From Oscillospiraceae bacterium (GTDB lineage: Bacteria > Bacillota > Clostridia > Oscillospirales > Ruminococcaceae): a DNA stretch of 64,000 bases. The notes beneath the pieces were generated by a model, which saw only the letters and a list, made by a program, of their open reading frames with translations, was not told where the DNA came from and made no database searches. The position numbers were made by a program, and so were the translations under genes. Below are positions 1 through 64,000 of the stretch, piece after piece. The first letter of the stretch is position 1, and each line of letters begins with the position of its first letter. The stretch is taken from positions 93,385 to 157,384 of the forward strand of contig JAFUWN010000016.1 of the NCBI GenBank assembly GCA_017483465.1, given 5' to 3'.

Positions 1-633
1 TGCATACTGATCATATAATTTCAGAGCCTGTTTTTTCTCCAGAAATGTAAACATTCCGTCATGCAGATGAATGCCCATACAGACAGAGTTCCGCCATTCG
101 TCATAAGATACACTTTCGGAGGAATACCACAGATACTTATAACGGAGCTTACCGGCACTGTTCCGTACAATATCGGTTCGGAAACAATCTGTTGTAAAGG
201 CAGCCGCAAAATCCAGAAACGGAAATTCACTTGCGAGATAAAAACAATATACCAATAAATCCCAATGATCATATAAATATCCTATATTATAATTAATTCC
301 AACAGTACCATCCGGATGGCACCAGCCCCAGAAACTGCCGTTATCCTTATAATTGTCAAATAGATTTGGTGTATGATAATTCAGAATGACTTCTTTTGCC
401 TGCTGTTCCGTGACGGGTCTGCCTCGAAGCCGGAAATACGGATAATGGGTATTATTAGTATAAAATTTTTTCAGCGGCCGGACATCACCGATCATATCAG
501 CAGAGTTTTCGGCATTCTGCCGCATATGTTCCGGCCAGTGTATCACTTCGTCATAATAATAATACCAGTCATATTCCTCTTCCGGATTGCCTGCTGAATG
601 ATATACTTGTAAAAAAGCTTCTTTCAGATTCAT
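1..633 (-). CDS. Hypothetical protein, 3' end outside window
   Basis: An open frame of 211 codons runs from an ATG at 633 off the left edge of the window, so the C-terminus is missing. The protein starts MNLKEAFLQVYH, is rich in Trp and Tyr (a DWYYYYDEVIHW segment near residue 22), and shows no signal peptide or membrane helix. I do not recognise the family. The start overlaps the hydE stop as ATGA, so translation is probably coupled to hydE and the two form an operon. That association is the only hint of function. Codon use matches the neighbours, which supports a real gene. Confidence 0.75.
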   Translation of the reverse strand, partial: MNLKEAFLQVYHSAGNPEEEYDWYYYYDEVIHWPEHMRQNAENSADMIGDVRPLKKFYTNNTHYPYFRLRGRPVTEQQAKEVILNYHTPNLFDNYKDNGSFWGWCHPDGTVGINYNIGYLYDHWDLLVYCFYLASEFPFLDFAAAFTTDCFRTDIVRNSAGKLRYKYLWYSSESVSYDEWRNSVCMGIHLHDGMFTFLEKKQALKLYDQYA

Positions 634-1679
634 ATTTCACTCTTGTTAAAATCTTTTGCGTCGCCTCTGTCGGTAACGACTTCATAGCCGATACTTGCGG
701 TACGGCGTTCGGTACACTGCCGGCACTGAGCGGATTCATCTCCGGTACAGATTTTATTGTCATAAAGCATATATTTTTTTCGTACACTGGTAGGGGAAAG
801 ATTCGGCATGATGACATTTGCACCGCACTGCAAGCCCATTTCCCGGCCTAACGGGTGAATCGTTCCGAGGGCTGTTGTGGACGGGAGCAGAACTTTCGGA
901 AAGACTAATCTTAATACTGATAATAATCTGAGAGTTAATTTCAAATCGCCGTTCGGCTGATCTCTGAACGGCGTATCCTGATGAGACAGAAAAGGCCCGA
1001 TACCGATCATCTGCGGCTGGAGTTTCTGGAGAAATCTCAGATCTTCAATCATATTATCCAGTGTCTGATACGGACTTCCGACCATAATGCCGGCTCCGAC
1101 CTGATAGCCGATTTTTTTTAAATTAAATAAGCATTCCTGCCTGTTTGCACAGCTCATAGAAGACGGATGTAATTTCCCGTAATGTTCCGGATTGGCTGTT
1201 TCATGCCTTAATAAATAGCGTTCCGCACCGGCCTGAAAATAGGCAAGATAGCTCTCATAGCTTTTTTCACCGACGGAGAGCGTAATGGCACAGTCAGGGA
1301 ATTCCTGATGGATTGCCGATACGATCGAACAAACTTTCTCATCTGTAAAATAAGGGTCTTCTCCGCCCTGGAGCACGAATGTCCGGAAGCCCAGGCCATA
1401 ACCCTCACGGCAGCATTCTAAAATTTCGTCCTGTGTGAGGCGGTAATGTGAGAGATTCTTGTTATCTCTCCGGATTCCGCAGTAATAACAATTATTTTTA
1501 CAATAATTTGTAAATTCAATCAGGCCACGGAGATAGACTTTATTTCCGTAATGTTCCCGGCGGACGGAATCGGCCTCGCTTTTTAACTCTTTGTCATAGC
1601 TTTCACAGGACAGAATTTTTTTAAATTCATCGTCTGTGAGATTCTGATTTTCTCTTAATTTCTGAATGAATTCTGACAT
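630..1679 (-). CDS. hydE: [FeFe]-hydrogenase H-cluster maturase HydE (radical SAM)
   Basis: Cytoplasmic radical SAM enzyme that helps build the diiron part of the [FeFe]-hydrogenase H-cluster. The 349-residue protein has the CxxxCxxC cluster motif at Cys60/64/67 (CKNNCYYC). It also has the second, optional cluster motif as Cys311, Cys319 and Cys322, the spacing known from Thermotoga HydE. The TIM-barrel body includes LQGGEDPY and RHETANPEHY. I chose the ATG at 1679 because AAGGAG lies 8 nt upstream; a GTG three codons earlier would sit directly on that Shine-Dalgarno. No hydF, hydG or hydrogenase gene is in the window. It is coupled by ATGA overlap to the unknown gene on its left. Confidence 0.95.
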   Translation of the reverse strand: MSEFIQKLRENQNLTDDEFKKILSCESYDKELKSEADSVRREHYGNKVYLRGLIEFTNYCKNNCYYCGIRRDNKNLSHYRLTQDEILECCREGYGLGFRTFVLQGGEDPYFTDEKVCSIVSAIHQEFPDCAITLSVGEKSYESYLAYFQAGAERYLLRHETANPEHYGKLHPSSMSCANRQECLFNLKKIGYQVGAGIMVGSPYQTLDNMIEDLRFLQKLQPQMIGIGPFLSHQDTPFRDQPNGDLKLTLRLLSVLRLVFPKVLLPSTTALGTIHPLGREMGLQCGANVIMPNLSPTSVRKKYMLYDNKICTGDESAQCRQCTERRTASIGYEVVTDRGDAKDFNKSEI

Positions 1680-2292
1680 ATATTTCACTCCTTACTGGAC
1701 TGGGGGCATTTTCCTGAAACAGATTTTATTTAACCTGATTTTATTTTCTGTAGAATTTATTTTTTTTATAGACAAAGCTCTGAAGCCGGAACTCAGATTA
1801 TCTGCCGGATTAGTCTGTGTATTTCTGTTCTGGGCAGGAAATCTGTATTTTCTGCATGAGCATGAGCAGAAACAATTCCCGGAATATCTGAAAAATCTGG
1901 AAGATTATCAAAATGCTCTGAAACGCTGGATAAAAAAATCCAATCCGTTCCGGCATGAAATCCGGACGGCTCTGCAGCAGCTGGAAGCATTTGCAAAAAA
2001 ACAGAGAACACTGAACGCATTTGACAGCAGCTTTGAAACCGTCAGTGCCGAAACAGAAGCTTATTTACTCACGAATATGCGAAAAATTCTGCACAGAATC
2101 ATGATTCTGGATTTTCAGGACAATCTGCAAATGCACAGAGCCTACCTGAATCTGATCTTACATCAGAATCAGAAAATTTTATCTCAGTATGATCAGTTTT
2201 TGATTGCTGTCTTTCAGACAGAAGATTCTGCTCCGCCCTGTCTGGAACCCATCACAGAAGCTTTTCGGGAAATCCGGAGAGAAACTTTTTAA
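1666..2292 (+). CDS. Hypothetical membrane-anchored protein
   Basis: About 200 residues. Two hydrophobic helices lie at the N-terminus (around residues 18-34 and 44-62). A mostly helical, Gln/Leu/Glu-rich cytoplasmic part follows with no motif I recognise. It is divergent from hydE, and the only conventional start (ATG 1666) lies 14 nt inside hydE with no Shine-Dalgarno. A CTG at 1714, 7 nt after a GGGGG run, is a credible alternative start. The C-terminal part has normal codon use and ends just before a terminator shared with the convergent gene. Function unknown. Confidence 0.6.
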   Translation: MNSDIYFTPYWTGGIFLKQILFNLILFSVEFIFFIDKALKPELRLSAGLVCVFLFWAGNLYFLHEHEQKQFPEYLKNLEDYQNALKRWIKKSNPFRHEIRTALQQLEAFAKKQRTLNAFDSSFETVSAETEAYLLTNMRKILHRIMILDFQDNLQMHRAYLNLILHQNQKILSQYDQFLIAVFQTEDSAPPCLEPITEAFREIRRETF

Positions 2293-2293
2293 A

Positions 2294-2324
2294 AAGCCTG
2301 CCGTGTCATCCGCACAGCAGGCTT
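2294..2324. terminator. Bidirectional rho-independent terminator
   Basis: Inverted repeat AAGCCTGC (2294-2301) and GCAGGCTT (2317-2324), with A-rich and T-rich sequence on either side. It lies between the stops of two convergent genes. Confidence 0.8.
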
Positions 2325-2330
2325 AAATTT

Positions 2331-2738
2331 TCAAAGATTCAGGAAGCCCCATAACGTATCCAGAACCGTCAGAAACGAGACAATTCCGGCTGCCAGGAAG
2401 ATCACACACCAGAATCCGTGATAAATCAGACTGTAAATTCCCAGACAGGATTTTTCATCCAGCTGATAGACCGTTACCGGATAGGGAAATTTCTTTAATC
2501 CGGATAATGCGAGATATTCACCGTAACAAGGCTGATTTTCCTCTGTCCACTCCACACGCAGATAGACACGTTTTCCGTGTATCATTTTTTCTGTACAGGT
2601 ACCGGAAATTTTTCTGCCGTTCCGCCGGATTTTATTATCAGAAAGAAAGTGCAGAAATTTTTCATACGCATCCAGAATCAGAACACCTGTTCCGGTCAGC
2701 ATCAGCATTGTCCATAAAATTTCGATGACAACCATCAC
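2331..2738 (-). CDS. Small membrane protein, function unknown
   Basis: A 135-residue protein with a hydrophobic helix at residues 5-24, a central soluble segment of about 75 residues rich in beta-type sequence (KRVYLRVEWTEE, YPVTVYQLD), and a second hydrophobic helix at about 108-128. This helix-soluble-helix layout resembles DUF3592-type membrane proteins, but I cannot assign it. It starts 7 nt after the pyrE stop, so it is probably the last gene of the PIN-paralogue/pyrE operon. Confidence 0.7.
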   Translation of the reverse strand: MMVVIEILWTMLMLTGTGVLILDAYEKFLHFLSDNKIRRNGRKISGTCTEKMIHGKRVYLRVEWTEENQPCYGEYLALSGLKKFPYPVTVYQLDEKSCLGIYSLIYHGFWCVIFLAAGIVSFLTVLDTLWGFLNL

Positions 2739-2745
2739 AGTTTCT

Positions 2746-3399
2746 TTATTTTACGCCGTACTGCTCACGATAGGCAAGCATTTTGTCAAGATATTCTTTT
2801 CCGTCCACAATGCCGTTCTGAATGGCCTCAATAATATCCTGCATGGTTACGATCGGATAGACTGTAATGCCGAATTCCTGCTTGACTTCCTGCACCGCAG
2901 AGAGTTCTCCTGTACCTTTTTCCATACGGTCAACAGTGATGACCATACCGGTGACATCCACATCAGCGGCAGATTTCAGTTTCGGGAGAGATTCTCTGAG
3001 AGCTTTGCCGGAAGTCATGACATCATCAATAATAATCACTTTCTCATGATCTCTGAGGACTTTGCCGACGAACATACCGCCTTCGCCGTGGTCTTTGACT
3101 TCTTTTCTGTCAAAACAGTAAGCAATATCAATATGAAATTTATTATATAAAGCTGTTACAGTCGAGACAGCGAGCGGAATGCCTTTATAAGCAGGGCCGA
3201 ACAGTGTTTCCGCCGGAATGTTATGATCATGAATGCATTCTGCATAATATTCTCCGAGACGGGCAAGCTGACCGCCGGTCTTATAATTGCCGCAGTTGAT
3301 GAAATACGGAGCAATTCTGCCGCTTTTGAGGGTAAATTCTCCGAATGTGAGCACACCGCATTCTACCATAAACTGAATAAAGCTTTCTTTGTAAGTCAT
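2746..3399 (-). CDS. pyrE: Orotate phosphoribosyltransferase
   Basis: Transfers phosphoribose from PRPP to orotate, giving OMP, the fifth step of de novo UMP synthesis. The 217-residue length is normal. The PRPP-binding loop VIIIDDVMTSGKA lies at about residues 122-134. Other landmarks are the N-terminal LKSGRIAPYF and the flexible-loop region FDRKEVKDHGEGG. AAAGGAG precedes the ATG. It is the fourth gene of a minus-strand operon behind three PIN-like genes and is separated by about 17 kb from the main pyr cluster, which runs on the other strand. Confidence 0.97.
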   Translation of the reverse strand: MTYKESFIQFMVECGVLTFGEFTLKSGRIAPYFINCGNYKTGGQLARLGEYYAECIHDHNIPAETLFGPAYKGIPLAVSTVTALYNKFHIDIAYCFDRKEVKDHGEGGMFVGKVLRDHEKVIIIDDVMTSGKALRESLPKLKSAADVDVTGMVITVDRMEKGTGELSAVQEVKQEFGITVYPIVTMQDIIEAIQNGIVDGKEYLDKMLAYREQYGVK

Positions 3400-3425
3400 A
3401 ACAAATTCTCCTTTATATGATATAA

Positions 3426-4076
3426 TTATTTTTTATTATCTTTGTTATCATTTTCCGGGTCAAGCAGAGGTTTCAGGGCATTATAGACATTATCGGCCAG
3501 ATCCTGCGGAACGCCTTTCAGCAAGTCATTGACTTTGGCCTGTGTATAAGCTGCCCGGGCAACCGAATCGGCAGTTTCTCTGGCTTTGTTGAGTGCTTTA
3601 TGCACTTCTGTTTCAAGATTTTTTCCGATTCCCAGACCGTCCATAATTTCAGAAAATTTCTTTTCCCATTCCGAACCGCTGTCTATATCCTCCTGCGGCA
3701 TGACAGAGACTGCTTTTGAGATAGTCTGGCAGGCATAAAGATTAATATCCTCCAGTTTCGGCAGAAAACCGAATTTTTCGTCTGAAATAATCGCAAGGGC
3801 ATAATTATTGTTATTTTCTTCTCTGGCTCTGATATAGCCCATATAAAAGCCGATTGCATACTGCATGGCATCTTCATTGACATCCTTGCTGACATATTTC
3901 CGGAAAATCTGTGCTTTGGAAGCGTTGATCTTTTCCATCATAGAAAAGCTGACTCCGGAATCTTCTCCAGAAAACAGGATATACACCTTATCTGCTTCGG
4001 TAAGATTTTCAATCCCGTTGAGGCAGACATTTCTGTGCTGAAGGTGTTCAAAATCGACTAAAAAATAACGTTTCAT
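3426..4076 (-). CDS. PIN/NYN-like domain protein, degenerate active site
   Basis: About 216 residues. The N-terminus (YFLVDFEHL, then GIENL, YILFSG) matches the Rossmann-like core of PIN/NYN RNases and aligns with the gene at 4871-5479. The later acidic positions differ: the paralogue's ALDFQLSSYIGYL is here AMQYAIGFYMGYI (Asp to Gln), and its SNDKGY is SDEKFG. The protein may therefore bind rather than cut RNA. The C-terminal half is a separate helical segment ending in a charged tail. I chose the ATG at 4076 because GAGGAGG lies upstream; the TTG eight codons earlier is part of the leader. pyrE follows 26 nt downstream. Confidence 0.8.
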   Translation of the reverse strand: MKRYFLVDFEHLQHRNVCLNGIENLTEADKVYILFSGEDSGVSFSMMEKINASKAQIFRKYVSKDVNEDAMQYAIGFYMGYIRAREENNNNYALAIISDEKFGFLPKLEDINLYACQTISKAVSVMPQEDIDSGSEWEKKFSEIMDGLGIGKNLETEVHKALNKARETADSVARAAYTQAKVNDLLKGVPQDLADNVYNALKPLLDPENDNKDNKK

Positions 4077-4139
4077 AAAATTAAATTCCTCCTCAGGCAA
4101 ATTTTATTCTGGTTCTGTGTGTCACAGTGTAAAATTCTT

Positions 4140-4175
4140 CCGAAACCGCCAGCAGACTCTGCTGACAGTTTCCGG
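4140..4175 (-). terminator. Intercistronic hairpin, possible weak terminator or processing site
   Basis: A long imperfect inverted repeat: CCGAAACCGCCAGCAGA pairs with the TCTGCTGACAGTTTCCGG region. It lies in the 125-nt gap between the second and third PIN-like genes. On the minus strand it is followed by AAGAATTTTACA, a poor T-tract, so partial termination or RNA processing is more likely than full termination. Confidence 0.5.
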
Positions 4176-4201
4176 AGAACTCTGTTTATGTTTCTTAAAA
4201 T

Positions 4202-4849
4202 TTAATGCAGATGATCAATTTCCAGCAGCAGCGGCAGAAAGGCTTTATAAATTTCTGTACAGCGTTCCCGGTTTCGTACAAGATTCTGAATTTTATTATG
4301 TGTTTCCCATTTTCTGCGGCCGGTATCGGAAAACCGGCGGGCATGTTTAAAAATCAGATTCAGGCTGTTTCGTTCTTCTTCGGTAAGCTCCAGGCTGTTG
4401 AGCAGATTATTAACCCCCATGCTCCAGATCTGTCTTTGATTTCTGGCAATCCGGTGATGAACCGAATGCATTGCCGCCCACAGTGTTGAAAAATAAAATA
4501 CAGAATATAATTTCTCATCCAGACTGCGGAACAGATTTGCACAGTATGAAATTTTAGAAATCACTCTGATTTCGTTGTTTTCCTGCCAGAGCATTCCGGC
4601 CAGAAGACAGAACGCACAGGCTCTGTCTGCTTCTGACGGATGCGGAGAAATCTTTGCTTTGATATCTGCCGGGCATTTCTGATTTCTGAACTCTTCCAGC
4701 AGCTGCGGAAAGACCTGACTTTCTTTCTCATCTGCAAAAAACAATATCAGACAATCCTGTTCGGTCAAAGAATCAGAAAGATATTTTTTCAAGGCTTCTT
4801 CTTTCATCTCTGATTTTACAGATTCATAATCTGCCAGAAAATACCGCAC
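4202..4849 (-). CDS. Divergent PIN/NYN-like paralogue, probably catalytically inactive
   Basis: 215 residues. The start YFLADYESV and the following LILFFADEK align with the PIN/NYN-like core of both flanking genes, so it belongs to the same family. It is the most degraded of the three: the block equivalent to ALDFQLSSYIGYL reads ADRACAFCLLAGML, and the SNDKG motif is absent (VISKISYCANL). The C-terminal half is helical and basic. It lies 21 nt after the first paralogue and before the hairpin at 4140-4175. RNA binding is inferred from fold only. Confidence 0.7.
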   Translation of the reverse strand: MRYFLADYESVKSEMKEEALKKYLSDSLTEQDCLILFFADEKESQVFPQLLEEFRNQKCPADIKAKISPHPSEADRACAFCLLAGMLWQENNEIRVISKISYCANLFRSLDEKLYSVFYFSTLWAAMHSVHHRIARNQRQIWSMGVNNLLNSLELTEEERNSLNLIFKHARRFSDTGRRKWETHNKIQNLVRNRERCTEIYKAFLPLLLEIDHLH

Positions 4850-4870
4850 AGCATTTCCCCCCTGATGTTC

Positions 4871-5479
4871 TTACTTGATTAATGGCTTGACGACATAATA
4901 AATCAATTTTGTCTTTTCTGTTCCGAACGCATGAATCAGTTCGTTATTGATATTAATCTTCAGCTGTGACAGCTGCGGAGCACCGACTTTGATATGCTTC
5001 CGGACAATATCAGCGGCTTCTGTTTTTTCGTCATTGGACAACGGCAGTTCCCGGAGAGCTTCCAGCAGCTCTGCTTTTTTCAGGTTAGCATTATTGGTCT
5101 GACTCTTGATACAGGGAATCATTCTGATTCTGGCATTTCGTTTCAGCCAGAAATCACGGACATTATGATAGCCCTTGTCATTGCTGACAATATAGCATTT
5201 ACAATGTTCGTCTTTGCCGATCAGGTAGCCTATATAGGACGAAAGCTGAAAATCCAGAGCATTCTTGCCTTCGGTATCGACTTTGATGTAATTGATGTCA
5301 GCCTTTGCCTTACCCAGGTAATGATGCAGTTCAAACGAAAGGGAATCGGCATTTGCACTGTAGAAAATAACCACTGTATCCGAGCTTTTGAGTTCTTCAA
5401 TGCCGTTCAGGCCTGCCTTATGAACATTTTCATAGTCTACCAGATAATAATTTTTCTTTTTGTTCTTCTTGTCTCCCAA
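4871..5479 (-). CDS. PIN/NYN-like ribonuclease-fold protein
   Basis: 202 residues and first gene of the operon. It keeps acidic residues expected for a metal-dependent PIN/NYN nuclease: Asp and Glu in LVDYENV (about residues 14-18), Asp in ALDFQLSSYIGYL (about 75) and Asp in YIVSNDKGYHNV (about 98). A Lys-rich leader MGDKKNKKKN precedes the domain, and about 60 C-terminal helical residues follow. The start is TTG, 8 nt after AAGGAAGGTG, with no in-frame ATG nearby. It is likely an RNase or RNA-binding protein. Substrate unknown, and no toxin or antitoxin partner is evident. Confidence 0.75.
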   Translation of the reverse strand: MGDKKNKKKNYYLVDYENVHKAGLNGIEELKSSDTVVIFYSANADSLSFELHHYLGKAKADINYIKVDTEGKNALDFQLSSYIGYLIGKDEHCKCYIVSNDKGYHNVRDFWLKRNARIRMIPCIKSQTNNANLKKAELLEALRELPLSNDEKTEAADIVRKHIKVGAPQLSQLKININNELIHAFGTEKTKLIYYVVKPLIK

Positions 5480-5968
5480 TGGAGGAACACCTTCCTTTCC
5501 TTAGTTTTCAGATTTGTATTTTTTGGAGCCTCCGCAGGAACGCTTGCAATGCTGTGAAAAGAATCGCCGGTAAAATTTTTCTTTTATGGCGAGCGTTCCG
5601 GTTTCATCAGGGGGAGCAGTTCCGGACTGACGGGGGGCTTTCATAAGCAGTCAGATATCTGACAAGCATTCTGAAAACAGAAGCACTGACCGCATACATG
5701 CTTATATAATAAAATGCCTGTGTTTATAAAATCCGCTGTCATGCAGGAAATTTGTCTTGCTGATTAAATTGCAGTCAGCCGCTTTGCGTTCCGGTACAGC
5801 ACCTGCAATTTTTTACAAAACCGTCTTTCATGGAAACACAGCTGTTTCTGATTTCTGATTGCTTATACATAATTTATTATAACATATTCTGCGGCAAAAA
5901 GCAAGCGAATTTTGAAATTTATCTAAAATCATGCATAAAAAGCAAAATAAAACCGTCATTTTTCCATC
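5480..5968. other. Long intergenic region upstream of two divergent operons
   Basis: No convincing gene. It contains a perfect 14-bp palindrome GTCAGATATCTGAC at 5650-5663, a TATATAAT box at about 5703-5710, and a plus-strand terminator at 5767-5814. The minus-strand operon promoter must lie here, but I could not pick one clear -35/-10 pair. The TATAAT-terminator pairing would allow a small RNA of about 100 nt. Confidence 0.5.
5767..5814 (+). terminator. Terminator-like hairpin without an obvious upstream gene
   Basis: AATTGCAG (5767-5774) pairs with CTGCAATT (5803-5810), followed by a run of six T. No plus-strand coding sequence precedes it, so it could end a small RNA or an upstream transcript. 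Confidence 0.5.
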
Positions 5969-5997
5969 TTGCAAAGTACGCAGAACTGTGTTATACT
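5969..5997 (+). promoter_or_regulatory. Sigma-A promoter of the MATE gene
   Basis: TTGCAA, 17-nt spacer, TATACT. It lies about 43 nt upstream of the MATE start codon. Confidence 0.75.
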
Positions 5998-6039
5998 GTA
6001 TTTCGATTCAGAAATAAAAATAAAAAAAGGAGAGTTCTT

Positions 6040-7392
6040 ATGACAAAAGATATGACACAGGGAAAACCGCTATCGCTGATTTTAAAATTCTGTCTGCCAA
6101 TGGTAGCCGGAAATATTTTACAGCAATTCTATAATCTGGCAGATACGGCAATTGTCGGCAGATGTATGAATTCTGAAGCTCTGGCGGCAATCGGCTCTAC
6201 AGGTGCCGTCTGTTTTTTAGTCATCGGCTTTGCAGTCGGATTATGTACAGGGCTTTCCATTCCTGCGGCTCAGAGATACGGTGCGAATGATATGAAAGAT
6301 ATGAGAAAATTCATGATGAATGCGGCTTATATCTCCGGCATTGTCAGCCTGATTCTGACTCTGGTTACTGTAATCTTCTGCCGTCCGATTCTGGAACTAA
6401 TGCAGACACCCTCTGAAATCATAGCCGGTGCCCAGAGCTATTTAACCGTCATCTTCGCCGGACTGACCGCAACTGTGTTATATAATCTTTTAGCCGGATT
6501 TCTCCGGGCTATGGGCGACAGTATCACACCGCTGGTATTCTTAGCAGTCTCTTCTGTACTGAATATTATTCTTGATTTCGCTATGATTCCGCATTTCGGA
6601 ACAGCCGGAGCTGCTCTGGCAACTGTGATTGCACAGGGGATTTCTGCTCTGTGCTGTCTGTATTTCATGTACAAGCGTTTTCCGGTTCTGAAATTCGAGA
6701 AAGACGAATTTGCCTTCAAACCGGAAAAAATCAGCCGGTTATGCGGAATCAGTCTGCCGATGGCATTCCAGTTCAGTATTACCGGAATCGGAACTATCAT
6801 TATGCAGACGGCAATCAACGGCTTCGGAGCGACTGTCATTGCAAGTGTCACAGCAGCACAGAAGATTCAGAACGTTGTCGGCGGTCCTATGGAATCGCTC
6901 GGAATCACAATGGCGACTTACTGCGGACAGAATCTCGGTGCAAAGCGTATCGACAGAATCAGGGAAGGCTTATCCAAAAGCCTGTTAGTCACTGTCTGCT
7001 ATGCATGTTTTGCATATGCTTTCTCATTTTTCCTGGGAAAATATTTTGTCTATTTATTTGTCTCTACCAAAGAAACCGCATTTTTATCAATCATGAACTA
7101 TGCCGTAAAATACCTGAGAATCAGCGGATTATTCTATCCGGTACTGGCTGTTTTGTTTGTATTAAGAAATTCTCTCCAGGGTATGGGCTATAGCTTTTTG
7201 CCGATGAGTGCCGGAATCTTAGAGCTGATCGCAAGAGTATTCGCCGCTTATTTCATGGTCAGAAGCTGGGGCTTTACCGGAATCTGTCTGGCAAGTCCGT
7301 TTGCATGGGTATTGGCTGATGTATTATTAATTTCTGCCTCTGTATATGCAATGAGTTCTCTGCCGAAAAAGCTTCGGCTTCAGACAGCATAA
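6040..7392 (+). CDS. MATE family efflux transporter
   Basis: 450-residue inner-membrane antiporter expected to export cationic drugs or metabolites using Na+ or H+ gradients. It has about twelve hydrophobic helices in two similar halves. The family signature near the start of each half is visible: LSLILKFCLPMVAGNILQQF at about residue 12, and the equivalent ISLPMAFQFSITGIGTI around residue 245. AAAGGAG precedes the ATG at 6040, and the promoter lies between this start and any upstream in-frame codon, which excludes a longer protein. Substrate cannot be read from sequence. A good terminator follows. Confidence 0.93.
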   Translation: MTKDMTQGKPLSLILKFCLPMVAGNILQQFYNLADTAIVGRCMNSEALAAIGSTGAVCFLVIGFAVGLCTGLSIPAAQRYGANDMKDMRKFMMNAAYISGIVSLILTLVTVIFCRPILELMQTPSEIIAGAQSYLTVIFAGLTATVLYNLLAGFLRAMGDSITPLVFLAVSSVLNIILDFAMIPHFGTAGAALATVIAQGISALCCLYFMYKRFPVLKFEKDEFAFKPEKISRLCGISLPMAFQFSITGIGTIIMQTAINGFGATVIASVTAAQKIQNVVGGPMESLGITMATYCGQNLGAKRIDRIREGLSKSLLVTVCYACFAYAFSFFLGKYFVYLFVSTKETAFLSIMNYAVKYLRISGLFYPVLAVLFVLRNSLQGMGYSFLPMSAGILELIARVFAAYFMVRSWGFTGICLASPFAWVLADVLLISASVYAMSSLPKKLRLQTA

Positions 7393-7401
7393 TCTGCATG
7401 G

Positions 7402-7441
7402 AAATCCTGATTTTCACAAGAGAATCAGGATTTTTTATTTT
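7402..7441 (+). terminator. Rho-independent terminator after the MATE gene
   Basis: AAATCCTGATT pairs with AATCAGGATTT, followed by TTTTTATTTT. It also overlaps the 3' end of the convergent gene. Confidence 0.85.
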
Positions 7442-7856
7442 ACCAGTATATTTTCTTTTTTCTGAGTTTCTTCTCATGACCGAAATTGATTCTGACCCAG
7501 TCCAGAAGTTTTTCATACGGCAGATCAGAAAATTCCCCCATATATCTCTGTAACAGAGAATTTCCCGATTCTGACAGACACCAGAAATGAAGTAAATATT
7601 CACGATAGCCGTTTCGACAAGTTTCTTTATAATCTCTGATTTTTTCAAAATTCTCCCATCGAATCAGAGGCAGAAGCGTTTCCAGCTGTTCCGGACTGAT
7701 ATGAAAGCCGAAACTCTCTTTTGGAAATACAAAGCTGAGTTCCATCAGATACAGATTTCCATAGATTTTATAACTATCTTTCCGGACTCCGCAGTATTCA
7801 AAGCCGAATTTGCAGATATGAATCTCCGGATTGAATGTTTCAGAAATTTGATTCAT
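7440..7856 (-). CDS. Hypothetical protein
   Basis: 138 residues, soluble, no motif recognised. Rich in aromatic residues and ending in a Lys-rich tail (KKLRKKKIYW). The GAGGTGATAGT leader gives a proper Shine-Dalgarno, and a clear promoter lies upstream (7874-7902), so it is very probably expressed. It is divergent from the gene at 7977, with the two promoters back to back in 120 nt. Confidence 0.75.
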   Translation of the reverse strand: MNQISETFNPEIHICKFGFEYCGVRKDSYKIYGNLYLMELSFVFPKESFGFHISPEQLETLLPLIRWENFEKIRDYKETCRNGYREYLLHFWCLSESGNSLLQRYMGEFSDLPYEKLLDWVRINFGHEKKLRKKKIYW

Positions 7857-7873
7857 ACTATCACCTCACGGAT

Positions 7874-7902
7874 AGTATAGCATATTTTCAGTATGATTGC
7901 AA
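7874..7902 (-). promoter_or_regulatory. Promoter of the 7440-7856 gene
   Basis: On the minus strand TTGCAA, 17-nt spacer, TATACT, ending about 18 nt before the start codon. Confidence 0.75.
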
Positions 7903-7918
7903 GTTTTTCGGAAAATAC

Positions 7919-7947
7919 TTGAAACTTTCTGCCAATCATGCTATAAT
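7919..7947 (+). promoter_or_regulatory. Promoter of the 7977-8966 gene
   Basis: TTGAAA, 17-nt spacer, TATAAT, with a TGC extension of the -10 box. Confidence 0.85.
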
Positions 7948-7976
7948 GATATTATCATATTGCGAGGAGTTTTTTT

Positions 7977-8966
7977 ATGACACATCAGGAATTGTTACAG
8001 AATATGCTTTCCGGCTGGGAAACATATTATCATCAGATCATGAACGGCGATTTTTCAGAAGTCTGCTGGAAAGAGGGGCATGACAAAACTTATGGTACTT
8101 ATGATATACAAGCGAATACCAGATTAAAATTATGCTGTTATATTTTCTATTATCATAAAGATGTACCGAAAGAACTTCTGCTCTGGCTGTTCAGGGAAGA
8201 ATGTCAGAATCTCGAAACAAACAGTTTTCAGGGAGTCAGTCAGGCTATCCAGATTCTGACTATTCTGCTCTCTGTATCAGAGGATCATCATCCGGGTTTA
8301 TTTGAACGTGCGAAAAATGCGAATTTCGACTGCTATTGCGGCTATGAATGCGAAACAGAGCTGTTCCGCCGGACTATGAAAGAACTTCCGGATTTCGATG
8401 CGTATCGCTGTCTGAGTCTTGCCTATGATACTAGCGAAACAGACTATGCACTGCAATTTTTCGATATGATGAAAGCAGAATATGTCATAAAAGAAGAAGC
8501 CGACTGCCGGACTCTCATCTGGTGGAACGATCAGCTCGGCAGAAGTGCCGATAATGAGCCGTTATTAAGAAAAAGCATGGAATTTGCTGTGATCAAAAAT
8601 AGTCCGTGGGAAATCATTTCAGCCCATTATGATTTATTAAAATTTTTCACAGAACAGAAAAATTTTTCAGAAGCCTGTCAGGAATTTGAAATGCTCTCTG
8701 CTATGGACTTGTCCTGCTGTCGGGAAACGAGGCTGTTTGATTCAATTCTGGAGAGCTGTCTTGATCTGATTAATGCCGATATTCCGGAAGCAAAAATCAT
8801 CTGGAACTGGGCAATTTCTTATATAAAAAATCTCCTGAGGACTGACAGCCTGTACGGAAATTTCTATCAAAAGCTGATTCCTGCCGTACAGAAAATGAAT
8901 CCGCCTTATGCAAAGAAAATTCAGAAACAATATGAGCAGTGGAAAAAAAGAAATAAAATTTCATAA
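7977..8966 (+). CDS. Hypothetical helical protein
   Basis: 329 residues, soluble, almost entirely alpha-helical in character, Cys- and Trp-rich. Segments such as SAHYDLLKFFTEQKNFSEAC look like TPR-type helical pairs, but I cannot assign a family. GCGAGGAG precedes the ATG by about 8 nt, and a consensus promoter lies just upstream. It is a single-gene unit. A separate promoter for the tRNA begins right after its stop. Confidence 0.8.
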   Translation: MTHQELLQNMLSGWETYYHQIMNGDFSEVCWKEGHDKTYGTYDIQANTRLKLCCYIFYYHKDVPKELLLWLFREECQNLETNSFQGVSQAIQILTILLSVSEDHHPGLFERAKNANFDCYCGYECETELFRRTMKELPDFDAYRCLSLAYDTSETDYALQFFDMMKAEYVIKEEADCRTLIWWNDQLGRSADNEPLLRKSMEFAVIKNSPWEIISAHYDLLKFFTEQKNFSEACQEFEMLSAMDLSCCRETRLFDSILESCLDLINADIPEAKIIWNWAISYIKNLLRTDSLYGNFYQKLIPAVQKMNPPYAKKIQKQYEQWKKRNKIS

Positions 8967-8971
8967 ATCAC

Positions 8972-9000
8972 TTGACAAATTCTCTCTGTTATGCTATAAT
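8972..9000 (+). promoter_or_regulatory. Promoter of tRNA-Leu
   Basis: TTGACA, 17-nt spacer, TATAAT with an extended TGC. Ten nucleotides separate the -10 box from the tRNA 5' end. Confidence 0.9.
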
Positions 9001-9009
9001 AGTATCATT

Positions 9010-9093
9010 GCCGGCGTGATGGAATTGGCAGACGTGACGGACTCAAAATCCGTTGGTAGCGATACCGTGCGGGTTCAAGTCCCGCCGCCGGCA
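9010..9093 (+). tRNA. tRNA-Leu, anticodon CAA
   Basis: 84-nt class II tRNA. The acceptor strands GCCGGCG and CGCCGGC pair perfectly, with discriminator A73. The anticodon stem ACGGA/TCCGT closes the loop CTCAAAA, giving anticodon CAA (reads UUG). A long variable arm typical of tRNA-Leu is present, and the T arm GCGGG-TTCAAGT-CCCGC is intact. The 3' CCA is not encoded. Confidence 0.97.
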
Positions 9094-9105
9094 CTGAATC
9101 TTCTG

Positions 9106-9147
9106 TGCAGATTTTTGATTTGATCAGAAATCTGCATTTTTATTTTT
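9106..9147 (+). terminator. tRNA transcript terminator
   Basis: TGCAGATTTTTGA pairs with TCAGAAATCTGCA, followed by TTTTTATTTTT. Confidence 0.9.
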
Positions 9148-9211
9148 CCTCCGGCAAGTGCAGGAAATTACTATAATTATCATCAAATTGCTATACTTCT
9201 GTTACAGATTA

Positions 9212-9220
9212 TGCTATAAT
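9212..9220 (+). promoter_or_regulatory. Extended -10 promoter of the GH5 gene
   Basis: TGCTATAAT about 32 nt upstream of the start, with no good -35 at normal spacing. It probably relies on the extended -10. Confidence 0.6.
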
Positions 9221-9252
9221 CAGAAAAAATATCAATTAAGGGGGAAGCAGTT

Positions 9253-10194
9253 ATGCTGAATCTCAAACAAAGAGGATTTTATAAAGGCATTAATCTCGGC
9301 GGATGGTTCTCTCAGTGCGATTACTCTGCCGACAGATTAAATAATTTTATCAAAGAACGGGATTTTGATAAAATTGCCGGATGGGGTGTCGATCATGTCC
9401 GGATTCCGGTGGACTATAATATTTTAGAATCCGAAGAAGGCTTTGCAAGAATCAATTATGCTGTCAGTCTGGGGAAAAAATATCATCTGCATACTGTACT
9501 CGATCTGCATAAGACAGCCGGCTTTTCGTTCGATTCTTACGGAGAAAATGAACACGGTTTCTTTGAAGATGAAGCCTATCAGGAACAGTTCTATCAGCTC
9601 TGGGAACGCTTTGCAAAAGAATTCTGCAATCAGCCTGATACAGTCGCTTTCGAGCTTCTGAACGAAGTCACGGAAGAAAGATTCCTCCCGGCATGGAACA
9701 GAATCGCTTCCACATGCATTCGGAGAATCCGGCATTATGCTCCGGAAAATCTGATTCTTGTCGGCAGCTATGAAAACAACAGTGCCCGGACAGTACAGTA
9801 TCTGGATATTCCTGACGATGAGAATTTAATTTATAATATGCATTGCTATGAGCCTTTAAAATTCACACATCAGGGGGCATACTGGACAGAGGCAATTAAT
9901 CCGGAAGAGCGTTTCAAATTCTCGGAAAGCTGTATCACACCGGAATATTTTGAGAATCTGTTTGCTTCTGCGATTGACAAGGCAAAAAAACATCATACTG
10001 TATTATACTGCGGTGAATACGGCGTGATCAACAAAGTATCACCGGAAGACACACTCTCATGGTTCCGGACAATTCATGATGTGTTTGAAAAACATCAGAT
10101 CGCCCGCTGTGCATGGAGCTATAAAGAAATGGATTTTGGTCTTTCTGATACAAGACTGAATTCTGTCCGTGAAGAAATTATCAAAAATTTGTAA
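9253..10194 (+). CDS. Cytoplasmic GH5 family glycoside hydrolase
   Basis: 313-residue TIM-barrel beta-glucanase or mannanase of the GH5 clan. The N-terminus KGINLGGWF and the strand HVRIPVDYNIL are typical. The acid/base is Glu138 in FELLNEV and the nucleophile is Glu255 in YCGEYGV. There is no signal peptide, linker, CBM or dockerin, so it should act inside the cell on imported oligosaccharides. The start has a GGGG-rich Shine-Dalgarno (AAGGGGGAAGC). The AraC gene follows from its own promoter and could control it. Exact substrate is not deducible. Confidence 0.9.
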   Translation: MLNLKQRGFYKGINLGGWFSQCDYSADRLNNFIKERDFDKIAGWGVDHVRIPVDYNILESEEGFARINYAVSLGKKYHLHTVLDLHKTAGFSFDSYGENEHGFFEDEAYQEQFYQLWERFAKEFCNQPDTVAFELLNEVTEERFLPAWNRIASTCIRRIRHYAPENLILVGSYENNSARTVQYLDIPDDENLIYNMHCYEPLKFTHQGAYWTEAINPEERFKFSESCITPEYFENLFASAIDKAKKHHTVLYCGEYGVINKVSPEDTLSWFRTIHDVFEKHQIARCAWSYKEMDFGLSDTRLNSVREEIIKNL

Positions 10195-10211
10195 ATCAAA
10201 ACAGATTCCCC

Positions 10212-10240
10212 TTGCTTTTTTAACATAATTATGTTATAAT
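10212..10240 (+). promoter_or_regulatory. Promoter of the AraC-type gene
   Basis: TTGCTT, 17-nt spacer, TATAAT, about 22 nt from the GTG start. Confidence 0.75.
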
Positions 10241-10261
10241 CAGACAAAGGGGGAATGTTTC

Positions 10262-11014
10262 GTGAATCAGGAAACGGAGAAAAAAGTGGCTGAATTATTA
10301 TTTCAACAACGGGAAGACGGCTTTGAACGGGCTTCTTTTGACAGAGAAATTGCATTCTATGAGAGTATCGGCACAGGCAATATGGAAATGATGCGTTTTT
10401 TTGCTGCTCCCCTGTTCTGCGATGGCTGCGGTACACTCAGCAAGGATGCCTTGAGAAATTTAAAATATCATCTTGTCGTCACGGCCGCACTGATCGCAAG
10501 ATTCTGTATCCGTTACGGCATGACTCCGGAGATGGCCTATCAGATGAGCGATCTGTATATCATGAAAGCAGATGAATGTCATACAGAAGCCGAAGTCCGT
10601 GCTGTTCATAAAGAAATGCTGGAAGGCTATACCAGAAAAATGCAGAGAGTCCGCAACAGCAAAGTCTATTCCAAACAGATTGTCAAGACGATCGAATATG
10701 TCAGCGAACACCTGCACAACAGAATTCTGCTCAGTGATGTATCGGAACATCTTGCAATCAGTGAAGCCTATCTTTCAAGATTATTCAAAGAAGAAACCGG
10801 CATGGCATTCAGTGACTATGTCAGTCAGCAGAAAATTGAAGCCGCTGCCAGTCTGTTACGCTATTCTGATTACTCCGACTCTGAAATCAGCAGTCTGTTC
10901 TGTTTCAGTTCGCAGAGCTATTTTATTAAAATCTTCCGGAAATATATGGGCATGACACCCAAGGCCTATAAAAAACAATATACCATGCCGGAACTTGAAA
11001 CTTCTGGCACATGA
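10262..11014 (+). CDS. AraC family transcriptional regulator
   Basis: 250 residues. The C-terminal 100 residues hold the two helix-turn-helix units of AraC/XylS proteins: LSDVSEHLAISEAYLSRLFK for the first, then the conserved FSSQSYFIKIFRKYMGMTPKAYKK end. The N-terminal 130 residues form a helical sensor-like part without a recognised ligand motif. The start is GTG, 8 nt after AAAGGGGG. It lies between the GH5 gene and the large GH9/GH16 gene, so control of either is plausible but inferred only from position. A strong terminator follows. Confidence 0.92.
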   Translation: MNQETEKKVAELLFQQREDGFERASFDREIAFYESIGTGNMEMMRFFAAPLFCDGCGTLSKDALRNLKYHLVVTAALIARFCIRYGMTPEMAYQMSDLYIMKADECHTEAEVRAVHKEMLEGYTRKMQRVRNSKVYSKQIVKTIEYVSEHLHNRILLSDVSEHLAISEAYLSRLFKEETGMAFSDYVSQQKIEAAASLLRYSDYSDSEISSLFCFSSQSYFIKIFRKYMGMTPKAYKKQYTMPELETSGT

Positions 11015-11021
11015 AACCTGA

Positions 11022-11048
11022 CTGCCGCAGAAATGCGGCAGTTTTTTT
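11022..11048 (+). terminator. Terminator of the AraC-type gene
   Basis: CTGCCGCA-gaaa-TGCGGCAG hairpin followed by seven T. Confidence 0.93.
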
Positions 11049-11209
11049 ATTTCCGAGTCATATCAAAATTTTACTATTTTTATCAAGAAAATGATATAAT
11101 TTCATATAAAATCCTGATATAATAAAATCACAATCAAGGTTGATCTGTGCTGTCAGCCGAGAAACGTTCTAAAAATAATCTATATTTCTTTTGAGAGGGG
11201 AAATTTATT
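11049..11209 (+). promoter_or_regulatory. Promoter and leader of the GH9/GH16 gene
   Basis: An extended -10 (TGATATAAT, 11092-11100) with TTACTA 18 nt upstream is the best promoter; a second TATAAT lies about 20 nt further on. The roughly 100-nt leader contains ATCAAGGTTGAT and flanking CACA/TGTG that can fold back. A GAGAGGGG Shine-Dalgarno precedes the ATG. Confidence 0.6.
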
Positions 11210-14200
11210 ATGAACAAGAAAACATTCAGAAAACGTGCAGCCGTCCTCGCTGTGTGTGCAGCTATGATGACATCCGCTCTGCCTATGACACAGATCTCTG
11301 TATCTGCTGCCGGTTCGCTCATCAGCAACGGTACTTTTGAGGGAAGTACTTCCGGCTGGGGCATGTACAAAGAAAGCGGCGGAGCTGGTTCTCTGACTTC
11401 CGAAAACGGCAAACTTGCCCTGAAAGTCAGCAGCACCGGCAAAGTGACTTATGCAATGCAGATGTATTATGACATCATTCCGTTATATCAGAACGGTGTC
11501 TACAGACTGACTTATGATATTTCCTGCACAACAAACAGATTCGTAGAAGGCATGATTCAGCAGAACGGCGGTACTTATCAGGCCTATGTCTGGGATGGTC
11601 TGGACATCAGCCCGACTCCGCAGACTGTCAGCCATGAATTCACTATGGAAGCAGAAACCGATATTATGGCAAAACTTGTATTCAACTGCGGTTTACAGGA
11701 AAAAGACGGCGGTGCTCTTCCGGAACATACTATCTATTTAGATAACGTATCTCTTGAACTCGTAGACGACAGCAAAGTGGATTACAAAGCTTCCAGACCT
11801 TATGCACCGTCTATCATGACCAATCAGGTCGGCTATAAATCCGACAGCAAGAAAACAGCTGTATTCAGAGATATTACCAATCAGACAGAATTTTCCGTGA
11901 TCAATGCTTCTACCAAACAGGCTGTTTATACCGGAAAGCTCTCCGGAGCAATCAATAACAGCTCTGCCAACGAAACGGATTATACAGGAGATTTCTCCAA
12001 AGTCACAACTCCCGGAACCTATTACATCCAGTGTGCCGGCCTTGATAATTCTTATCAGTTCACAATTGAACAGAATCCGTATACCAATCTGCTGACAGAT
12101 TCTGTTAAAATGCTCTATCTCCAGAGATGCGGAACTACTGTGACAGATGCCGATTTCGGTCATGGTGCATGTCATAACACACAGGCTACTGTTTACGGAA
12201 CCAATCAGACAATTGATGTTTCCGGCGGCTGGCACGATGCCGGCGACTACGGCCGCTATGTAGTCCCCGGTGCAAAGGCTGTTGCCGACCTGCTCTATGC
12301 ATATCTTGCAAATCCGTCCATGTACGGCGATAACACAGGCATTCCGGAAAGCGGCAACGGCAAGGCTGATATTCTCGATGAAGCAAAATTTGAACTCGAC
12401 TGGATGTTCAAAATGCAGGCCGCAAACGGCGGTGTTTATCACAAAGTAACCTGTGAAAACTTCCCCGGTTATGTCGCTCCTGAAAAGGAAACTGCTCCGC
12501 TGATTGTGACTCCGGTTTCTACAACTTCTACTGCTGACTTCGCAGGTGCAATGGCTCTGGCCGCAGAAGTTTACAAATCTTATGATTCTGCTTATGCTGC
12601 AAAATGCCTCGATGCCGCCAAGAAAGCATGGAGTTTCCTCGAACAGAATCCGAATCTGATCTTCCAGAATCCGCAGGATATTTCTACCGGTGAATACGGC
12701 GACAAGTCCGATAAAGACGAACGCTACTGGGCAGCCGCTCAGCTCTACAGAGCAACCGGAGAAAGCAAATATCTGACCGCAATGGAAAGCATTTCCACTC
12801 AGACCGGTATGGACTGGGCACTTGTCGGAGATTATGGCAATATCGCTATCCTGACAATGAAAAATGCTGATAAAAATTCCACAGCTTATCAGAACGCAAA
12901 GAGTGCTGTTCTCAAGCAGGCAGATAAATTTGTACAGAATTCTCAGGCTTCTGCTTATGGTGTATCTCTGACAAAGTTTGACTGGGGCAGCAATATGACA
13001 GTTGCCAACTCCGGTATTATCTTAGGTCTGGCAAATCAGCTCACAGGGGAACAGAAATATCTGGATGCCGCTGAAGCTCAGCTGAACTATCTGCTTGGTG
13101 TGAATCCGCTCGGAACAAGCTTCTTCACAGGCTATGGCACAGTATCTCCCGAAAATCCGCATCACAGACCCTCTATGGCTGCCGGAAAAGCTATGAAAGG
13201 CATGTTGGTCGGCGGTGTCAATTCCAATCTGGAAGACAGTGCTGCAAAAGCTTACTGCAACGGTGTTGCTCCGGCTCTGTGCTATGTCGATAATTCTGAA
13301 AGCTATTCTACTAACGAAATCACAATCTACTGGAATTCTCCTCTGACCTATCTGCTGACAATTACTGATTCTGATTCTTCTTCAATCTCTGAATCTACTA
13401 CAGAAGCTACTGAAACAGAATCTCAGAAAACTTCAGAAACTACTACTGAAAATCCGAATGTTTCCGGAATCGCTTACGGCGATGTCAATCTTGACGGCAA
13501 AGTGAATATCTTAGATGTCATCACTCTGAACAAATCCGTACTCGGAAAAGAACCGCTCAACGCACAGCAGAAATTAAATGCCGATGTTGATAACAATGGT
13601 ACGCCGGATTCTGTTGACTCTCTGAATATTATGAAATATATCGTCAAGCTGATTGATACTCTGCCTGTCGGCGGAACAGCTCCTATAACTCCTGTTCAGG
13701 ATACGACAGAACCTACGCAGCAGACGACTGAAACTCAGCAGCAGACCGGAACGATCAAAGACTACGGTACAGCTATGAATGCTTCTGCTTCCACTGTTGC
13801 AGATTTCAGAAAAGGTGCAACTCCGTTGTTCTTCGCTTCTGACGGCTGGACAAACGGCTCCTGCTTCGACTGCTGGTGGCATGAATCCAACACTTCTCTT
13901 GACAATAACATGCTCACACTGACGATTGACAAGGATAAGGGCAATAAGGGCATGTATTCCGGTGCAGAATACAGAACCACTGATTTCTATGGCTACGGCT
14001 ATTATGAAACTTCTATGCAGGCGATCAAGAATGACGGTGTTGTTTCTTCGTTCTTTACTTACACAGGTCCTTCTGACAACAATCCGTGGGATGAAATTGA
14101 TATTGAAGTACTCGGCAAAGATACTACTAAAGTACAGTTCAATTACTATACCAACGGTGCAGGCAATCATGAATATATGTATGACCTCGGCTTTGACGCT

Positions 14201-15196
14201 TCTGAAGGCTTCCATACTTACGGATTTGACTGGCAGCCTGATCATATTGCATGGTTTGTTGACGGAAAAGAAGTCTACAGAGCTACCAGCAATATCCCCT
14301 CTACACCCGGAAAAATCATGATGAATACCTGGCCTGGTGTCAGCGACCCCAGCAGCAAAGACAATGTAATTGACTGGCTGAAAGCTTTTGACGGTAATAC
14401 TCCTATTTCCGCACATTATCAGTGGGTAACTTTTGACAAGAGCAATACTGCACAGACTCAGCCCGAAACACAGCAGACAACTGAAACTCAGCCTGCTACA
14501 GAGACTCAGCAGCAGACAGCTTCCGGCATTACAGATTACGGCACAGCTATGAATGCTTCTGCTACCGCAGTTGCCAACTTTACACAAGGTGAATCTCCTC
14601 TGTTCTTCGCTTCTGACGGATGGACAAACGGTTCCTGCTTCGACTGCTGGTGGTATAAAGAAAATACTGCTGTCAAAGACGGCTATCTGAGTTTAACGAT
14701 TGATAAAGACCGTGCCGGCAAGGGCATGTACTCCGGTGCAGAATACAGAACCACTGATTTCTACAGCTACGGCTATTATGAAACTTCTATGCAGGCGATC
14801 AAGAATGACGGTGTTGTTTCCTCGTTCTTTACCTACACAGGCCCTTCTGACAACAATCCGTGGGATGAAATTGATATTGAAGTACTCGGCAAAGATACTA
14901 CTAAAGTACAGTTCAATTACTATACCAACGGTGAAGGCAATCACGAATATATGTATGACCTCGGCTTTGACGCTTCTCAGGGATTCCATACTTATGGCTT
15001 TGACTGGCAGCCTGATCATATTGCATGGTTCGTTGACGGAAAAGAAGTCTACAGAGCTACCAGCAATATCCCCTCTACGCCCGGAAAAATCATGATGAAT
15101 ACCTGGCCCGGCACAGGCGTTGACGAATGGCTGAAACCTTTCAACGGCAACACACCTCTGACAGCTCGCTATCAGTGGGTAACTTATAACAAATAA
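11210..15196 (+). CDS. Secreted cellulosomal enzyme: CBM4-GH9-dockerin-GH16-GH16
   Basis: 1328 residues. Domains in order: Sec signal peptide (1 to about 33); CBM4-like module (about 35-180); GH9 N-terminal Ig domain (from TNQVGYKSD, about 204); GH9 endoglucanase with the [11 protein letters not shown] motif at about 341 and the general acid in NEITIYWN near 703; Ser/Thr linker; type I dockerin at about 757-820 with calcium loops [12 protein letters not shown] and [12 protein letters not shown]; Thr/Gln linker; GH16 lichenase-type module (about 851-1080) with DEIDIEV; linker; and a second GH16 (about 1109-1328), also with DEIDIEV. It should cut cellulose and beta-1,3-1,4-glucan from a scaffoldin. 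The dockerin is internal rather than C-terminal, and the two GH16 units are nearly identical over long stretches of DNA. Confidence 0.97.
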
Positions 15197-15217
15197 TCAT
15201 TGGTATTATCAAAAAAA

Positions 15218-15250
15218 TGCAGAGATTCAGAATCTCTGCATTTTTATTAT
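15218..15250. terminator. Bidirectional terminator between the GH9/GH16 gene and the regulator
   Basis: ATGCAGAGATT-cag-AATCTCTGCAT with A-run upstream and TTTTTATTATTT downstream. It serves both convergent genes. Confidence 0.92.
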
Positions 15251-15251
15251 T

Positions 15252-17459
15252 TCAGTGATAATTTCTGTAGGCACTCGGTGTCATGCCGGTGATCTGCCGA
15301 AACTGCCGCATAAAATATTTTTCGTCCTCATAGCCGGACTGCCATGCGATTTCCGGCAGATTTTCGGAAGTCGTCAGAAGCAGATATTTTGCATAAGAAA
15401 TCCGGCTCTGAATTAAATCCTGATGAAAGCTGACATTGAACAAGTCTTTATAAGCTGCCCGGAAATAGCCATAGCTGAGATGAAATTCCATACAGGTTTT
15501 CTGTGCATTCCATTCCTGAGAGGGATTCCGGTACATAGCATTTCTCATGTTCATATATTCCTGATAATTCGCAGAATTTCGTTTTTCAGAAAGCTCGGCT
15601 GCCTTTTCGTGCAGCAGTTTCTGCACAGAGGTCAGGCAGGTTTCTGCATTGCAGTCTCCGGTTTCAAATATTCCGACCGCAGTGAGCAGGGCATCCATAC
15701 TGCAATGTTCGCTGTACAGCGGAGAATGCTGTAATAAAATTCTGATTTTATCCTGTATCATAGCCGGATAATCTTCGGGATAATTTCCGATTGCTGCAAA
15801 GACATACAGACCATCGGACAGCTTTCCGCAGAACTGCTTTTTTTCAGAAATAATTTTCTTCATGCATTCGGCATTTTCGACTTCAATCCGGACAGAAAGG
15901 CTTTTCTTATCCAGACTGCCGTGTTCGGCAGATAATCCGGTACGGATCAGGAACAGCAGCAGTTTTTCTTCCGGAAGAGCCTGTTTCAGGGCGATTCTGA
16001 GTTCATTCAGGAATCCGCTGCGATTATACAGACCTGTCACAGTATCATGATATTCTGAAAGATTCTGACATTGCAGAAGTTCATGAATATCGTTTTTCAT
16101 ACGCAGGGCTTCGAGGGCATTGGCAGCGATTTTCAGCCAGTCCCTGAAAACAGAGTCATAGACATCCGGCTTTTCATACTGCAGAATGAAATAGCCGAGT
16201 TCTTTTCCGGCAAAGAAAATCGGACAGAAATACAGAATTTCACGATCAAGATGTTCTTCCGGTATTCCCGGAAACAGTTCTTTTCTGAGAAAGGGTCTTG
16301 GTTCATCAGAGATATTGTTGGCTGTCATCACCGGATAGCAAAGCATGATTTCTTCATCCGTATCAGAATAGGCCGTACTCCGGAAATTCTGACTGCACCA
16401 GTTTTCATACAAGCACAGATACAGGCCTTTCAGATCACGGATTAAATATACAAATTCCTGTAACGTGTGAATATAATCCGAAACCGAACGGCAGACTGTC
16501 AGCTGCTGTTCAAAATTGCCTTCAAAATTCAGGGTAATATATTCCTGTTCCCGGCGGACTTTCCGGAGTTCCTGGCTCAAATGCAGATGATTCACACCGC
16601 AGGTACAGGTATTGCCGGAAACAAGATAGCCTTTTGTAGAAACAGGTTCTGTTTCGATTCCGGTCATCATTTCATAGAGCTGACTGACAGCAGAAATGCC
16701 TACTGCCTTCCGGTTTCTCTGATAAGTCGTCAGCACGGGAGCATGATAGAACCGGCCGCCGACATATTCATAGCCGATAATTGTCACATCTTCCGGCACT
16801 CTGATACCGTATTCCAGGAATTTGTCACATAATCCATAGGCCATATAATCATTGGCACAGATAATGGCCTGCGGCAGTTTTCTGGTTTTATTGATATATT
16901 CCATAGCAAGAGTTTCTCCGGAATTCATCCAGAAATCGCCGTAAATAATATGACTGTCATCCAGAGAAAGCCCGTAATTCCAGAGGGCATTCCGGACACC
17001 CTGTACTCTTTGATGAGAAGTTTCTGTATTTTCAAATCCGGTCAGGACATCAAATTCCGTAAAATGATGTACTTCCAGAAGATGAGCGGCAATTTCTTCA
17101 AAATCCTGTCTGACATTATTATTGATACAGACCATTCCGGGGAGTTCTGCTCCGGTAACGACAACAGGCACATTTCTTTTGATAATTTTCTGATAGATAT
17201 ACTGCTGCAATTCCGGATTCAGAATAGATTCTGCTGTAAGAATCAGGCCGTCAATCCGTTCGGAAACGATCAGGTCATAAATTTTATTCTCCACTTCCGT
17301 GTTGGCATAATATTTCTGAAAATTATAGATATTGGAAAAAACTGCTGTAGAGATATGCAGTTTCTGTGTCTGTTCCAGAATACCGTCAAGCAGCTGACGC
17401 TGTTCGGCCTGAAAAGCCTTGGCTGTGATGATGCCGATCATCCTGTTTTTTTTCTGCAT
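15252..17459 (-). CDS. Hybrid sensor-regulator: sugar-binding domain, degenerate GGDEF, AraC DNA-binding domain
   Basis: 735 residues, cytoplasmic. Residues about 5-290 form a LacI/GalR-type periplasmic-binding fold (MIGIITAKAFQAEQRQLLDG, AIICANDYMAYGLCD, PEDVTIIGYEYVGG) but lack the N-terminal LacI helix-turn-helix. A CTCGVNH motif follows, then a GAF-like middle. A GGDEF-type start (HDTVTGLYNRSGF) follows, whose GGDEF motif has decayed to GKLSDGLYVF, so no cyclase activity is expected. The last 100 residues are an AraC double helix-turn-helix ending RQITGMTPSAYRN. I chose ATG 17459, preceded by AAGGCGG, over an ATG eight codons upstream. It is convergent with the GH9/GH16 gene and is a close architectural twin of the gene at 52254. 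Confidence 0.9.
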   Translation of the reverse strand: MQKKNRMIGIITAKAFQAEQRQLLDGILEQTQKLHISTAVFSNIYNFQKYYANTEVENKIYDLIVSERIDGLILTAESILNPELQQYIYQKIIKRNVPVVVTGAELPGMVCINNNVRQDFEEIAAHLLEVHHFTEFDVLTGFENTETSHQRVQGVRNALWNYGLSLDDSHIIYGDFWMNSGETLAMEYINKTRKLPQAIICANDYMAYGLCDKFLEYGIRVPEDVTIIGYEYVGGRFYHAPVLTTYQRNRKAVGISAVSQLYEMMTGIETEPVSTKGYLVSGNTCTCGVNHLHLSQELRKVRREQEYITLNFEGNFEQQLTVCRSVSDYIHTLQEFVYLIRDLKGLYLCLYENWCSQNFRSTAYSDTDEEIMLCYPVMTANNISDEPRPFLRKELFPGIPEEHLDREILYFCPIFFAGKELGYFILQYEKPDVYDSVFRDWLKIAANALEALRMKNDIHELLQCQNLSEYHDTVTGLYNRSGFLNELRIALKQALPEEKLLLFLIRTGLSAEHGSLDKKSLSVRIEVENAECMKKIISEKKQFCGKLSDGLYVFAAIGNYPEDYPAMIQDKIRILLQHSPLYSEHCSMDALLTAVGIFETGDCNAETCLTSVQKLLHEKAAELSEKRNSANYQEYMNMRNAMYRNPSQEWNAQKTCMEFHLSYGYFRAAYKDLFNVSFHQDLIQSRISYAKYLLLTTSENLPEIAWQSGYEDEKYFMRQFRQITGMTPSAYRNYH

Positions 17460-17571
17460 AAATTCACCGCCTTTTCTGAGCATTTTATTTCTCTGTTCTT
17501 ATCATAGCACAAAATCAGAAGAAAATCAAGAGAAAATCTTCATTTTATCCACCAAATCTGCATATTTTCAG

Positions 17572-17600
17572 TTGTAAGTTTCAATAAAAAGAGCTATAAT
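17572..17600 (+). promoter_or_regulatory. Promoter of a putative non-coding RNA
   Basis: TTGTAA, 17-nt spacer, TATAAT. The transcript should begin near 17607, with no plus-strand reading frame of note before the terminator-like hairpin at 17755-17797. Confidence 0.8.
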
Positions 17601-17606
17601 AAATAC

Positions 17607-17806
17607 CGTAAACGATTTAGAAATTTTCTGTTTTCTGTATACAGGTGTATTTGTGCAGAAAATTGCTCATAAGGCGGAAAATTAAATTCTCTTTCATAGT
17701 ATTTATGGCTGAAAAGCCTGTTGAATTTCATAGTATTTTTTAATTCCTTGATATAAGTATCCGGCTGTGGGGCACCTGACACAGCGTGTGGATACTTTCT
17801 TTTTAT
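17607..17806 (+). ncRNA. Putative structured non-coding RNA of about 200 nt
   Basis: A consensus promoter and a terminator-like 3' hairpin bracket about 200 nt without a credible gene. Hairpin 1: AATTTTCTG (17622-17630) pairs with CAGAAAATT (17656-17664). Hairpin 2: AAATTC (17684-17689) can pair with GAATTT (17723-17728) around a GGC-TGAAAA-GCC tip, with TTTCATAGTATTT repeated twice nearby. Hairpin 3: AAGTATCC (17755-17762) with GGATACTT (17790-17797), enclosing GCTGTG/CACAGC, then a T-rich run. The loop of hairpin 1 contains CAGGTG (17642-17647) and that of hairpin 3 contains CACCTG (17773-17778), which are fully complementary, suggesting a loop-loop contact. Size fits 6S or raiA-type RNAs, but I cannot assign a family. 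The next gene has its own promoter. Confidence 0.6.
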
Positions 17807-17818
17807 TTCCGCCGGCTA

Positions 17819-17848
17819 TTGACAAATATCATAAATTCATGCTATAAT
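17819..17848 (+). promoter_or_regulatory. Promoter of the DUF4317 gene
   Basis: TTGACA, 18-nt spacer, TATAAT with TGC extension. The leader holds a small AGAGC/GCTCT hairpin. Confidence 0.85.
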
Positions 17849-17910
17849 AACAGAATCAGAGAGCTTTTGTTCAGGCTCTTAAAAATTTTATAATCAGGAG
17901 ATTTTGCATT

Positions 17911-19041
17911 ATGAATAAAAAAGATCTGGCCGAACTCAAAAAACATTTTAACGCTTCTGACGATCTGCTGACGATTCAGAAAGTCTTTACCTGCTTTATT
18001 GATTCTGAAAAAACAAGAAAATGTCAGAATGTCCGCAGTTTTGCTGAAATTCCCGATGAAGAAATGTCCGTGCTCTATCAGACTTTCGCTAAAGTCCTCA
18101 AAGGTACGCTCGGAAAAGGCCTTGTTGAATATCCGTTCCCGAATGAAGTCTATGAAGAAGATCAGAGTCAGAACCTGTTATGGAATCTGCTTGATAAAAG
18201 CCTCGATGATGAAGAACAGCTCGAAAAACTGATTTCTCATATTGAGAAAAATATGATCTATACGCTGCCTTATGCTCTGTTCATTGCTCAGTGTACTTAT
18301 ACTGTATTCGAGAAAGACAAGCTCGGAGAGAAAAATAAATATGACAGTCATGACTATCATTTTCTGCTCTGTGCCGTTTGTCCGGTGGAATCCCGTGTTG
18401 ACGGCCTGATCTATGACGAGGAAGAAAATAATATCGTCCGGAAACTGACATTTGACAGAGTTGTCGCCGATGCCCCGACTGACGGCTTCTTATTCCCGAC
18501 TTTCACAGGCCGCGGCCCTGATGTCAATCATGTATTATATTATGCCAAAAAAGCCAAAGACCCGAATACTTCTATTATTGAAGATGTTCTCGGCTGTAAA
18601 TTTATCTTATCTGCTGATGAGGAAAAAGAAACATTCAGAGCCGTACTTGATAAAGCGGTCGGTGAGGAACTTAATCTGAATGTCATTGCCTCTGTCAATG
18701 AGAAGATTCAGGATTATGCCAAGACATTCGCAAACGAACCCGAACCCCCTGTTGTCAGTGACATTATGGTCAGAGATATTTTATTAGACTCCGGTATCAG
18801 CCAGGAAAAAGCCGAAGCCGCTCAGCAGTTATATAAAGAAACTGTCGAAGATAATTATTTTACGGCATCCAATCTGACGGAAAATAAGACAACTCTGAGT
18901 TCTTCCGGCGTAACGGTCAGCATCAGCGGCGATGCAACTGATAAAATCACAACTCGTCTGATTGACGGCAGAAAATTTCTGATGATTTCCCTTGATGACC
19001 CGGAAGTGACTGTCAACGGCTTTCAGATGAAAATTCAGTGA
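17911..19041 (+). CDS. DUF4317 family protein
   Basis: 376-residue cytoplasmic protein that I recognise as the Clostridia family DUF4317 from its start (MNKKDLAELKKHF), its length and the segment LLCAVCPVESRVDGLIYDE. The biochemical role is unknown. It is acidic, with no membrane helix. TCAGGAG precedes the ATG. The SUKH-like gene follows after 9 nt, so the two are likely co-transcribed. Confidence 0.88.
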   Translation: MNKKDLAELKKHFNASDDLLTIQKVFTCFIDSEKTRKCQNVRSFAEIPDEEMSVLYQTFAKVLKGTLGKGLVEYPFPNEVYEEDQSQNLLWNLLDKSLDDEEQLEKLISHIEKNMIYTLPYALFIAQCTYTVFEKDKLGEKNKYDSHDYHFLLCAVCPVESRVDGLIYDEEENNIVRKLTFDRVVADAPTDGFLFPTFTGRGPDVNHVLYYAKKAKDPNTSIIEDVLGCKFILSADEEKETFRAVLDKAVGEELNLNVIASVNEKIQDYAKTFANEPEPPVVSDIMVRDILLDSGISQEKAEAAQQLYKETVEDNYFTASNLTENKTTLSSSGVTVSISGDATDKITTRLIDGRKFLMISLDDPEVTVNGFQMKIQ

Positions 19042-19050
19042 GGATTTATT

Positions 19051-19725
19051 ATGCAGTATGAATATAAAAATATCCGGGAATTATTTCATTTAGGTCAGCC
19101 CTCTCCCCTGCCGGATGAACAAATTAAACAGATCAGAATGCATTTCGGCTCGATTCCCGAAGCCTTGGAAAATTACTACCGCCTCTGCGGAGGCTGTACG
19201 GAAATGAATGGGACTCAGGATTTTCTTGTAACTCCGGACGGCAGATACGGACATTATTTTCTTGAAAAATTCGGCTATTCAGATTACTGCGTATTTTATA
19301 CAGAAAATCAATGTGTATCTGAATGGGCTTTCAAAAAATCTGACTCAAATCAGGAGAATCCACCCGTTTATGAATCTTATGATAACGGTGAAACATGGCT
19401 CAAAACAACAGATTCTGTTTCTCAGTTTCTGATTTCACAGGCCTATATGCAGGCAGTTTTCTCCTATGAATATTCCAGCGAGGAATTTTATGAAATCACT
19501 CCCGAACAGATTCAGATTCTCGCTGAAAAATTCCCCCGTACTGAGGCCGATTCTGATTTATATCATGGTGTACAGTTCTTCCAGCCCTATCCGGATACGA
19601 TTATTATGATTTTATATAATAATCAGGAGTATTTCGACCTGATTTATTCTTCTGAATCAGAAGAACATTTTGAAGAAATCGATCAGATTATTTCTGAAAT
19701 TCTTGATTTTGAACAGGAGGAATGA
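19051..19725 (+). CDS. SMI1/KNR4 (SUKH)-like protein
   Basis: 224 residues. The N-terminus has the SUKH pattern: an acidic helix then FGSIPEALENYYRLCGGCTEMNG, followed by a beta-rich sheet region. SUKH proteins often act as immunity proteins against polymorphic toxins but are also found as solitary house-keeping members. No toxin gene lies nearby. It is strongly acidic, with Glu/Asp-rich ends. The start is 9 nt after the DUF4317 stop, with GTGAGGA as ribosome site. Confidence 0.7.
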   Translation: MQYEYKNIRELFHLGQPSPLPDEQIKQIRMHFGSIPEALENYYRLCGGCTEMNGTQDFLVTPDGRYGHYFLEKFGYSDYCVFYTENQCVSEWAFKKSDSNQENPPVYESYDNGETWLKTTDSVSQFLISQAYMQAVFSYEYSSEEFYEITPEQIQILAEKFPRTEADSDLYHGVQFFQPYPDTIIMILYNNQEYFDLIYSSESEEHFEEIDQIISEILDFEQEE

Positions 19726-19810
19726 TTCCTGAATCATCACATAAGATTTTTAGTGCAGGGGCAGATTTGCAAAACTGACATCAGCCGCTATGGCTCGTGG
19801 ATGACAAAAT

Positions 19811-19833
19811 ATCGCCGTGGCGTGGATTGAAAT
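19811..19833 (+). repeat. Solitary type I-C CRISPR-repeat-like unit
   Basis: The 3' part GCGTGGATTGAAAT (19820-19833) matches the conserved end of type I-C repeats, and TCGCC at 19812-19816 matches their 5' part. The stem-loop between is shortened, giving 23 nt instead of 32. It is a single copy in an intergenic gap with no cas gene in the window. It could be a decayed repeat, an isolated regulatory unit, or chance. Confidence 0.45.
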
Positions 19834-19882
19834 GCGAATGGAAGCCTTCAAGGTTAATTTTTTAAAAATCTGAAAAAAACAC

Positions 19883-19911
19883 TGGACAAATCTTTTCTGA
19901 TATGATATAAT
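19883..19911 (+). promoter_or_regulatory. Promoter of the pyr cluster
   Basis: TGGACA, 17-nt spacer, TATAAT with TGA extension, about 130 nt upstream of pyrC. Confidence 0.8.
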
Positions 19912-19921
19912 AAAAGAAAAT

Positions 19922-20009
19922 CAATCTGACGGCACAGATTGCGATTTTATGAAATTATCATACAGACTCAAAACGCCTTTCTGTCTGCCGACGGACAGGC
20001 GTTTTTTTT
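19922..20009 (+). promoter_or_regulatory. pyrC leader attenuator
   Basis: Two hairpins in the leader. The first is CAATCTG-acggca-CAGATTG (19922-19941). The second is a terminator, with ACGCCT (19973-19978) pairing AGGCGT (19997-20002) followed by eight T, only 34 nt before pyrC. The first hairpin's CGGCACAGA can instead pair, with a 2-nt bulge, to TCTGT-CT-GCCG inside the terminator arm, giving a possible antiterminator. The PyrR consensus loop is not obvious, and no pyrR is in the window. Confidence 0.6.
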
Positions 20010-20042
20010 GTAAATTGATTACGGAAGGAGTTTTTCCAGTCT

Positions 20043-21308
20043 ATGAGTTTATTAATCAAGAATGTCCATGCAGTCGATCTCTGCCTGAATCAGAAAACAG
20101 ATATCTTTATCCAGAACGGCAGAATTTCCACAATCGCTCCGGATATCAGTCTCAATGCCGATCAGGTCATTGATGCGTCCGGCCTGACTGCTATGCCCGG
20201 ACTTTTCGATATGCATGTGCATTTCCGTGATCCCGGTCAGACACATAAAGAAGATATTCTGACCGGCTGTCAGGCCGCTCTTGCCGGAGGTGTCACAGGT
20301 GTTCTTTGTATGCCGAATACCAAGCCCCCTGTCGATTCACCGGAGATTCTGCAATATATTCTCGATAAAGCGAAAAATACCGGTGTGGATGTCCGTCCGG
20401 TCGCCTGCATTACCAAAGGCATGGACGGCGGAGAATTAACAGATTTTGCCGATCTCAAAGCTCACGGAGCCGCTTGTTTATCCGATGACGGCAGACCTGT
20501 CAAAAATGCCGAACTCATGCGGCAGGCTCTCGAAAAAGCCCGTGATGAAAATATTCTGATCGCTTCACATTGCGAAGATCTGGATATTATCAGCGGCGGT
20601 ATCATGCATAGGGGCAGTATTTCCGAAGAACTCGGCGTGAAAGGCATGGACAGGGCTTCGGAAGACTATATCACTGCAAGAGAAATTATTTTAGCAAGTT
20701 CTGTCAAAGGCAGAATTCATATCTGTCATGTGAGTACCAAAGGCAGTGTAGATATTATCCGTGAAGCCAAACGCTTAGGGGTTCAGGTCACATGTGAGAC
20801 GGCTCCGCATTATTTCATGCTGACTCATGAAAAACTGCGTTCCAGAAATGCCAATGACCGTATGAATCCTCCGCTCCGTGAGGAAGAAGACAGACTCGCC
20901 ATCGAACAGGCTGTTCTTGACGGAACTATTGATTGTATCGTAACTGATCATGCTCCGCATACGCAGGAAGAAAAAGCAGATTTTACACTCGCTCCCAACG
21001 GCATTGTCGGTCTGGAAACTTCTTTAGCAGCAACTCTGACAGCGTTATATCATACCGGCAAATGCAGTCTGGAAAAAATCATCAGTCTGATGTCTGATCG
21101 CCCCAGAGCTTTATTAAATCTCGAACCTGTCAGAATTCATGAGGGTGAATCTGCCAATCTGATTCTTGTAGATTTAAATCATAAATGGACGGTCGTACCG
21201 GAAAAACTTCACAGTAAATCCTGCAATACCGCTTTCAGAAATATGGAACTGACAGGCAAAGTTATGATGACAATCACTGACGGCATGATCAGATACGAAA
21301 ATAAGTAA
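20043..21308 (+). CDS. pyrC: Dihydroorotase
   Basis: Cyclises carbamoyl-aspartate to dihydroorotate, third step of UMP synthesis, in the cytosol. 421 residues, the size of the long (class I) bacterial dihydroorotases. The metal-binding HxH is in FDMHVHFRDPG (about residues 55-65). Further landmarks are the SHCED motif (about 178) and the catalytic region TDHAPHT (about 300). GGAAGGAG precedes the ATG. It is the first gene after the leader terminator, so its expression probably depends on readthrough. Confidence 0.96.
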   Translation: MSLLIKNVHAVDLCLNQKTDIFIQNGRISTIAPDISLNADQVIDASGLTAMPGLFDMHVHFRDPGQTHKEDILTGCQAALAGGVTGVLCMPNTKPPVDSPEILQYILDKAKNTGVDVRPVACITKGMDGGELTDFADLKAHGAACLSDDGRPVKNAELMRQALEKARDENILIASHCEDLDIISGGIMHRGSISEELGVKGMDRASEDYITAREIILASSVKGRIHICHVSTKGSVDIIREAKRLGVQVTCETAPHYFMLTHEKLRSRNANDRMNPPLREEEDRLAIEQAVLDGTIDCIVTDHAPHTQEEKADFTLAPNGIVGLETSLAATLTALYHTGKCSLEKIISLMSDRPRALLNLEPVRIHEGESANLILVDLNHKWTVVPEKLHSKSCNTAFRNMELTGKVMMTITDGMIRYENK

Positions 21309-21330
21309 TTCTGGAAAGAGGTGCTTCTTT

Positions 21331-21783
21331 ATGGAAGAACTCCGGCTGGTTATCGAACGGAAATGCCCATACTGCCGCCGTCAGGTCTATAGCGAACGTG
21401 AGACAAAAGCAATCCTGTACGGCAGTCCAATCCGGTCTTGTCAGTGCGGAAAAGACTATCTTGATATTCGTTATCATGAAATTGCACTGACCGGAATCGA
21501 AAAGGAAAGTCTGGCTATTCGGCAGAATATTATCATTCTGATTTTCATTATCCCGATAATGCTTGTCACGGTCATGGCATTTGTTCAGAATCTCCCGAAA
21601 CTGACTGCGTTTCTGTTTCTGGAACTTCTGATGATAATTGCCGCAGTCCGGGATATGATTCAGAAAAAGAACGGCGGAAACTTCCGTCAGCTCCGTGCGG
21701 AATCCGAAGCACGGCTCAGTAATCCGGATTATGTACATCGGCTTCAGGCGGCAGGTTATCGTATTCCTGACCGTATGAAATAA
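21331..21783 (+). CDS. Small zinc-ribbon-like membrane protein
   Basis: 150 residues. The N-terminal 40 contain CPYC and CQCG, a possible four-Cys zinc ribbon. Two adjacent hydrophobic helices follow (about residues 68-85 and 90-108), then a basic cytoplasmic tail. I do not recognise the family. It lies between pyrC and pyrF with gaps of 22 and 30 nt on the same strand, so it must be co-transcribed with pyrimidine genes. No known enzyme of the pathway matches it. Confidence 0.8.
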   Translation: MEELRLVIERKCPYCRRQVYSERETKAILYGSPIRSCQCGKDYLDIRYHEIALTGIEKESLAIRQNIIILIFIIPIMLVTVMAFVQNLPKLTAFLFLELLMIIAAVRDMIQKKNGGNFRQLRAESEARLSNPDYVHRLQAAGYRIPDRMK

Positions 21784-21813
21784 ATCATATCAAATAAAAG
21801 GAGAGTTTGAATC

Positions 21814-22737
21814 ATGGGATTTGACAGATTAATCAAAAAAATTAAAGAAACAGGAAATCCGTCCGTAGTAGGCCTTGACCCGAAACTGGACTATGTTCCG
21901 GAATATCTGATCAAGAAATATCAGGAAGATGACGGTGCGACTCTTAAAACTGCCGCAAGAGCAATCTATGCTTTTAACAAAGCGATTATTGATGAAATTT
22001 ATGATATTGTTCCGGCCATCAAGCCGCAGGCCGCTTATTACGAAATGTACGGCTCTCAGGGTATCAAGACGCTGGAAGATACGATTCGTTATGCCCAGCT
22101 GAAAGGCATGTTCGTCATCACAGACGGCAAGAGAAATGACATCGGTGCGACTATGCAGGCTTATACAGCAGCTCATCTCGGAACGGTCAGAGTCGGTGAT
22201 ATGGAAATTGAACCGTTCGGCACGGATGCCCTGACCGTCAACGGCTATCTGGGTTCTGACGGCATCAATCCGCTTCTGGAAACCTGTAAAGCCCGTGACA
22301 AAGGCATTTTTGTCCTGGTCAAGACTTCCAATCCGTCCAGCGGCGAGTTACAGGATAAATTAATTGACGGCGAACCTCTCTATGCAAGAATGGGCGATCT
22401 GTGCGAACAGTGGGGAGCTGATACCATCGGAGAATTCGGCTATTCCGCAGTTGGTGCTGTAGTAGGTGCGACTTATCCGGAACAGCTCAGAGAATTAAGA
22501 AAACGTCTGCCTCATACATTTTTCTTAGTCCCTGGTTATGGTGCTCAGGGCGGCGGTGCAGAGGGTGTCGCAGGTGCATTTGATGAAAACGGTCTCGGCA
22601 GTATTGTGAATTCTTCCAGAGCGATCATGTGTGCTTATCAGAAAGAAGGCTGTAATCCGCAGGAATTCGCAAAAGCAGCAAGACGTGAAGCAATTCGCAT
22701 GAGAGATGATATCACAAAATTTGTAAAAATCAAGTAA
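21814..22737 (+). CDS. pyrF: Orotidine 5'-phosphate decarboxylase, type 2
   Basis: Decarboxylates OMP to UMP. 307 residues, the longer type 2 subfamily. Substrate-binding and catalytic residues are in FVITDGKRNDIGAT (about residues 101-114), where the Asp-Lys-Asp array is intact. VVGLDPKLDYVP at the N-terminus and FLVPGYGAQGG at about 233 are typical. AAGGAGAG lies 8 nt before the ATG. A strong intercistronic hairpin follows before carA. Confidence 0.96.
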   Translation: MGFDRLIKKIKETGNPSVVGLDPKLDYVPEYLIKKYQEDDGATLKTAARAIYAFNKAIIDEIYDIVPAIKPQAAYYEMYGSQGIKTLEDTIRYAQLKGMFVITDGKRNDIGATMQAYTAAHLGTVRVGDMEIEPFGTDALTVNGYLGSDGINPLLETCKARDKGIFVLVKTSNPSSGELQDKLIDGEPLYARMGDLCEQWGADTIGEFGYSAVGAVVGATYPEQLRELRKRLPHTFFLVPGYGAQGGGAEGVAGAFDENGLGSIVNSSRAIMCAYQKEGCNPQEFAKAARREAIRMRDDITKFVKIK

Positions 22738-22750
22738 TCAAAATAAAAAT

Positions 22751-22791
22751 CCGGTGCAGAGAGCCGAAGCTTTTCGGCCTCTCTGAACCGG
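22751..22791 (+). other. Intercistronic hairpin between pyrF and carA
   Basis: CCGGT-g-CAGAGAG…CTCTCTG-a-ACCGG with an inner CCGAA/TTCGG-type stem. No immediate T-run follows (CTGTTGATAG comes first), so it is better read as an mRNA stabiliser or processing site than a terminator. Confidence 0.6.
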
Positions 22792-22826
22792 CTGTTGATA
22801 GATTTTTTATCGAAAGGGTGTAGTAT

Positions 22827-23948
22827 ATGGCATTGATCAAACACGCAGAACCGGCCTGGCTTGTCCTTGCGGACGGTCAGATTTTTAAGGGGAACAGTTT
22901 CGGTGAAACAGGCACTGTGATCGGAGAAGTTGTTTTTACAACCAGCATGACCGGCTATCAGGAAACTCTTACCGACCCCAGCTATTACGGACAGATTGTC
23001 ACTCAGACATTTCCGCTGATCGGTAATTATGGAGTCAATTCGCAGGATTTTGAATCTGATAAATCTTATGTCAGCGGTTATATCGTTCGGGAATGGTGCA
23101 ATATGCCGTCAAATTTCCGCTGTGAGGATGATATCAATCAATTTCTGAAATCTCAGCATATTATCGGCTTATATAACATTGATACAAGACGGCTCACCAG
23201 AACACTCCGTGAAGCCGGTGTCATGAACGGAGCAATCACAACAGAAAATCCGGAACAGAATCTCTCTTCTCTGCTGGAGAAAATCAAAGCTTATTCCGTG
23301 ACAAATGCTGTAGAATCCGTGACCAATCCAGAGTCAAAAACTTATACTCCCGAATGTCCGGCTAAGTACAGAGTTGCTTTATTTGATTTCGGTTATAAAA
23401 GAAATATCCGTCAGGAACTTGTCAAACGAAACTGTGAAGTCATTGTTGTACCTGCTGATACCACAGCGGAACAGCTCACAGCTCTGCATCCTGACGGAAT
23501 TATGCTGTCCAACGGCCCCGGAGATCCGGCCGAAAATATTCAGATTATCGAAAATCTGAAAGAAATCGCAAAATTAAATATCCCGATTTTTGGAATTTGT
23601 TTAGGACATCAGCTGATGGCTCTGTCTCAGGGAGCTAAGACCGAAAAACTCAAATACGGTCACAGAGGAGCGAATCAGCCTGTGATTGATCTGGCTTCCG
23701 GAAAAACTTATGTCACAAGTCAGAATCATGGCTATGCTGTCGTAGGTGAAAGCCTGAATCCGGAAATCGGTGAAGTTTCTCATATCAATGCGAATGACAA
23801 GACCTGTGAGGGTGTCAGATACAAGACATGCAGTGCCTTTACTGTCCAGTTCCATCCGGAAGCTCACGGAGGCCCCCTTGATACGGCATATCTGTTTGAT
23901 GAATTTATTTCCAACATGCAGAAAGGAGCAGAATCATCATGCCATTAA
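22827..23948 (+). CDS. carA: Carbamoyl-phosphate synthase small subunit
   Basis: Glutaminase subunit that releases ammonia from glutamine for CarB. 373 residues. The N-terminal CPSase domain has FGETGTVIGEVVFTT and MTGYQETLTDPSY. The C-terminal class I amidotransferase has the nucleophile Cys in FGICLGHQ (about residue 258) and the His-Glu pair in QFHPEAHGGP near 350. CGAAAGGG serves as the ribosome site. The 3' end overlaps carB by 10 nt, so translation is coupled. Confidence 0.97.
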   Translation: MALIKHAEPAWLVLADGQIFKGNSFGETGTVIGEVVFTTSMTGYQETLTDPSYYGQIVTQTFPLIGNYGVNSQDFESDKSYVSGYIVREWCNMPSNFRCEDDINQFLKSQHIIGLYNIDTRRLTRTLREAGVMNGAITTENPEQNLSSLLEKIKAYSVTNAVESVTNPESKTYTPECPAKYRVALFDFGYKRNIRQELVKRNCEVIVVPADTTAEQLTALHPDGIMLSNGPGDPAENIQIIENLKEIAKLNIPIFGICLGHQLMALSQGAKTEKLKYGHRGANQPVIDLASGKTYVTSQNHGYAVVGESLNPEIGEVSHINANDKTCEGVRYKTCSAFTVQFHPEAHGGPLDTAYLFDEFISNMQKGAESSCH

Positions 23949-26900
23949 GAAAAGATATTAAGAAAGTATTAGTGATCGGTTCAGGGCCTATTATTATCGG
24001 ACAGGCCGCCGAATTTGACTATGCAGGTGCTCAGGCCTGCCGTGCTCTGAAACAGGAGGGGCTTGAAGTTGTTCTGATCAATTCCAATCCGGCAACGATC
24101 ATGACAGATAAGGCGATGGCTGATAAAATCTATATCGAACCCCTGACTCTGGATGTTGTCAAGAGAGTCATTGAAATCGAAAAGCCGGACAGTGTACTTT
24201 CTACGCTCGGCGGACAGACCGGATTAACACTCTCCATGCAGCTGGCCGAAGAGGGATTTTTAAAATCTCATCATGTCAAATTACTGGGTGCGAATCCGGA
24301 GACGATTCATAAAGCCGAAGATCGTCAGGCTTTCAAAGATACTATGGAGAAAATCGGAGAGCCCTGCATTCCGTCCAAAGTTGTCGAAACCGTCGAAGAT
24401 GCTGTGGATTTTGCAAAAGAAATTCATTATCCCGTGATTGTCCGTCCGGCATTCACACTCGGCGGAACGGGCGGCGGTATCGCTGATAATGAAGAACAGC
24501 TCCGTGATATTGCCACAAACGGCCTCAGATTATCCCCGATTACACAAGTCCTGATTGAAAAATGCATCAGCGGCTGGAAAGAAATCGAATTTGAAGTCAT
24601 CAGAGACAGAAAAGGCAATGTCATCACTGTCTGCTCTATGGAGAATTTCGATCCTGTCGGTGTGCATACCGGTGACAGTATTGTTATCGCTCCGGCTGTG
24701 ACACTCTCTGACCGGGAATATCAAATGCTGAGAACGGCTTCTCTGAATATTATCTCCGAACTCAAAGTAGAGGGCGGCTGTAACTGTCAGTTTGCTCTGC
24801 ATCCGGAATCCATGCAGTATGCTGTGATTGAAGTCAATCCGAGAGTTTCCCGTTCTTCTGCACTGGCTTCCAAAGCAACGGGCTATCCGATTGCCAAAGC
24901 TGCGACTAAGATCGCAGTCGGCTATACACTTGATGAAATTATCAATCAGGTGACAGGCAAGACTTATGCATGTTTTGAACCTGCTCTTGATTATGTTGTC
25001 ATCAAATTTCCGAAATGGGCTTTTGATAAATTCGTCTATGCAAAAAGAACACTCGGCACACAGATGAAAGCTACCGGGGAAGTGATGGCGATCGGAACCA
25101 GTTTTGAACAGGCGATGATGAAAGCCGTCCGCTCAACAGAACTCGGCGTGGATTCTATGAATATGAAAAAATATGAAACTATGCCTGTCAATGAATTACT
25201 GGATTTATTAAAATCCGGTGTCGAAGATGAACGCTCTTTTCAGGTGTTCGCTGCTCTGAAACAAGGTGTTTCCATTCAGGAAATTCATGAGATTACTCTC
25301 ATTGATGAATGGTTTCTGGAAAAACTGCATAATCTTGTCGAACTCGAAGCATGGCTCGCTGAGGGTGAACTTACAGAAGAAAAATATCTTATGGCAAAAC
25401 AGTACGGCTATCTTGATAAGACAATCGAAAGAATGTCCGGTCAGAGCTGTCCGGTTCACAAGCATTCTGTTTTCAAGATGGTTGATACCTGTGCCGGAGA
25501 GTTCAAAGCCGAAACCCCCTATTTCTATTCGACTTATGATGACGAAAACGAAGCCGAACAGTTTATCGAACGTACCAATACAGGCAAGAAAAAAGTCATT
25601 GTTTTCGGTTCGGGGCCGATCAGAATCGGTCAGGGTATCGAATTTGATTACTGCTCTGTACACTGTGTCTGGACTCTGAAAGAATTAGGCTATGAAGCAG
25701 TCATCTGCAATAACAATCCGGAAACTGTTTCGACTGATTTCGATACCGGCGACAGACTCTATTTCGACCCTCTGACTCCCGAAGATGTTGATAATATCAT
25801 TGAAACCGAAAAGCCTTACGGAGTCGTTGTCCAGTTCGGCGGTCAGACGGCGATCAAATTAACCCGTCATTTAGCTGATAAGGGTGTCAATATCTTAGGT
25901 ACTTCCGCTGATGATATTGATGCCGCTGAAGACCGTGAACGCTTTGATGAACTTCTCGAACAGTGCGGAATCCCCCGTCCGGAAGGCTTCACTGTCATGA
26001 CAACAAAAGAAGCCGTCAAAGTCGCTGATCAGCTCGGCTATCCGGTTCTGTTAAGACCCTCTTATGTGCTCGGCGGTCAGAATATGATTATTGCCCATTC
26101 TGAACAGGATGTGATTGAATATATGGGCATTATCACTTCTCATATGATTGAAAATCCTGTTCTGATTGATAAATATATGATGGGTACCGAAGTTGAAGTC
26201 GATGCTATCTGTGACGGTACAGATTTCTTAATCCCCGGTATTATGGAACATGTCGAGCGTGCCGGTGTTCACTCCGGTGACTCTATCTCGATCTATCCGG
26301 CACAGAATTTATCTAAAAAAATTACAGATACTATCATAGAATATACTAAGCGATTAGCTCTTGCCCTGCATGTTTCCGGTCTGGTAAATATCCAGTATGT
26401 TGTCTACCGTGGAGAAGTCTATGTGATTGAAGTCAATCCCCGTTCTTCCAGAACTGTGCCTTATATCAGCAAAGTCACCGGAATCCCGATGGTCGATATT
26501 GCGACAAAAATCATGTTCGGAGCGACTCTGAAAGAACTCGGCTATGAAACAGGCCTGCATCCTGCCGGAGATTATGTCGCTGTAAAAGTTCCTGTTTTCA
26601 GCTTTGAAAAATTACAGGATGTCGATACTATGTTAGGCCCTGAAATGAAATCCACAGGCGAATGCTTAGGCATCGGCAGAAATTTTGAAGATGCCCTATT
26701 AAAAGGCCTGGTTGCCGCCGGTTATGATCTCAAGAAAGAGGGCGGTGTGCTGATTTCCGTCCGTGACAGCGAGAAAAAAGAAATGATCCGGATCGCTGAA
26801 AAATTCTCCCGTATGGGATTTGAACTCTATGCTACCAGCGGCACAGCAAGCTATCTGAACAGAAATATGATCGCTACGAATACAGTCAGAAAAATTTCCG

Positions 26901-27133
26901 AAGGCTCACCGAATACAATTGATCTGCTCGAATCCGGAAAGATTCATTATATGATTTCGACTTCGGCAAAAGGCCGTATGCCTGCCCGTGACAGCGTAAA
27001 AATGAGAAGAAAATCTGTTGAGCGTTCCATCTGCTCGCTGACGGCTGTCGATACGGCCAATGCACTTGCAAATGTGCTCTTGTCCGGCAGAACCATGAAT
27101 GATGTCGAATTGATTGATATTACAAAAATCTGA
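23939..27133 (+). CDS. carB: Carbamoyl-phosphate synthase large subunit
   Basis: Makes carbamoyl phosphate from bicarbonate, ammonia and two ATP, for both pyrimidines and arginine. 1064 residues, full length. Two homologous ATP-grasp halves start at [20 protein letters not shown] (about 9) and [20 protein letters not shown] (about 550). The C-terminal 130 residues form the MGS-like allosteric domain. An RBS (AGAAAGGAG) for carB lies within the end of carA. A small unknown gene follows one nucleotide after its stop. Confidence 0.98.
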   Translation: [1064 protein letters not shown]

Positions 27134-27134
27134 T

Positions 27135-27374
27135 ATGATAGTATATTTATTATGGCATGTACATGAAATCACAGACGATTTTGGTACACATGAGGACGAA
27201 AAATTAATCGGCATTTTTTCTTCTGAACAGAAAGCAAACGAAACAATTCAACATTTCAAGAATCTGGAAGGGTTCAGAGACTGCCCGTCAGATTGTTTTA
27301 TCATAGATGAATATGAAGTGGATAAGCCTGACTGGACAGAAGGCTTTATTACTGTTCACTGGAATGAATCATAA
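27135..27374 (+). CDS. Small conserved protein (DUF7336-like)
   Basis: 79 residues beginning MIVYLLWHVHE, then GIFSSEQKANETIQHF and DEYEVDKPDWTEGF. This pattern fits short DUF7336-type proteins, assigned from memory of the family consensus. The start is one nucleotide after the carB stop, so expression is coupled to carB. Codon use here (several CAA, ACA) is slightly different from the neighbours. Function unknown. Confidence 0.7.
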   Translation: MIVYLLWHVHEITDDFGTHEDEKLIGIFSSEQKANETIQHFKNLEGFRDCPSDCFIIDEYEVDKPDWTEGFITVHWNES

Positions 27375-27383
27375 TTACTGCAG

Positions 27384-27407
27384 CCCCTTGTTTTAAAAAA
27401 CAGGGGG
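27384..27407 (+). terminator. Terminator after the carB-coupled gene
   Basis: CCCCTTGTTTT pairs with AAAACAGGGG. The T-run that follows is weak (TTATGCATTTTG), so partial readthrough is possible. Confidence 0.6.
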
Positions 27408-27451
27408 TTATGCATTTTGTATAAAAACCGCTTTTTTTACAAATCCGCTTA

Positions 27452-27480
27452 TTGACAAATTGACAAATCTATGATAAAAT
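27452..27480 (+). promoter_or_regulatory. Promoter of pyrK-pyrD
   Basis: TTGACA, 17-nt spacer, TAAAAT. A second TTGACA lies 10 nt downstream of the first. Confidence 0.8.
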
Positions 27481-27523
27481 AAAAATATATATTTTAAATC
27501 ACATGATTGTGAGGTTTTTCATT

Positions 27524-28294
27524 ATGAAATATTTGCAGGGAGAATATCCCATCATTCACAAACAGGCACTGGCAAAGGATGTCTATAGTTTTGTCATTCT
27601 ATGTCCGGAAATTGCACAGCTTGCCTGTCCCGGACAGTTTGTCCATATTCTTCCGAAAGGCTTCGGCCTCAGAAGACCGATTTCTATTGCCGGAATTGAT
27701 AAACAGGCCGGAACGCTCCGGATTGTATTTATCATCAAACGCCAGGGAACCCAGACAATTGCCGGTCTGAATCAGGGCGATTATCTTGATATGATCGGCC
27801 CGTTAGGGCATGGCTTCACGCTTCTGCCAGAGGCACAGCATGTTATTTTAGTCGGCGGCGGAATCGGTGTGCCGCCTATGCTTCCGCTTGCGGCATATTA
27901 CGGTGAAAAAGCAACTGCTGTCAGCGGCTTCCGGACGTTTCAGCAGGTGATTTTACAGGAAGATTTAGAAACCTGCAAAGCAAGAACCATCTGCTGTACA
28001 GAGGACGGCTCTGCCGGAGCAGTCAAGGGCTTTGTCACGACTCCGCTCGAACAGCTTCTGAGCGAGGGGGCTGATGCCGTTTTTGCCTGCGGTCCGATTC
28101 CAATGCTCAAGGCCGTTGCAGAAGTCTGCATGAGAAATCAGACATATTGTGAAGTTTCTCTTGAAGAACGCATGGCCTGCGGTGTCGGAGCCTGTCTGGG
28201 CTGTGCATGTAAAATCAAGAAAGATCATCAGGAAGAGTTTTTGCATGTCTGCAAGAACGGCCCTGTATTCAAAGCTGAGGAGGTGTGCTGGTAA
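27524..28294 (+). CDS. pyrK: Dihydroorotate dehydrogenase electron-transfer subunit
   Basis: Carries electrons from the PyrD flavin through FAD and a [2Fe-2S] cluster to NAD+. 256 residues. The FAD-binding barrel has RRPISIAG (about 49-56). The NAD-binding part has VGGGIGVPPM. The cluster cysteines are in ACGVGACLGCAC followed by a last Cys in HVCKNGP. I chose ATG 27524, with GTGAGG upstream; an ATG seven codons earlier precedes the ribosome site. The stop overlaps the pyrD start as TAATG. Confidence 0.95.
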   Translation: MKYLQGEYPIIHKQALAKDVYSFVILCPEIAQLACPGQFVHILPKGFGLRRPISIAGIDKQAGTLRIVFIIKRQGTQTIAGLNQGDYLDMIGPLGHGFTLLPEAQHVILVGGGIGVPPMLPLAAYYGEKATAVSGFRTFQQVILQEDLETCKARTICCTEDGSAGAVKGFVTTPLEQLLSEGADAVFACGPIPMLKAVAEVCMRNQTYCEVSLEERMACGVGACLGCACKIKKDHQEEFLHVCKNGPVFKAEEVCW

Positions 28295-29205
28295 TGGCTG
28301 ATTTATCTGTAAATATCTGCGGTATTGATTTCAAGAATCCGATCATTCCGGCATCCGGTGTATTCGGTTACGGCCGGGAATATGAAGAATTTTATAGCTT
28401 ATCTGAACTCGGCGGCATTGCGACCAAAGGTACAACCAGAACCAAACGAACCGGAAATTCAGCACCCAGAATCGCTGAAACTCCGGCAGGTATGCTCAAT
28501 TCTGTCGGACTCCAGAACCCCGGTATTGATTATTTTATTCAGCATGAACTGCCGAATCTGATGACAAAAAATACTGTGATTCTCGCTAATATTGCCGGTT
28601 CCACTCCCGAAGAATGTGCAGAAGTCGCCCGGAAATTAGATGCTACTGATGTGCATATGATCGAATTGAATATCTCCTGTCCGAATGTCAAGCAGGGCGG
28701 TGCAGCGTTTGGAACTTCCTGTCAGATGGCTGAACAGGTCACAGCTGCTGTCAGAAAGGCAGCTAAAAAGCCTCTGATCGTCAAGTTATCCCCGAATGTT
28801 ACCAGTATTACAGAGATTGCAAAATCTGTCGAAGCCGCCGGAGCAGATGCCGTTTCTCTGATTAATACGCTCTTAGGCATGAGAATTGATATTCATACCA
28901 GAAGACCGGTATTAAGAAATAATGTCGGCGGTCTGTCCGGTGCAGGTATTTTCCCTGTCGCCGTCCGGATGGTATGGCAGACTGCAAATGCTGTTAACAT
29001 TCCGGTGATCGGCATGGGCGGTGTGACTTCCGGAGAAGATGCCATTGAACTTATGATGGCCGGAGCTTCTGCCGTACAAGTCGGTATGGCTGTTTTTACA
29101 GATCCTTATGCTCCTGTTAAAATCATCAGACAGATGAATGATTTTCTGGATGAAAATAAAATCAGCTCTGTGCGTGAGATCATCGGCACAGTCCAGCCGT
29201 GGTGA
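28294..29205 (+). CDS. pyrD: Dihydroorotate dehydrogenase, class 1B catalytic subunit
   Basis: Oxidises dihydroorotate to orotate with FMN and forms the class 1B heterotetramer with PyrK. 303 residues. The catalytic base is the Cys in ELNISCPNVKQGG (about residue 130), as in class 1B, with the FMN site around LGMRIDIHTRRPVL and GMGGVTSGEDA. The start overlaps the pyrK stop, with GAGGAGG 10 nt upstream; a GTG three codons earlier is less well placed. Confidence 0.96.
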   Translation: MADLSVNICGIDFKNPIIPASGVFGYGREYEEFYSLSELGGIATKGTTRTKRTGNSAPRIAETPAGMLNSVGLQNPGIDYFIQHELPNLMTKNTVILANIAGSTPEECAEVARKLDATDVHMIELNISCPNVKQGGAAFGTSCQMAEQVTAAVRKAAKKPLIVKLSPNVTSITEIAKSVEAAGADAVSLINTLLGMRIDIHTRRPVLRNNVGGLSGAGIFPVAVRMVWQTANAVNIPVIGMGGVTSGEDAIELMMAGASAVQVGMAVFTDPYAPVKIIRQMNDFLDENKISSVREIIGTVQPW

Positions 29206-29209
29206 TGTC

Positions 29210-29635
29210 ATGAAGATTATGGGTATAGATTTCGGAGATTCCAGAACCGGACTTGCTCTCTGTGACAAATCAGAATTCCTGGCCTCTCCCCTGTGCGTGA
29301 TTCAGGAACAGAATTTTGAACGCTGTGCTCAGAAAGTCGCTGAACAGGCCAAAGAACAGAAAGCAGAATTTCTTGTGATCGGCTATCCGAAAAATATGAA
29401 TAATACAATCGGTGAACGTGCCGAAAAATGTCAGGCTTTTGCAGAGTTATTGCATGATCTGACCGGTCTTGACTATGCCTTATGGGATGAAAGATGCACT
29501 ACTGTCTCGGCACATCAGTATTTAAATGCTACCAATACAAGAGGCAAAAAAAGAAAAGCTGTCGTCGATGCCGTTGCCGCTGTGATCATTCTCGAAAGCT
29601 ATTTAGGCTATCGTAAAAATCAAGGCAGAGCCTGA
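29210..29635 (+). CDS. ruvX: RuvX/YqgF-type putative Holliday junction resolvase
   Basis: 141 residues with an RNase H-like fold. The first catalytic Asp is in MGIDFGDSRTGLAL, the second acidic region in YALWDERCTTVSA, and the C-terminal Asp in KRKAVVDAVAAVIILE. Family members act in 16S rRNA 5'-end processing and have been proposed as Holliday junction resolvases. The start is 4 nt after the pyrD stop, so it is probably the last gene of the pyrK transcript. The ribosome site is weak (GGTGATG). Confidence 0.9.
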   Translation: MKIMGIDFGDSRTGLALCDKSEFLASPLCVIQEQNFERCAQKVAEQAKEQKAEFLVIGYPKNMNNTIGERAEKCQAFAELLHDLTGLDYALWDERCTTVSAHQYLNATNTRGKKRKAVVDAVAAVIILESYLGYRKNQGRA

Positions 29636-29645
29636 CTGCTCTGCC
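29624..29645. terminator. Hairpin at the end of ruvX
   Basis: GGCAGAGC-ctgact-GCTCTGCC spans the ruvX stop. No T-run on the plus strand, so termination is uncertain. It also sits just after the convergent small gene. Confidence 0.5.
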
Positions 29646-29660
29646 CTGACAGAATTTCAT

Positions 29661-29834
29661 TTACATGACGATAGAAGAAATATCATCCATCAGATTTTTC
29701 GCAGATTTCAGCGTTTTGGAAGCATCACGGCGAATATTTCTTTTCTTGTTCTCTGTTGTCTTTACCAGCATAAAAGCCGCTGAACCGATCGCCGCTCCGA
29801 TGGAAACGCCTTTCCAGACTGCATTCAGATTCAT
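29661..29834 (-). CDS. Small membrane protein
   Basis: 57 residues: a single hydrophobic helix (about residues 10-25, VSIGAAIGSAAFMLV) followed by a Lys/Arg-rich amphipathic tail. I chose the ATG at 29834 because AAAGGAG lies 9 nt upstream; the ATG three codons earlier touches the Shine-Dalgarno. Small Clostridia proteins of this shape are common, but I cannot name a function. It is convergent with ruvX and divergent from trmL. Confidence 0.7.
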   Translation of the reverse strand: MNLNAVWKGVSIGAAIGSAAFMLVKTTENKKRNIRRDASKTLKSAKNLMDDISSIVM

Positions 29835-29910
29835 CAAACTCATCTCCTTTCAGAAATTAGTATATCCTGAAAGCAGCAGATTATTTTAAGAAAAAATCAG
29901 GTGAAAAATT

Positions 29911-30423
29911 ATGCTTCATATTGTTCTTGCCGAACCTCAGATTCCTCAGAATACAGGCAATATCTCCCGAACCTGTGCCGTTACCGGAGCGGTTCTGCAT
30001 TTGATCAGGCCTTACGGATTTGAAATCTCTGATAAAAATCTGAAACGTGCCGGCCTTGATTACTGGGATAAACTGACAATTTATGAATATCAGAATCTGG
30101 ATGATTTCATGAATCAGCATCAGAATGATAAAATTTATTATTTTACCACAAAAAGCCGGAAATGTCACAGTGATGTGAATTATAAAAAGCAATTGAAAAA
30201 ACACGGAGATATTTACTTGATGTTCGGCCGTGAAGATGCCGGACTTCCGGAAGAATTACTGATTCAGCATCCGAAAACGGCGGTCAGAATTCCGATGCGG
30301 CCGACTCTCCGGAGTCTGAATTTATCGAACTCTGTAGCGATTGCCGCTTATGAAGTGCTTCGGCAGTGCGGCTATCCGGATATGAGTGCAGAAGGAAATC
30401 TGACTAAATACGAATGGGAGTAA
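29911..30423 (+). CDS. trmL: tRNA (cytidine/uridine(34)-2'-O)-methyltransferase
   Basis: SPOUT-class methyltransferase that modifies the wobble ribose of tRNA-Leu. 170 residues, typical. The family start LAEPQIPQNTGNISRTCA and the knot motifs FGREDAGLPEELL, RIPMRPTLRSLNLSNSVA are complete. AGGTG lies upstream of the ATG. The first YwqG-type gene starts 4 nt after its stop. Confidence 0.95.
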   Translation: MLHIVLAEPQIPQNTGNISRTCAVTGAVLHLIRPYGFEISDKNLKRAGLDYWDKLTIYEYQNLDDFMNQHQNDKIYYFTTKSRKCHSDVNYKKQLKKHGDIYLMFGREDAGLPEELLIQHPKTAVRIPMRPTLRSLNLSNSVAIAAYEVLRQCGYPDMSAEGNLTKYEWE

Positions 30424-30427
30424 TTTT

Positions 30428-31117
30428 ATGATCAATCAAAAATCTTGTATCAGAATCAAATTAACTGATACAAAACCGGATATTTTCAGCAGTAAAGCCG
30501 GAGGGCTTGGCTATATTCCGCATGACGGAAATTTTCCGGTCGATAACGAGGGCAATCAGCTCAGATTATTAGCTCAGATCGACTGTTCAGAAATTGATTT
30601 CGAGCCGTTCCCGAAATCCGGACTGTTACAGTTCTGGATTCTCAATGACGAAGAATACGGCGGATGTGATATTACGGAACAGGATACGTTCAGAGTATTA
30701 TACTATCCTGAAATTGACCGCTCCGTTACGGAAGAAGAAATTAAACATAAACTTATCAGATCTGATTATGATGAAGATGAATATAATTTCCCTGTCTTCG
30801 GTGAATACGGCATGGAATTTTCAAAGGCCGAAAGCAAGGAAAATCCTTTTGATGAAGATGATGACAATACAAAAACATATGATTTCTTTCATCAGATCGG
30901 CGGTTATCCGTTCTTTACACAGGGTGACCCCAGAGAAAGTGACGAAAAAAGAAAGCATTATGATTTCTTATTATTCCAGCTGGATTCTGATTATCATTCC
31001 GGTGCGGATGACCATGTCATGTGGGGAGATTCCGGAATCGGTAATTTCTTCATCAATTCTGAAAAATTAAAACATCTCGATTTCAGCGATGTCCTGTATA
31101 ACTGGGACTGCTGTTAA
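30428..31117 (+). CDS. YwqG/DUF1963 family protein, copy 1
   Basis: 229 residues, strongly acidic. The C-terminal family marks are HQIGGYPFFTQGDPRE, LLFQLDSD and WGDSGIGNFFI. YwqG-type proteins are common as solitary genes and in polymorphic-toxin immunity arrays; the activity is unknown. Its neighbour at 31135 is a recent paralogue, with 51 identical nucleotides at 30575-30625 and 31282-31332. The two are separated by 17 nt. No toxin gene is seen. Confidence 0.85.
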   Translation: MINQKSCIRIKLTDTKPDIFSSKAGGLGYIPHDGNFPVDNEGNQLRLLAQIDCSEIDFEPFPKSGLLQFWILNDEEYGGCDITEQDTFRVLYYPEIDRSVTEEEIKHKLIRSDYDEDEYNFPVFGEYGMEFSKAESKENPFDEDDDNTKTYDFFHQIGGYPFFTQGDPRESDEKRKHYDFLLFQLDSDYHSGADDHVMWGDSGIGNFFINSEKLKHLDFSDVLYNWDCC

Positions 31118-31134
31118 TCAGAAAGGATTATATT

Positions 31135-31848
31135 ATGATTAAAAAAACTCCCTGTATCAGAATCAGACTGACTGATACAAAGCCGGATATTTTTGAAAGT
31201 AAAGTCGGCGGATATGGCTATATTCCTCATAACGGCGATTTTCCTCATGATCAGGACGGAAATCAGCTCAGATTCTTAGCACAGATCGACTGTTCAGAAA
31301 TTGATTTCGAGCCGTTCCCGAAATCCGGACTGCTACAGTTCTGGATTTTCAATGACGATCTCTATGGCTGTGATTTCGGCAATCCGGAACAGAATAAATT
31401 CAGAATATTATATTATCCTGAAATTGACCAGACTGTTACGGAAGAAGAAATTGCTTCCAAATTTATAAAATCAGCATATGATGAAGAAAATCTCTTCCCT
31501 GTTGATCAAGAATGCGGTATGACTTTCACATCCGGTGAGAGCTGTCAAAGACCTGATTTCGATGCCGATGAGGAAGACTGGAACGCATACGATCTCCTGT
31601 TTACGGGCGATTCCGATCAGGAACCGCAGATTACAGGATCACTTCATCAGATCGGAGGCTATCCGTATTTTACGCAGGATGACCCCCGGGAAGAAGATTC
31701 AGAATATGATTTCTTATTATTCCAGCTCGATTCCGATTCTGATAAAATTCTCTGGGGAGATATGGGCATCGGCAATTTCTTTATTAATTCTCAAAAATTA
31801 AAAGCTCTCGATTTCTCTGATGTCCTGTATAACTGGGACTGCGGTTAA
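31135..31848 (+). CDS. YwqG/DUF1963 family protein, copy 2
   Basis: 237 residues, tandem duplicate of the preceding gene with the same N-terminal (RIRLTDTKPDIFESK) and C-terminal (HQIGGYPYFTQDDPRE, WGDMGIGNFF) blocks. The middle differs, with a longer acidic insertion around residues 130-175. AGAAAGGA precedes the ATG. The differing centre with conserved ends is what one expects if the two copies recognise different partners, but that is inference. Confidence 0.85.
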   Translation: MIKKTPCIRIRLTDTKPDIFESKVGGYGYIPHNGDFPHDQDGNQLRFLAQIDCSEIDFEPFPKSGLLQFWIFNDDLYGCDFGNPEQNKFRILYYPEIDQTVTEEEIASKFIKSAYDEENLFPVDQECGMTFTSGESCQRPDFDADEEDWNAYDLLFTGDSDQEPQITGSLHQIGGYPYFTQDDPREEDSEYDFLLFQLDSDSDKILWGDMGIGNFFINSQKLKALDFSDVLYNWDCG

Positions 31849-31884
31849 TCAGAAATTCAAATCATCAAGAAAGGATTGTTTCCC

Positions 31885-32754
31885 ATGTCGAAAATAAAAT
31901 TAATTACTGATACGGCAAGCGATCTGCCGTTAAAGCAAGCCGAAGAAGCCGGTATTGAATTATTGAGTTTCAGTATCAGCTTAGGCGGTGAGTCGTATCA
32001 GGAACAGCGTGATTTATCCAAAGAAGAATTTTATGAGTTAATGGCTCATTCTGAAGAAATGCCTTCTACTTCGCAGATCACAGCTTTCACATTTCAGGAA
32101 GTTTTTCAGAAATATTATGAACAGGGCTATACAGATCTGATTTATGTCAGCATCAATGCAGGAGGTTCGGCAACGAATCAGAATGCTCAGCAGGCTCGTG
32201 ACATGCTCTATGAAGAAATTCCGGAAGCGAAAACTATGAAAATTCATATCATAGACGGTGAAAATTATACCATGTGTTACGGCTATCCGGTTCTGAAAGC
32301 TGCGGAAATGGCTGAAAACGGTGTATCTGCTGAAGAAATTGTTACTTATATCAAAGACTGGCTTTCTAAAATCGGTGTGTATTTTACTCCGATGACACTC
32401 AAATATGTCCGGAAATCCGGCAGATTAACAGCTGCCGCTGCTTTTGCCGGAGATCTGCTCGGCTTAAAGCCGATTATCCGGATTTCACACGGAAAAATTA
32501 CCACTCCGGAGAAAGTCAGAGGCGAGAAAAATATTGTTCCGAAACTGACAGATAAAATTATAAAGGTCATGCTGCCGGATTCGCCGTATCTGGTGATACA
32601 GGGCAGCAGCAGCGAACTCGCTGACAAGGCAGAAGAAGTTCTGACACAGAAATTAGGCTATCCGCCTGTAGAACGAGTGAAAATCGGCTCGGCTGTGGCA
32701 GTCAATGCCGGCTATGATCTAGTTGGTGTCGCCGTGCTCGAAGAACAGGATTAA
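31885..32754 (+). CDS. DegV family fatty-acid-binding protein
   Basis: 289 residues. DegV/FakB proteins hold a fatty acid for phosphorylation by FakA. The N-terminal ITDTASDLP, the ligand-site PSTSQITAF and VSINAGGSATNQNA are present. AAAGGA lies 9 nt before the ATG at 31885; a TTG three codons earlier is unlikely. No fakA is in the window. Lipid specificity is unknown. Confidence 0.92.
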   Translation: MSKIKLITDTASDLPLKQAEEAGIELLSFSISLGGESYQEQRDLSKEEFYELMAHSEEMPSTSQITAFTFQEVFQKYYEQGYTDLIYVSINAGGSATNQNAQQARDMLYEEIPEAKTMKIHIIDGENYTMCYGYPVLKAAEMAENGVSAEEIVTYIKDWLSKIGVYFTPMTLKYVRKSGRLTAAAAFAGDLLGLKPIIRISHGKITTPEKVRGEKNIVPKLTDKIIKVMLPDSPYLVIQGSSSELADKAEEVLTQKLGYPPVERVKIGSAVAVNAGYDLVGVAVLEEQD

Positions 32755-32804
32755 GTTATTTTATTTTTAAATTATTAAATTAATTATTCACAGGAGGGAT
32801 TATT

Positions 32805-33641
32805 ATGAAAATTCTGACACCCGAAAATCCGGAAGTACTGTCCGCTGTTGTCATGAAAAACGGCGAAATTATCGCCCGGACCGAACAGACCGGTGAACTT
32901 TATCCGCAGTATTCTATTATGAAAAGTCTGATTTCTCTGCTCATCGGCAGACTGTGCGGAGAAGGTCAGCTCACACCGAAGACGAAAGTCAAACAGCTTC
33001 TGCATACCGGAGCTGCAGCAATTTCTGATCTGACTCTGGATGATCTGATGACCATGCGTTCCGGAATCAATTACAGATTATTATTTGATGACCGGAAAAA
33101 TTATGACGACTATCTGGAAGCCTGCTGTCAGGCGGCTGTCACACCTCTCGGAGAAGGCCAGGAACATCAGACATTTTTCTATAATAATGCCTGTGCTTAC
33201 CTTGCCGGACGTATGGCCGAAGCCGAAGACGGCGATCCTCTGGATCAGCAGATTGCAAAATATATTTTCAATCCGCTGGGAATTACAGAATACGAATTTG
33301 AATACGATCCGCAGGGACATGTCTTCGGTGCAAGCGGTCTGAAACTGAAGACAGAAGATCTTGCAAAATTAGGCTGGGGCATTATGACAAACCAGATCTG
33401 CTCCAAAGCATGGCTGAAAGCAGCAACACAGCCCCGTGTCATGACTCCGGAGCGTGTCCCTTACGGCTATTTCTTCTGGGTACTCGCCGAAGGCAATTTC
33501 TATATGAGCGGCAAGCAGGGGCAGAAATGCTTTGTTCTGCCTCAGTATCACGGTGTGATCGCAGTCAATTCCGATATGAAAACCCGTGACAGTTCCAATA
33601 GTTATATTATCCGAAAACTTCTGCCGTTACTGGCACAGTAA
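32805..33641 (+). CDS. Cytoplasmic serine hydrolase of the class C beta-lactamase fold
   Basis: 278 residues with no signal peptide. The active-site tetrad SxxK appears as SIMK (about residue 38), the YxN motif as YNNA (about 127), and the third motif region as SGKQGQ. GINYRLL and GHVFGASGLKLKTEDLAKLG are typical of the family. Substrate is unknown; such intracellular enzymes include esterases and peptidases. CAGGAGGG precedes the ATG. The next gene starts one nucleotide after its stop. Confidence 0.85.
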   Translation: MKILTPENPEVLSAVVMKNGEIIARTEQTGELYPQYSIMKSLISLLIGRLCGEGQLTPKTKVKQLLHTGAAAISDLTLDDLMTMRSGINYRLLFDDRKNYDDYLEACCQAAVTPLGEGQEHQTFFYNNACAYLAGRMAEAEDGDPLDQQIAKYIFNPLGITEYEFEYDPQGHVFGASGLKLKTEDLAKLGWGIMTNQICSKAWLKAATQPRVMTPERVPYGYFFWVLAEGNFYMSGKQGQKCFVLPQYHGVIAVNSDMKTRDSSNSYIIRKLLPLLAQ

Positions 33642-33642
33642 T

Positions 33643-34854
33643 ATGAAACAGCATTTTGATCTGATCATCATCGGCGGAGGGGCTTCGGGACTCTCCGCCG
33701 CTGTCACGGCGGTATCTATGGGAATCCGGAACATTGCCGTTCTGGAACGGCTTTCCCGTACCGGAAAGAAAATTTTAGCAACCGGAAACGGCAGATGTAA
33801 TTTAAGTCATAAAAATATCTCTGCTTCCGATTATCAGGGAAGCTATGATGTGACTGAAATTTTAGCTCAGTTTGGTGACGCAGAAAATTTTTTTGAAAGT
33901 CTGGGCGTTTTCTGCCGGACAGACGAACAGGGGCGAATCTATCCGTACAGTATGTCGGCAAATGCCGTTCTGGATGCACTCCGTCTGCAATGTTCTGAAA
34001 TTACTGAATTCTGCAACGAGAGAGTCATAACTTTATTTCCTCATGCCGGAACATGGCATATCCGGACAGAATCCGGTCAGGAATATCTTGCAGAATCTGT
34101 AATATTTTCTGCCGGCGGAACAGTACAGCCCAAATTCGGAACAGACGGTTCTGCATGGGAGCTGTTAAAAAAACTGAATATTCCATTGCAGAAAGGCAGA
34201 GCAATTTTATGTCCTCTGCGGTCAGAACAACAGATTCTGAAATCTCTGAAAGGCCTGCGGGTCAAAGGCTCTGTCCGTCTGTATGAGAAAAATAAATTAT
34301 TAAAATCCGAAACAGGAGAAATTCAGTTCACAGAACAGGCCTTATCCGGCATCTGTATTTTTAATCTGTCAAGTTTTATCACACAGGATAAAGCCTGTCA
34401 GATTTCTGTGAATCTCTTTCCGGAACTGGAAATTTCTGAAATCATTTCCAGATTATACAGCTGTCAGGCCGTGCGTTATGAAGCTTCCTGTGAAGATATG
34501 CTCTCCGGTCTGATGCAGAAATCCCTGGCAAGAGTCCTCCTGAAACAGAGCGGCATACATCCCGGAATGCCCTGCAGTCAGCTTTCTGATTTGCAGATCA
34601 GGCAGTTTGCCGGGCTTTGCCATGATTTCAGATTCCCGGTCTCAGGAACAGTCAGAGAACAGGCTCAGGCCTCTGCCGGAGGGGTTTCCGGAACGGCTCT
34701 TGACAAGCATTTGCAAGTAAAAACACATCCCGGATTATATATCACCGGAGAAGCTGTTGATGTCCACGCTCCCTGCGGAGGGTATCAGCTGCACTGGGCC
34801 TGGGCAAGCGGCTGTGCTGCCGGAAAATCTATCGCTGAAAGGTTACTATCATGA
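33643..34854 (+). CDS. NAD(P)/FAD-dependent oxidoreductase, HI0933/BaiN-like
   Basis: 403 residues. The FAD dinucleotide motif is at the N-terminus (LIIIGGGASGLSAA), followed by the ATGNGRCNLSH motif typical of the HI0933/YhiN family. The C-terminus has ITGEAVDVHAPCGGYQLHWAWASG. The start ATG is one nucleotide after the previous stop, with ribosome-site sequence weak, so translation is probably coupled. It overlaps the next FAD protein as ATGA. Substrate unknown. Confidence 0.92.
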   Translation: MKQHFDLIIIGGGASGLSAAVTAVSMGIRNIAVLERLSRTGKKILATGNGRCNLSHKNISASDYQGSYDVTEILAQFGDAENFFESLGVFCRTDEQGRIYPYSMSANAVLDALRLQCSEITEFCNERVITLFPHAGTWHIRTESGQEYLAESVIFSAGGTVQPKFGTDGSAWELLKKLNIPLQKGRAILCPLRSEQQILKSLKGLRVKGSVRLYEKNKLLKSETGEIQFTEQALSGICIFNLSSFITQDKACQISVNLFPELEISEIISRLYSCQAVRYEASCEDMLSGLMQKSLARVLLKQSGIHPGMPCSQLSDLQIRQFAGLCHDFRFPVSGTVREQAQASAGGVSGTALDKHLQVKTHPGLYITGEAVDVHAPCGGYQLHWAWASGCAAGKSIAERLLS

Positions 34855-36458
34855 TAAGAATTCAGAATATCAGATTAAATTTAGATTATACAGAACTGGA
34901 TATGAAAAAGGCAATCGGCAGAAAATTACATATTCCGTTTGAGAGTATGCAGGAAATCAAAATCCGGAAACGTTCTGTTGATGCCCGCAAAAAAGATCAG
35001 ATCAGCTTTCTGTTTACAATTGATGTCAGAGCTGACGGGGAAAAGAAAATTCTCCAGAAATGTTCCCGGGATAAAGATATTGCTTTTGTGACAGACAAGA
35101 AATATAAAATTGCAATCTGTCACAGTCAGGAACAGCCTGTTGTAATCGGCATGGGGCCTGCCGGGATGTTCGCCGCTTATGTGCTGGCAAAAGCCGGACT
35201 CCGGCCGATTGTTCTGGAGCGCGGCTGTCCGGTCGAGGAAAGAACCGGACATGTCCAGGAATTCCGGACAAAAGGAATCTTAAATCCGGCAAGCAATGTC
35301 CAGTTTGGCGAGGGCGGTGCAGGCACTTTCTCGGACGGAAAATTAAACACCGGAATCAAAGACGAAAGAATCAGATTTGTTCTCGAAACATTTGTACAGT
35401 GCGGTGCTCCGGAAGAAATTCTCTGGATGGCCAAACCTCATATCGGAACCGATCAGCTTCAGCATACTGTGAAAAATTTCAGAACACTGATTCAGACCCT
35501 CGGCGGAGAAATTCATTTTGAATCGGAATTTATGGATTTTGATCTTGAAAATCAGCAGCTGATTTCTGTCAAATTCCGGCATGAGAATCAGATACAGGAA
35601 ATCGAGACCAGACATGCTGTTCTTGCTCTCGGCCACAGTGCCAGAGATACACTGGAAATGCTGTATGACAGAAATTTTATTCTGACACAGAAGCCGTTTG
35701 CTATGGGTGTCAGAATCGAGCATTTGCAGGAAGATATTAATAAAGCCATGTACGGACGTTTCTGGAATCATCCGGCACTCGGGGCAGCGGATTATAAATT
35801 AGCAGTACATCTGAAAAACGGCCGGAGTCTGTATACCTTCTGCATGTGTCCGGGCGGAGAAGTGATCGCCGCCGCTTCGGAAGAAGGCCGCCTTGCTGTC
35901 AACGGCATGAGCCGCTTTTCCCGTGACGGCAGAAATGCCAACAGTGCTTTATTAGTCGGCATTACTCCGGAAGATTTCGGAAGTGAACATCCGCTCGCCG
36001 GCATGTTCCTGCAAAGAGAAATCGAACAGAAAGCCTTTACAGCTGCCGGAAGTGATTATTCTGCTCCGGTGATCTGTGTGAAAGATTTTCTGCACCGGAA
36101 AGAATCCAGAGCTTTCGGCAGAATCAAGCCCAGTTATACGCCCTCTACAGCGTTTGTCTCGCCTGATCACTATCTGCCTGCTTATATGTGTGAAACGCTC
36201 CGGGCAGGTCTCCGGGAAATGGATAAGCGGCTGAAAGGCTTTGCCTGTGATGACGCAGTTCTGACCGGAGTCGAATCCCGCAGTTCTTCCCCTGTGAGAA
36301 TGCTCCGTGACGAGAATTTCTACAGCACCGGAATCAAGGGCTTCTATCCGTGCGGAGAGGGTGCCGGCTATGCCGGAGGCATTACTTCAGCGGCTGTGGA
36401 CGGTATCCGGTGTGCCGAAGCTCTGATCAAAAATCTGCATACAGAAAGGAAGTCATAA
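34851..36458 (+). CDS. FAD-dependent dehydrogenase, COG2509-like
   Basis: 535 residues. An N-terminal domain of about 85 residues (starting MIRIQNIRLNLDYTELD) precedes the FAD motif VVIGMGPAGMFAAYVLA. NVQFGEGGAGTFSDGKLNT and a C-terminal FYPCGEGAGYAGGITSAA complete the family pattern. Probable flavoprotein dehydrogenase of unknown substrate. It overlaps the preceding gene by 4 nt, and rsmA begins 1 nt after its stop, giving a tight operon. Confidence 0.92.
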   Translation: MIRIQNIRLNLDYTELDMKKAIGRKLHIPFESMQEIKIRKRSVDARKKDQISFLFTIDVRADGEKKILQKCSRDKDIAFVTDKKYKIAICHSQEQPVVIGMGPAGMFAAYVLAKAGLRPIVLERGCPVEERTGHVQEFRTKGILNPASNVQFGEGGAGTFSDGKLNTGIKDERIRFVLETFVQCGAPEEILWMAKPHIGTDQLQHTVKNFRTLIQTLGGEIHFESEFMDFDLENQQLISVKFRHENQIQEIETRHAVLALGHSARDTLEMLYDRNFILTQKPFAMGVRIEHLQEDINKAMYGRFWNHPALGAADYKLAVHLKNGRSLYTFCMCPGGEVIAAASEEGRLAVNGMSRFSRDGRNANSALLVGITPEDFGSEHPLAGMFLQREIEQKAFTAAGSDYSAPVICVKDFLHRKESRAFGRIKPSYTPSTAFVSPDHYLPAYMCETLRAGLREMDKRLKGFACDDAVLTGVESRSSSPVRMLRDENFYSTGIKGFYPCGEGAGYAGGITSAAVDGIRCAEALIKNLHTERKS

Positions 36459-36459
36459 T

Positions 36460-37347
36460 ATGCCGGAATTAACAGACATGAATTATCTCAGGGATGTCAT
36501 GAACCGGCACGGCTTCCGGACATCCAAATCACTCGGACAGAATTTTATCATCAATCCGACAATCTGTCCGAAAATTGCAGAATACGGCAACGCCAAGACA
36601 GGTTTCGGCATACTGGAAATCGGAACGGGTGTGGGGGTTCTGACAAAAGAGCTTGCTCAGAGAGCCGATAAAGTAGTTGCTGTCGAGCTGGATGAAAAAT
36701 TATTTCCGATTCTGAAAGAAACTCTCTCCGGATTTGAAAATATTAAAATCATTCATGGAGATGCCCTGAAATATGATTTAAAAAAATTAATTGCAGAAGA
36801 ATTTCCGGCTATGGATGTTGCTGTCTGTGCGAATCTGCCGTATTATATCACTTCTCCGCTGATTATGAAACTGCTCGAAGATCAGCTTCCGGTGAAAACG
36901 ATCACTGTCATGGTACAGAAAGAAGCGGCTCAGCGGCTCTGTGCTCCGGTAGGAAGCAGGGAAAGCGGAGCAGTGACAGTCGCTGTTGCATATTACGGAA
37001 AGGCTGTTAAATTATTCGACGTTTCCAGAGGAAATTTCTTTCCTGCTCCGAATGTGGATTCTGCTGTCATTCAGATTGAAATCTATCCGGAAAATCTCTG
37101 GAATGTTTCTGATCAGGCACTGTTTTTCCGGATGGTCAGAGCCGGATTTTCACAGAGAAGAAAACAGCTCTCCGGTGTGCTTGCCGGAAATCTGGGAATT
37201 TCCAAAACAGAAATGCAGGAGATTTTCCAATCGGCTGATCTTGCTCCATCTGTACGGATAGAAGCCTTAACTATGCCGGAACTGATACAGCTCAGTAATG
37301 TCATTTCTCAGAATCAGAGGGAGAATTCACATGGGACTGAAAATTGA
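36460..37347 (+). CDS. rsmA: 16S rRNA dimethyladenosine transferase
   Basis: Dimethylates two adjacent adenines near the 3' end of 16S rRNA (KsgA). 295 residues. SAM-binding EIGTGVGVLTKELA (about 50-63) and the catalytic NLPYYITSP (about 125) are intact. KSLGQNFIINP at the N-terminus is the usual family start. GAAAGGAAG precedes the ATG. Its 3' end overlaps the LRR gene by 17 nt. Confidence 0.97.
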   Translation: MPELTDMNYLRDVMNRHGFRTSKSLGQNFIINPTICPKIAEYGNAKTGFGILEIGTGVGVLTKELAQRADKVVAVELDEKLFPILKETLSGFENIKIIHGDALKYDLKKLIAEEFPAMDVAVCANLPYYITSPLIMKLLEDQLPVKTITVMVQKEAAQRLCAPVGSRESGAVTVAVAYYGKAVKLFDVSRGNFFPAPNVDSAVIQIEIYPENLWNVSDQALFFRMVRAGFSQRRKQLSGVLAGNLGISKTEMQEIFQSADLAPSVRIEALTMPELIQLSNVISQNQRENSHGTEN

Positions 37348-38578
37348 TAACGGCCTGATAAGAAATTATATAGAAGATATTGGTGTAACGGTGCTCTCGG
37401 TTCCGGAAATGCATAACCATCAGAAAGTGACGGAAATCGGCAGTTTTTCGCTTGACAGACATCCGGAGTTAATTAAGATTCAGATTCCGAAAACAATTCA
37501 GAAAATCGGCTATCATGCATTTTATGAGTGCGATAATTTAATTACGATTCAGGTAGATTCCAGAAATCTCCAATTTTCTGATCTTGACGGCATTCTGTAT
37601 GATAAACTCCAGACAACTCTGTTCTGCTGTCCGAATGGTCTGGAGAGCATTCATATTCCGAAAACTGTCACAACGATTCAGAATGAAAATGCTTTTGCCG
37701 GATGTAAGAAGATTAAAAATATTACTGTTGATAAAAATAACCGGAAATATGTTGTTCTGAACGGTGTTCTGTATGAGCATGACGGCATCAAATTAAGGAC
37801 ATTAATCCGCTGTCCGGCAGATCTGACTTCTCTGTATATTCCGGACAGCATAACGGAAATTCATAATCATGCGTTCGAGGGCTGTTCGGAACTGGAAGAA
37901 ATTATTATTCCCGATGGGGTGAAAAAACTCGGCGGCTATACATTCAAGCACTGCCATAAGCTGAAGCATGTGCATATGCCGAAAAATCTGCTTACTATCG
38001 GAGATTCCTGTTTCCGGAACTGCTATGCTCTGGAAGAAATGATTCTGCCTTATGGTCTGAAAGGAATTTCTCCTGCTGCTTTCAATGAGTGTCTGAATTT
38101 AAAAAAATTAATCATTCCGGAGAGTGTAACCTACACAGGTGCGATTGCTTATCACTGCGATGCTCTGGAATATCTCTCCTGTCAGGGCATTGTATTAGAA
38201 ACCCGGACTTTTCCTATGCTTCCCGGTGAAGCCAGCGAACTGATCTGGATGATGATGGAAAAATGCTTCAATGAGCGTGTCACTCCGGAACTGAAATATT
38301 ATGTCATCTATCAGATGTTTATCCGGAATCAGGGAGAGCAGAAAATTCTTGAGTATATCAAAACAAATTTTAATTTAATTATTGAAACGCTGATTCTGAA
38401 AAATCAGATTCAGCTTTTACAGGATTATATCAGATCTTTGCGGAGCTGTCTGACAGCTCAGAATTTAGATCATTTTATCAATTTTGCCATTGAGAACCGG
38501 AAATATGAAATTCAGATTTTCCTGACAAATATCAAATATCAGAGAAATGATTTCACAGAAAAAGACTGGACTCTGTAA
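37331..38578 (+). CDS. BspA-type leucine-rich-repeat protein without signal peptide
   Basis: 415 residues. About eight LRR_5-type repeats run from residue 30 to about 270. Typical units read IPKTIQKIGYHAFYECDNL, IPDSITEIHNHAFEGCSEL and IPDGVKKLGGYTFKHCHKL. The C-terminal 140 residues are helical. There is no signal peptide or anchor, so it appears cytoplasmic, unlike many BspA surface proteins. GAGGGAGA gives the ribosome site for ATG 37331, inside the end of rsmA. Confidence 0.88.
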   Translation: MGLKIDNGLIRNYIEDIGVTVLSVPEMHNHQKVTEIGSFSLDRHPELIKIQIPKTIQKIGYHAFYECDNLITIQVDSRNLQFSDLDGILYDKLQTTLFCCPNGLESIHIPKTVTTIQNENAFAGCKKIKNITVDKNNRKYVVLNGVLYEHDGIKLRTLIRCPADLTSLYIPDSITEIHNHAFEGCSELEEIIIPDGVKKLGGYTFKHCHKLKHVHMPKNLLTIGDSCFRNCYALEEMILPYGLKGISPAAFNECLNLKKLIIPESVTYTGAIAYHCDALEYLSCQGIVLETRTFPMLPGEASELIWMMMEKCFNERVTPELKYYVIYQMFIRNQGEQKILEYIKTNFNLIIETLILKNQIQLLQDYIRSLRSCLTAQNLDHFINFAIENRKYEIQIFLTNIKYQRNDFTEKDWTL

Positions 38579-38660
38579 CATTCCGGCAATATCCGGAAAA
38601 GCGGCAATCCGCAGGAAATAACTGACTTTCTTCATGAAAAATTCTGGTTTTACAGCACAT

Positions 38661-38694
38661 TTCGACAAATTTCGCAGCACTTCTTTGCTATAAT
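38661..38694 (+). promoter_or_regulatory. Spo0A-type promoter of spoIIE
   Basis: TTCGACAAA at 38661-38669 is the exact reverse complement of the 0A box TTTGTCGAA. TCGACA as -35 and TATAAT (38689-38694) are separated by 21 nt, the abnormal spacing known for Spo0A-activated sigma-A promoters of Bacillus spoIIE and spoIIG. Confidence 0.8.
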
Positions 38695-38733
38695 AAATAT
38701 GATATTTATTCTATGCAAGGAGCTGGATGATTT

Positions 38734-41007
38734 ATGATCAAAAAATTAATCAAGACCGAATGGGTGCAGGTACCTGTCTGCTGTATGCTTGCTGTCGGCG
38801 GAGGGTATCTGCTGTCTGTCGGAACTGTCAGCGGTATTGTTTCGCCTTTAGCGGCCGCTGTGTCAGGGATTTGCAGTCCGCTGTATATTTTCTGTATTCT
38901 GCTGGGGAGTCTGCTGTCTTACTGTGTACAGGGTGCTCCGGAGGAAATGCAGTTTCTTCTGACCTGCCTGACGGCTGTTCTGTGTATCAGAATTTTTTTC
39001 TATGATAATTACAAGCCCTGGATTTCCGGCATTCTGACAGCTGTCACCTGTATCGGAGCGGGTATGATTCTTGATTTTTTTCTTCAGGACAGAAGCGGAA
39101 AACTGCCGCTGTATATTCTGGAATCTTTTATGACAGGCACAGCGGCTTTTTTTCTCTCTGACGCTGTTCAGAATCTGAAAGAAAATCAGAAAATCCGGCT
39201 CAGTACCGGAAAAAGCTTTACTTATGCAATCTGTTATCTGCTTCTGATTACAGCCCTGTGCGGCATTGATTTTGAATTCTGCAATCTCGGCAGAATCGCC
39301 GGCATGACAGTCACGCTCTTAGCAGCAAGACAATTCCGTCAGTCAGCCGGAACGCTCTGCGGAGCACTGACCGCCTGCGGTGTAGTGTTATGCAGTGTTT
39401 CTCTGGGAATGCCTCTGCTGTTTCTTCCGGTGACGGCTATGCTCGCCGGATTTTTATCGCAGATTCCCAATGCATTTTATATTCCTGTATTTTTTATCAT
39501 GCAGATCTGCAGCAGTGCCGTGCTTGACAGCAGTATCGGGATTGTCAGGATTTTATCAGAATTAGTCATTTCCTGTACACTCTATGCCATATTCTGCCGG
39601 ACAGAATTCCGGAAATTCATTTCTGTTCCGGCGGCTGCTCCTGCCGGACAGAGACAGATTATTCAGCAGGAAATTTTTCTCAGTCAGGCTTTACAGGAAT
39701 TACGGGAAGAATCCTCCGCAGTCATGCGGCATCTGACTCTGAATCCCCCTCCTGATCCTGTCCGTCAGGTCAGAGAAGAAATCTGCCAGACTTGCAGATA
39801 TTGTCATAAATGCTGGAAACTCCAGCAGGAACAGACCGAACAGGCATTCGGTCAGCTGCTGCATACGCCCTCGGTACTTCCGGAAATCCTGGAATCCTGT
39901 CCGGAGCGGAAACATATTTCAGATAAAATGCATGTCTGCTCGCAAAGAAGAACTGTCCGTGAAATGCAGAATATTCATCTGCTGCAGAACCGTGACATGA
40001 TGCTGGAGTCTCTCCGTCTGCTGGAGCATATGACAGCCGATTCTGCCAGAAGAAGAAATCTTCAGTTCTGTGATACGGAAACGGCCATGCTCAAAGCCAT
40101 TCTGCTCCGGTGTGCCGTGCGTTATGAAACCTGTTTTGTCTATCGTCTGAGAAGCGGACGCTTTGCCGCAGAAATCTATTCTGATCAGGAAGAATTTCCG
40201 CTCGCTACCGTTCAGGAGCTGTTCAGCCGCCAGACAGAGAAAGATTTCAGAACCTTTCCGGTCGTTCAGAAAACGCTGACAAGATATTGTTTTTATGAAA
40301 TTCCGGTCTGGTCGCTGGACTATGCCGTCCGGAGCCAGAATGCCCCTGCTTATGAACGCTGCGGCGATCATGCCGATGCGTTTACCGATTCTGCCGGCAA
40401 TCAGTATCTTGTAATTTCTGACGGCATGGGCAGCGGAAGTTCTGCTTCACTTGCCTCAAGAATTGCCGTCAGGACATTCCGGAATCTGGTCAGCTGTGAA
40501 ATGTCTGTTGAATCCGCACTCCGTCTGCTGAATGCCCTGCTTATGACAGAAACCAATACAGAAAATTTTGCTGCCATTGACATTCTCTTTCTCAATGCCG
40601 ATACCGGAGAAATATTATTTTATAAATCCGGTTCGGCAGCGGCTTTGTTTTATCATAACTCCGAAATGCAGCAGGTTACCGCACAAAGTTTCCCGTTAGG
40701 CATGATACCGGATGCACCGCCCTCGAAAACAAAACTTTCTGCTCAGGACGGTGACAGGATTCTTCTGCTTTCTGACGGTATCAGCGAGGCAGAATATCCG
40801 TATATCCGTCAGCTGCTTTCACAGAATCCTGCTCCGGGACAGCTGACAGACAGTATTTTTGAAAAAGCCGCTGTCTTTCACGGAGGCACTGTCCGGGATG
40901 ACATGACTGTCATTTCCGCACAGGTAAAAAACCGGATTTCTGTCCCTCTCACAAGGCACAGCAGCAAAAAAAGCCGGCATTCGACATCCGGGGCGGCATT
41001 ACGGTAA
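38734..41007 (+). CDS. spoIIE: Stage II sporulation protein E (SpoIIE phosphatase)
   Basis: 757 residues. Membrane protein phosphatase that dephosphorylates SpoIIAA and so releases sigma-F in the forespore; it also interacts with the division machinery. About ten hydrophobic helices lie in residues 10-300. A central Cys-rich regulatory region (ICQTCRYCHKCW) follows. The C-terminal PP2C domain starts near 545, with the metal motif VISDGMGSG and a later DGISEAE and DDMTVISA. CAAGGAG precedes the ATG. This gene indicates a spore-forming lineage. Confidence 0.95.
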   Translation: MIKKLIKTEWVQVPVCCMLAVGGGYLLSVGTVSGIVSPLAAAVSGICSPLYIFCILLGSLLSYCVQGAPEEMQFLLTCLTAVLCIRIFFYDNYKPWISGILTAVTCIGAGMILDFFLQDRSGKLPLYILESFMTGTAAFFLSDAVQNLKENQKIRLSTGKSFTYAICYLLLITALCGIDFEFCNLGRIAGMTVTLLAARQFRQSAGTLCGALTACGVVLCSVSLGMPLLFLPVTAMLAGFLSQIPNAFYIPVFFIMQICSSAVLDSSIGIVRILSELVISCTLYAIFCRTEFRKFISVPAAAPAGQRQIIQQEIFLSQALQELREESSAVMRHLTLNPPPDPVRQVREEICQTCRYCHKCWKLQQEQTEQAFGQLLHTPSVLPEILESCPERKHISDKMHVCSQRRTVREMQNIHLLQNRDMMLESLRLLEHMTADSARRRNLQFCDTETAMLKAILLRCAVRYETCFVYRLRSGRFAAEIYSDQEEFPLATVQELFSRQTEKDFRTFPVVQKTLTRYCFYEIPVWSLDYAVRSQNAPAYERCGDHADAFTDSAGNQYLVISDGMGSGSSASLASRIAVRTFRNLVSCEMSVESALRLLNALLMTETNTENFAAIDILFLNADTGEILFYKSGSAAALFYHNSEMQQVTAQSFPLGMIPDAPPSKTKLSAQDGDRILLLSDGISEAEYPYIRQLLSQNPAPGQLTDSIFEKAAVFHGGTVRDDMTVISAQVKNRISVPLTRHSSKKSRHSTSGAALR

Positions 41008-41098
41008 AATTTTCCATATTTTTTAGTACATTCTGCACAAATTTAGTTTTCAAAAATTATTGAAAAACATGAAATTTCAACACGACTATGAAAAATAC

Positions 41099-41127
41099 TT
41101 GAAACTATTCATAATTTTTGATAAAAT
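41099..41127 (+). promoter_or_regulatory. Promoter upstream of glgB
   Basis: TTGAAA, 17-nt spacer, TAAAAT. Transcription from here would cover the short frame at 41161 and glgBCDA. Confidence 0.75.
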
Positions 41128-41160
41128 AGAGAGAGGGGATGATAGAGGGAACGGAACTCG

Positions 41161-41392
41161 TATGCTCTTGTATCCTGCATATAAAAACAAACCAGACGAT
41201 TGGCAAATTCAAGTAAGAAAGGATAAAGTTACTGGTATTGCAAAGATACTGTATCAGCCTATGCAATATGTACCCGTTCGTTTGCGGGGAATTTACGCCT
41301 TGGGAGTGCCATGCCAACATGCAGCAGAACGTTTCTGCCATGGGTACATTGAACAAGGAATGTATCAGTTCCGGAAAGAACTGAAACAGTAA
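41161..41392 (+). CDS. Short frame of unusual composition before glgB, uncertain
   Basis: About 76 codons from ATG 41161, with AGAGGGA about 12 nt upstream; the frame is open further upstream but crosses the promoter. The product is basic (MLLYPAYKNKPDDWQ…). Codon use differs from neighbours: CAA and rare triplets replace the CAG bias seen elsewhere, which suggests imported DNA or non-coding leader. No family recognised. It ends 13 nt before glgB. Confidence 0.4.
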
Positions 41393-41405
41393 CGGCAGAG
41401 ATTTC

Positions 41406-43421
41406 ATGAATACGACAACTACTGAAAATCCGAATGATTTTCCTCTGTATTTATTTTATCAGGGAAAAAACAGTGAAAGCTACAAATTCTTCGGCGTACA
41501 CGCCATAGAAGAAAACGGTGTGAAAAAGCACCGGTTCCGTGTCTGGGCACCGAATGCCGTCAGCGTTTCGGTCGTAGGCGATTTCAACGACTGGAAACGT
41601 GACCGCAATCCTATGGAGCTGATTGCTGACGGTGTCTGGGAAGCCGTGATTGAAAATCTGGCACAGTTCGATGCGTACAAGTACAGTATCGAAACCCGTT
41701 CCGGCGAACTGCTCATGAAAAGCGACCCCTATGCAGGTCATTTTGAAACCCGTCCGGCAAATGCTTCTAAAATTTATGAAAGCAGTTATACCTGGCATGA
41801 CGAAGACTGGTTCGAGAAGAAGAAAAAACAAATTGTCTACAAAAGTCCGATGAATATCTATGAAGTACATCTGGATTCCTGGAAACGCAACCCGGATAAT
41901 ACGGTTCTGGATTATGTGACGTTTGCCAAGCAGATGATTCCCTATATGCTGAAAATGTCCTATACGCATATTGAATTCATGCCGCTGACAGAATATCCGT
42001 TTGACGGTTCCTGGGGCTATCAGGTAACCGGCTATTTCGCACCGACTTCGAGATACGGCACACCTGACCAGTTCCGTGAAATGATTGATTTATTCCATCA
42101 GAACGGCATTGGTGTCATCCTGGACTGGGTGCCTGCCCACTTCCCGAAAGATGCCGCCGGTCTGTACGAATTTGACGGCACCTGCTGCTATGAATATACT
42201 GACCCCAATAAGATGGAGCATAAATCCTGGGGTACACGGGTATTCGACTACGGCAAGGGCGAAGTGCGTTCGTTCCTGATTTCCAGTGCCTGCTACTGGC
42301 TCGGAGAATTCCATCTTGACGGTCTGCTTGTGGATGCAGTCGCTTCTATGCTGTATCTGGATTATGACAGACGTGACGGCGAATGGACTCCCAATATCAA
42401 CGGCGGTCACGAGAATCTCGAAGCTGTTGAATTTTTCAGAACTCTGAACGAATCTGTATTTGCAAAATATCCCGATGTACTTATGATCGCAGAAGAATCT
42501 ACCGCATGGCCGCTCGTGACCAAGCCGACCGACATCGGCGGACTGGGCTTTAACTTCAAATGGAACATGGGCTGGATGAACGACATGCTTCAGTATATGT
42601 CACTTGACCCGATTTACAGAGCATTTAATCATGATAAACTAACTTTCTCGTTTTTCTACTGCTTCTCTGAAAATTATATTCTCCCGATCTCTCATGATGA
42701 AATTGTTTACGGCAAGTGCTCCATGCTGAGAAAAATGCCCGGCTATGATACGGATAAATTCTCGTCTTACAGAGCATTCTTGGCTTACATGACAGCCCAT
42801 CCCGGAAAGAAAATGCTGTTCATGGGTCAGGAATTTGCCCAGATCAACGAATGGAACTATCAGACACAGCTTGACTGGGATTTGCTGGAAAAGCCCGAAC
42901 ATCAGAAAATGCAGGATTTCGTTGCGGATTTAAACAAGCTCTATCTTGAAACAGCTCCGTTATGGGATAATGACGATTCCTGGAGCGGATTCAGCTGGAT
43001 TTCTCATGATGACTATAAGCAAAGTGTCATTGCTTTCCGCAGAATTGCCGATGACGGCACGGAAATCATCACCGTCTGCAATTTCGTACCTGTCACCCGT
43101 GAGGATTATAAAATCGGCGTACCGTTCCCGGATGAATATGAACTGCTGTTCAGTACAGATGATGCCAGATACGGCGGTCAGGGTCTCGCCAAAGAAAAAT
43201 ATGAAACTCTTGATATCAGTATGCACGGTTTTGACCAGAGTATTTCCCTGACACTTCCGGCACTGTCTGTATTGTATCTCAAGCGTGTTCCCAAGAAACA
43301 GAAAACCCTTGCTGAACTGGCCAACGAAATCGCCGAACGCAAAGAAAAAGAAATCGCCGCTGCTCCGGCCGAGCCGGAATCCACATCAGATGCCGAGACA
43401 GAAGAAACATCAGACAAGTAA
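41406..43421 (+). CDS. glgB: 1,4-alpha-glucan branching enzyme (GH13)
   Basis: Introduces alpha-1,6 branches into glycogen. 671 residues. N-terminal CBM48 (FRVWAPNAVSVSVVGDFNDW, about 39-58), GH13 barrel, C-terminal beta domain, and an unusual acidic Glu/Thr-rich tail after residue 640. Catalytic residues: nucleophile Asp310 in GLLVDAVASML, acid Glu in MIAEESTAWP, and the third Asp in ISHDEIVYGK. Residue 308, two before the nucleophile, is Leu (codon CTT at 42327-42329), where GH13 enzymes almost always have Arg. First gene of glgBCDA. Confidence 0.95.
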   Translation: MNTTTTENPNDFPLYLFYQGKNSESYKFFGVHAIEENGVKKHRFRVWAPNAVSVSVVGDFNDWKRDRNPMELIADGVWEAVIENLAQFDAYKYSIETRSGELLMKSDPYAGHFETRPANASKIYESSYTWHDEDWFEKKKKQIVYKSPMNIYEVHLDSWKRNPDNTVLDYVTFAKQMIPYMLKMSYTHIEFMPLTEYPFDGSWGYQVTGYFAPTSRYGTPDQFREMIDLFHQNGIGVILDWVPAHFPKDAAGLYEFDGTCCYEYTDPNKMEHKSWGTRVFDYGKGEVRSFLISSACYWLGEFHLDGLLVDAVASMLYLDYDRRDGEWTPNINGGHENLEAVEFFRTLNESVFAKYPDVLMIAEESTAWPLVTKPTDIGGLGFNFKWNMGWMNDMLQYMSLDPIYRAFNHDKLTFSFFYCFSENYILPISHDEIVYGKCSMLRKMPGYDTDKFSSYRAFLAYMTAHPGKKMLFMGQEFAQINEWNYQTQLDWDLLEKPEHQKMQDFVADLNKLYLETAPLWDNDDSWSGFSWISHDDYKQSVIAFRRIADDGTEIITVCNFVPVTREDYKIGVPFPDEYELLFSTDDARYGGQGLAKEKYETLDISMHGFDQSISLTLPALSVLYLKRVPKKQKTLAELANEIAERKEKEIAAAPAEPESTSDAETEETSDK

Positions 43422-43484
43422 ACAGTAACCGGAGCAGTACGGAATTTACAAAAACTGCTCCGTGGATTTAGGAGGAATTATTTT

Positions 43485-44687
43485 ATGAATGCTAAGAAAA
43501 AAGTCATTGCCATGCTTCTGGCAGGCGGACAGGGCAGCAGATTATATGCCCTGACGCAGAACGTAGCCAAGCCGGCCGTACCTTACGGCGGCAAATACCG
43601 TATTATCGACTTTGCATTGTCCAACTGCACCAATTCCGGTATTGATACTGTCGGTGTCCTGACACAGTATCAGCCGCTGGTTCTGAATGAATATATCGGC
43701 AACGGTCAGCCGTGGGATCTGGACAGAATGTACGGCGGTGTGCATGTGCTTTCTCCGTTCGAGACCAAAGAAGGTGCTGACTGGTTCCAGGGTACTGCCA
43801 ATGCGATTTATCAGAACATGCGTTTTATTGAACGCTATGACCCGGAATATGTCATTGTCCTCGGCGGCGATCATATTTATAAAATGGATTATTCCAAATT
43901 AGTGGAATTCCATGAGAAAAACAATTCTGACGGTACGATTGCAGTTATCAATGTTCCGATGGAAGAAGCTTCCCGTTTCGGTATCATGACCTGCGATGCA
44001 GAAAACAGAGTGGTCAGATTCACAGAAAAGCCGAAAGAACCGGAATCCACACTTGCTTCTATGGGTATCTACTGCTTCACATGGCAGAAACTCAAGAAAT
44101 ATCTGATCGAAAATGAAAATGCAAACACCGGCTCGAAAGACTTCGGCAAGGATATTATTCCGTCCATGCTGGCCAATAAAGAACGCCTGTTTGCCTATAC
44201 ATTTGACGGCTACTGGAAAGATGTCGGCACACTGGACAGCCTCTGGGAAGCCAATATGGACTTGTTAAGCCCCTCTGTACCGCTGGATCTCTATGATCCC
44301 AAATGGAAGATCTATGCCCGTCATAATAATATGCCGCCGCAGTATATCGGTGAAAGTGCACAGATTGAAAATTCTATGATTACCGAAGGTTCCAATATCA
44401 GCGGTCAGGTAGATTTCTCTATTATCTTCTCCGGTGTGACGATCGAGGAAGGTGCCGTTGTGAATTATTCTATTCTGATGCCCGGTACGGTAGTCAAGTC
44501 CGGTGCGGTTGTGGAATATGCCATTGTCGGTGAAAACTGCGTGGTAGAATCCGGTGCAAAAATCGGTGTCAGCCCGGAAAAAGTAGAAAACAGAGATGAC
44601 TGGGGCATTGCAGTAGTCGGTCATAATGTCACTGTTTCCGGCAGTGCTGTGATCAAGCCGAAGGAAATTATTTCTGAAAATGTCTGA
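43485..44687 (+). CDS. glgC: Glucose-1-phosphate adenylyltransferase
   Basis: Makes ADP-glucose, the committed step of glycogen synthesis. 400 residues. The nucleotide loop [16 protein letters not shown] and [20 protein letters not shown] open the protein. The substrate site EKPKEPE and the C-terminal beta-helix hexapeptide repeats are present. AGGAGG precedes the ATG. In Firmicutes GlgC works together with GlgD, encoded next. Confidence 0.97.
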
Positions 44688-44729
44688 AGATCAAATCTCT
44701 AAAATATATAACAGGAGGCTTTGCTAGTT

Positions 44730-45857
44730 ATGAGTGTCAATAATAACGTACTCGGTCTGATTTTTGCAAGTCTGCATGATTCGACTGTCATTGAGTTAAC
44801 CAAACACAGAACCATGGGCTCTATCATGTTCGGCGGCAGATACAGACTGATTGATTTTCCGCTGTCCAATATGGTCAATTCCGGTATCACACAGGTAGGT
44901 GTGATCACAAAATCCAATTACGGTTCTCTGCTCGATCATCTGGGTACAGGCCGTGAATGGGATTTAGCAAGAAAACAGGGCGGTCTGCATTTGCTGCCGC
45001 CGTTCAGCCAGAATGTGGGCGAGGGTGTCTACAGAGGCCGTCTGGAAGCCCTCAGCAATGTCTGGAGCTATGTAGAACATTCCAAATGTGAATATGTCGT
45101 TCTGACAGACTGCGATTATGTTGCGAATCTGAATTTCGATCAGGTGATCAAACAGCATAAGAAAACCGAAGCAGATATTACTGTTGTCTACGGCAAATAC
45201 AGATACAGTGAAGAATCCGGTTCCTGCGTAGATGTTCTGGAAATGGACGAAACCGGAAGAGTCAATGCAGTTCTGGTTGACCCGGCTATTTCCGGAGAGT
45301 GCAGTATCAGCCTGGACATGTTTGTCATGAAAAAAGATTTCCTGCGTAAGATCGTAAAAGATGCGGTGAGCAAGAATCAGTACAGCCTTGTCCGTGACTG
45401 CTTACAGCCGAAAGTAAAAGAATTCAAGATCATGGGCTATGAGTTTGACGGCTATTTCAGCAGAATCGACAGCGTCAAGCATTATTATGAAGCCAATCTT
45501 GCTCTGCTGAATCCGGAAAACAGAAACCAGTTATTCAAGTCCGGTGCTCCGATTTATACCAAGATCGGCGACAACGGCCCTGTAAAATACGGTCTGGAAG
45601 CCAAGGCCTCCAATTCCCTGATTGCAGACGGCTGCATTATTGAAGGTACTGTAGAAAACAGCATTCTGTTCCGTGGTGTCAAAGTCGGCAAGGGCAGCGT
45701 AGTAAAGAACTGTATTTTAATGCAGAACACCAATATCGGTGCAGACTGCTCCCTGACTTCTGTCATCACAGACAAGAACGTGACCACCGAAGACGGCCGT
45801 GTGCTGACCGGTTCAGAGAGCTACCCTGTTTACATCAGCAAAAACGCAAAACTCTGA
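44730..45857 (+). CDS. glgD: GlgD, non-catalytic ADP-glucose pyrophosphorylase subunit
   Basis: 375 residues, paralogue of GlgC with the same two-domain fold. The catalytic loop GGxGxRL is missing: the N-terminus reads GLIFASLHDSTVIELT, as in GlgD regulatory subunits. RYRLIDFPLSNMVNSGI is conserved. I chose ATG 44730, 12 nt after CAGGAGG, over an upstream in-frame TTG. It forms a heteromeric enzyme with GlgC, inferred from the family. Confidence 0.95.
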   Translation: MSVNNNVLGLIFASLHDSTVIELTKHRTMGSIMFGGRYRLIDFPLSNMVNSGITQVGVITKSNYGSLLDHLGTGREWDLARKQGGLHLLPPFSQNVGEGVYRGRLEALSNVWSYVEHSKCEYVVLTDCDYVANLNFDQVIKQHKKTEADITVVYGKYRYSEESGSCVDVLEMDETGRVNAVLVDPAISGECSISLDMFVMKKDFLRKIVKDAVSKNQYSLVRDCLQPKVKEFKIMGYEFDGYFSRIDSVKHYYEANLALLNPENRNQLFKSGAPIYTKIGDNGPVKYGLEAKASNSLIADGCIIEGTVENSILFRGVKVGKGSVVKNCILMQNTNIGADCSLTSVITDKNVTTEDGRVLTGSESYPVYISKNAKL

Positions 45858-45877
45858 TTGCAGGAGGGTGATTCATC

Positions 45878-47293
45878 TTGAATATACTGTTTGCCGCAAG
45901 CGAAGCCGTACCGTTTGCCGCTTCCGGCGGTCTGGCGGATGTGATCGGCTCGCTTCCTGCCGCCATCCGGAACAAAGGGCATGAGTGCCGTGTTGTGATT
46001 CCCCTGTACAAATCCATCCGTCCGGAACTCCGGGCACAAATGACATTTCTGACAAATATCACGGTCGATGTTTCATGGAGAAAGCAGTACTGCGGCATTT
46101 TCACAGCCCTCTGGAACGGCATGACATATTATTTTATTGATAACGAATATTATTTCGGCCGTGACGGTCTGTACGGCTTCTATGACGACTGTGAACGCTA
46201 TGTATTTTTCTCAAGAGCTGTTCTGGAAATGCTTCGCTGCATTGATTTTGCTCCGGATATTATTCATGCCAATGACTGGCAGACTGCTCTGATTTCTGTA
46301 TTTTATCAGGTATTTTATAAATATCAGCAGGGCTATCAGAATATCAAGAATATTTTTACGATTCATAATATTCAGTATCAGGGAAGCTACGGCCGTGAAG
46401 TGCTGAATGAAGTCATGGGCATTCCGTTATATCATATCGGCATTCTGGAATATGACGGTGCAATCAATATGATGAAAGGTGCTATCGAGGCCGCCGATAA
46501 AATCACGACTGTCAGCCCCAGCTATGCATGGGAGATTCTCGACCCGTATTATGCCCACGGTCTTGACAGGATTTTAGTCAATAAGCAGTACAAGCTGTGC
46601 GGCATTCTCAACGGCATTGATACCGGGCTGTATAATCCGGAACAGGATAATCTGATTGCACAGAAATTCAGTATTTCTGACCCGTCCGGCAAGAAAGCCT
46701 GCAAAGAGGCTCTGCTTTCGGAACTGGCTTTACAGGAAGGCGATGAGCCTGTGATCGGCATTGTGACCAGATTTGTTTCACACAAGGGCATTGATCTGAT
46801 TCGCTATGTATTTGAAGATATTCTGAATCTGGGATATAAATTTGCGATTTTAGGCAGCGGCGAAAAGATTTATGAAGATTTCTTCTCGGAAATGCGTTTC
46901 AGATACCCTGACAGAGTGAGTGTCACGCTGGGATTCCAGCCGGATCTGGCAAAGAAGATCTATGCCGGCTCGGATATGTTTCTAATGCCTTCACAAAGCG
47001 AACCCTGCGGACTTGCCCAGATGATCTCCATGCGGTATGGTACTGCACCGATTGTCAGAGAAACCGGCGGTCTGCGTGATTCTGTCAAAGATAACGGAAA
47101 CGGTGACGGCAACGGTTTTACATTCCGGACATATAATGCACATGATATGCTCAATGCGTGTCAGAGAGCCAAGACATGCTATGATGATTCCGAAGCCTGG
47201 AGTGCTCTTGTAAAACGTGCCATGACAAGCGATTTCAGCTGGAATACTTCTGCGGATGCCTATATTCAGCTTTATAAAGAATTATGCGGCTGA
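45878..47293 (+). CDS. glgA: Glycogen synthase (ADP-glucose, GT5)
   Basis: Extends glycogen chains from ADP-glucose. 471 residues, retaining GT-B fold. The N-terminal loop that is KTGGL in most relatives reads FAASGGLADV here. The C-terminal nucleotide site MPSQSEPCGLAQMISMRYGT and the conserved HNIQYQG and ANDWQTAL are present. The start is TTG with AGGAGGG 8 nt upstream. Last gene of the operon; a good terminator follows. Confidence 0.95.
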   Translation: MNILFAASEAVPFAASGGLADVIGSLPAAIRNKGHECRVVIPLYKSIRPELRAQMTFLTNITVDVSWRKQYCGIFTALWNGMTYYFIDNEYYFGRDGLYGFYDDCERYVFFSRAVLEMLRCIDFAPDIIHANDWQTALISVFYQVFYKYQQGYQNIKNIFTIHNIQYQGSYGREVLNEVMGIPLYHIGILEYDGAINMMKGAIEAADKITTVSPSYAWEILDPYYAHGLDRILVNKQYKLCGILNGIDTGLYNPEQDNLIAQKFSISDPSGKKACKEALLSELALQEGDEPVIGIVTRFVSHKGIDLIRYVFEDILNLGYKFAILGSGEKIYEDFFSEMRFRYPDRVSVTLGFQPDLAKKIYAGSDMFLMPSQSEPCGLAQMISMRYGTAPIVRETGGLRDSVKDNGNGDGNGFTFRTYNAHDMLNACQRAKTCYDDSEAWSALVKRAMTSDFSWNTSADAYIQLYKELCG

Positions 47294-47318
47294 TCTGAAA
47301 TAATAATAATAAAAGCAT

Positions 47319-47351
47319 AAAAGACTGTTCCTGACCGGGAGCAGTCTTTTT
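47319..47351 (+). terminator. Terminator of glgBCDA
   Basis: AAAAGACTGTTC pairs with GGGAGCAGTCTTTT, followed by a T-run. Confidence 0.9.
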
Positions 47352-47630
47352 GCGGCTCTGAACAGTACGATCTCCATCGTACACTATGCTAGTGCGACTA
47401 AAATCAGGAAAAATGCAGGAATCAATCTGCAATTTTTCGCTGATTTTATTCTAGCACTTTTGGTCAAAAAAATCAAGGACATTACGTGACATTTTAAAAA
47501 CGGCCATATTACGTCTTATTTTTGATATTTCAAAACAGATTTATCAGCGTTTTCCGCAAGACAAGACAGGGAAATTTTTTATTTTTTCCCTTTCGCAATC
47601 GCATGACATCGCATGACATGCCCGTTACAA
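47352..47630. other. Convergent intergenic region with two structured inverted repeats
   Basis: No gene seen. A perfect small hairpin TACGAT-ctcc-ATCGTA lies at 47366-47381. A long imperfect hairpin lies at 47391-47458: AGTGC/GCACT, then AAAATCAG/CTGATTTT, then GCAG/CTGC around the loop. A short direct repeat TCGCATGACA occurs twice near 47599-47619. It lies 3' of both glgA and the pectate lyase gene. Confidence 0.55.
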
Positions 47631-47660
47631 AGAAAAGCCCTGCTGGAGCAGAGCTTTTCT
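47631..47660 (-). terminator. Terminator of the pectate lyase gene
   Basis: AGAAAAGC-tCTGCT paired with AGCAG-gGCTTTTCT on the minus strand, followed by TTG. Confidence 0.85.
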
Positions 47661-47682
47661 GAATTTCTGTTTTGCTTGTGAA

Positions 47683-50600
47683 TTACAGTTCTGATACCAG
47701 ACCAACGATAAACTTCAGAATCTGGAGAGATTCTTCAGAATCCGGCTTGCCGTTGCCGTTGAAGTCGATGTTTGCAAGACCTTCCGCAGAAAGGGTTTCT
47801 TTACCGAGGATTGCCTTGTTGACTGTGATAACGTCTACGATATTCACAGGCTTGCCGTCGTTGTCAGCATCGCCCTTGATACCGGCAGAAGGCTGCTCGG
47901 ATGTCGGAACGGTTTCTACAGTTGTTGTCTTGGTAGTTTCTGTAGAAGCAGATGTCTGCTCTGTAGCTGCTGTAGTAGCGGAAGAAGTACCGCCTGCTGC
48001 ATAGGAAATATAAGCAAGGTTCATTGTATCGCCCTTAGTAATTTCCACTGCTCCGGCAGATACTGCCACTGTTGCAACACCGTTGTCATCTGTGGTATAT
48101 TTCTGGCCGTTTACTTTGATTGTCTTGTTGGCGGTATCTGTTACTAATACCAGAGTACCGTCAGCAGAAGCTGTGAAAGTAATGGAAGTTGCGGATTCCA
48201 TCTTGAGGGATTTTGTCAGTGTCAGACCGTTGTAAGATACTGAAATATCCTTGGAATTCATATTGCCGGTAATATTATAGAACGAACTTGTACTGCCGTC
48301 TGTTGTGAAGTTATGAACTGTACCGCCGGTTACAACAGGTGAGGTAGAATCTGTTGTTCCGGTGCTGCCGCCCTCAGTAGTAGCCTTGGTAGTTTCAGTA
48401 GAAACAGGCTGTGTTCCGCCGGAAGATGTGCCCGGTGTGGATTCCTGAGAAACGCCGTTCAGCATATGATAGCCCAAAGAAGCATAAGTGCCGTTAGAAG
48501 GTGTTTCAGCAAAGCCCTGCGGATTCGGTGAACCGTCAGCATTTCTCCATTTAGTATGGAAATCTGTACCCATGCCGTCAACTTTGAGTGTTACGAAATC
48601 AGAATCAGCAGGGGTGATAATATCGCCAAGTTTTGCACCGTTTGTCATGGTTTCGCTCTTAGCAAAATAGTATTTGCTGTTATAGTAAACGCCATTTGTC
48701 ATTGCACCAACAAACTTGTCATTGCCTGCCTTGATCGAGCTGACATTTGTCTTAGTCACATTTGCAGTATTATAATAAGACATCATATTAGCAAATGTTG
48801 CTGTTGCAGAACATCTGTAAACCATATAGTTTGCTTTTGCACCCTTAAGATTGTTATTATAAGCAGTGCAATTCTTCATATCGCCGAATTCAGGGTTATT
48901 ATTATCTGTGAAGCCGCAGTTGAGGTTTTCAAATGCAAGGCAGTTTTCTACTTTATGGCGTGTACCGATACCGCCGCCGCCGAGTTTGAAGCCGTTACCA
49001 TCGCAGTCGCCGTAACCTCTGCCGTCTTCTGTGAAGCCGTTGCGGAATGCAATACAGTTTTTCAGTGTTACGACACCGATCGGGCCTGTTGCTTCTTTTG
49101 CATAGAGATCCCAGCCGTCATCAGAGTTGTTATAAGAGATACAGCCATCAAATACATTACCCTGACCGCAGGTCAGCTTTGCAGCGAAACCGTCGGCATT
49201 TTCCATAGTAGCTTCATCGCAGTTGTTCTTAGAAGTACAGTTCTTGACTAAGTTATTTGTCGGCCAGTCAGCAATAGCAGCCGCATCGGTTCTGTATCTG
49301 GAAATCTGGAGACCGGTATCTTCGTTATCATTGAATACCATATATTCAATAATATTATTATTACCGGACAGAAGCATACCGTTATCACCGGCATTATAGA
49401 TTTCAAAGCCATAGAAATGCCAGTAAGAACCATCGAGAACAAAGCCTCTGTTTGCACCGTCAACAGCCTGTCCTGTGAAGTCGAAGACAACTTTTGCATT
49501 ATTATAAGCAGAAACCGTCTTATACTTGCCTTCAGAACCGGAATTGTTCTGATCAATCAGGATGGTACTTGTATATTTATAAGTACCCTCTAACAGATAG
49601 ATACAGCCGCCTGCCGGAACGTTCTTGACTGCTGTCAGGAAGTCGGTCGGATCAGAAGCAGAAGCACCAGAGCCGGAACCGTTCGGAGATACATAAATGA
49701 TCTGAGAGAAGCTTGCCGGAGTCTGAGCTGTAGTAGCCTTAGTCGTCGCAGTTGTTGTTTTTGTAGTAGTATCTGCTGTTGTATTGTTGGTAGCAACAGT
49801 TGTGGTTTCCTGCGGAGCAGTAGTAGCTGTCGGGTCGGTAGAATCAGAAAATCCGCTGCCGATTGCTACGATAGAATCTTTATACGCTACCAGAGCCGCT
49901 TTCAGAGCTGTATTGACAGCATAGCTTTCATCATCAACAGAGTTGTCAAATTTCCACTGGAAATCGCCGCCCTGTACACGGCCTGCATTGGCTGTGACCT
50001 TAGCCGGAACATCTTCGGCTTTATCAGCTGTATAGCTGTAGAAACCGCTTGCGGTATCGAAGTTGTTATAAGTTGTGCCGCCCTGCTTTGTCTTGACAGA
50101 AGACGGAACCTGTTCACTTCTGGAAGAAGCTTCATACGCATCAAATTCAGTGCTGTTATCCTGATACTTGACATAAGCTTTCTGACCGGTCATGTAGTTG
50201 CCGTAAGATTTGATGATACCGCCGTCTTCACCGGAGAAGATACCGCCGGCTTCGACATCAGAACCCTGCATAGAAGCGAGCATAGGATATTTGCAGTTTC
50301 TGAAATAGTTGTTCTCCAGGAATGCAGAAGCACCCATTGTGACACCGGTACCATACTTGGCATTGCCGTCAAAATAATTATTGTAGATATGAACAGAGCA
50401 TGTTCTGATTCTCGGATGACGGGAGTCAGAATGGTCATACCAGTTATGATGATACGTAATATAATTTTCTGTGGATTCGGATTTCATACCCTGGAGATTG
50501 CATTTGCCGTTATCCCAGAAATGATTATAAGAATGTGTAACATAGCTGGAAGTTTTGGTATCAAGAGCACCGTCGCCCTTTACCTGGTCGGCATCAGAAC

Positions 50601-51492
50601 CGGCATCGCCATAGAAGAAGTCGCAGTTATGCACCCAGATATGGTCGTTTTTCTGCTGGAGACCGCAGTCATCGCCTTCGGAGCTGTTGCAGTTCATGAA
50701 GCCGAGGTTTCTTGCTTCTACGTTGGAAGAATTTTTCATAACCAGACCGAAGCCGTTGAATGTCGTATCTGTACCGATACCCTCAACAGTCAGACCGCAG
50801 GTAACTGTATCAACATATAAGTCACCATTGGGCATATTGGCCGGGTCTTCGATATTGCCGATAAATCTGATGGCAACAGGGCCGACTTTGGTATTGCTCT
50901 TGAGATTGGTAATAATATTCTGTATGCCTGTCAGTTCCGTAGCATTGCCTTTCTTGTCCGGCAGAGTGACTTTGACAGTATCTTTTGTTGCATTGGTAAC
51001 ATAAACGACAGTCGCATCAGCTTTCAGCGTACCGTCTTCGTTATAAGCACCGGAAGAAGTGCCGTTTACAAAGCCGTAACCGGAACGGTCATGAGCTGTG
51101 GAAGTCAGCTTGACTTCGGCAGCCTTGGAAGAATCTTCCTTGCCGCTGATTACCGGAACAACTTTCAGCGTATGGGAACCTGCTTTCAGACCGACAGCAT
51201 CGGCACGGAAACAGGACGGATACTGACGGATCAGCATAGAATCAATCTGTGTGCCGTCTACATAGACATTATAACCGGAAGCACCGGAAACAGCTGTCCA
51301 TTCAGCAAAAGCACCTTCCAGATAGCCGGAAGAATTTGTAAACTTCACGGTGCTTTCACTTGCTGTGGCCGTTACATTGGCATTCTGAGCAGGTGCTGCA
51401 GTAATTGCCTGTGCAGAGATTCCTGCGGAGCAGACAACAGTTGCGGCTGCTAACAGTGCAGCCAGACAGGATTTCATTGCTTGCATTCTCAT
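47683..51492 (-). CDS. Secreted cellulosomal pectate lyase: PL1-PL9-dockerin
   Basis: 1269 residues. Domains in order: signal peptide (1 to about 28, ending AGISAQA); a fibronectin-like segment (about 45-130); PL1 pectate lyase (about 145-530) with the catalytic Arg region YDHSDSRHPRIR; Thr-rich linker (about 547-590); PL9 lyase (about 597-1005) with the catalytic Lys in GDCDGNGFKLGGGG; linker; a beta-sandwich, CBM-like unit (about 1060-1165); Thr-rich linker; and a C-terminal type I dockerin (about 1206-1269) with DADNDGKPVNIVD and DFNGNGKPDSEES. It cuts polygalacturonate by beta-elimination using calcium. AAAGGGG precedes the ATG. The first dockerin loop carries an extra residue compared with the usual repeat. 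Confidence 0.96.
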   Translation of the reverse strand: MRMQAMKSCLAALLAAATVVCSAGISAQAITAAPAQNANVTATASESTVKFTNSSGYLEGAFAEWTAVSGASGYNVYVDGTQIDSMLIRQYPSCFRADAVGLKAGSHTLKVVPVISGKEDSSKAAEVKLTSTAHDRSGYGFVNGTSSGAYNEDGTLKADATVVYVTNATKDTVKVTLPDKKGNATELTGIQNIITNLKSNTKVGPVAIRFIGNIEDPANMPNGDLYVDTVTCGLTVEGIGTDTTFNGFGLVMKNSSNVEARNLGFMNCNSSEGDDCGLQQKNDHIWVHNCDFFYGDAGSDADQVKGDGALDTKTSSYVTHSYNHFWDNGKCNLQGMKSESTENYITYHHNWYDHSDSRHPRIRTCSVHIYNNYFDGNAKYGTGVTMGASAFLENNYFRNCKYPMLASMQGSDVEAGGIFSGEDGGIIKSYGNYMTGQKAYVKYQDNSTEFDAYEASSRSEQVPSSVKTKQGGTTYNNFDTASGFYSYTADKAEDVPAKVTANAGRVQGGDFQWKFDNSVDDESYAVNTALKAALVAYKDSIVAIGSGFSDSTDPTATTAPQETTTVATNNTTADTTTKTTTATTKATTAQTPASFSQIIYVSPNGSGSGASASDPTDFLTAVKNVPAGGCIYLLEGTYKYTSTILIDQNNSGSEGKYKTVSAYNNAKVVFDFTGQAVDGANRGFVLDGSYWHFYGFEIYNAGDNGMLLSGNNNIIEYMVFNDNEDTGLQISRYRTDAAAIADWPTNNLVKNCTSKNNCDEATMENADGFAAKLTCGQGNVFDGCISYNNSDDGWDLYAKEATGPIGVVTLKNCIAFRNGFTEDGRGYGDCDGNGFKLGGGGIGTRHKVENCLAFENLNCGFTDNNNPEFGDMKNCTAYNNNLKGAKANYMVYRCSATATFANMMSYYNTANVTKTNVSSIKAGNDKFVGAMTNGVYYNSKYYFAKSETMTNGAKLGDIITPADSDFVTLKVDGMGTDFHTKWRNADGSPNPQGFAETPSNGTYASLGYHMLNGVSQESTPGTSSGGTQPVSTETTKATTEGGSTGTTDSTSPVVTGGTVHNFTTDGSTSSFYNITGNMNSKDISVSYNGLTLTKSLKMESATSITFTASADGTLVLVTDTANKTIKVNGQKYTTDDNGVATVAVSAGAVEITKGDTMNLAYISYAAGGTSSATTAATEQTSASTETTKTTTVETVPTSEQPSAGIKGDADNDGKPVNIVDVITVNKAILGKETLSAEGLANIDFNGNGKPDSEESLQILKFIVGLVSEL

Positions 51493-51530
51493 TGGAAATC
51501 ATTCCCCTTTCAAGTACAACCGGAATTCTT

Positions 51531-51556
51531 CAAAAATATGCCGCCCCTCGGCATAT
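51531..51556 (-). promoter_or_regulatory. Terminator-like hairpin in the pectate lyase leader
   Basis: On the minus strand ATATGCCG-agggg-CGGCATAT followed by TTTTTG, lying between promoter and start codon. An outer ACCGGA/TCCGGT pair can form instead of part of this stem, so the element could work as an attenuator. Confidence 0.5.
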
Positions 51557-51570
51557 CCGGTATTGAACCT

Positions 51571-51599
51571 ATTATATCAAATTTTCCCAAAAAATACAA
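51571..51599 (-). promoter_or_regulatory. Promoter of the pectate lyase gene
   Basis: TTGTAT, 17-nt spacer, TATAAT on the minus strand with TGA before the -10. Confidence 0.8.
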
Positions 51600-51746
51600 T
51601 TGGTATATTTGACAAATTATATTTTTTATTTTGGTCAAATTAAACAAAAATGTACAAATTTATATATTTAACTTGCATAACTTTCTGTTCATAAAGCGAC
51701 TGTAGTCAAACAGCGGTTTTATTTTTCTCAAAACGCTGTACAGTAC

Positions 51747-51775
51747 TTGACAAGCTATCTGAAACATGGTATAAT
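51747..51775 (+). promoter_or_regulatory. Consensus promoter upstream of the XRE/hybrid regulator pair
   Basis: TTGACA, 17-nt spacer, TATAAT. Divergent from the pectate lyase promoter. Confidence 0.85.
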
Positions 51776-51793
51776 AATTTCAAAAAATCAGGC

Positions 51794-51823
51794 AGGCAGA
51801 ACCGGAAATTGTCTGCCTTTATT
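51794..51823 (+). terminator. Early terminator or attenuator just after the promoter
   Basis: AGGCAGA (51794-51800) pairs with TCTGCCT (51812-51818), followed by TTTATT. It begins about 12 nt after the expected transcription start, so most transcripts may stop at about 40 nt. Confidence 0.55.
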
Positions 51824-51988
51824 CGTTCAATATTAATAAAAAACAGCTGTTCCGTTTGTGCATGTGTACGAAAAAATGTAAAAAATTCAAAAAAGTGTCA
51901 TTTTTTTCTCCTCTCGATTGTCTTATTAAATAGAAAGTCTGTTTGAAAACCCAACAGTTTCTATTGAAAAAAGAGGAGGTAATTATTT

Positions 51989-52336
51989 ATGAAGACACCG
52001 CAATATCAGGAAACCAGAAACATCCTGCACCAGAGAATCCGTACCCTGCGCAAGAAAGCACATATCACTCAGGAGAAAATGGCACAGCGTCTGGGCATCA
52101 GCCGCCGGACATATGCCAATTATGAACGGGGCATTCATGCCATGCCCGTGGAAATTCTCGTCTGCATTGCAGAAATGTTTGATACTACGCTGGATTATTT
52201 AGCCGGCAGAACCATGCCGCCGGAACAGGAACTGTCAGAAAGCGAGGAGATTTATGACAGAACCGTCCCGAATCGGAATCATCATGGGAAAGCTCTACAA
52301 GACAGCCAACCGCCGGCAGCTGACCGGCATACTTGA
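51989..52336 (+). CDS. XRE family helix-turn-helix protein
   Basis: 115 residues. Helix-turn-helix at about residues 17-70 (IRTLRKKAHITQEKMAQRL, GISRRTYANYERG). The body ends naturally near ELSESEEIYD, but the frame continues another 27 residues inside the next gene. AAGAGGAGG precedes the ATG. It overlaps the hybrid regulator at 52254 by 83 nt in another frame, so the two are translationally coupled and may act together. Probably binds DNA near the pectate lyase promoter, which is inference. Confidence 0.88.
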   Translation: MKTPQYQETRNILHQRIRTLRKKAHITQEKMAQRLGISRRTYANYERGIHAMPVEILVCIAEMFDTTLDYLAGRTMPPEQELSESEEIYDRTVPNRNHHGKALQDSQPPAADRHT

Positions 52337-54440
52337 AGAAGCATTCTCTAAAAATATCAGTGCCTGTATTTTTACCATGCAGGAAGAACCTCTGCAAGTC
52401 AGTTTCGGAGAAGAAAGCATTCTGCATATGATACAGTTTTCTCTGCTTGACGGGGTGATCTTTGTCCCCTATTCGTTCGCAGCCGCCGAGTACGCCAAGG
52501 AAATTGAACGCTTTTTACTGGAAAACTGTACCAAACCGGTTATCCGAATCGGCATTGAGCCGAATCCGTTTGTACAGGTCTGGTATCATGACCGTTCAGA
52601 AATGGCCGAAATTACCCGACACCTGATTCAGCAGCACGGCTGCCGGAATCTGCTGTGTCTGACAGGGCCTGCCGAAAACCCTGTTTCACTCGAAAGACTC
52701 GCCGGATTCCGGGAAGCTCTGACCGAAGCAGGAATTTCTTATCAGGAAGAAAATGCTGTTTACGGCGATTTTTATATTTTCACAGCTCAGCAGCTTGCTC
52801 AGGAATTTGCCGACGGAAAACGGCCTCTGCCGGATGCGGTTGTCTGTGCCAATGATATGATGGCCGTTTCTCTTTGTGATGCACTCCGGAAATATAATAT
52901 TTCTGTTCCGGAAGATATTCTTGTCACCGGCTATGACGGTGTACTGGAATCTGCCCTGCATATGCCGGCTGTGACGACCTATTCTCCGTCATGGGAACAG
53001 CTCGGCAGAAATGCCGTCTGCCAGCTTTATGAACTGATCACCGGAAAAAGCCTTGTCAGCGGAAAGTCCGAAACAGGCCGGCTGCTCTGTCGGGAAAGCT
53101 GCGGCTGTCATAACCTGTCTGCTCTTGCCGATCAGATAGATTTTAACTATCCCCGTCTGGAAGAAAATTATATCGACAGCAGTCTTTCGACAAAATTATT
53201 ATCCTGTACTACGCTGGAAGGCTTTGTCAGAACTATGTATGATCTGAATTTTGTCTTTTTCGATCCGGAATATTATGACAGAGAAGCTTATGCTCTCTGC
53301 CTGTGTGAACACTGGAACGAGGATAAACATCATCCTCATCAGCACGGCGGCTATTCCGAACAAATGCTCCGTATGCATTATGACGGCAGTTATACGGTTT
53401 TTCCTATTTCTGCTATGCTCCCGCCGGATTTTCAGAATTCTGCTGTTCCGACCGCCACTTTCTTTACTTCGATCTATTTTCAGAACCGCTGTTTCGGCTA
53501 TTCCATTCTGCAATATCAGAACATTGCCGACAGTATCAACCCGTATTATCTGCGTTTCTGCCGGGAAATCAGCAACGCTCTGGAATTTCTCCGTGTCCGG
53601 AACATGCTAAAGAGTCTTGCCTATCATGATTATCTCTCTCAGGTGCGTGATACGCTGACAGGTCTGTATAATTTAAATCAGCTGCCGTATCTCTGGAAAG
53701 ATTATCTTTCTGATGTCAGAAACCGGAAAGAATCCTGTTTCTGGATTGCCCTGCATATCGCCGGATTATACCGCATTGCTGAAAACGGCGGAACACTCCA
53801 GAAAGACAAGCTCCTTGTCGCCTTTGCCGAATATCTGCAAAATACTTGCAGCTATCATGAAAAATGTCTCCGTGCCGGAGAAAGCGATTTTTTGATCTTA
53901 GGCTCAGAACCGGCTTCTTCTCAGTATCATAATTTATTAATTCAGAATCTGAGAGATCATTTTGAACAATATCAGCGTTCGCTGAAACAAATTGCCCTGC
54001 CGCTGCAAGCCGCTGTCCTGTCTGATGAGGCCATTCAGATTCTCACGGAACAAACTGTCACATCCGCTGCCGCCGGACTCATGACCGAAGCTCATAACAA
54101 TAAAGCCACTTATTCAGAACAGCTTCATTATAAAGATCTGAAAATCATCCGGAATCAGATCTATCAGAATCCCGAACAGGAATGGTCTGTTTCTCTTTGC
54201 AGTCAGGAACTCAATATCAGCAGTTCTTATTTCTGCAAAATTTATCAGAAAGCTTTCGGTGTCACCTGTGCATATGATATTCGCCGTTCCAAGATGGAAC
54301 ACGGGAAATATCTGCTTCTGCATACGGCCGATACTCTACAGGAAATCTCCAGAAAATGCGGTTATGACTACTCGCATTTTATGAGAACTTTCAAGAAATT
54401 TTTCCAGATGACTCCGACAGAATACCGCCGTGGAAAATAA
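52254..54440 (+). CDS. Hybrid sensor-regulator, paralogue of the 15252 gene
   Basis: 728 residues. Sugar-binding-protein-like sensor (about 5-285; SRIGIIMGKLYKTANRRQL, AVVCANDMMAVSLCD, PEDILVTGYDGV), the same CGCHN cysteine motif as its twin, a GAF-like middle, a GGDEF remnant (RDTLTGLYNLNQL) whose signature is GESDF, and a C-terminal AraC double helix-turn-helix ending KFFQMTPTEYRRG. No LacI helix-turn-helix, but the XRE gene immediately upstream supplies one in trans. GAGGAG lies 5 nt before the ATG. It is divergent from the pectate lyase gene, a natural target. Confidence 0.9.
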   Translation: MTEPSRIGIIMGKLYKTANRRQLTGILEEAFSKNISACIFTMQEEPLQVSFGEESILHMIQFSLLDGVIFVPYSFAAAEYAKEIERFLLENCTKPVIRIGIEPNPFVQVWYHDRSEMAEITRHLIQQHGCRNLLCLTGPAENPVSLERLAGFREALTEAGISYQEENAVYGDFYIFTAQQLAQEFADGKRPLPDAVVCANDMMAVSLCDALRKYNISVPEDILVTGYDGVLESALHMPAVTTYSPSWEQLGRNAVCQLYELITGKSLVSGKSETGRLLCRESCGCHNLSALADQIDFNYPRLEENYIDSSLSTKLLSCTTLEGFVRTMYDLNFVFFDPEYYDREAYALCLCEHWNEDKHHPHQHGGYSEQMLRMHYDGSYTVFPISAMLPPDFQNSAVPTATFFTSIYFQNRCFGYSILQYQNIADSINPYYLRFCREISNALEFLRVRNMLKSLAYHDYLSQVRDTLTGLYNLNQLPYLWKDYLSDVRNRKESCFWIALHIAGLYRIAENGGTLQKDKLLVAFAEYLQNTCSYHEKCLRAGESDFLILGSEPASSQYHNLLIQNLRDHFEQYQRSLKQIALPLQAAVLSDEAIQILTEQTVTSAAAGLMTEAHNNKATYSEQLHYKDLKIIRNQIYQNPEQEWSVSLCSQELNISSSYFCKIYQKAFGVTCAYDIRRSKMEHGKYLLLHTADTLQEISRKCGYDYSHFMRTFKKFFQMTPTEYRRGK

Positions 54441-54443
54441 TTC

Positions 54444-54483
54444 ATGAATATTCTGTGAATTTTATGAACATTCTGTAAAATCT
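54444..54483 (+). repeat. Two tandem 20-bp direct repeats
   Basis: ATGAATATTCTGTGAATTTT and ATGAACATTCTGTAAAATCT, head to tail, right after the regulator stop. The 20-bp period is about two helical turns, as in operators bound cooperatively. Confidence 0.5.
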
Positions 54484-54530
54484 GAAAAAATATGCTAACA
54501 TTTTTCTTTCTGCATTGTTATGTTATATAG

Positions 54531-54560
54531 AAGCAGAATCTTCCCTCAGATCTGCTTTTA
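54531..54560 (+). terminator. Terminator of the hybrid regulator gene
   Basis: AAGCAGA pairs with TCTGCTTTT, a weak stem of six to seven pairs with a 13-nt loop. Confidence 0.45.
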
Positions 54561-54646
54561 CCCTCAAAAATACCATGCAGAAAGGATGGCGATACTTTTA
54601 TTAACCTGCACTCCAGAAAACAGAAATCTCCTATCTCCTTAAATAA

Positions 54647-54690
54647 ATAACCGCCGTATATGCTTCTTCGCAGTACGGCGGTTATTTTTT
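54647..54690. terminator. Strong bidirectional terminator
   Basis: AATAACCGCCGTA pairs with TACGGCGGTTATT and is followed by TTTT. It lies just before the stop of the minus-strand XRE gene. Confidence 0.9.
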
Positions 54691-54704
54691 ATATCTATAC
54701 ATAA

Positions 54705-55043
54705 TTATACCGCCTCTTTTTTCGAGGCGAATTTTTCAATCTCGATATTCACAATATTCTCGAAATCGCAAAGCACTTTATATTTTGCACGTTCCGGGGT
54801 CGATTCGTAAAGTTCCAGAAGTTTCAGCTGTTCTTCATTGAGATTCGTCCGGTATTCTCCGAAAATCAGATAGTCTATCGAAGTATGCAGATAATCAGCA
54901 ATCTGTGCGAGGACTTCACCTTTCGGGAGCATACCTTTTTTCCAGTGTCCGGTACTTCCTGTACTGAGATTCAAATCTTTTAACATTTTAGACACAGACG
55001 TGTTATTTTCTTTACAAACTGTTCTTAATCTCTCATAAAACAT
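54705..55043 (-). CDS. XRE family regulator
   Basis: 112 residues. Helix-turn-helix in the first 60 (YERLRTVCKENNTSVSKML, then STGSTGHWKKG, typical of prophage-type Cro/CI proteins). A charged helical C-terminus follows. GAAAGGGG lies upstream of ATG 55043; the frame extends further but past the promoter. It is divergent from a perfect promoter at 55106-55134 and may repress it. Codon use is A-rich relative to the neighbours. Confidence 0.85.
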   Translation of the reverse strand: MFYERLRTVCKENNTSVSKMLKDLNLSTGSTGHWKKGMLPKGEVLAQIADYLHTSIDYLIFGEYRTNLNEEQLKLLELYESTPERAKYKVLCDFENIVNIEIEKFASKKEAV

Positions 55044-55105
55044 ACAAAAAGCCCCTTTCAGTTTTGTATAAAAAATAGAAAACGCAATTAAATGAGATTT
55101 TACTA

Positions 55106-55134
55106 TTGACAAATCGCAACAAATGAAGTATAAT
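55106..55134 (+). promoter_or_regulatory. Consensus promoter of the secreted-protein gene
   Basis: TTGACA, 17-nt spacer, TATAAT. About 150 nt of AT-rich leader with little coding potential follows before the gene. The XRE gene starts about 60 nt away on the other strand. Confidence 0.88.
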
Positions 55135-55285
55135 GATAGTAGAGAATAACATACAAGTTAGACAAAAAGCCTAATACTTTATTATAACATCTTTCAGAAC
55201 TTTTTTCAAGTGTAATAATAAAAAATTGCTTTTAAATACTTAAGTTATTTTCTAACAATTTATATATTAAAAAGGGGGACTTTCC

Positions 55286-55810
55286 ATGAGTACACTGAAA
55301 ACAAATTTAAAAAAAGGAACGTGCACCATCCTTGCTGCAATTACACTTACTGCTGGTGTTGCTTTCCCATCCCACACCAATCAGAAAAACATCAATGAAC
55401 CATTTGCTTTTGTGCAAACAATTGAAGCAAATGCTGCTTCTAAACAGGTAGTCAGAGGTAATTTTAATTACAATACTAATTGGACTGGCTACACTACCGT
55501 TTATGCTTACTCTTACAAAAGCTGGGGAAAAACAAAATATAAAAGCCCAAAATTAAAATTCTGTGCTTTCGATTATCGGGGGCGTATCAAGGACGGAAGG
55601 TTCACAGTTGAAGTTACTACACCAGAAAACAGAAATTTCAGAGTAACTAAAAATATTAAAGGAAGCAGTTACTGGACTCTCAATTATGGTTACAGCAAAT
55701 ATTGTGTTCGACTTAAAAGAAACTATAATACTTGGGTTGCATATGATGTCAACACTTCAAATACTCGTTACTGGAGTATTGATGCAACCTCTAACTGCTG
55801 GTTCTATTAA
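55286..55810 (+). CDS. Secreted protein of unknown function, atypical composition
   Basis: 174 residues. The N-terminus is a signal peptide (LKKGTCTILAAITLTAGVAF, cleavage probably near EANAAS). The mature part of about 120 residues is rich in Tyr, Trp, Lys and Asn, beta-type, with Cys at three points, ending DATSNCWFY. I do not recognise a family; small secreted peptides or bacteriocin-like proteins can look like this. Codon choice (CCA, ACA, CAA) differs from the neighbouring genes. AAAGGGGG precedes the ATG. Likely acquired together with the adjacent XRE gene. Confidence 0.8.
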   Translation: MSTLKTNLKKGTCTILAAITLTAGVAFPSHTNQKNINEPFAFVQTIEANAASKQVVRGNFNYNTNWTGYTTVYAYSYKSWGKTKYKSPKLKFCAFDYRGRIKDGRFTVEVTTPENRNFRVTKNIKGSSYWTLNYGYSKYCVRLKRNYNTWVAYDVNTSNTRYWSIDATSNCWFY

Positions 55811-55834
55811 TCCTCTTTAAATTATAATAATATA

Positions 55835-55872
55835 CCCCTGTGCATTTTAGTTATGCATAGGGGCTTTTATTT
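55835..55872 (+). terminator. Terminator of the secreted-protein gene
   Basis: CCCCTGTGCAT pairs with ATGCATAGGGG, followed by TTTTATTTTG. Confidence 0.88.
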
Positions 55873-55897
55873 TGATACAACTAACAAAATAAAAAGC

Positions 55898-55921
55898 ATT
55901 CCGGAGCCGAAACTCCGGAAT
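55898..55921 (-). terminator. Terminator of the xylanase/esterase gene
   Basis: ATTCCGGAG-tttcgg-CTCCGGAAT on the minus strand, then GCTTTTTATTTTG. Confidence 0.92.
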
Positions 55922-55962
55922 ACTTTTTCAGAAAGGTTTTTATGTTCTAATTATATCATGCA

Positions 55963-58080
55963 TTACCAGATATTGTTATAGACTGTTCCGTTATACATCA
56001 CTTTATCATTTGCCTTGAACATTTCGGAAACAGTCACGATCTGCCAGCCCTGCGATTTCATATAGGGTGCGAGATATTCCATCGCCTGAGCAGTCGTTTC
56101 ATAATTTTCATGCACTAACACAACCTGTCCGTTGAGCGTGCCGTTATTCATTGCGGTTACAATCGTATTGATAATATCATCTTTGGAAGCACCTTCCCAG
56201 TCCATCGAGTACACACCGCAGTTGATCAGCGGTACACCTGCAACCTGCTTGAATGTATCATTTACAGAGAGGAACGGCGGACGGATTAAAAATTCTTCCT
56301 GTCCGGTGATGGCAGTCAGAGCAGAGGCACATTTATTGATTTCCTCTTTCATCTGATCAGCAGAAAGCTTTGTCATATCCGGATGTGACCATGTATGATT
56401 GGCAATTTCAAAGCCGAGTTCCTGAGCACGTTTGATTTCCGCTTCATTTCCGGCAATACGCTCGCCCCAGTAGAAGAAAGTCGCATGGAAGCCATTTTCA
56501 GCAAGAGCATTCTGAATTCTGGTCGGACAGTCACTGCCTGCGATCGGGCCGTCATCAAAAGCGATTGCAACCATAGGCTTAGACTTGTCAATCCAGGAAA
56601 TATCAGCCTGATTATACCATTGCCCCTCGACACGTTCTTCTTTTGTTTCTACAGGGTCAGTTGTAACAGGTGTTACGGGTTCAGAAACGGGCTTGAGTAA
56701 CTGCTGTTTGAGCAGAACCAGATCATAGATATTAACATTGCCGTCATCATTCATATCAGAGTTGATAAAATTTTCCTGTAAGAATGACAATCTGCCCAGC
56801 AGATATTTATGCATAGCGATCAGATCAGCGACATTGACAGAGCCATCACTGTTGACATCGCCTTTTTTACTGCCGGAAGAAGAAGTATTTCCGGAAGCAC
56901 TAATTTTCGTACCATCCGGAGCGATCACAGCTTCATCAATATAGAAATCTGTCGTACTGTCGGCAGTTTCGACATAGAGCAGAAGATTGCTTGCACCGGC
57001 CGGAATTTCAAAGCCTGTATTGGCGAGCTGAACCCATTCACCGGATTTTCCTGTTGCAGAAGCGATATTATCATAATGTTCTTCGCCGTCAGAGCCTTTA
57101 TACTGAAGCGTCAGCTTGAAATCTTCAGAAGCCGTTTGATTCTGCATAGCCATGACACTGAAGCTGTAAGAATTTCCGGGGATAAAATCACTGGTACTGA
57201 GACTATAGGAAGTACCATTCCAGGAATCTGTTCTGCCGGTAACGGAGAGAATCCCATCAGAAGCCGAAACACTGGCATCGCCACGGCCTGACCAGCCGTT
57301 CTTGCCGGATTCAAAATCAGAATGCAGATAATAGCCGTCTGCATCCGGTTCTTTTTCGGTAACAGGCTGCGTTTCGGGAATATCACCGCCGACTGTCATT
57401 TCATTTTTGAGTACAGTCGCAGAACCGGCACTCTGATACCCCTCAATATTCAGAGCAGCTTCATAGAGCTTTCCGGCCGGAAGTCCTTTTTCTTCCCATG
57501 CAGCGAAATGCGAAGCGACATTGATAACACCCTCTGTCCGCTTATCTTTGCGGACACTCCAATACTGATCAAAAGTCGTATTCCCTACAATAGACGGCTG
57601 ATCGACACGGACAGTTTTATAAATATCATAGACTGCACCGTCAATGGTAGCTTCACCGAGATAGCCCTCATCTCCGGGCGGTCTCCAGCTGCCCCAGCTG
57701 TCTACGATATAATATTCAACCAGAGGTTCTTTTGTCCAGCCGTATACACACATATAAGAATTTCCGTCAGGATGATAATCCACATTATAATCAAATGCAA
57801 TATTCCCGATTTCTTTATATGTCTGTGTGCAGTCGAATTTCTTTCCGGTACGGAACAGACAGTTATTAATATTACTCCATTCACAGCTGAAAGTTCCGTT
57901 TCCGGTCAGTTCCATTTTGGTATTGCCGGTATCTTTCCAGAGTTCGTAGTTATAGCCGTCTTCAATGCCTGTATCACAGTCATAGAGGACAGTAGCCGCA
58001 CTGACATAACTGATCGGCATAGCCGCAGTCAGCATAGCCGCAGAAAGAATACCGCCTGCAATTTTATGTGCTGTAATCAC
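55963..58080 (-). CDS. Secreted cellulosomal xylanase/acetylesterase: GH11-CBM22-dockerin-CE4
   Basis: 705 residues. Domains in order: signal peptide (1 to about 28, ISYVSA); GH11 xylanase (about 30-235) with the nucleophile Glu in [12 protein letters not shown] and the acid Glu in [12 protein letters not shown]22 (about 252-395); type I dockerin (about 404-465) with [12 protein letters not shown] and [12 protein letters not shown]; linker; CE4 polysaccharide deacetylase (about 500-690) with the metal motif FDDGP and HTWSH. This order is known from R. flavefaciens XynB. I chose the GTG at 58080, with AAAGGGGG 8 nt upstream; ATG codons further upstream fall within the promoter. Degrades and deacetylates xylan. 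Confidence 0.96.
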
Positions 58081-58115
58081 ACATGTTACCCCCTTTAGTA
58101 GTTTTTTACAGTTAT

Positions 58116-58144
58116 ATTTTACCATGTTAAACGTTTTCGAGCAA
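58116..58144 (-). promoter_or_regulatory. Promoter of the xylanase gene with an internal palindrome
   Basis: TTGCTC, 17-nt spacer, TAAAAT on the minus strand. The spacer carries the palindrome AAACGTTT (58129-58136), in a GTTAAACGTTTTC context that resembles LacI/CcpA-type operators, though not the exact cre spacing. Confidence 0.65.
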
Positions 58145-58223
58145 CCCACAAAATGCAGATTCGGTGGACAAAATGAAGTTTTTGTCTGCTCTGACAGATT
58201 TCTGTTTTTTCACAGAATTTTCA

Positions 58224-58252
58224 TTGACATGTATTATAATTTCAAGTATAAT
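58224..58252 (+). promoter_or_regulatory. Promoter of the acetylesterase gene
   Basis: TTGACA, 17-nt spacer, TATAAT. About 75 nt separate its -35 from that of the divergent xylanase promoter. Confidence 0.88.
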
Positions 58253-58289
58253 AAAAAATAGATATTATTTCCGGAAAGGATGAGAAATT

Positions 58290-59789
58290 ATGTTACAAAC
58301 TGCTCCTGTTTTTACAGATCATACTGTTCTCCAGAGAGAAAAGCCTGTCCATATCTGGGGAACATGCTCTGAAGAACATAAAATCATTACCGTCAGTCTG
58401 AACGGCTGTTCTGTTCAGACAAAACCCCGAAACCAGAAATGGCATGTCCTGCTTCCGCCTATGCCGGCCGGAGGAGCATATATCTTAAAAATCTCCGGTC
58501 AGAACGAGGAAATTATGTTATCCGATATTATGATTGGTGAAGTCTGGCTCTGCGGCGGTCAGTCTAATATGGAAATGGCTTTAATCAATTCTGATCAGCC
58601 GGATTCTGCACTTGCTTCCTGTGAACAAGCAAATGTCAGATTATACCATGTCTGCAAACGAGGATATTTCGATGAAGAATTTTTCAAAGAAGAAGAAGCT
58701 TCTGTCTGGCAGATTCCTGATCGGGAACATTGTGCGAACTGGACAGCCATCGGCTATTATTTCGGCCGTCTGCTTGCCGAAAAAACAGGTGTGACTGTTG
58801 GTCTGATCGAATGCAATTACGGCGGTACTTCTGCAAGTGCATGGATCAGCCGTGAAATGCTCGAATCGACAGAAACCGGAAAAACTTATCTTCAGGATTA
58901 TCAGAACGGCATGGCCGGTTTGTCTGATGATGAAGCAAATCAGGCCTATCTGGATTACTGTGAATATCAGCAGAACTGGGAGAAAAAATCTGCGGAATGC
59001 TATCAGAAAAATCCGGAAATTTCCTGGGAAGAAGTACTTGAAATCTGCGGAGAAAACCGCTATCCGGGGCCGTCCGCACCGATTAACCCGCTCCGTCCGC
59101 ATGGGCTGTATGATACGATGATCACCAGAATCATTCCGTATACAATGCGAGGTGTATTGTATTATCAGGGTGAATCTGACGATCACAGGCCGGAGGGCTA
59201 TGAAATTTTATTATCCTGTTTCATCCGGCAGTGGAGAAAAGATTTTCAGGATGAAACTCTGCCGTTCTTACTGGTACAGCTTCCGATACACGGCTATCCG
59301 GATACCAAAGACGGTCAGAACTGGTGTATCATCCGGCAGGCTCAGGAGCATATTTACAGAAATATCAGAAATACCGGACTTGCCGTGATTCTTGACTGCG
59401 GAGAATTTAATGAAATTCATCCTAAGAATAAACGCATTCCGGCAGAGCGATTATATTTACAGGCTCTGAAAGAAGTCTATCATTTACAGGATGAGAATAC
59501 GACTGCTCCCCTGTTCCGGAGAGCCTATCCGGAAAAAAATGCTGTCCGTGTCGAATTTGATCATATCTATAACGGCTTAGAATTAAGAAAGCAATCCGGA
59601 TTTGAACTCTGTGACAGTTCCGGAGAATGGCACCCGGCAGAAGCTGAAATTATCAATCATGATATTTTAATTAAAAATTCTGATATTACTCTTCCGACAG
59701 GTGTCAGATATGCATGGTATAATTACGGTGATGTGACTCTGTTCGAGAAAAACGGCCTTCCTGTATCGCCTTTTCAGGAGTATCTATGA
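58290..59789 (+). CDS. Cytoplasmic sialate O-acetylesterase-like carbohydrate esterase
   Basis: 499 residues, SGNH-hydrolase fold. Ser nucleophile in LCGGQSNMEM (about residue 93), then YYQGESD and the Asp/His region FNEIHPKNK. The N-terminus (APVFTDHTVLQREKPVHIWG) is the beta-domain typical of SASA esterases. No signal peptide, so it should deacetylate imported oligosaccharides, matching the divergent secreted xylanase/CE4 gene. GAAAGGATG precedes the ATG. It overlaps the next gene as ATGA. Confidence 0.93.
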   Translation: MLQTAPVFTDHTVLQREKPVHIWGTCSEEHKIITVSLNGCSVQTKPRNQKWHVLLPPMPAGGAYILKISGQNEEIMLSDIMIGEVWLCGGQSNMEMALINSDQPDSALASCEQANVRLYHVCKRGYFDEEFFKEEEASVWQIPDREHCANWTAIGYYFGRLLAEKTGVTVGLIECNYGGTSASAWISREMLESTETGKTYLQDYQNGMAGLSDDEANQAYLDYCEYQQNWEKKSAECYQKNPEISWEEVLEICGENRYPGPSAPINPLRPHGLYDTMITRIIPYTMRGVLYYQGESDDHRPEGYEILLSCFIRQWRKDFQDETLPFLLVQLPIHGYPDTKDGQNWCIIRQAQEHIYRNIRNTGLAVILDCGEFNEIHPKNKRIPAERLYLQALKEVYHLQDENTTAPLFRRAYPEKNAVRVEFDHIYNGLELRKQSGFELCDSSGEWHPAEAEIINHDILIKNSDITLPTGVRYAWYNYGDVTLFEKNGLPVSPFQEYL

Positions 59790-60190
59790 AAAATTATTCT
59801 GTGATATTAAGAAATATAAATTCAGATACAGAGCTTTCTTCTGTAGTCTATGCAGATGAAGCCGAAACTTCCGAACAGATCATTTTAAAAATTATGATAA
59901 ATCATAATTACATTTTATCGAAAAGCGAACAGTATCTGACAGCTTATCAGCAATTACGGGATCAGTTATTAAATCTCGGCTATGGACTGGAATGCAAAGG
60001 CTCTCTTCTGAATGCGGATCAGTCTGCAATGATGGCTTATATTCCAAAGATTTATCTTGTCAAAACAGAAAAACAGGCTCGGCTTGAAGATATTACAAAT
60101 CTCTGGGACTATCATGAGCTGCATTATTTTCCTGATTCTGCTGAGCAAAATGCCTTTATTCGGGAATGGCAGAAATCTCTGAAAAAATAA
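59786..60190 (+). CDS. Hypothetical protein coupled to the esterase
   Basis: 134 residues, soluble, no recognised motif. The start overlaps the esterase stop by 4 nt and a CAGGAG lies 8 nt upstream, so it is certainly co-expressed. The sequence alternates charged and hydrophobic residues, with a short LEDITNLWDYHELHYF stretch near residue 100. Function unknown; association with acetylxylan use is inferred from position only. Confidence 0.78.
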   Translation: MKNYSVILRNINSDTELSSVVYADEAETSEQIILKIMINHNYILSKSEQYLTAYQQLRDQLLNLGYGLECKGSLLNADQSAMMAYIPKIYLVKTEKQARLEDITNLWDYHELHYFPDSAEQNAFIREWQKSLKK

Positions 60191-60193
60191 CAT

Positions 60194-60221
60194 CAGGAGC
60201 ATAGTAAACACTATACTCCTG
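60194..60221. terminator. Hairpin between convergent genes
   Basis: CAGGAG-cATAGT-aaac-ACTATa-CTCCTG. It overlaps the stop region of the convergent PPTase gene and lacks a good T-run on the plus strand. Confidence 0.5.
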
Positions 60222-60792
60222 AATGCAGAATGCATATGCTGATTTCATAATTTTCATACTGAATATGACAGAACCCGGCATTTTCCTGACTGCAAATGAT
60301 GTCGTCATTTCTGAACTGAAAATTGACTTTCTGCATTGGAAAGCCAATGCCTCTGCCGATCGCTTTGACATAAGATTCTTTCAGTGTCCAGATTCTTGTG
60401 AAAAGCCTGTCTGCTTCCGGAGAGGCTTCCAACAGCTTTTGTTCTTCGGATGAAAATACCCTCCGGACGACTGCCGGCCGGAGTTTCCTGAGAGCCTCGC
60501 AGTCAACGCCGCATTCCTGCTCGGAAAGCAGACAGACAGCTAAACCATCACAATGACTCAGATTAAAATACAAATCCGGATAGTTTTTAAAATACGGCTT
60601 TTCATATTCATGATAATCCAGAATCAGATTTTCTTCTGCTATTATCATATTTTTAGATTCTGCATATTCCTGCACAGCGGATTTCAATAATCCGTGTGCG
60701 GTTTCATGTTCGGCATTCCGGCTGCTGTCCGGCACGGGACAGACATATAAAGAGCCGAACTGCTCCGGTATTTTGATTTTTTTGATATTCAT
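60211..60792 (-). CDS. 4'-phosphopantetheinyl transferase, Sfp-type
   Basis: Attaches the phosphopantetheine arm of CoA to acyl or peptidyl carrier proteins. 193 residues. Motifs FNLSHCDG (about 75), GVDCE (about 95) and FTRIWTLKESYVKAIGRG (about 130-147) carry the magnesium-binding Asp and Glu and the CoA-binding Lys. No carrier-protein cluster lies nearby. It follows the DtxR-type gene after 2 nt, so metal-responsive control of this enzyme is implied. Confidence 0.93.
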   Translation of the reverse strand: MNIKKIKIPEQFGSLYVCPVPDSSRNAEHETAHGLLKSAVQEYAESKNMIIAEENLILDYHEYEKPYFKNYPDLYFNLSHCDGLAVCLLSEQECGVDCEALRKLRPAVVRRVFSSEEQKLLEASPEADRLFTRIWTLKESYVKAIGRGIGFPMQKVNFQFRNDDIICSQENAGFCHIQYENYEISICILHSGV

Positions 60793-60794
60793 GC

Positions 60795-61181
60795 TTATAA
60801 CCTCGTTTTATAGCCTTTCTCTGTCATATACGCACGGAGTCTTAAAAAAGTCTCTTCACTGATGACATGTTCAATCCGACAGGCATCTTTTTCGGCTGTG
60901 ATTTCATTCACACCGAGTTCATCTTTAAAGAAATCAGTCAGAAGTGTATGACGGCTGTAGACTTCAGTCGCTTTCTGATGACCTGCCTTTGTCAGTTTGA
61001 TCTGACCATCCTCGCCCATGGTAATCAGCCCGGCTTCTCTGAGCAGTTTCATGGCACGGCTGATACTGGCTTTGGAATAGTTCAGTTCTGTGGCAATATC
61101 AATCGAACGGAGGAAGTCTTTTTTCTTGCTGAGAAGATAAATCGTTTCGAGATAATCTTCTCCGGATTCGTGTAACGGCAT
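60795..61181 (-). CDS. DtxR/MntR family metal-dependent regulator
   Basis: 128 residues. N-terminal winged helix (HESGEDYLETIYLLS, SIDIATELNYSKASISRAMKLL) and the dimer/metal region with the CRIEH motif (Cys, Glu, His ligands) near residue 100. No C-terminal SH3 domain, as in MntR-size members. ATG 61181 has AAAGGAG 8 nt upstream; an in-frame start 20 codons earlier would begin inside the leader. First gene of an operon with the PPTase; divergent from an ABC exporter. Confidence 0.93.
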   Translation of the reverse strand: MPLHESGEDYLETIYLLSKKKDFLRSIDIATELNYSKASISRAMKLLREAGLITMGEDGQIKLTKAGHQKATEVYSRHTLLTDFFKDELGVNEITAEKDACRIEHVISEETFLRLRAYMTEKGYKTRL

Positions 61182-61231
61182 ATAACATGCTCCTTTCTTA
61201 AATGTAAAAAAATACATATGATGATATTTAT

Positions 61232-61260
61232 ATTTTATCACATGTGCTAAAAAAAATCAA
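61232..61260 (-). promoter_or_regulatory. Promoter of the DtxR-type operon with internal palindrome
   Basis: TTGATT, 17-nt spacer, TAAAAT on the minus strand. The perfect palindrome CACATGTG (61239-61246) lies between the boxes, so autoregulation is plausible. Confidence 0.7.
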
Positions 61261-61305
61261 CTGTAAATCCATATTTATTTTAAAAATTTCCAAGGAGGGA
61301 TTTTT

Positions 61306-62037
61306 ATGAATTATGCACTTGATGTGCAGCATATTACAAAAAGCTATGGCAAAAAACAGGCCGTCCGGGATGTCTCGTTCCAGATTCAGGAGGGTGAAAT
61401 CTTCGGTCTGATGGGCATGAACGGTGCAGGAAAAACGACAATTCTGCGAATGCTTGCGACTCTGCTCCGGCCGGATTCCGGAGATGCCCTGATCGCCGGA
61501 AACAGTATCGTAAAAAATCCGGAAAAAGTCAGAGCAGATATCAGTTATCTGCCGGATGAAGCAGGTGCTTACAAGACCATGACCGGAAAAAATTATCTGA
61601 AATTCATTGCCGGACTGTATTTCAAAGAAGAAAAAGAAATCAAGCTCTGTGTAGCTTTAGGGCAGGAAATCTGCGGTCTGGGAGAGGCTCTGGAACAGAA
61701 AATCAATACCTACAGCCGAGGCATGACCAGAAAGCTTGTACTTGCAAGAACTGTCATGACAAAGCCGAAACTTGCCATTCTGGACGAGCCTACCAGCGGA
61801 CTTGATGTCCTGAATTCTCTTGACATCCGGAAAACCATCCGGCGATGTGCCGAAGAATACGGAACCGCATTTTTATTATCTTCACATCATATGCAGGAAG
61901 TATCTTCTACTGCTCACAGAGGAGCCATCATGAAAGACGGTCAGTTCTTAGCCGAGGGCACTCCGGAAGAACTGCTGCAGCAATACCAGGCTGAAACGCT
62001 CGAAGAAGCTTTTGAAAAGGCGGTGAAATCGGCATGA
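61306..62037 (+). CDS. ABC transporter ATP-binding protein (NatA-like)
   Basis: 243 residues. Walker A GMNGAGKTT (about 38-46), signature TYSRGMTRKL in place of LSGGQ, Walker B LAILDEPTSGLD, and the switch His in SSHHMQE. This is the ATPase of an ABC-2 exporter; the permease starts 4 nt before its stop (ATGA overlap). CAAGGAGG precedes the ATG. It is divergent from the DtxR-type regulator, which may control it. Substrate unknown; Na+ or drug export is typical of the subfamily. Confidence 0.94.
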   Translation: MNYALDVQHITKSYGKKQAVRDVSFQIQEGEIFGLMGMNGAGKTTILRMLATLLRPDSGDALIAGNSIVKNPEKVRADISYLPDEAGAYKTMTGKNYLKFIAGLYFKEEKEIKLCVALGQEICGLGEALEQKINTYSRGMTRKLVLARTVMTKPKLAILDEPTSGLDVLNSLDIRKTIRRCAEEYGTAFLLSSHHMQEVSSTAHRGAIMKDGQFLAEGTPEELLQQYQAETLEEAFEKAVKSA

Positions 62038-63317
62038 AAAATCTGCTCAGAAAAGAATTGTCCGAATTGCTGAATAAACAAATGCTGTTAGGCTTGCTTG
62101 TCAGTTTTATTCTGATTGTCATGCTTGGTACGGTTATGACTTCTACCATGACCGGAACGCTTGAAACTTCCGGAGAAGTGCATATCATTGATCTTGATCA
62201 GACGGATTTCACAAAACAGCTGATTGCAAAACTGCAAGAACAGGAATATACAGTCAAAGCCGTTTCCGATACACAGCCTTATGAAATCATCTTATCTCAG
62301 CAGAACTGGGATGATGCTGCCGTTCTTCCGGCGGGTATGACGGATTTACTGCTGAATCAGCATAAAGCCTGTGAAATCAACAGTGTGACTGCTTTGAAAT
62401 CCACTTCTACCATGAGTCTGGCTTTTGCAGAAAGCTCCAGTGCAGAAGCTGTCATCACAACAATGAATTCACTGTTATCAGAAACTTACCTGAAAGACGA
62501 TCTGGCATTTCTTGAAAAACCGGTTTCGGCAGTTTCGTATACTGTCGCCAATAACAAGAGCGTACAAGCAAACAGTGCCGCTCTGATCAGCTCACTTGCG
62601 GTATTTGATCAGTTCATGCCGCTGGTATTATTTTTACTGATTGTTCTGACTTCCCAGACGATTATTACAGCTGTTGCCGCTGAAAAAACAGATAAAACGC
62701 TTGAAACGCTTCTGGCCTCTCCTGTTCCCCGTTCCGTCATTATCGGAGCGAAAATGCTGGCGGCTCTGATTACGGCTCTGATTTATGCCCTTGTTTATGG
62801 CGGCGGCTTTCTTGTGGCAATGCTCGCCAATGTAAACAAGACTTCTGAAAATATTGATATTGGTGAAGCCTTCACAAGTCTGATCAATACGCAGGACGCT
62901 ATTAAAACACTCGGCTTACAGATTCCGTTTTCCGGCTGGATTGGTGTGATTTTACAGTTACTGCTGACGATCGGCATTGCTCTGACAGCCTCTATGATTC
63001 TGGGCGGTCTTGTCGAAGATGCCAAAGGCTCACAGACTGCAAGCATTCCGATTTTAGTCTGCACCATGTTTCCGTATATTTTATCCATGGTTTCTGACAT
63101 CCGGGGTATGGGAGCTGTCAGATATTTATTATACTGCATTCCGTTCACGCATACGTTTATTGCTACAAGCTGTTTAAGATTTCATGATACCGGATTATTC
63201 CTCGGCGGTATGGCCTATCAGATTCTATTTCTTGCAGGGATGGCATTTTTTGCACTGAAATTATACCAGTCCGATATTTTATTCACCCATCGCTTTGCCA
63301 ATAAGAGAGAAAAATAA
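62034..63317 (+). CDS. ABC-2 type transporter permease (NatB-like)
   Basis: 427 residues. One helix at about 18-38, then an extracytoplasmic domain of about 140 residues, then five hydrophobic helices between about 190 and 420. The conserved TSQTIITAVAAEKTDKTLETLLASPV motif region (about 203-228, start TSQTIITAV) marks NatB/YhaP-type permeases. The start overlaps the ATPase stop by 4 nt, so the two form one exporter. Confidence 0.93.
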   Translation: MKNLLRKELSELLNKQMLLGLLVSFILIVMLGTVMTSTMTGTLETSGEVHIIDLDQTDFTKQLIAKLQEQEYTVKAVSDTQPYEIILSQQNWDDAAVLPAGMTDLLLNQHKACEINSVTALKSTSTMSLAFAESSSAEAVITTMNSLLSETYLKDDLAFLEKPVSAVSYTVANNKSVQANSAALISSLAVFDQFMPLVLFLLIVLTSQTIITAVAAEKTDKTLETLLASPVPRSVIIGAKMLAALITALIYALVYGGGFLVAMLANVNKTSENIDIGEAFTSLINTQDAIKTLGLQIPFSGWIGVILQLLLTIGIALTASMILGGLVEDAKGSQTASIPILVCTMFPYILSMVSDIRGMGAVRYLLYCIPFTHTFIATSCLRFHDTGLFLGGMAYQILFLAGMAFFALKLYQSDILFTHRFANKREK

Positions 63318-63324
63318 CTCCCGT

Positions 63325-63352
63325 CAGGTACTGAATGTTATTTCAGTGCCTG
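63325..63352 (+). terminator. Hairpin after the ABC permease
   Basis: CAGGTACTGAA pairs with TTCAGTGCCTG. It is followed by ATTATATATA rather than a T-run, so a weak terminator. Confidence 0.5.
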
Positions 63353-63378
63353 ATTATATATATTCTGCAAATTCCTGC

Positions 63379-63407
63379 TTGCATAAAATCCGGAATTATG
63401 CTATAAT
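63379..63407 (+). promoter_or_regulatory. Promoter of the methyltransferase gene
   Basis: TTGCAT, 17-nt spacer, TATAAT with TGC extension. Confidence 0.82.
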
Positions 63408-63443
63408 AAAATCAGAAAAAATTTGTCAGGAAAGGCTGATATT

Positions 63444-64000
63444 ATGAAAGATCATGCAAAAATATGGAATTTCTATGCTCCTGTTTATAATCTGTTCATG
63501 CGGATGAATCAAACTGCCTATGAAGAAATTTATAAAAAAATCCGCAAAACAATTGCAGATAAAAAAGTTCTGGAATTAGCCTGCGGAACCGGTCTGATTT
63601 CCAATCATGTGGCTGATGTTTCTGAAAAATATATTGCTACGGATTTTGCCGAAAATATGCTGATACAGGCTCAGAAGAAAAAATTTACAGACAAGCTTCA
63701 CTATATGAAAGCCGATGCCTCTGCTCTGCCGTTTGAAAATCACAGTTTCGATGTGATTATTATCTCGAATGCTCTGCATATCATTCCGAATCCTGAAAAA
63801 GTCCTGTCTGAAATCGCAAGAGTTTTGAAAACGGGAGGAATTTTAATTGCTCCGAATTTTATTCATGTGAATCAAAACAGCTCGGTACAAATCATGTCAA
63901 AACTGCTGACTGCTGCCGGAATCGCCTTTGAAACAAAATGGAATGCTGACGGCTATATTGACTTTCTCAGACAGAACAGATTCTATGCCAAGAAAAAAAC
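63444..64000 (+). CDS. Class I SAM-dependent methyltransferase, 3' end outside window
   Basis: 185 codons visible, no stop before the window end. The SAM-binding motif is VLELACGTGLIS (about residues 43-54), followed by the acidic loop TDFAENML and the typical YMKADASALPFENHSFDVII block. The family is the UbiE/Methyltransf_11 group; the substrate cannot be told. Start ATG 63444, with CAGGAAAGG upstream. No signal peptide. It is likely nearly complete, since such proteins are about 200 residues long. Confidence 0.9.
   Translation, partial: MKDHAKIWNFYAPVYNLFMRMNQTAYEEIYKKIRKTIADKKVLELACGTGLISNHVADVSEKYIATDFAENMLIQAQKKKFTDKLHYMKADASALPFENHSFDVIIISNALHIIPNPEKVLSEIARVLKTGGILIAPNFIHVNQNSSVQIMSKLLTAAGIAFETKWNADGYIDFLRQNRFYAKKK

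Follow-up and report, generated by a model that had tools for sequence, protein, structure and literature searches.

Positions 17608-17804 (plus strand) of the window, the whole stretch of 64,000 nt from an Oscillospiraceae bacterium that was analysed, are judged from their sequence to form a free-standing RNA gene, equipped with a promoter and a terminator of its own. The product, about 197 nt long, is best read as a small RNA and a member of the xylan regulon that the divergently encoded LacI/AraC-type regulator governs; it would pair with the leaders of mRNAs, and a probability of roughly 60% is given to this reading. The locus looks like a genuine RNA gene, not described before although of a general type that is known, and its promoter is unusually informative. 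The promoter element, overlooked in an earlier reading made from the letters of the window only (the sequence-only reading), is the feature most telling with regard to function. The features on which the argument is built are the following.

15252-17483, minus strand: divergent regulator gene, with a LacI-type sugar-binding domain and an AraC helix-turn-helix (Pfam).
17539-17566, plus strand: putative AraC-type direct-repeat operator, half-sites TTCATTTTAT and TGCATATTTT 20 nt apart, a match to a degenerate 28-mer.
17572-17600, plus strand: promoter as read from the letters, with -35 box TTGTAA (17572-17577), 17-nt spacer and -10 box TATAAT (17595-17600).
17608-17804, plus strand: small RNA, about 197 nt, its start inferred from the -10 box; recognized by conservation and the lack of a conserved ORF.
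17608-17619, plus strand: GTAAACGATTTA at the inferred RNA start; GWAAACGWTT in 8 of 8 homologues, with looser forms at some hydrolase promoters.
17633-17660, plus strand: hairpin P1, TTCTGTA (17633-17639) with TGCAGAA (17654-17660).
17642-17648, plus strand: loop 1 contact, CAGGTGT, complement of 17772-17778.
17687-17701, plus strand: invariant stretch ATTCTCTTTCATAGT (AUUCUCUUUCAUAGU), the proposed seed, exact in 8 of 8 homologues.
17726-17734, plus strand: second TTTCATAGT copy, a partial repeat of the proposed seed.
17755-17804, plus strand: terminator hairpin and T-rich tract, likewise read from the letters, with stems nearly invariant in the eight homologues.
17772-17778, plus strand: loop 3 contact, GCACCTG, within the terminator loop, complement of loop 1.
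17911-19041, plus strand: DUF4317 gene (Pfam PF14199) downstream of the RNA, with its own TTGACA/TATAAT promoter.
55963-58080, minus strand: GH11 xylanase / CBM / dockerin / polysaccharide deacetylase gene (Pfam) under the second operator.
58150-58177, minus strand: putative second operator copy in the window, an exact match to the degenerate 28-mer.

The consensus promoter and the terminator hairpin that had been proposed to enclose the locus were both confirmed, with TATAAT located 17 nt past a TTG-type -35 box in all eight homologues. The intrinsic terminator consists of an outer stem, AAGTATCC (17755-17762) paired with GGATACTT (17790-17797), and an inner stem, GCTGTG (17764-17769) paired with CACAGC (17780-17785), and its T-rich tract ends at 17804. 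No ORF is conserved at the locus on either strand across the eight homologues, which bears out the earlier description of about 200 nt with no credible gene. With its own promoter, an intrinsic terminator and no conserved ORF, the RNA is free-standing in the manner expected of a trans-acting small RNA. The DUF4317 promoter is present in loci both with and without the RNA, which argues against the RNA as the leader of that gene. Given this promoter, the conservation of the RNA and the absence of an Rfam family, the view that this is an unassigned RNA gene, and not simply the leader of its neighbour, is supported.

A DNA search of 38 genomes of the genus gave matches in ten, of which eight were the RNA gene and two (G031 and G037) a short fragment. 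The covariance model built from the eight homologues recovered the same eight of 38 genomes and, among 297 genomes of the family, two matches, both within the same genus; with 62 candidates scored per genome in the genus and eight in the family, this search may miss remote homologues. A pattern scan of named genomes returned seven contigs, all from metagenome assemblies of Ruminococcus (five) or Oscillospiraceae (two), and two of these carry the source names goat omasum and roe deer rumen. DUF4317 was found in 31 of the 38 genus genomes. Thirty of its loci were fetched, the upstream part was visible in 25, and the RNA was judged by eye to be present in seven and absent in 18. The RNA of G015 is followed by an insertion, which occupies the gap between the RNA and DUF4317 (G015:C243; L035, L006) and contains promoter-like sequence and two tiny ORFs, MGEGFGGGVDW and MGEGIGGGIGF, both with good ribosome-binding sites. 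Within a tree of 29 DUF4317 proteins, all eight RNA-bearing genomes fall inside a clade of 12 (100/100). The presence of the RNA on this tree needs three changes, for example one gain and two losses; the inner forks are weak, and none of the bootstrap trees has a branch that separates the eight RNA-bearing genomes from the rest.

Upstream of the -35 box, all eight homologues contain a block of the form TTCATTTT-RTCCACC-AAATC-TGCATATTT, with small variations, that includes a direct repeat 20 nt apart. Direct repeats of this spacing are expected of AraC-type regulators. From the start of TCCAC in the putative operator to the TTG of the -35 box the distance is 24 nt, and the degenerate 28-mer matched twice in the window and never in 100 shuffles. 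When the 20-bp operator core was searched with up to three mismatches, 23 matches were obtained in 16 genomes, compared with one for the reversed pattern. Eight of these are located at the RNA promoter and six before GH11 (four, one of them in the window) or GH43 (two) genes, which were assigned by Pfam and have signal-peptide-like starts. Eight of the remaining nine were read (L189 was left out); one of these is at a tRNA-like sequence, and the others fall within other genes. A GH30 gene that also encodes CBM and dockerin has a diverged copy, with seven core mismatches, about 500 nt ahead of it. Among 22 hand-chosen promoters (eight RNA, four GH11, two GH43, one GH30 and seven divergent regulator slots, mostly GH10), every one has TTG 24 nt after the start of TCCAC, and two also have an earlier TTG at 19. 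A matrix built from 21 sites, with the GH30 site left out, was scanned over 464 kb of the genome and scored three sites above 9, namely those of the RNA (58.4), GH11 (55.4) and GH30 (35.2). The xylanase promoters (GH10, GH11, GH43 and GH30) share with the RNA promoter both the direct repeat and the 24-nt spacing, and those of GH10 share the divergent regulator in addition, whereas what they drive are enzyme genes and not a short terminated RNA. By itself, the operator unites several hydrolase genes into one regulon. The GWAAACGWTT element at the inferred RNA start resembles a LacI/CcpA-type operator and may be one.

Orthologues of the divergent regulator with 70-100% identity are present in exactly the eight RNA-bearing genomes, the G015 copy being a fragment at the end of a contig, and orthologues of 48-58% are present in 17 other genomes, in one of them in pieces. 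Within the clade of 12, the four RNA-less genomes have no close regulator either, with none in G029, G030 and G032, the last being a genome only 57% complete, and a 29% paralogue in G033. Sixteen of the distant regulator loci were read, one with only 7 nt upstream, and nine of them show the start of a divergent CBM-GH10-xylanase-like protein; Pfam, applied to four of these nine, returned GH10 for all four. Given that GH10-like genes diverge from the same regulator in these relatives, the RNA occupies the position of their xylanase gene. On the divergent side of the regulator, the leaders of three loci (L156, L158 and L161, in G014, G008 and G007) share AGGCATGACGGACGT near the start site, possibly another conserved leader element. 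The window itself encodes a second LacI/AraC-built regulator at 52254-54440 (plus strand), about 30% identical to the one adjacent to the RNA, and at 11210-15196 (plus strand) a single protein with GH9, dockerin and two GH16 domains, the GH16 pair being apparently near-identical.

Alignment of the homologues retained one part of the fold that had been proposed from the window and discarded another. The complementarity of the loops, CAGGTG (17642-17647) with CACCTG (17773-17778), is kept in 8 of 8 homologues, where all 56 cells over seven pairs are standard pairs. One pair is A-U in five homologues, G-C in two and G-U in one, giving a single A-U/G-C double change, and a wobble occurs at another. 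A helix around the first loop is also kept; this is P1, in which two pairs changed on both sides and 98.2% of cells are paired. The 9-bp stem AATTTTCTG/CAGAAAATT originally drawn here is not conserved, the covarying helix being that of P1, and the middle GGC-TGAAAA-GCC stem is missing from the other seven homologues (a gap in five and other letters in two). Pairings confined to the window, including that of GGCGGAAA with TTTCCGCC beyond the terminator, were rejected. Taken together, P1, the terminator hairpin and the loop pairing place 98.3% of 232 cells in standard pairs, compared with at most 50.0% when the partners are slid. The terminator stems hardly vary across the homologues and carry little covariation information. 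At the loop contact, the changes are few and may represent one or two events, and covariation is slight, with 59 of 500 shuffles scoring as high. The folding energy of the window's copy by itself is unremarkable (z -1.76, with 11 of 200 shuffles as low), and the case for a structured RNA therefore rests on conservation. In several homologues the terminator loop is palindromic (GAUGCAUC), so that a contact between two RNA molecules through this loop is conceivable; the loop of the window is not palindromic and keeps its complement to loop 1.

The proposed seed is the feature that connects the RNA to a candidate target. Copies resembling TTTCATAGT number from one to three per homologue, with just one in two of the eight. 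The exact 15-nt complement of the seed, TACTATGAAAGAGAA, occurs at one site in the genome besides the RNA itself, and this site is in the GH30 leader, where it spans -44 to -30 relative to the start codon and a pairing of 15 bp is predicted. Among 362 leaders in 464 kb, as delivered by a simple purpose-built gene finder from stretches of this one genome that were picked with the GH30 match already known and GH30 included, the GH30 leader ranks first as partner of the seed block. This ranking uses uninterrupted-helix scores; RNAduplex, which placed GH30 fifth of 362, was set aside for its long gapped duplexes, and GH30 falls to sixth of 362 when the entire RNA is the query. None of 2000 shuffled seeds matched the pairing of the real seed with the GH30 leader, and one of 100 found an equally good partner anywhere among the 362 leaders. 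Next in rank is a leader that precedes the gene for a 297-aa protein, which begins with a signal-like sequence and has no Pfam assignment; pairing at this leader would cover the ribosome-binding site. The GH11 and GH43 leaders of the same regulon gave no pairing with the seed. Given that the sole exact match leads a gene at which the same operator was found independently, the match between the seed and GH30 is the best hint to function.

The wider occurrence of the complement depends on its length. The short form ACTATGAAAG is not enriched: the genome has it 21 times, counting the RNA itself once, and the reversed pattern 16 times. When one mismatch at most was allowed, the 15-mer matched 25 times in the eight RNA-bearing genomes (eight being the RNA) against seven times reversed, and twice against four times reversed in six genomes without the RNA. 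Six of the 17 non-self matches are starts of GGDEF genes. GGDEF is a doubtful target, given that the GGDEF start of the source genome has no match and that of the RNA-less G005 has one. In several relatives (L111-L114, L116, L117, L119) a gene for a GGDEF membrane protein directly follows a PP2C-type phosphatase gene, and elsewhere, for example in G033, it is replaced by other sequence. It is not evident that the seed is left unpaired more than other parts of the RNA (0.41-0.77 versus 0.41-0.47), and in three of eight homologues its value is the lower one. The GH30 leader (L195:8600-8930, G000:C50) is itself of note, being about 430 nt long with repeated GGGG-hairpin-CCCC-ACATTCCCCC units, four as counted by eye. 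It folds far better than its shuffles (z -5.97, 0 of 100) and has no Rfam match at gathering score.

The same fold and genomic position could also be read as a cis-acting attenuator, left over as the leader of a lost xylanase gene, in which the 5' part would refold with the 3' half of the terminator and allow read-through into DUF4317. Such an origin is consistent with the same promoter driving a GH10 gene from the same place in distant relatives, and the pseudoknot-free predicted fold in 6 of 8 homologues is indeed a long-range duplex with the 3' half of the terminator, which contains the same loop pairs and competes with the two-hairpin form. Given that the isolated loop duplex has an energy of -9.7 to -12.7 kcal/mol before penalties, energy does not choose between the dumbbell and the long-range duplex. 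Complementarity between the 5' and 3' parts beyond the loop 8-mer beats most shuffles in six homologues (3 to 26 of 300 as good), but it is ordinary in the window (90 of 300) and in G012 (118 of 300), where the duplex is not favoured. P1 moreover covaries as a hairpin, DUF4317 is served by its own promoter whether or not the RNA is there, and the invariant seed would need another reason, all of which makes an attenuator distinctly unlikely. The RNA could instead bind a protein or act as a sponge, its closed fold presenting the repeated UUUCAUAGU copies to an RNA-binding protein. Each homologue has one to three copies of the motif, in keeping with such a role; however, the number drops to one in two of the eight, the partner protein is hypothetical, and the match of the seed to GH30 is left unexplained, so that this too is an unlikely account.

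A messenger for a small peptide is very improbable: short ORFs do exist, with closed ones of up to 38 aa on the plus strand, but across the eight homologues none stays in place or retains its sequence, and few have a ribosome-binding-like site. The size of the locus had earlier been taken as a hint of 6S or raiA RNA. Its length of about 200 nt and its free-standing nature are indeed shared with 6S RNA (RF00013) and raiA RNA (RF03072), whereas its sequence matches neither. None of 4227 Rfam families matched the RNA site at gathering score, and the sole such match in the whole window is a tRNA at 9010-9093. With E values allowed up to 10, the site gave eight matches, neither 6S nor raiA among them, and all were rejected as falling below gathering score, the best being Histone3 (20.9 bits versus 34, E 0.0032). 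A 6S candidate sits elsewhere in the genome, on another contig (C90:38388-38594; L062, G000), and scores 45.9 bits (E 5.4e-8), just short of the gathering score, 46.4. For raiA there was no match genome-wide, in a search that was equally silent in all its control genomes. The spread of the RNA is also narrow, with 8 of 38 genomes in the genus and no other genus among the 297 family genomes, and a housekeeping RNA of the 6S or raiA type, suggested by length alone, is scarcely credible.

In the open-access literature, no report of the present RNA was found among the matches listed. The nearest known RNAs in function, with the role of the present RNA as deduced here, are GibS and FopS, small RNAs of Bacteroides thetaiotaomicron that are linked to glycan use. 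According to the available portion of their description, GlcNAc-containing glycans induce GibS, which in turn represses a GH13 mRNA, both RNAs pair with translation initiation regions, GibS by means of two seeds, FopS is about 65-70 nt long, and both are bound by RbpB (PMC11697453). They differ from the present RNA in phylum and in being RbpB-bound, FopS is shorter, and that portion describes no loop-loop fold in them; nothing points to kinship with the present RNA.

Under the reading preferred here, of a small RNA within the xylan regulon, the regulator would sense a xylan-derived sugar and, via the operator, turn on the xylanase genes and the RNA together. The RNA would form the P1 and terminator hairpins, the loops of which would pair with each other and keep the molecule closed, and its middle would carry the invariant, partly repeated stretch, whose complement reads ACUAUGAAAGAGAAU, for pairing with mRNA leaders near the ribosome-binding site. 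The best target candidate is the GH30 mRNA of the same regulon, and because the pairing site is upstream of the ribosome-binding site, activation of GH30 is as possible as repression. The outcome would be a tuned output of secreted fibre-degrading enzymes. More specifically, and only tentatively, a gut Ruminococcus clade may have placed a regulatory RNA in the xylanase slot, where the seed of this loop-closed RNA would adjust the translation of dockerin-bearing enzymes, GH30 first.

Given that its promoter is of the same kind as those of the xylan-degrading enzymes, the RNA probably helps to tune fibre digestion in these plant-fibre-digesting gut bacteria. If true, hemicellulose digestion in a Gram-positive fibre degrader would have an RNA arm of the feed-forward type, and the promoter of an enzyme gene, ancestrally a xylan-responsive divergent promoter, would have been reused for an RNA. 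For hemicellulose digestion in Ruminococcus, this would also combine the RNA with its regulator, the operator and a first target in one testable package.
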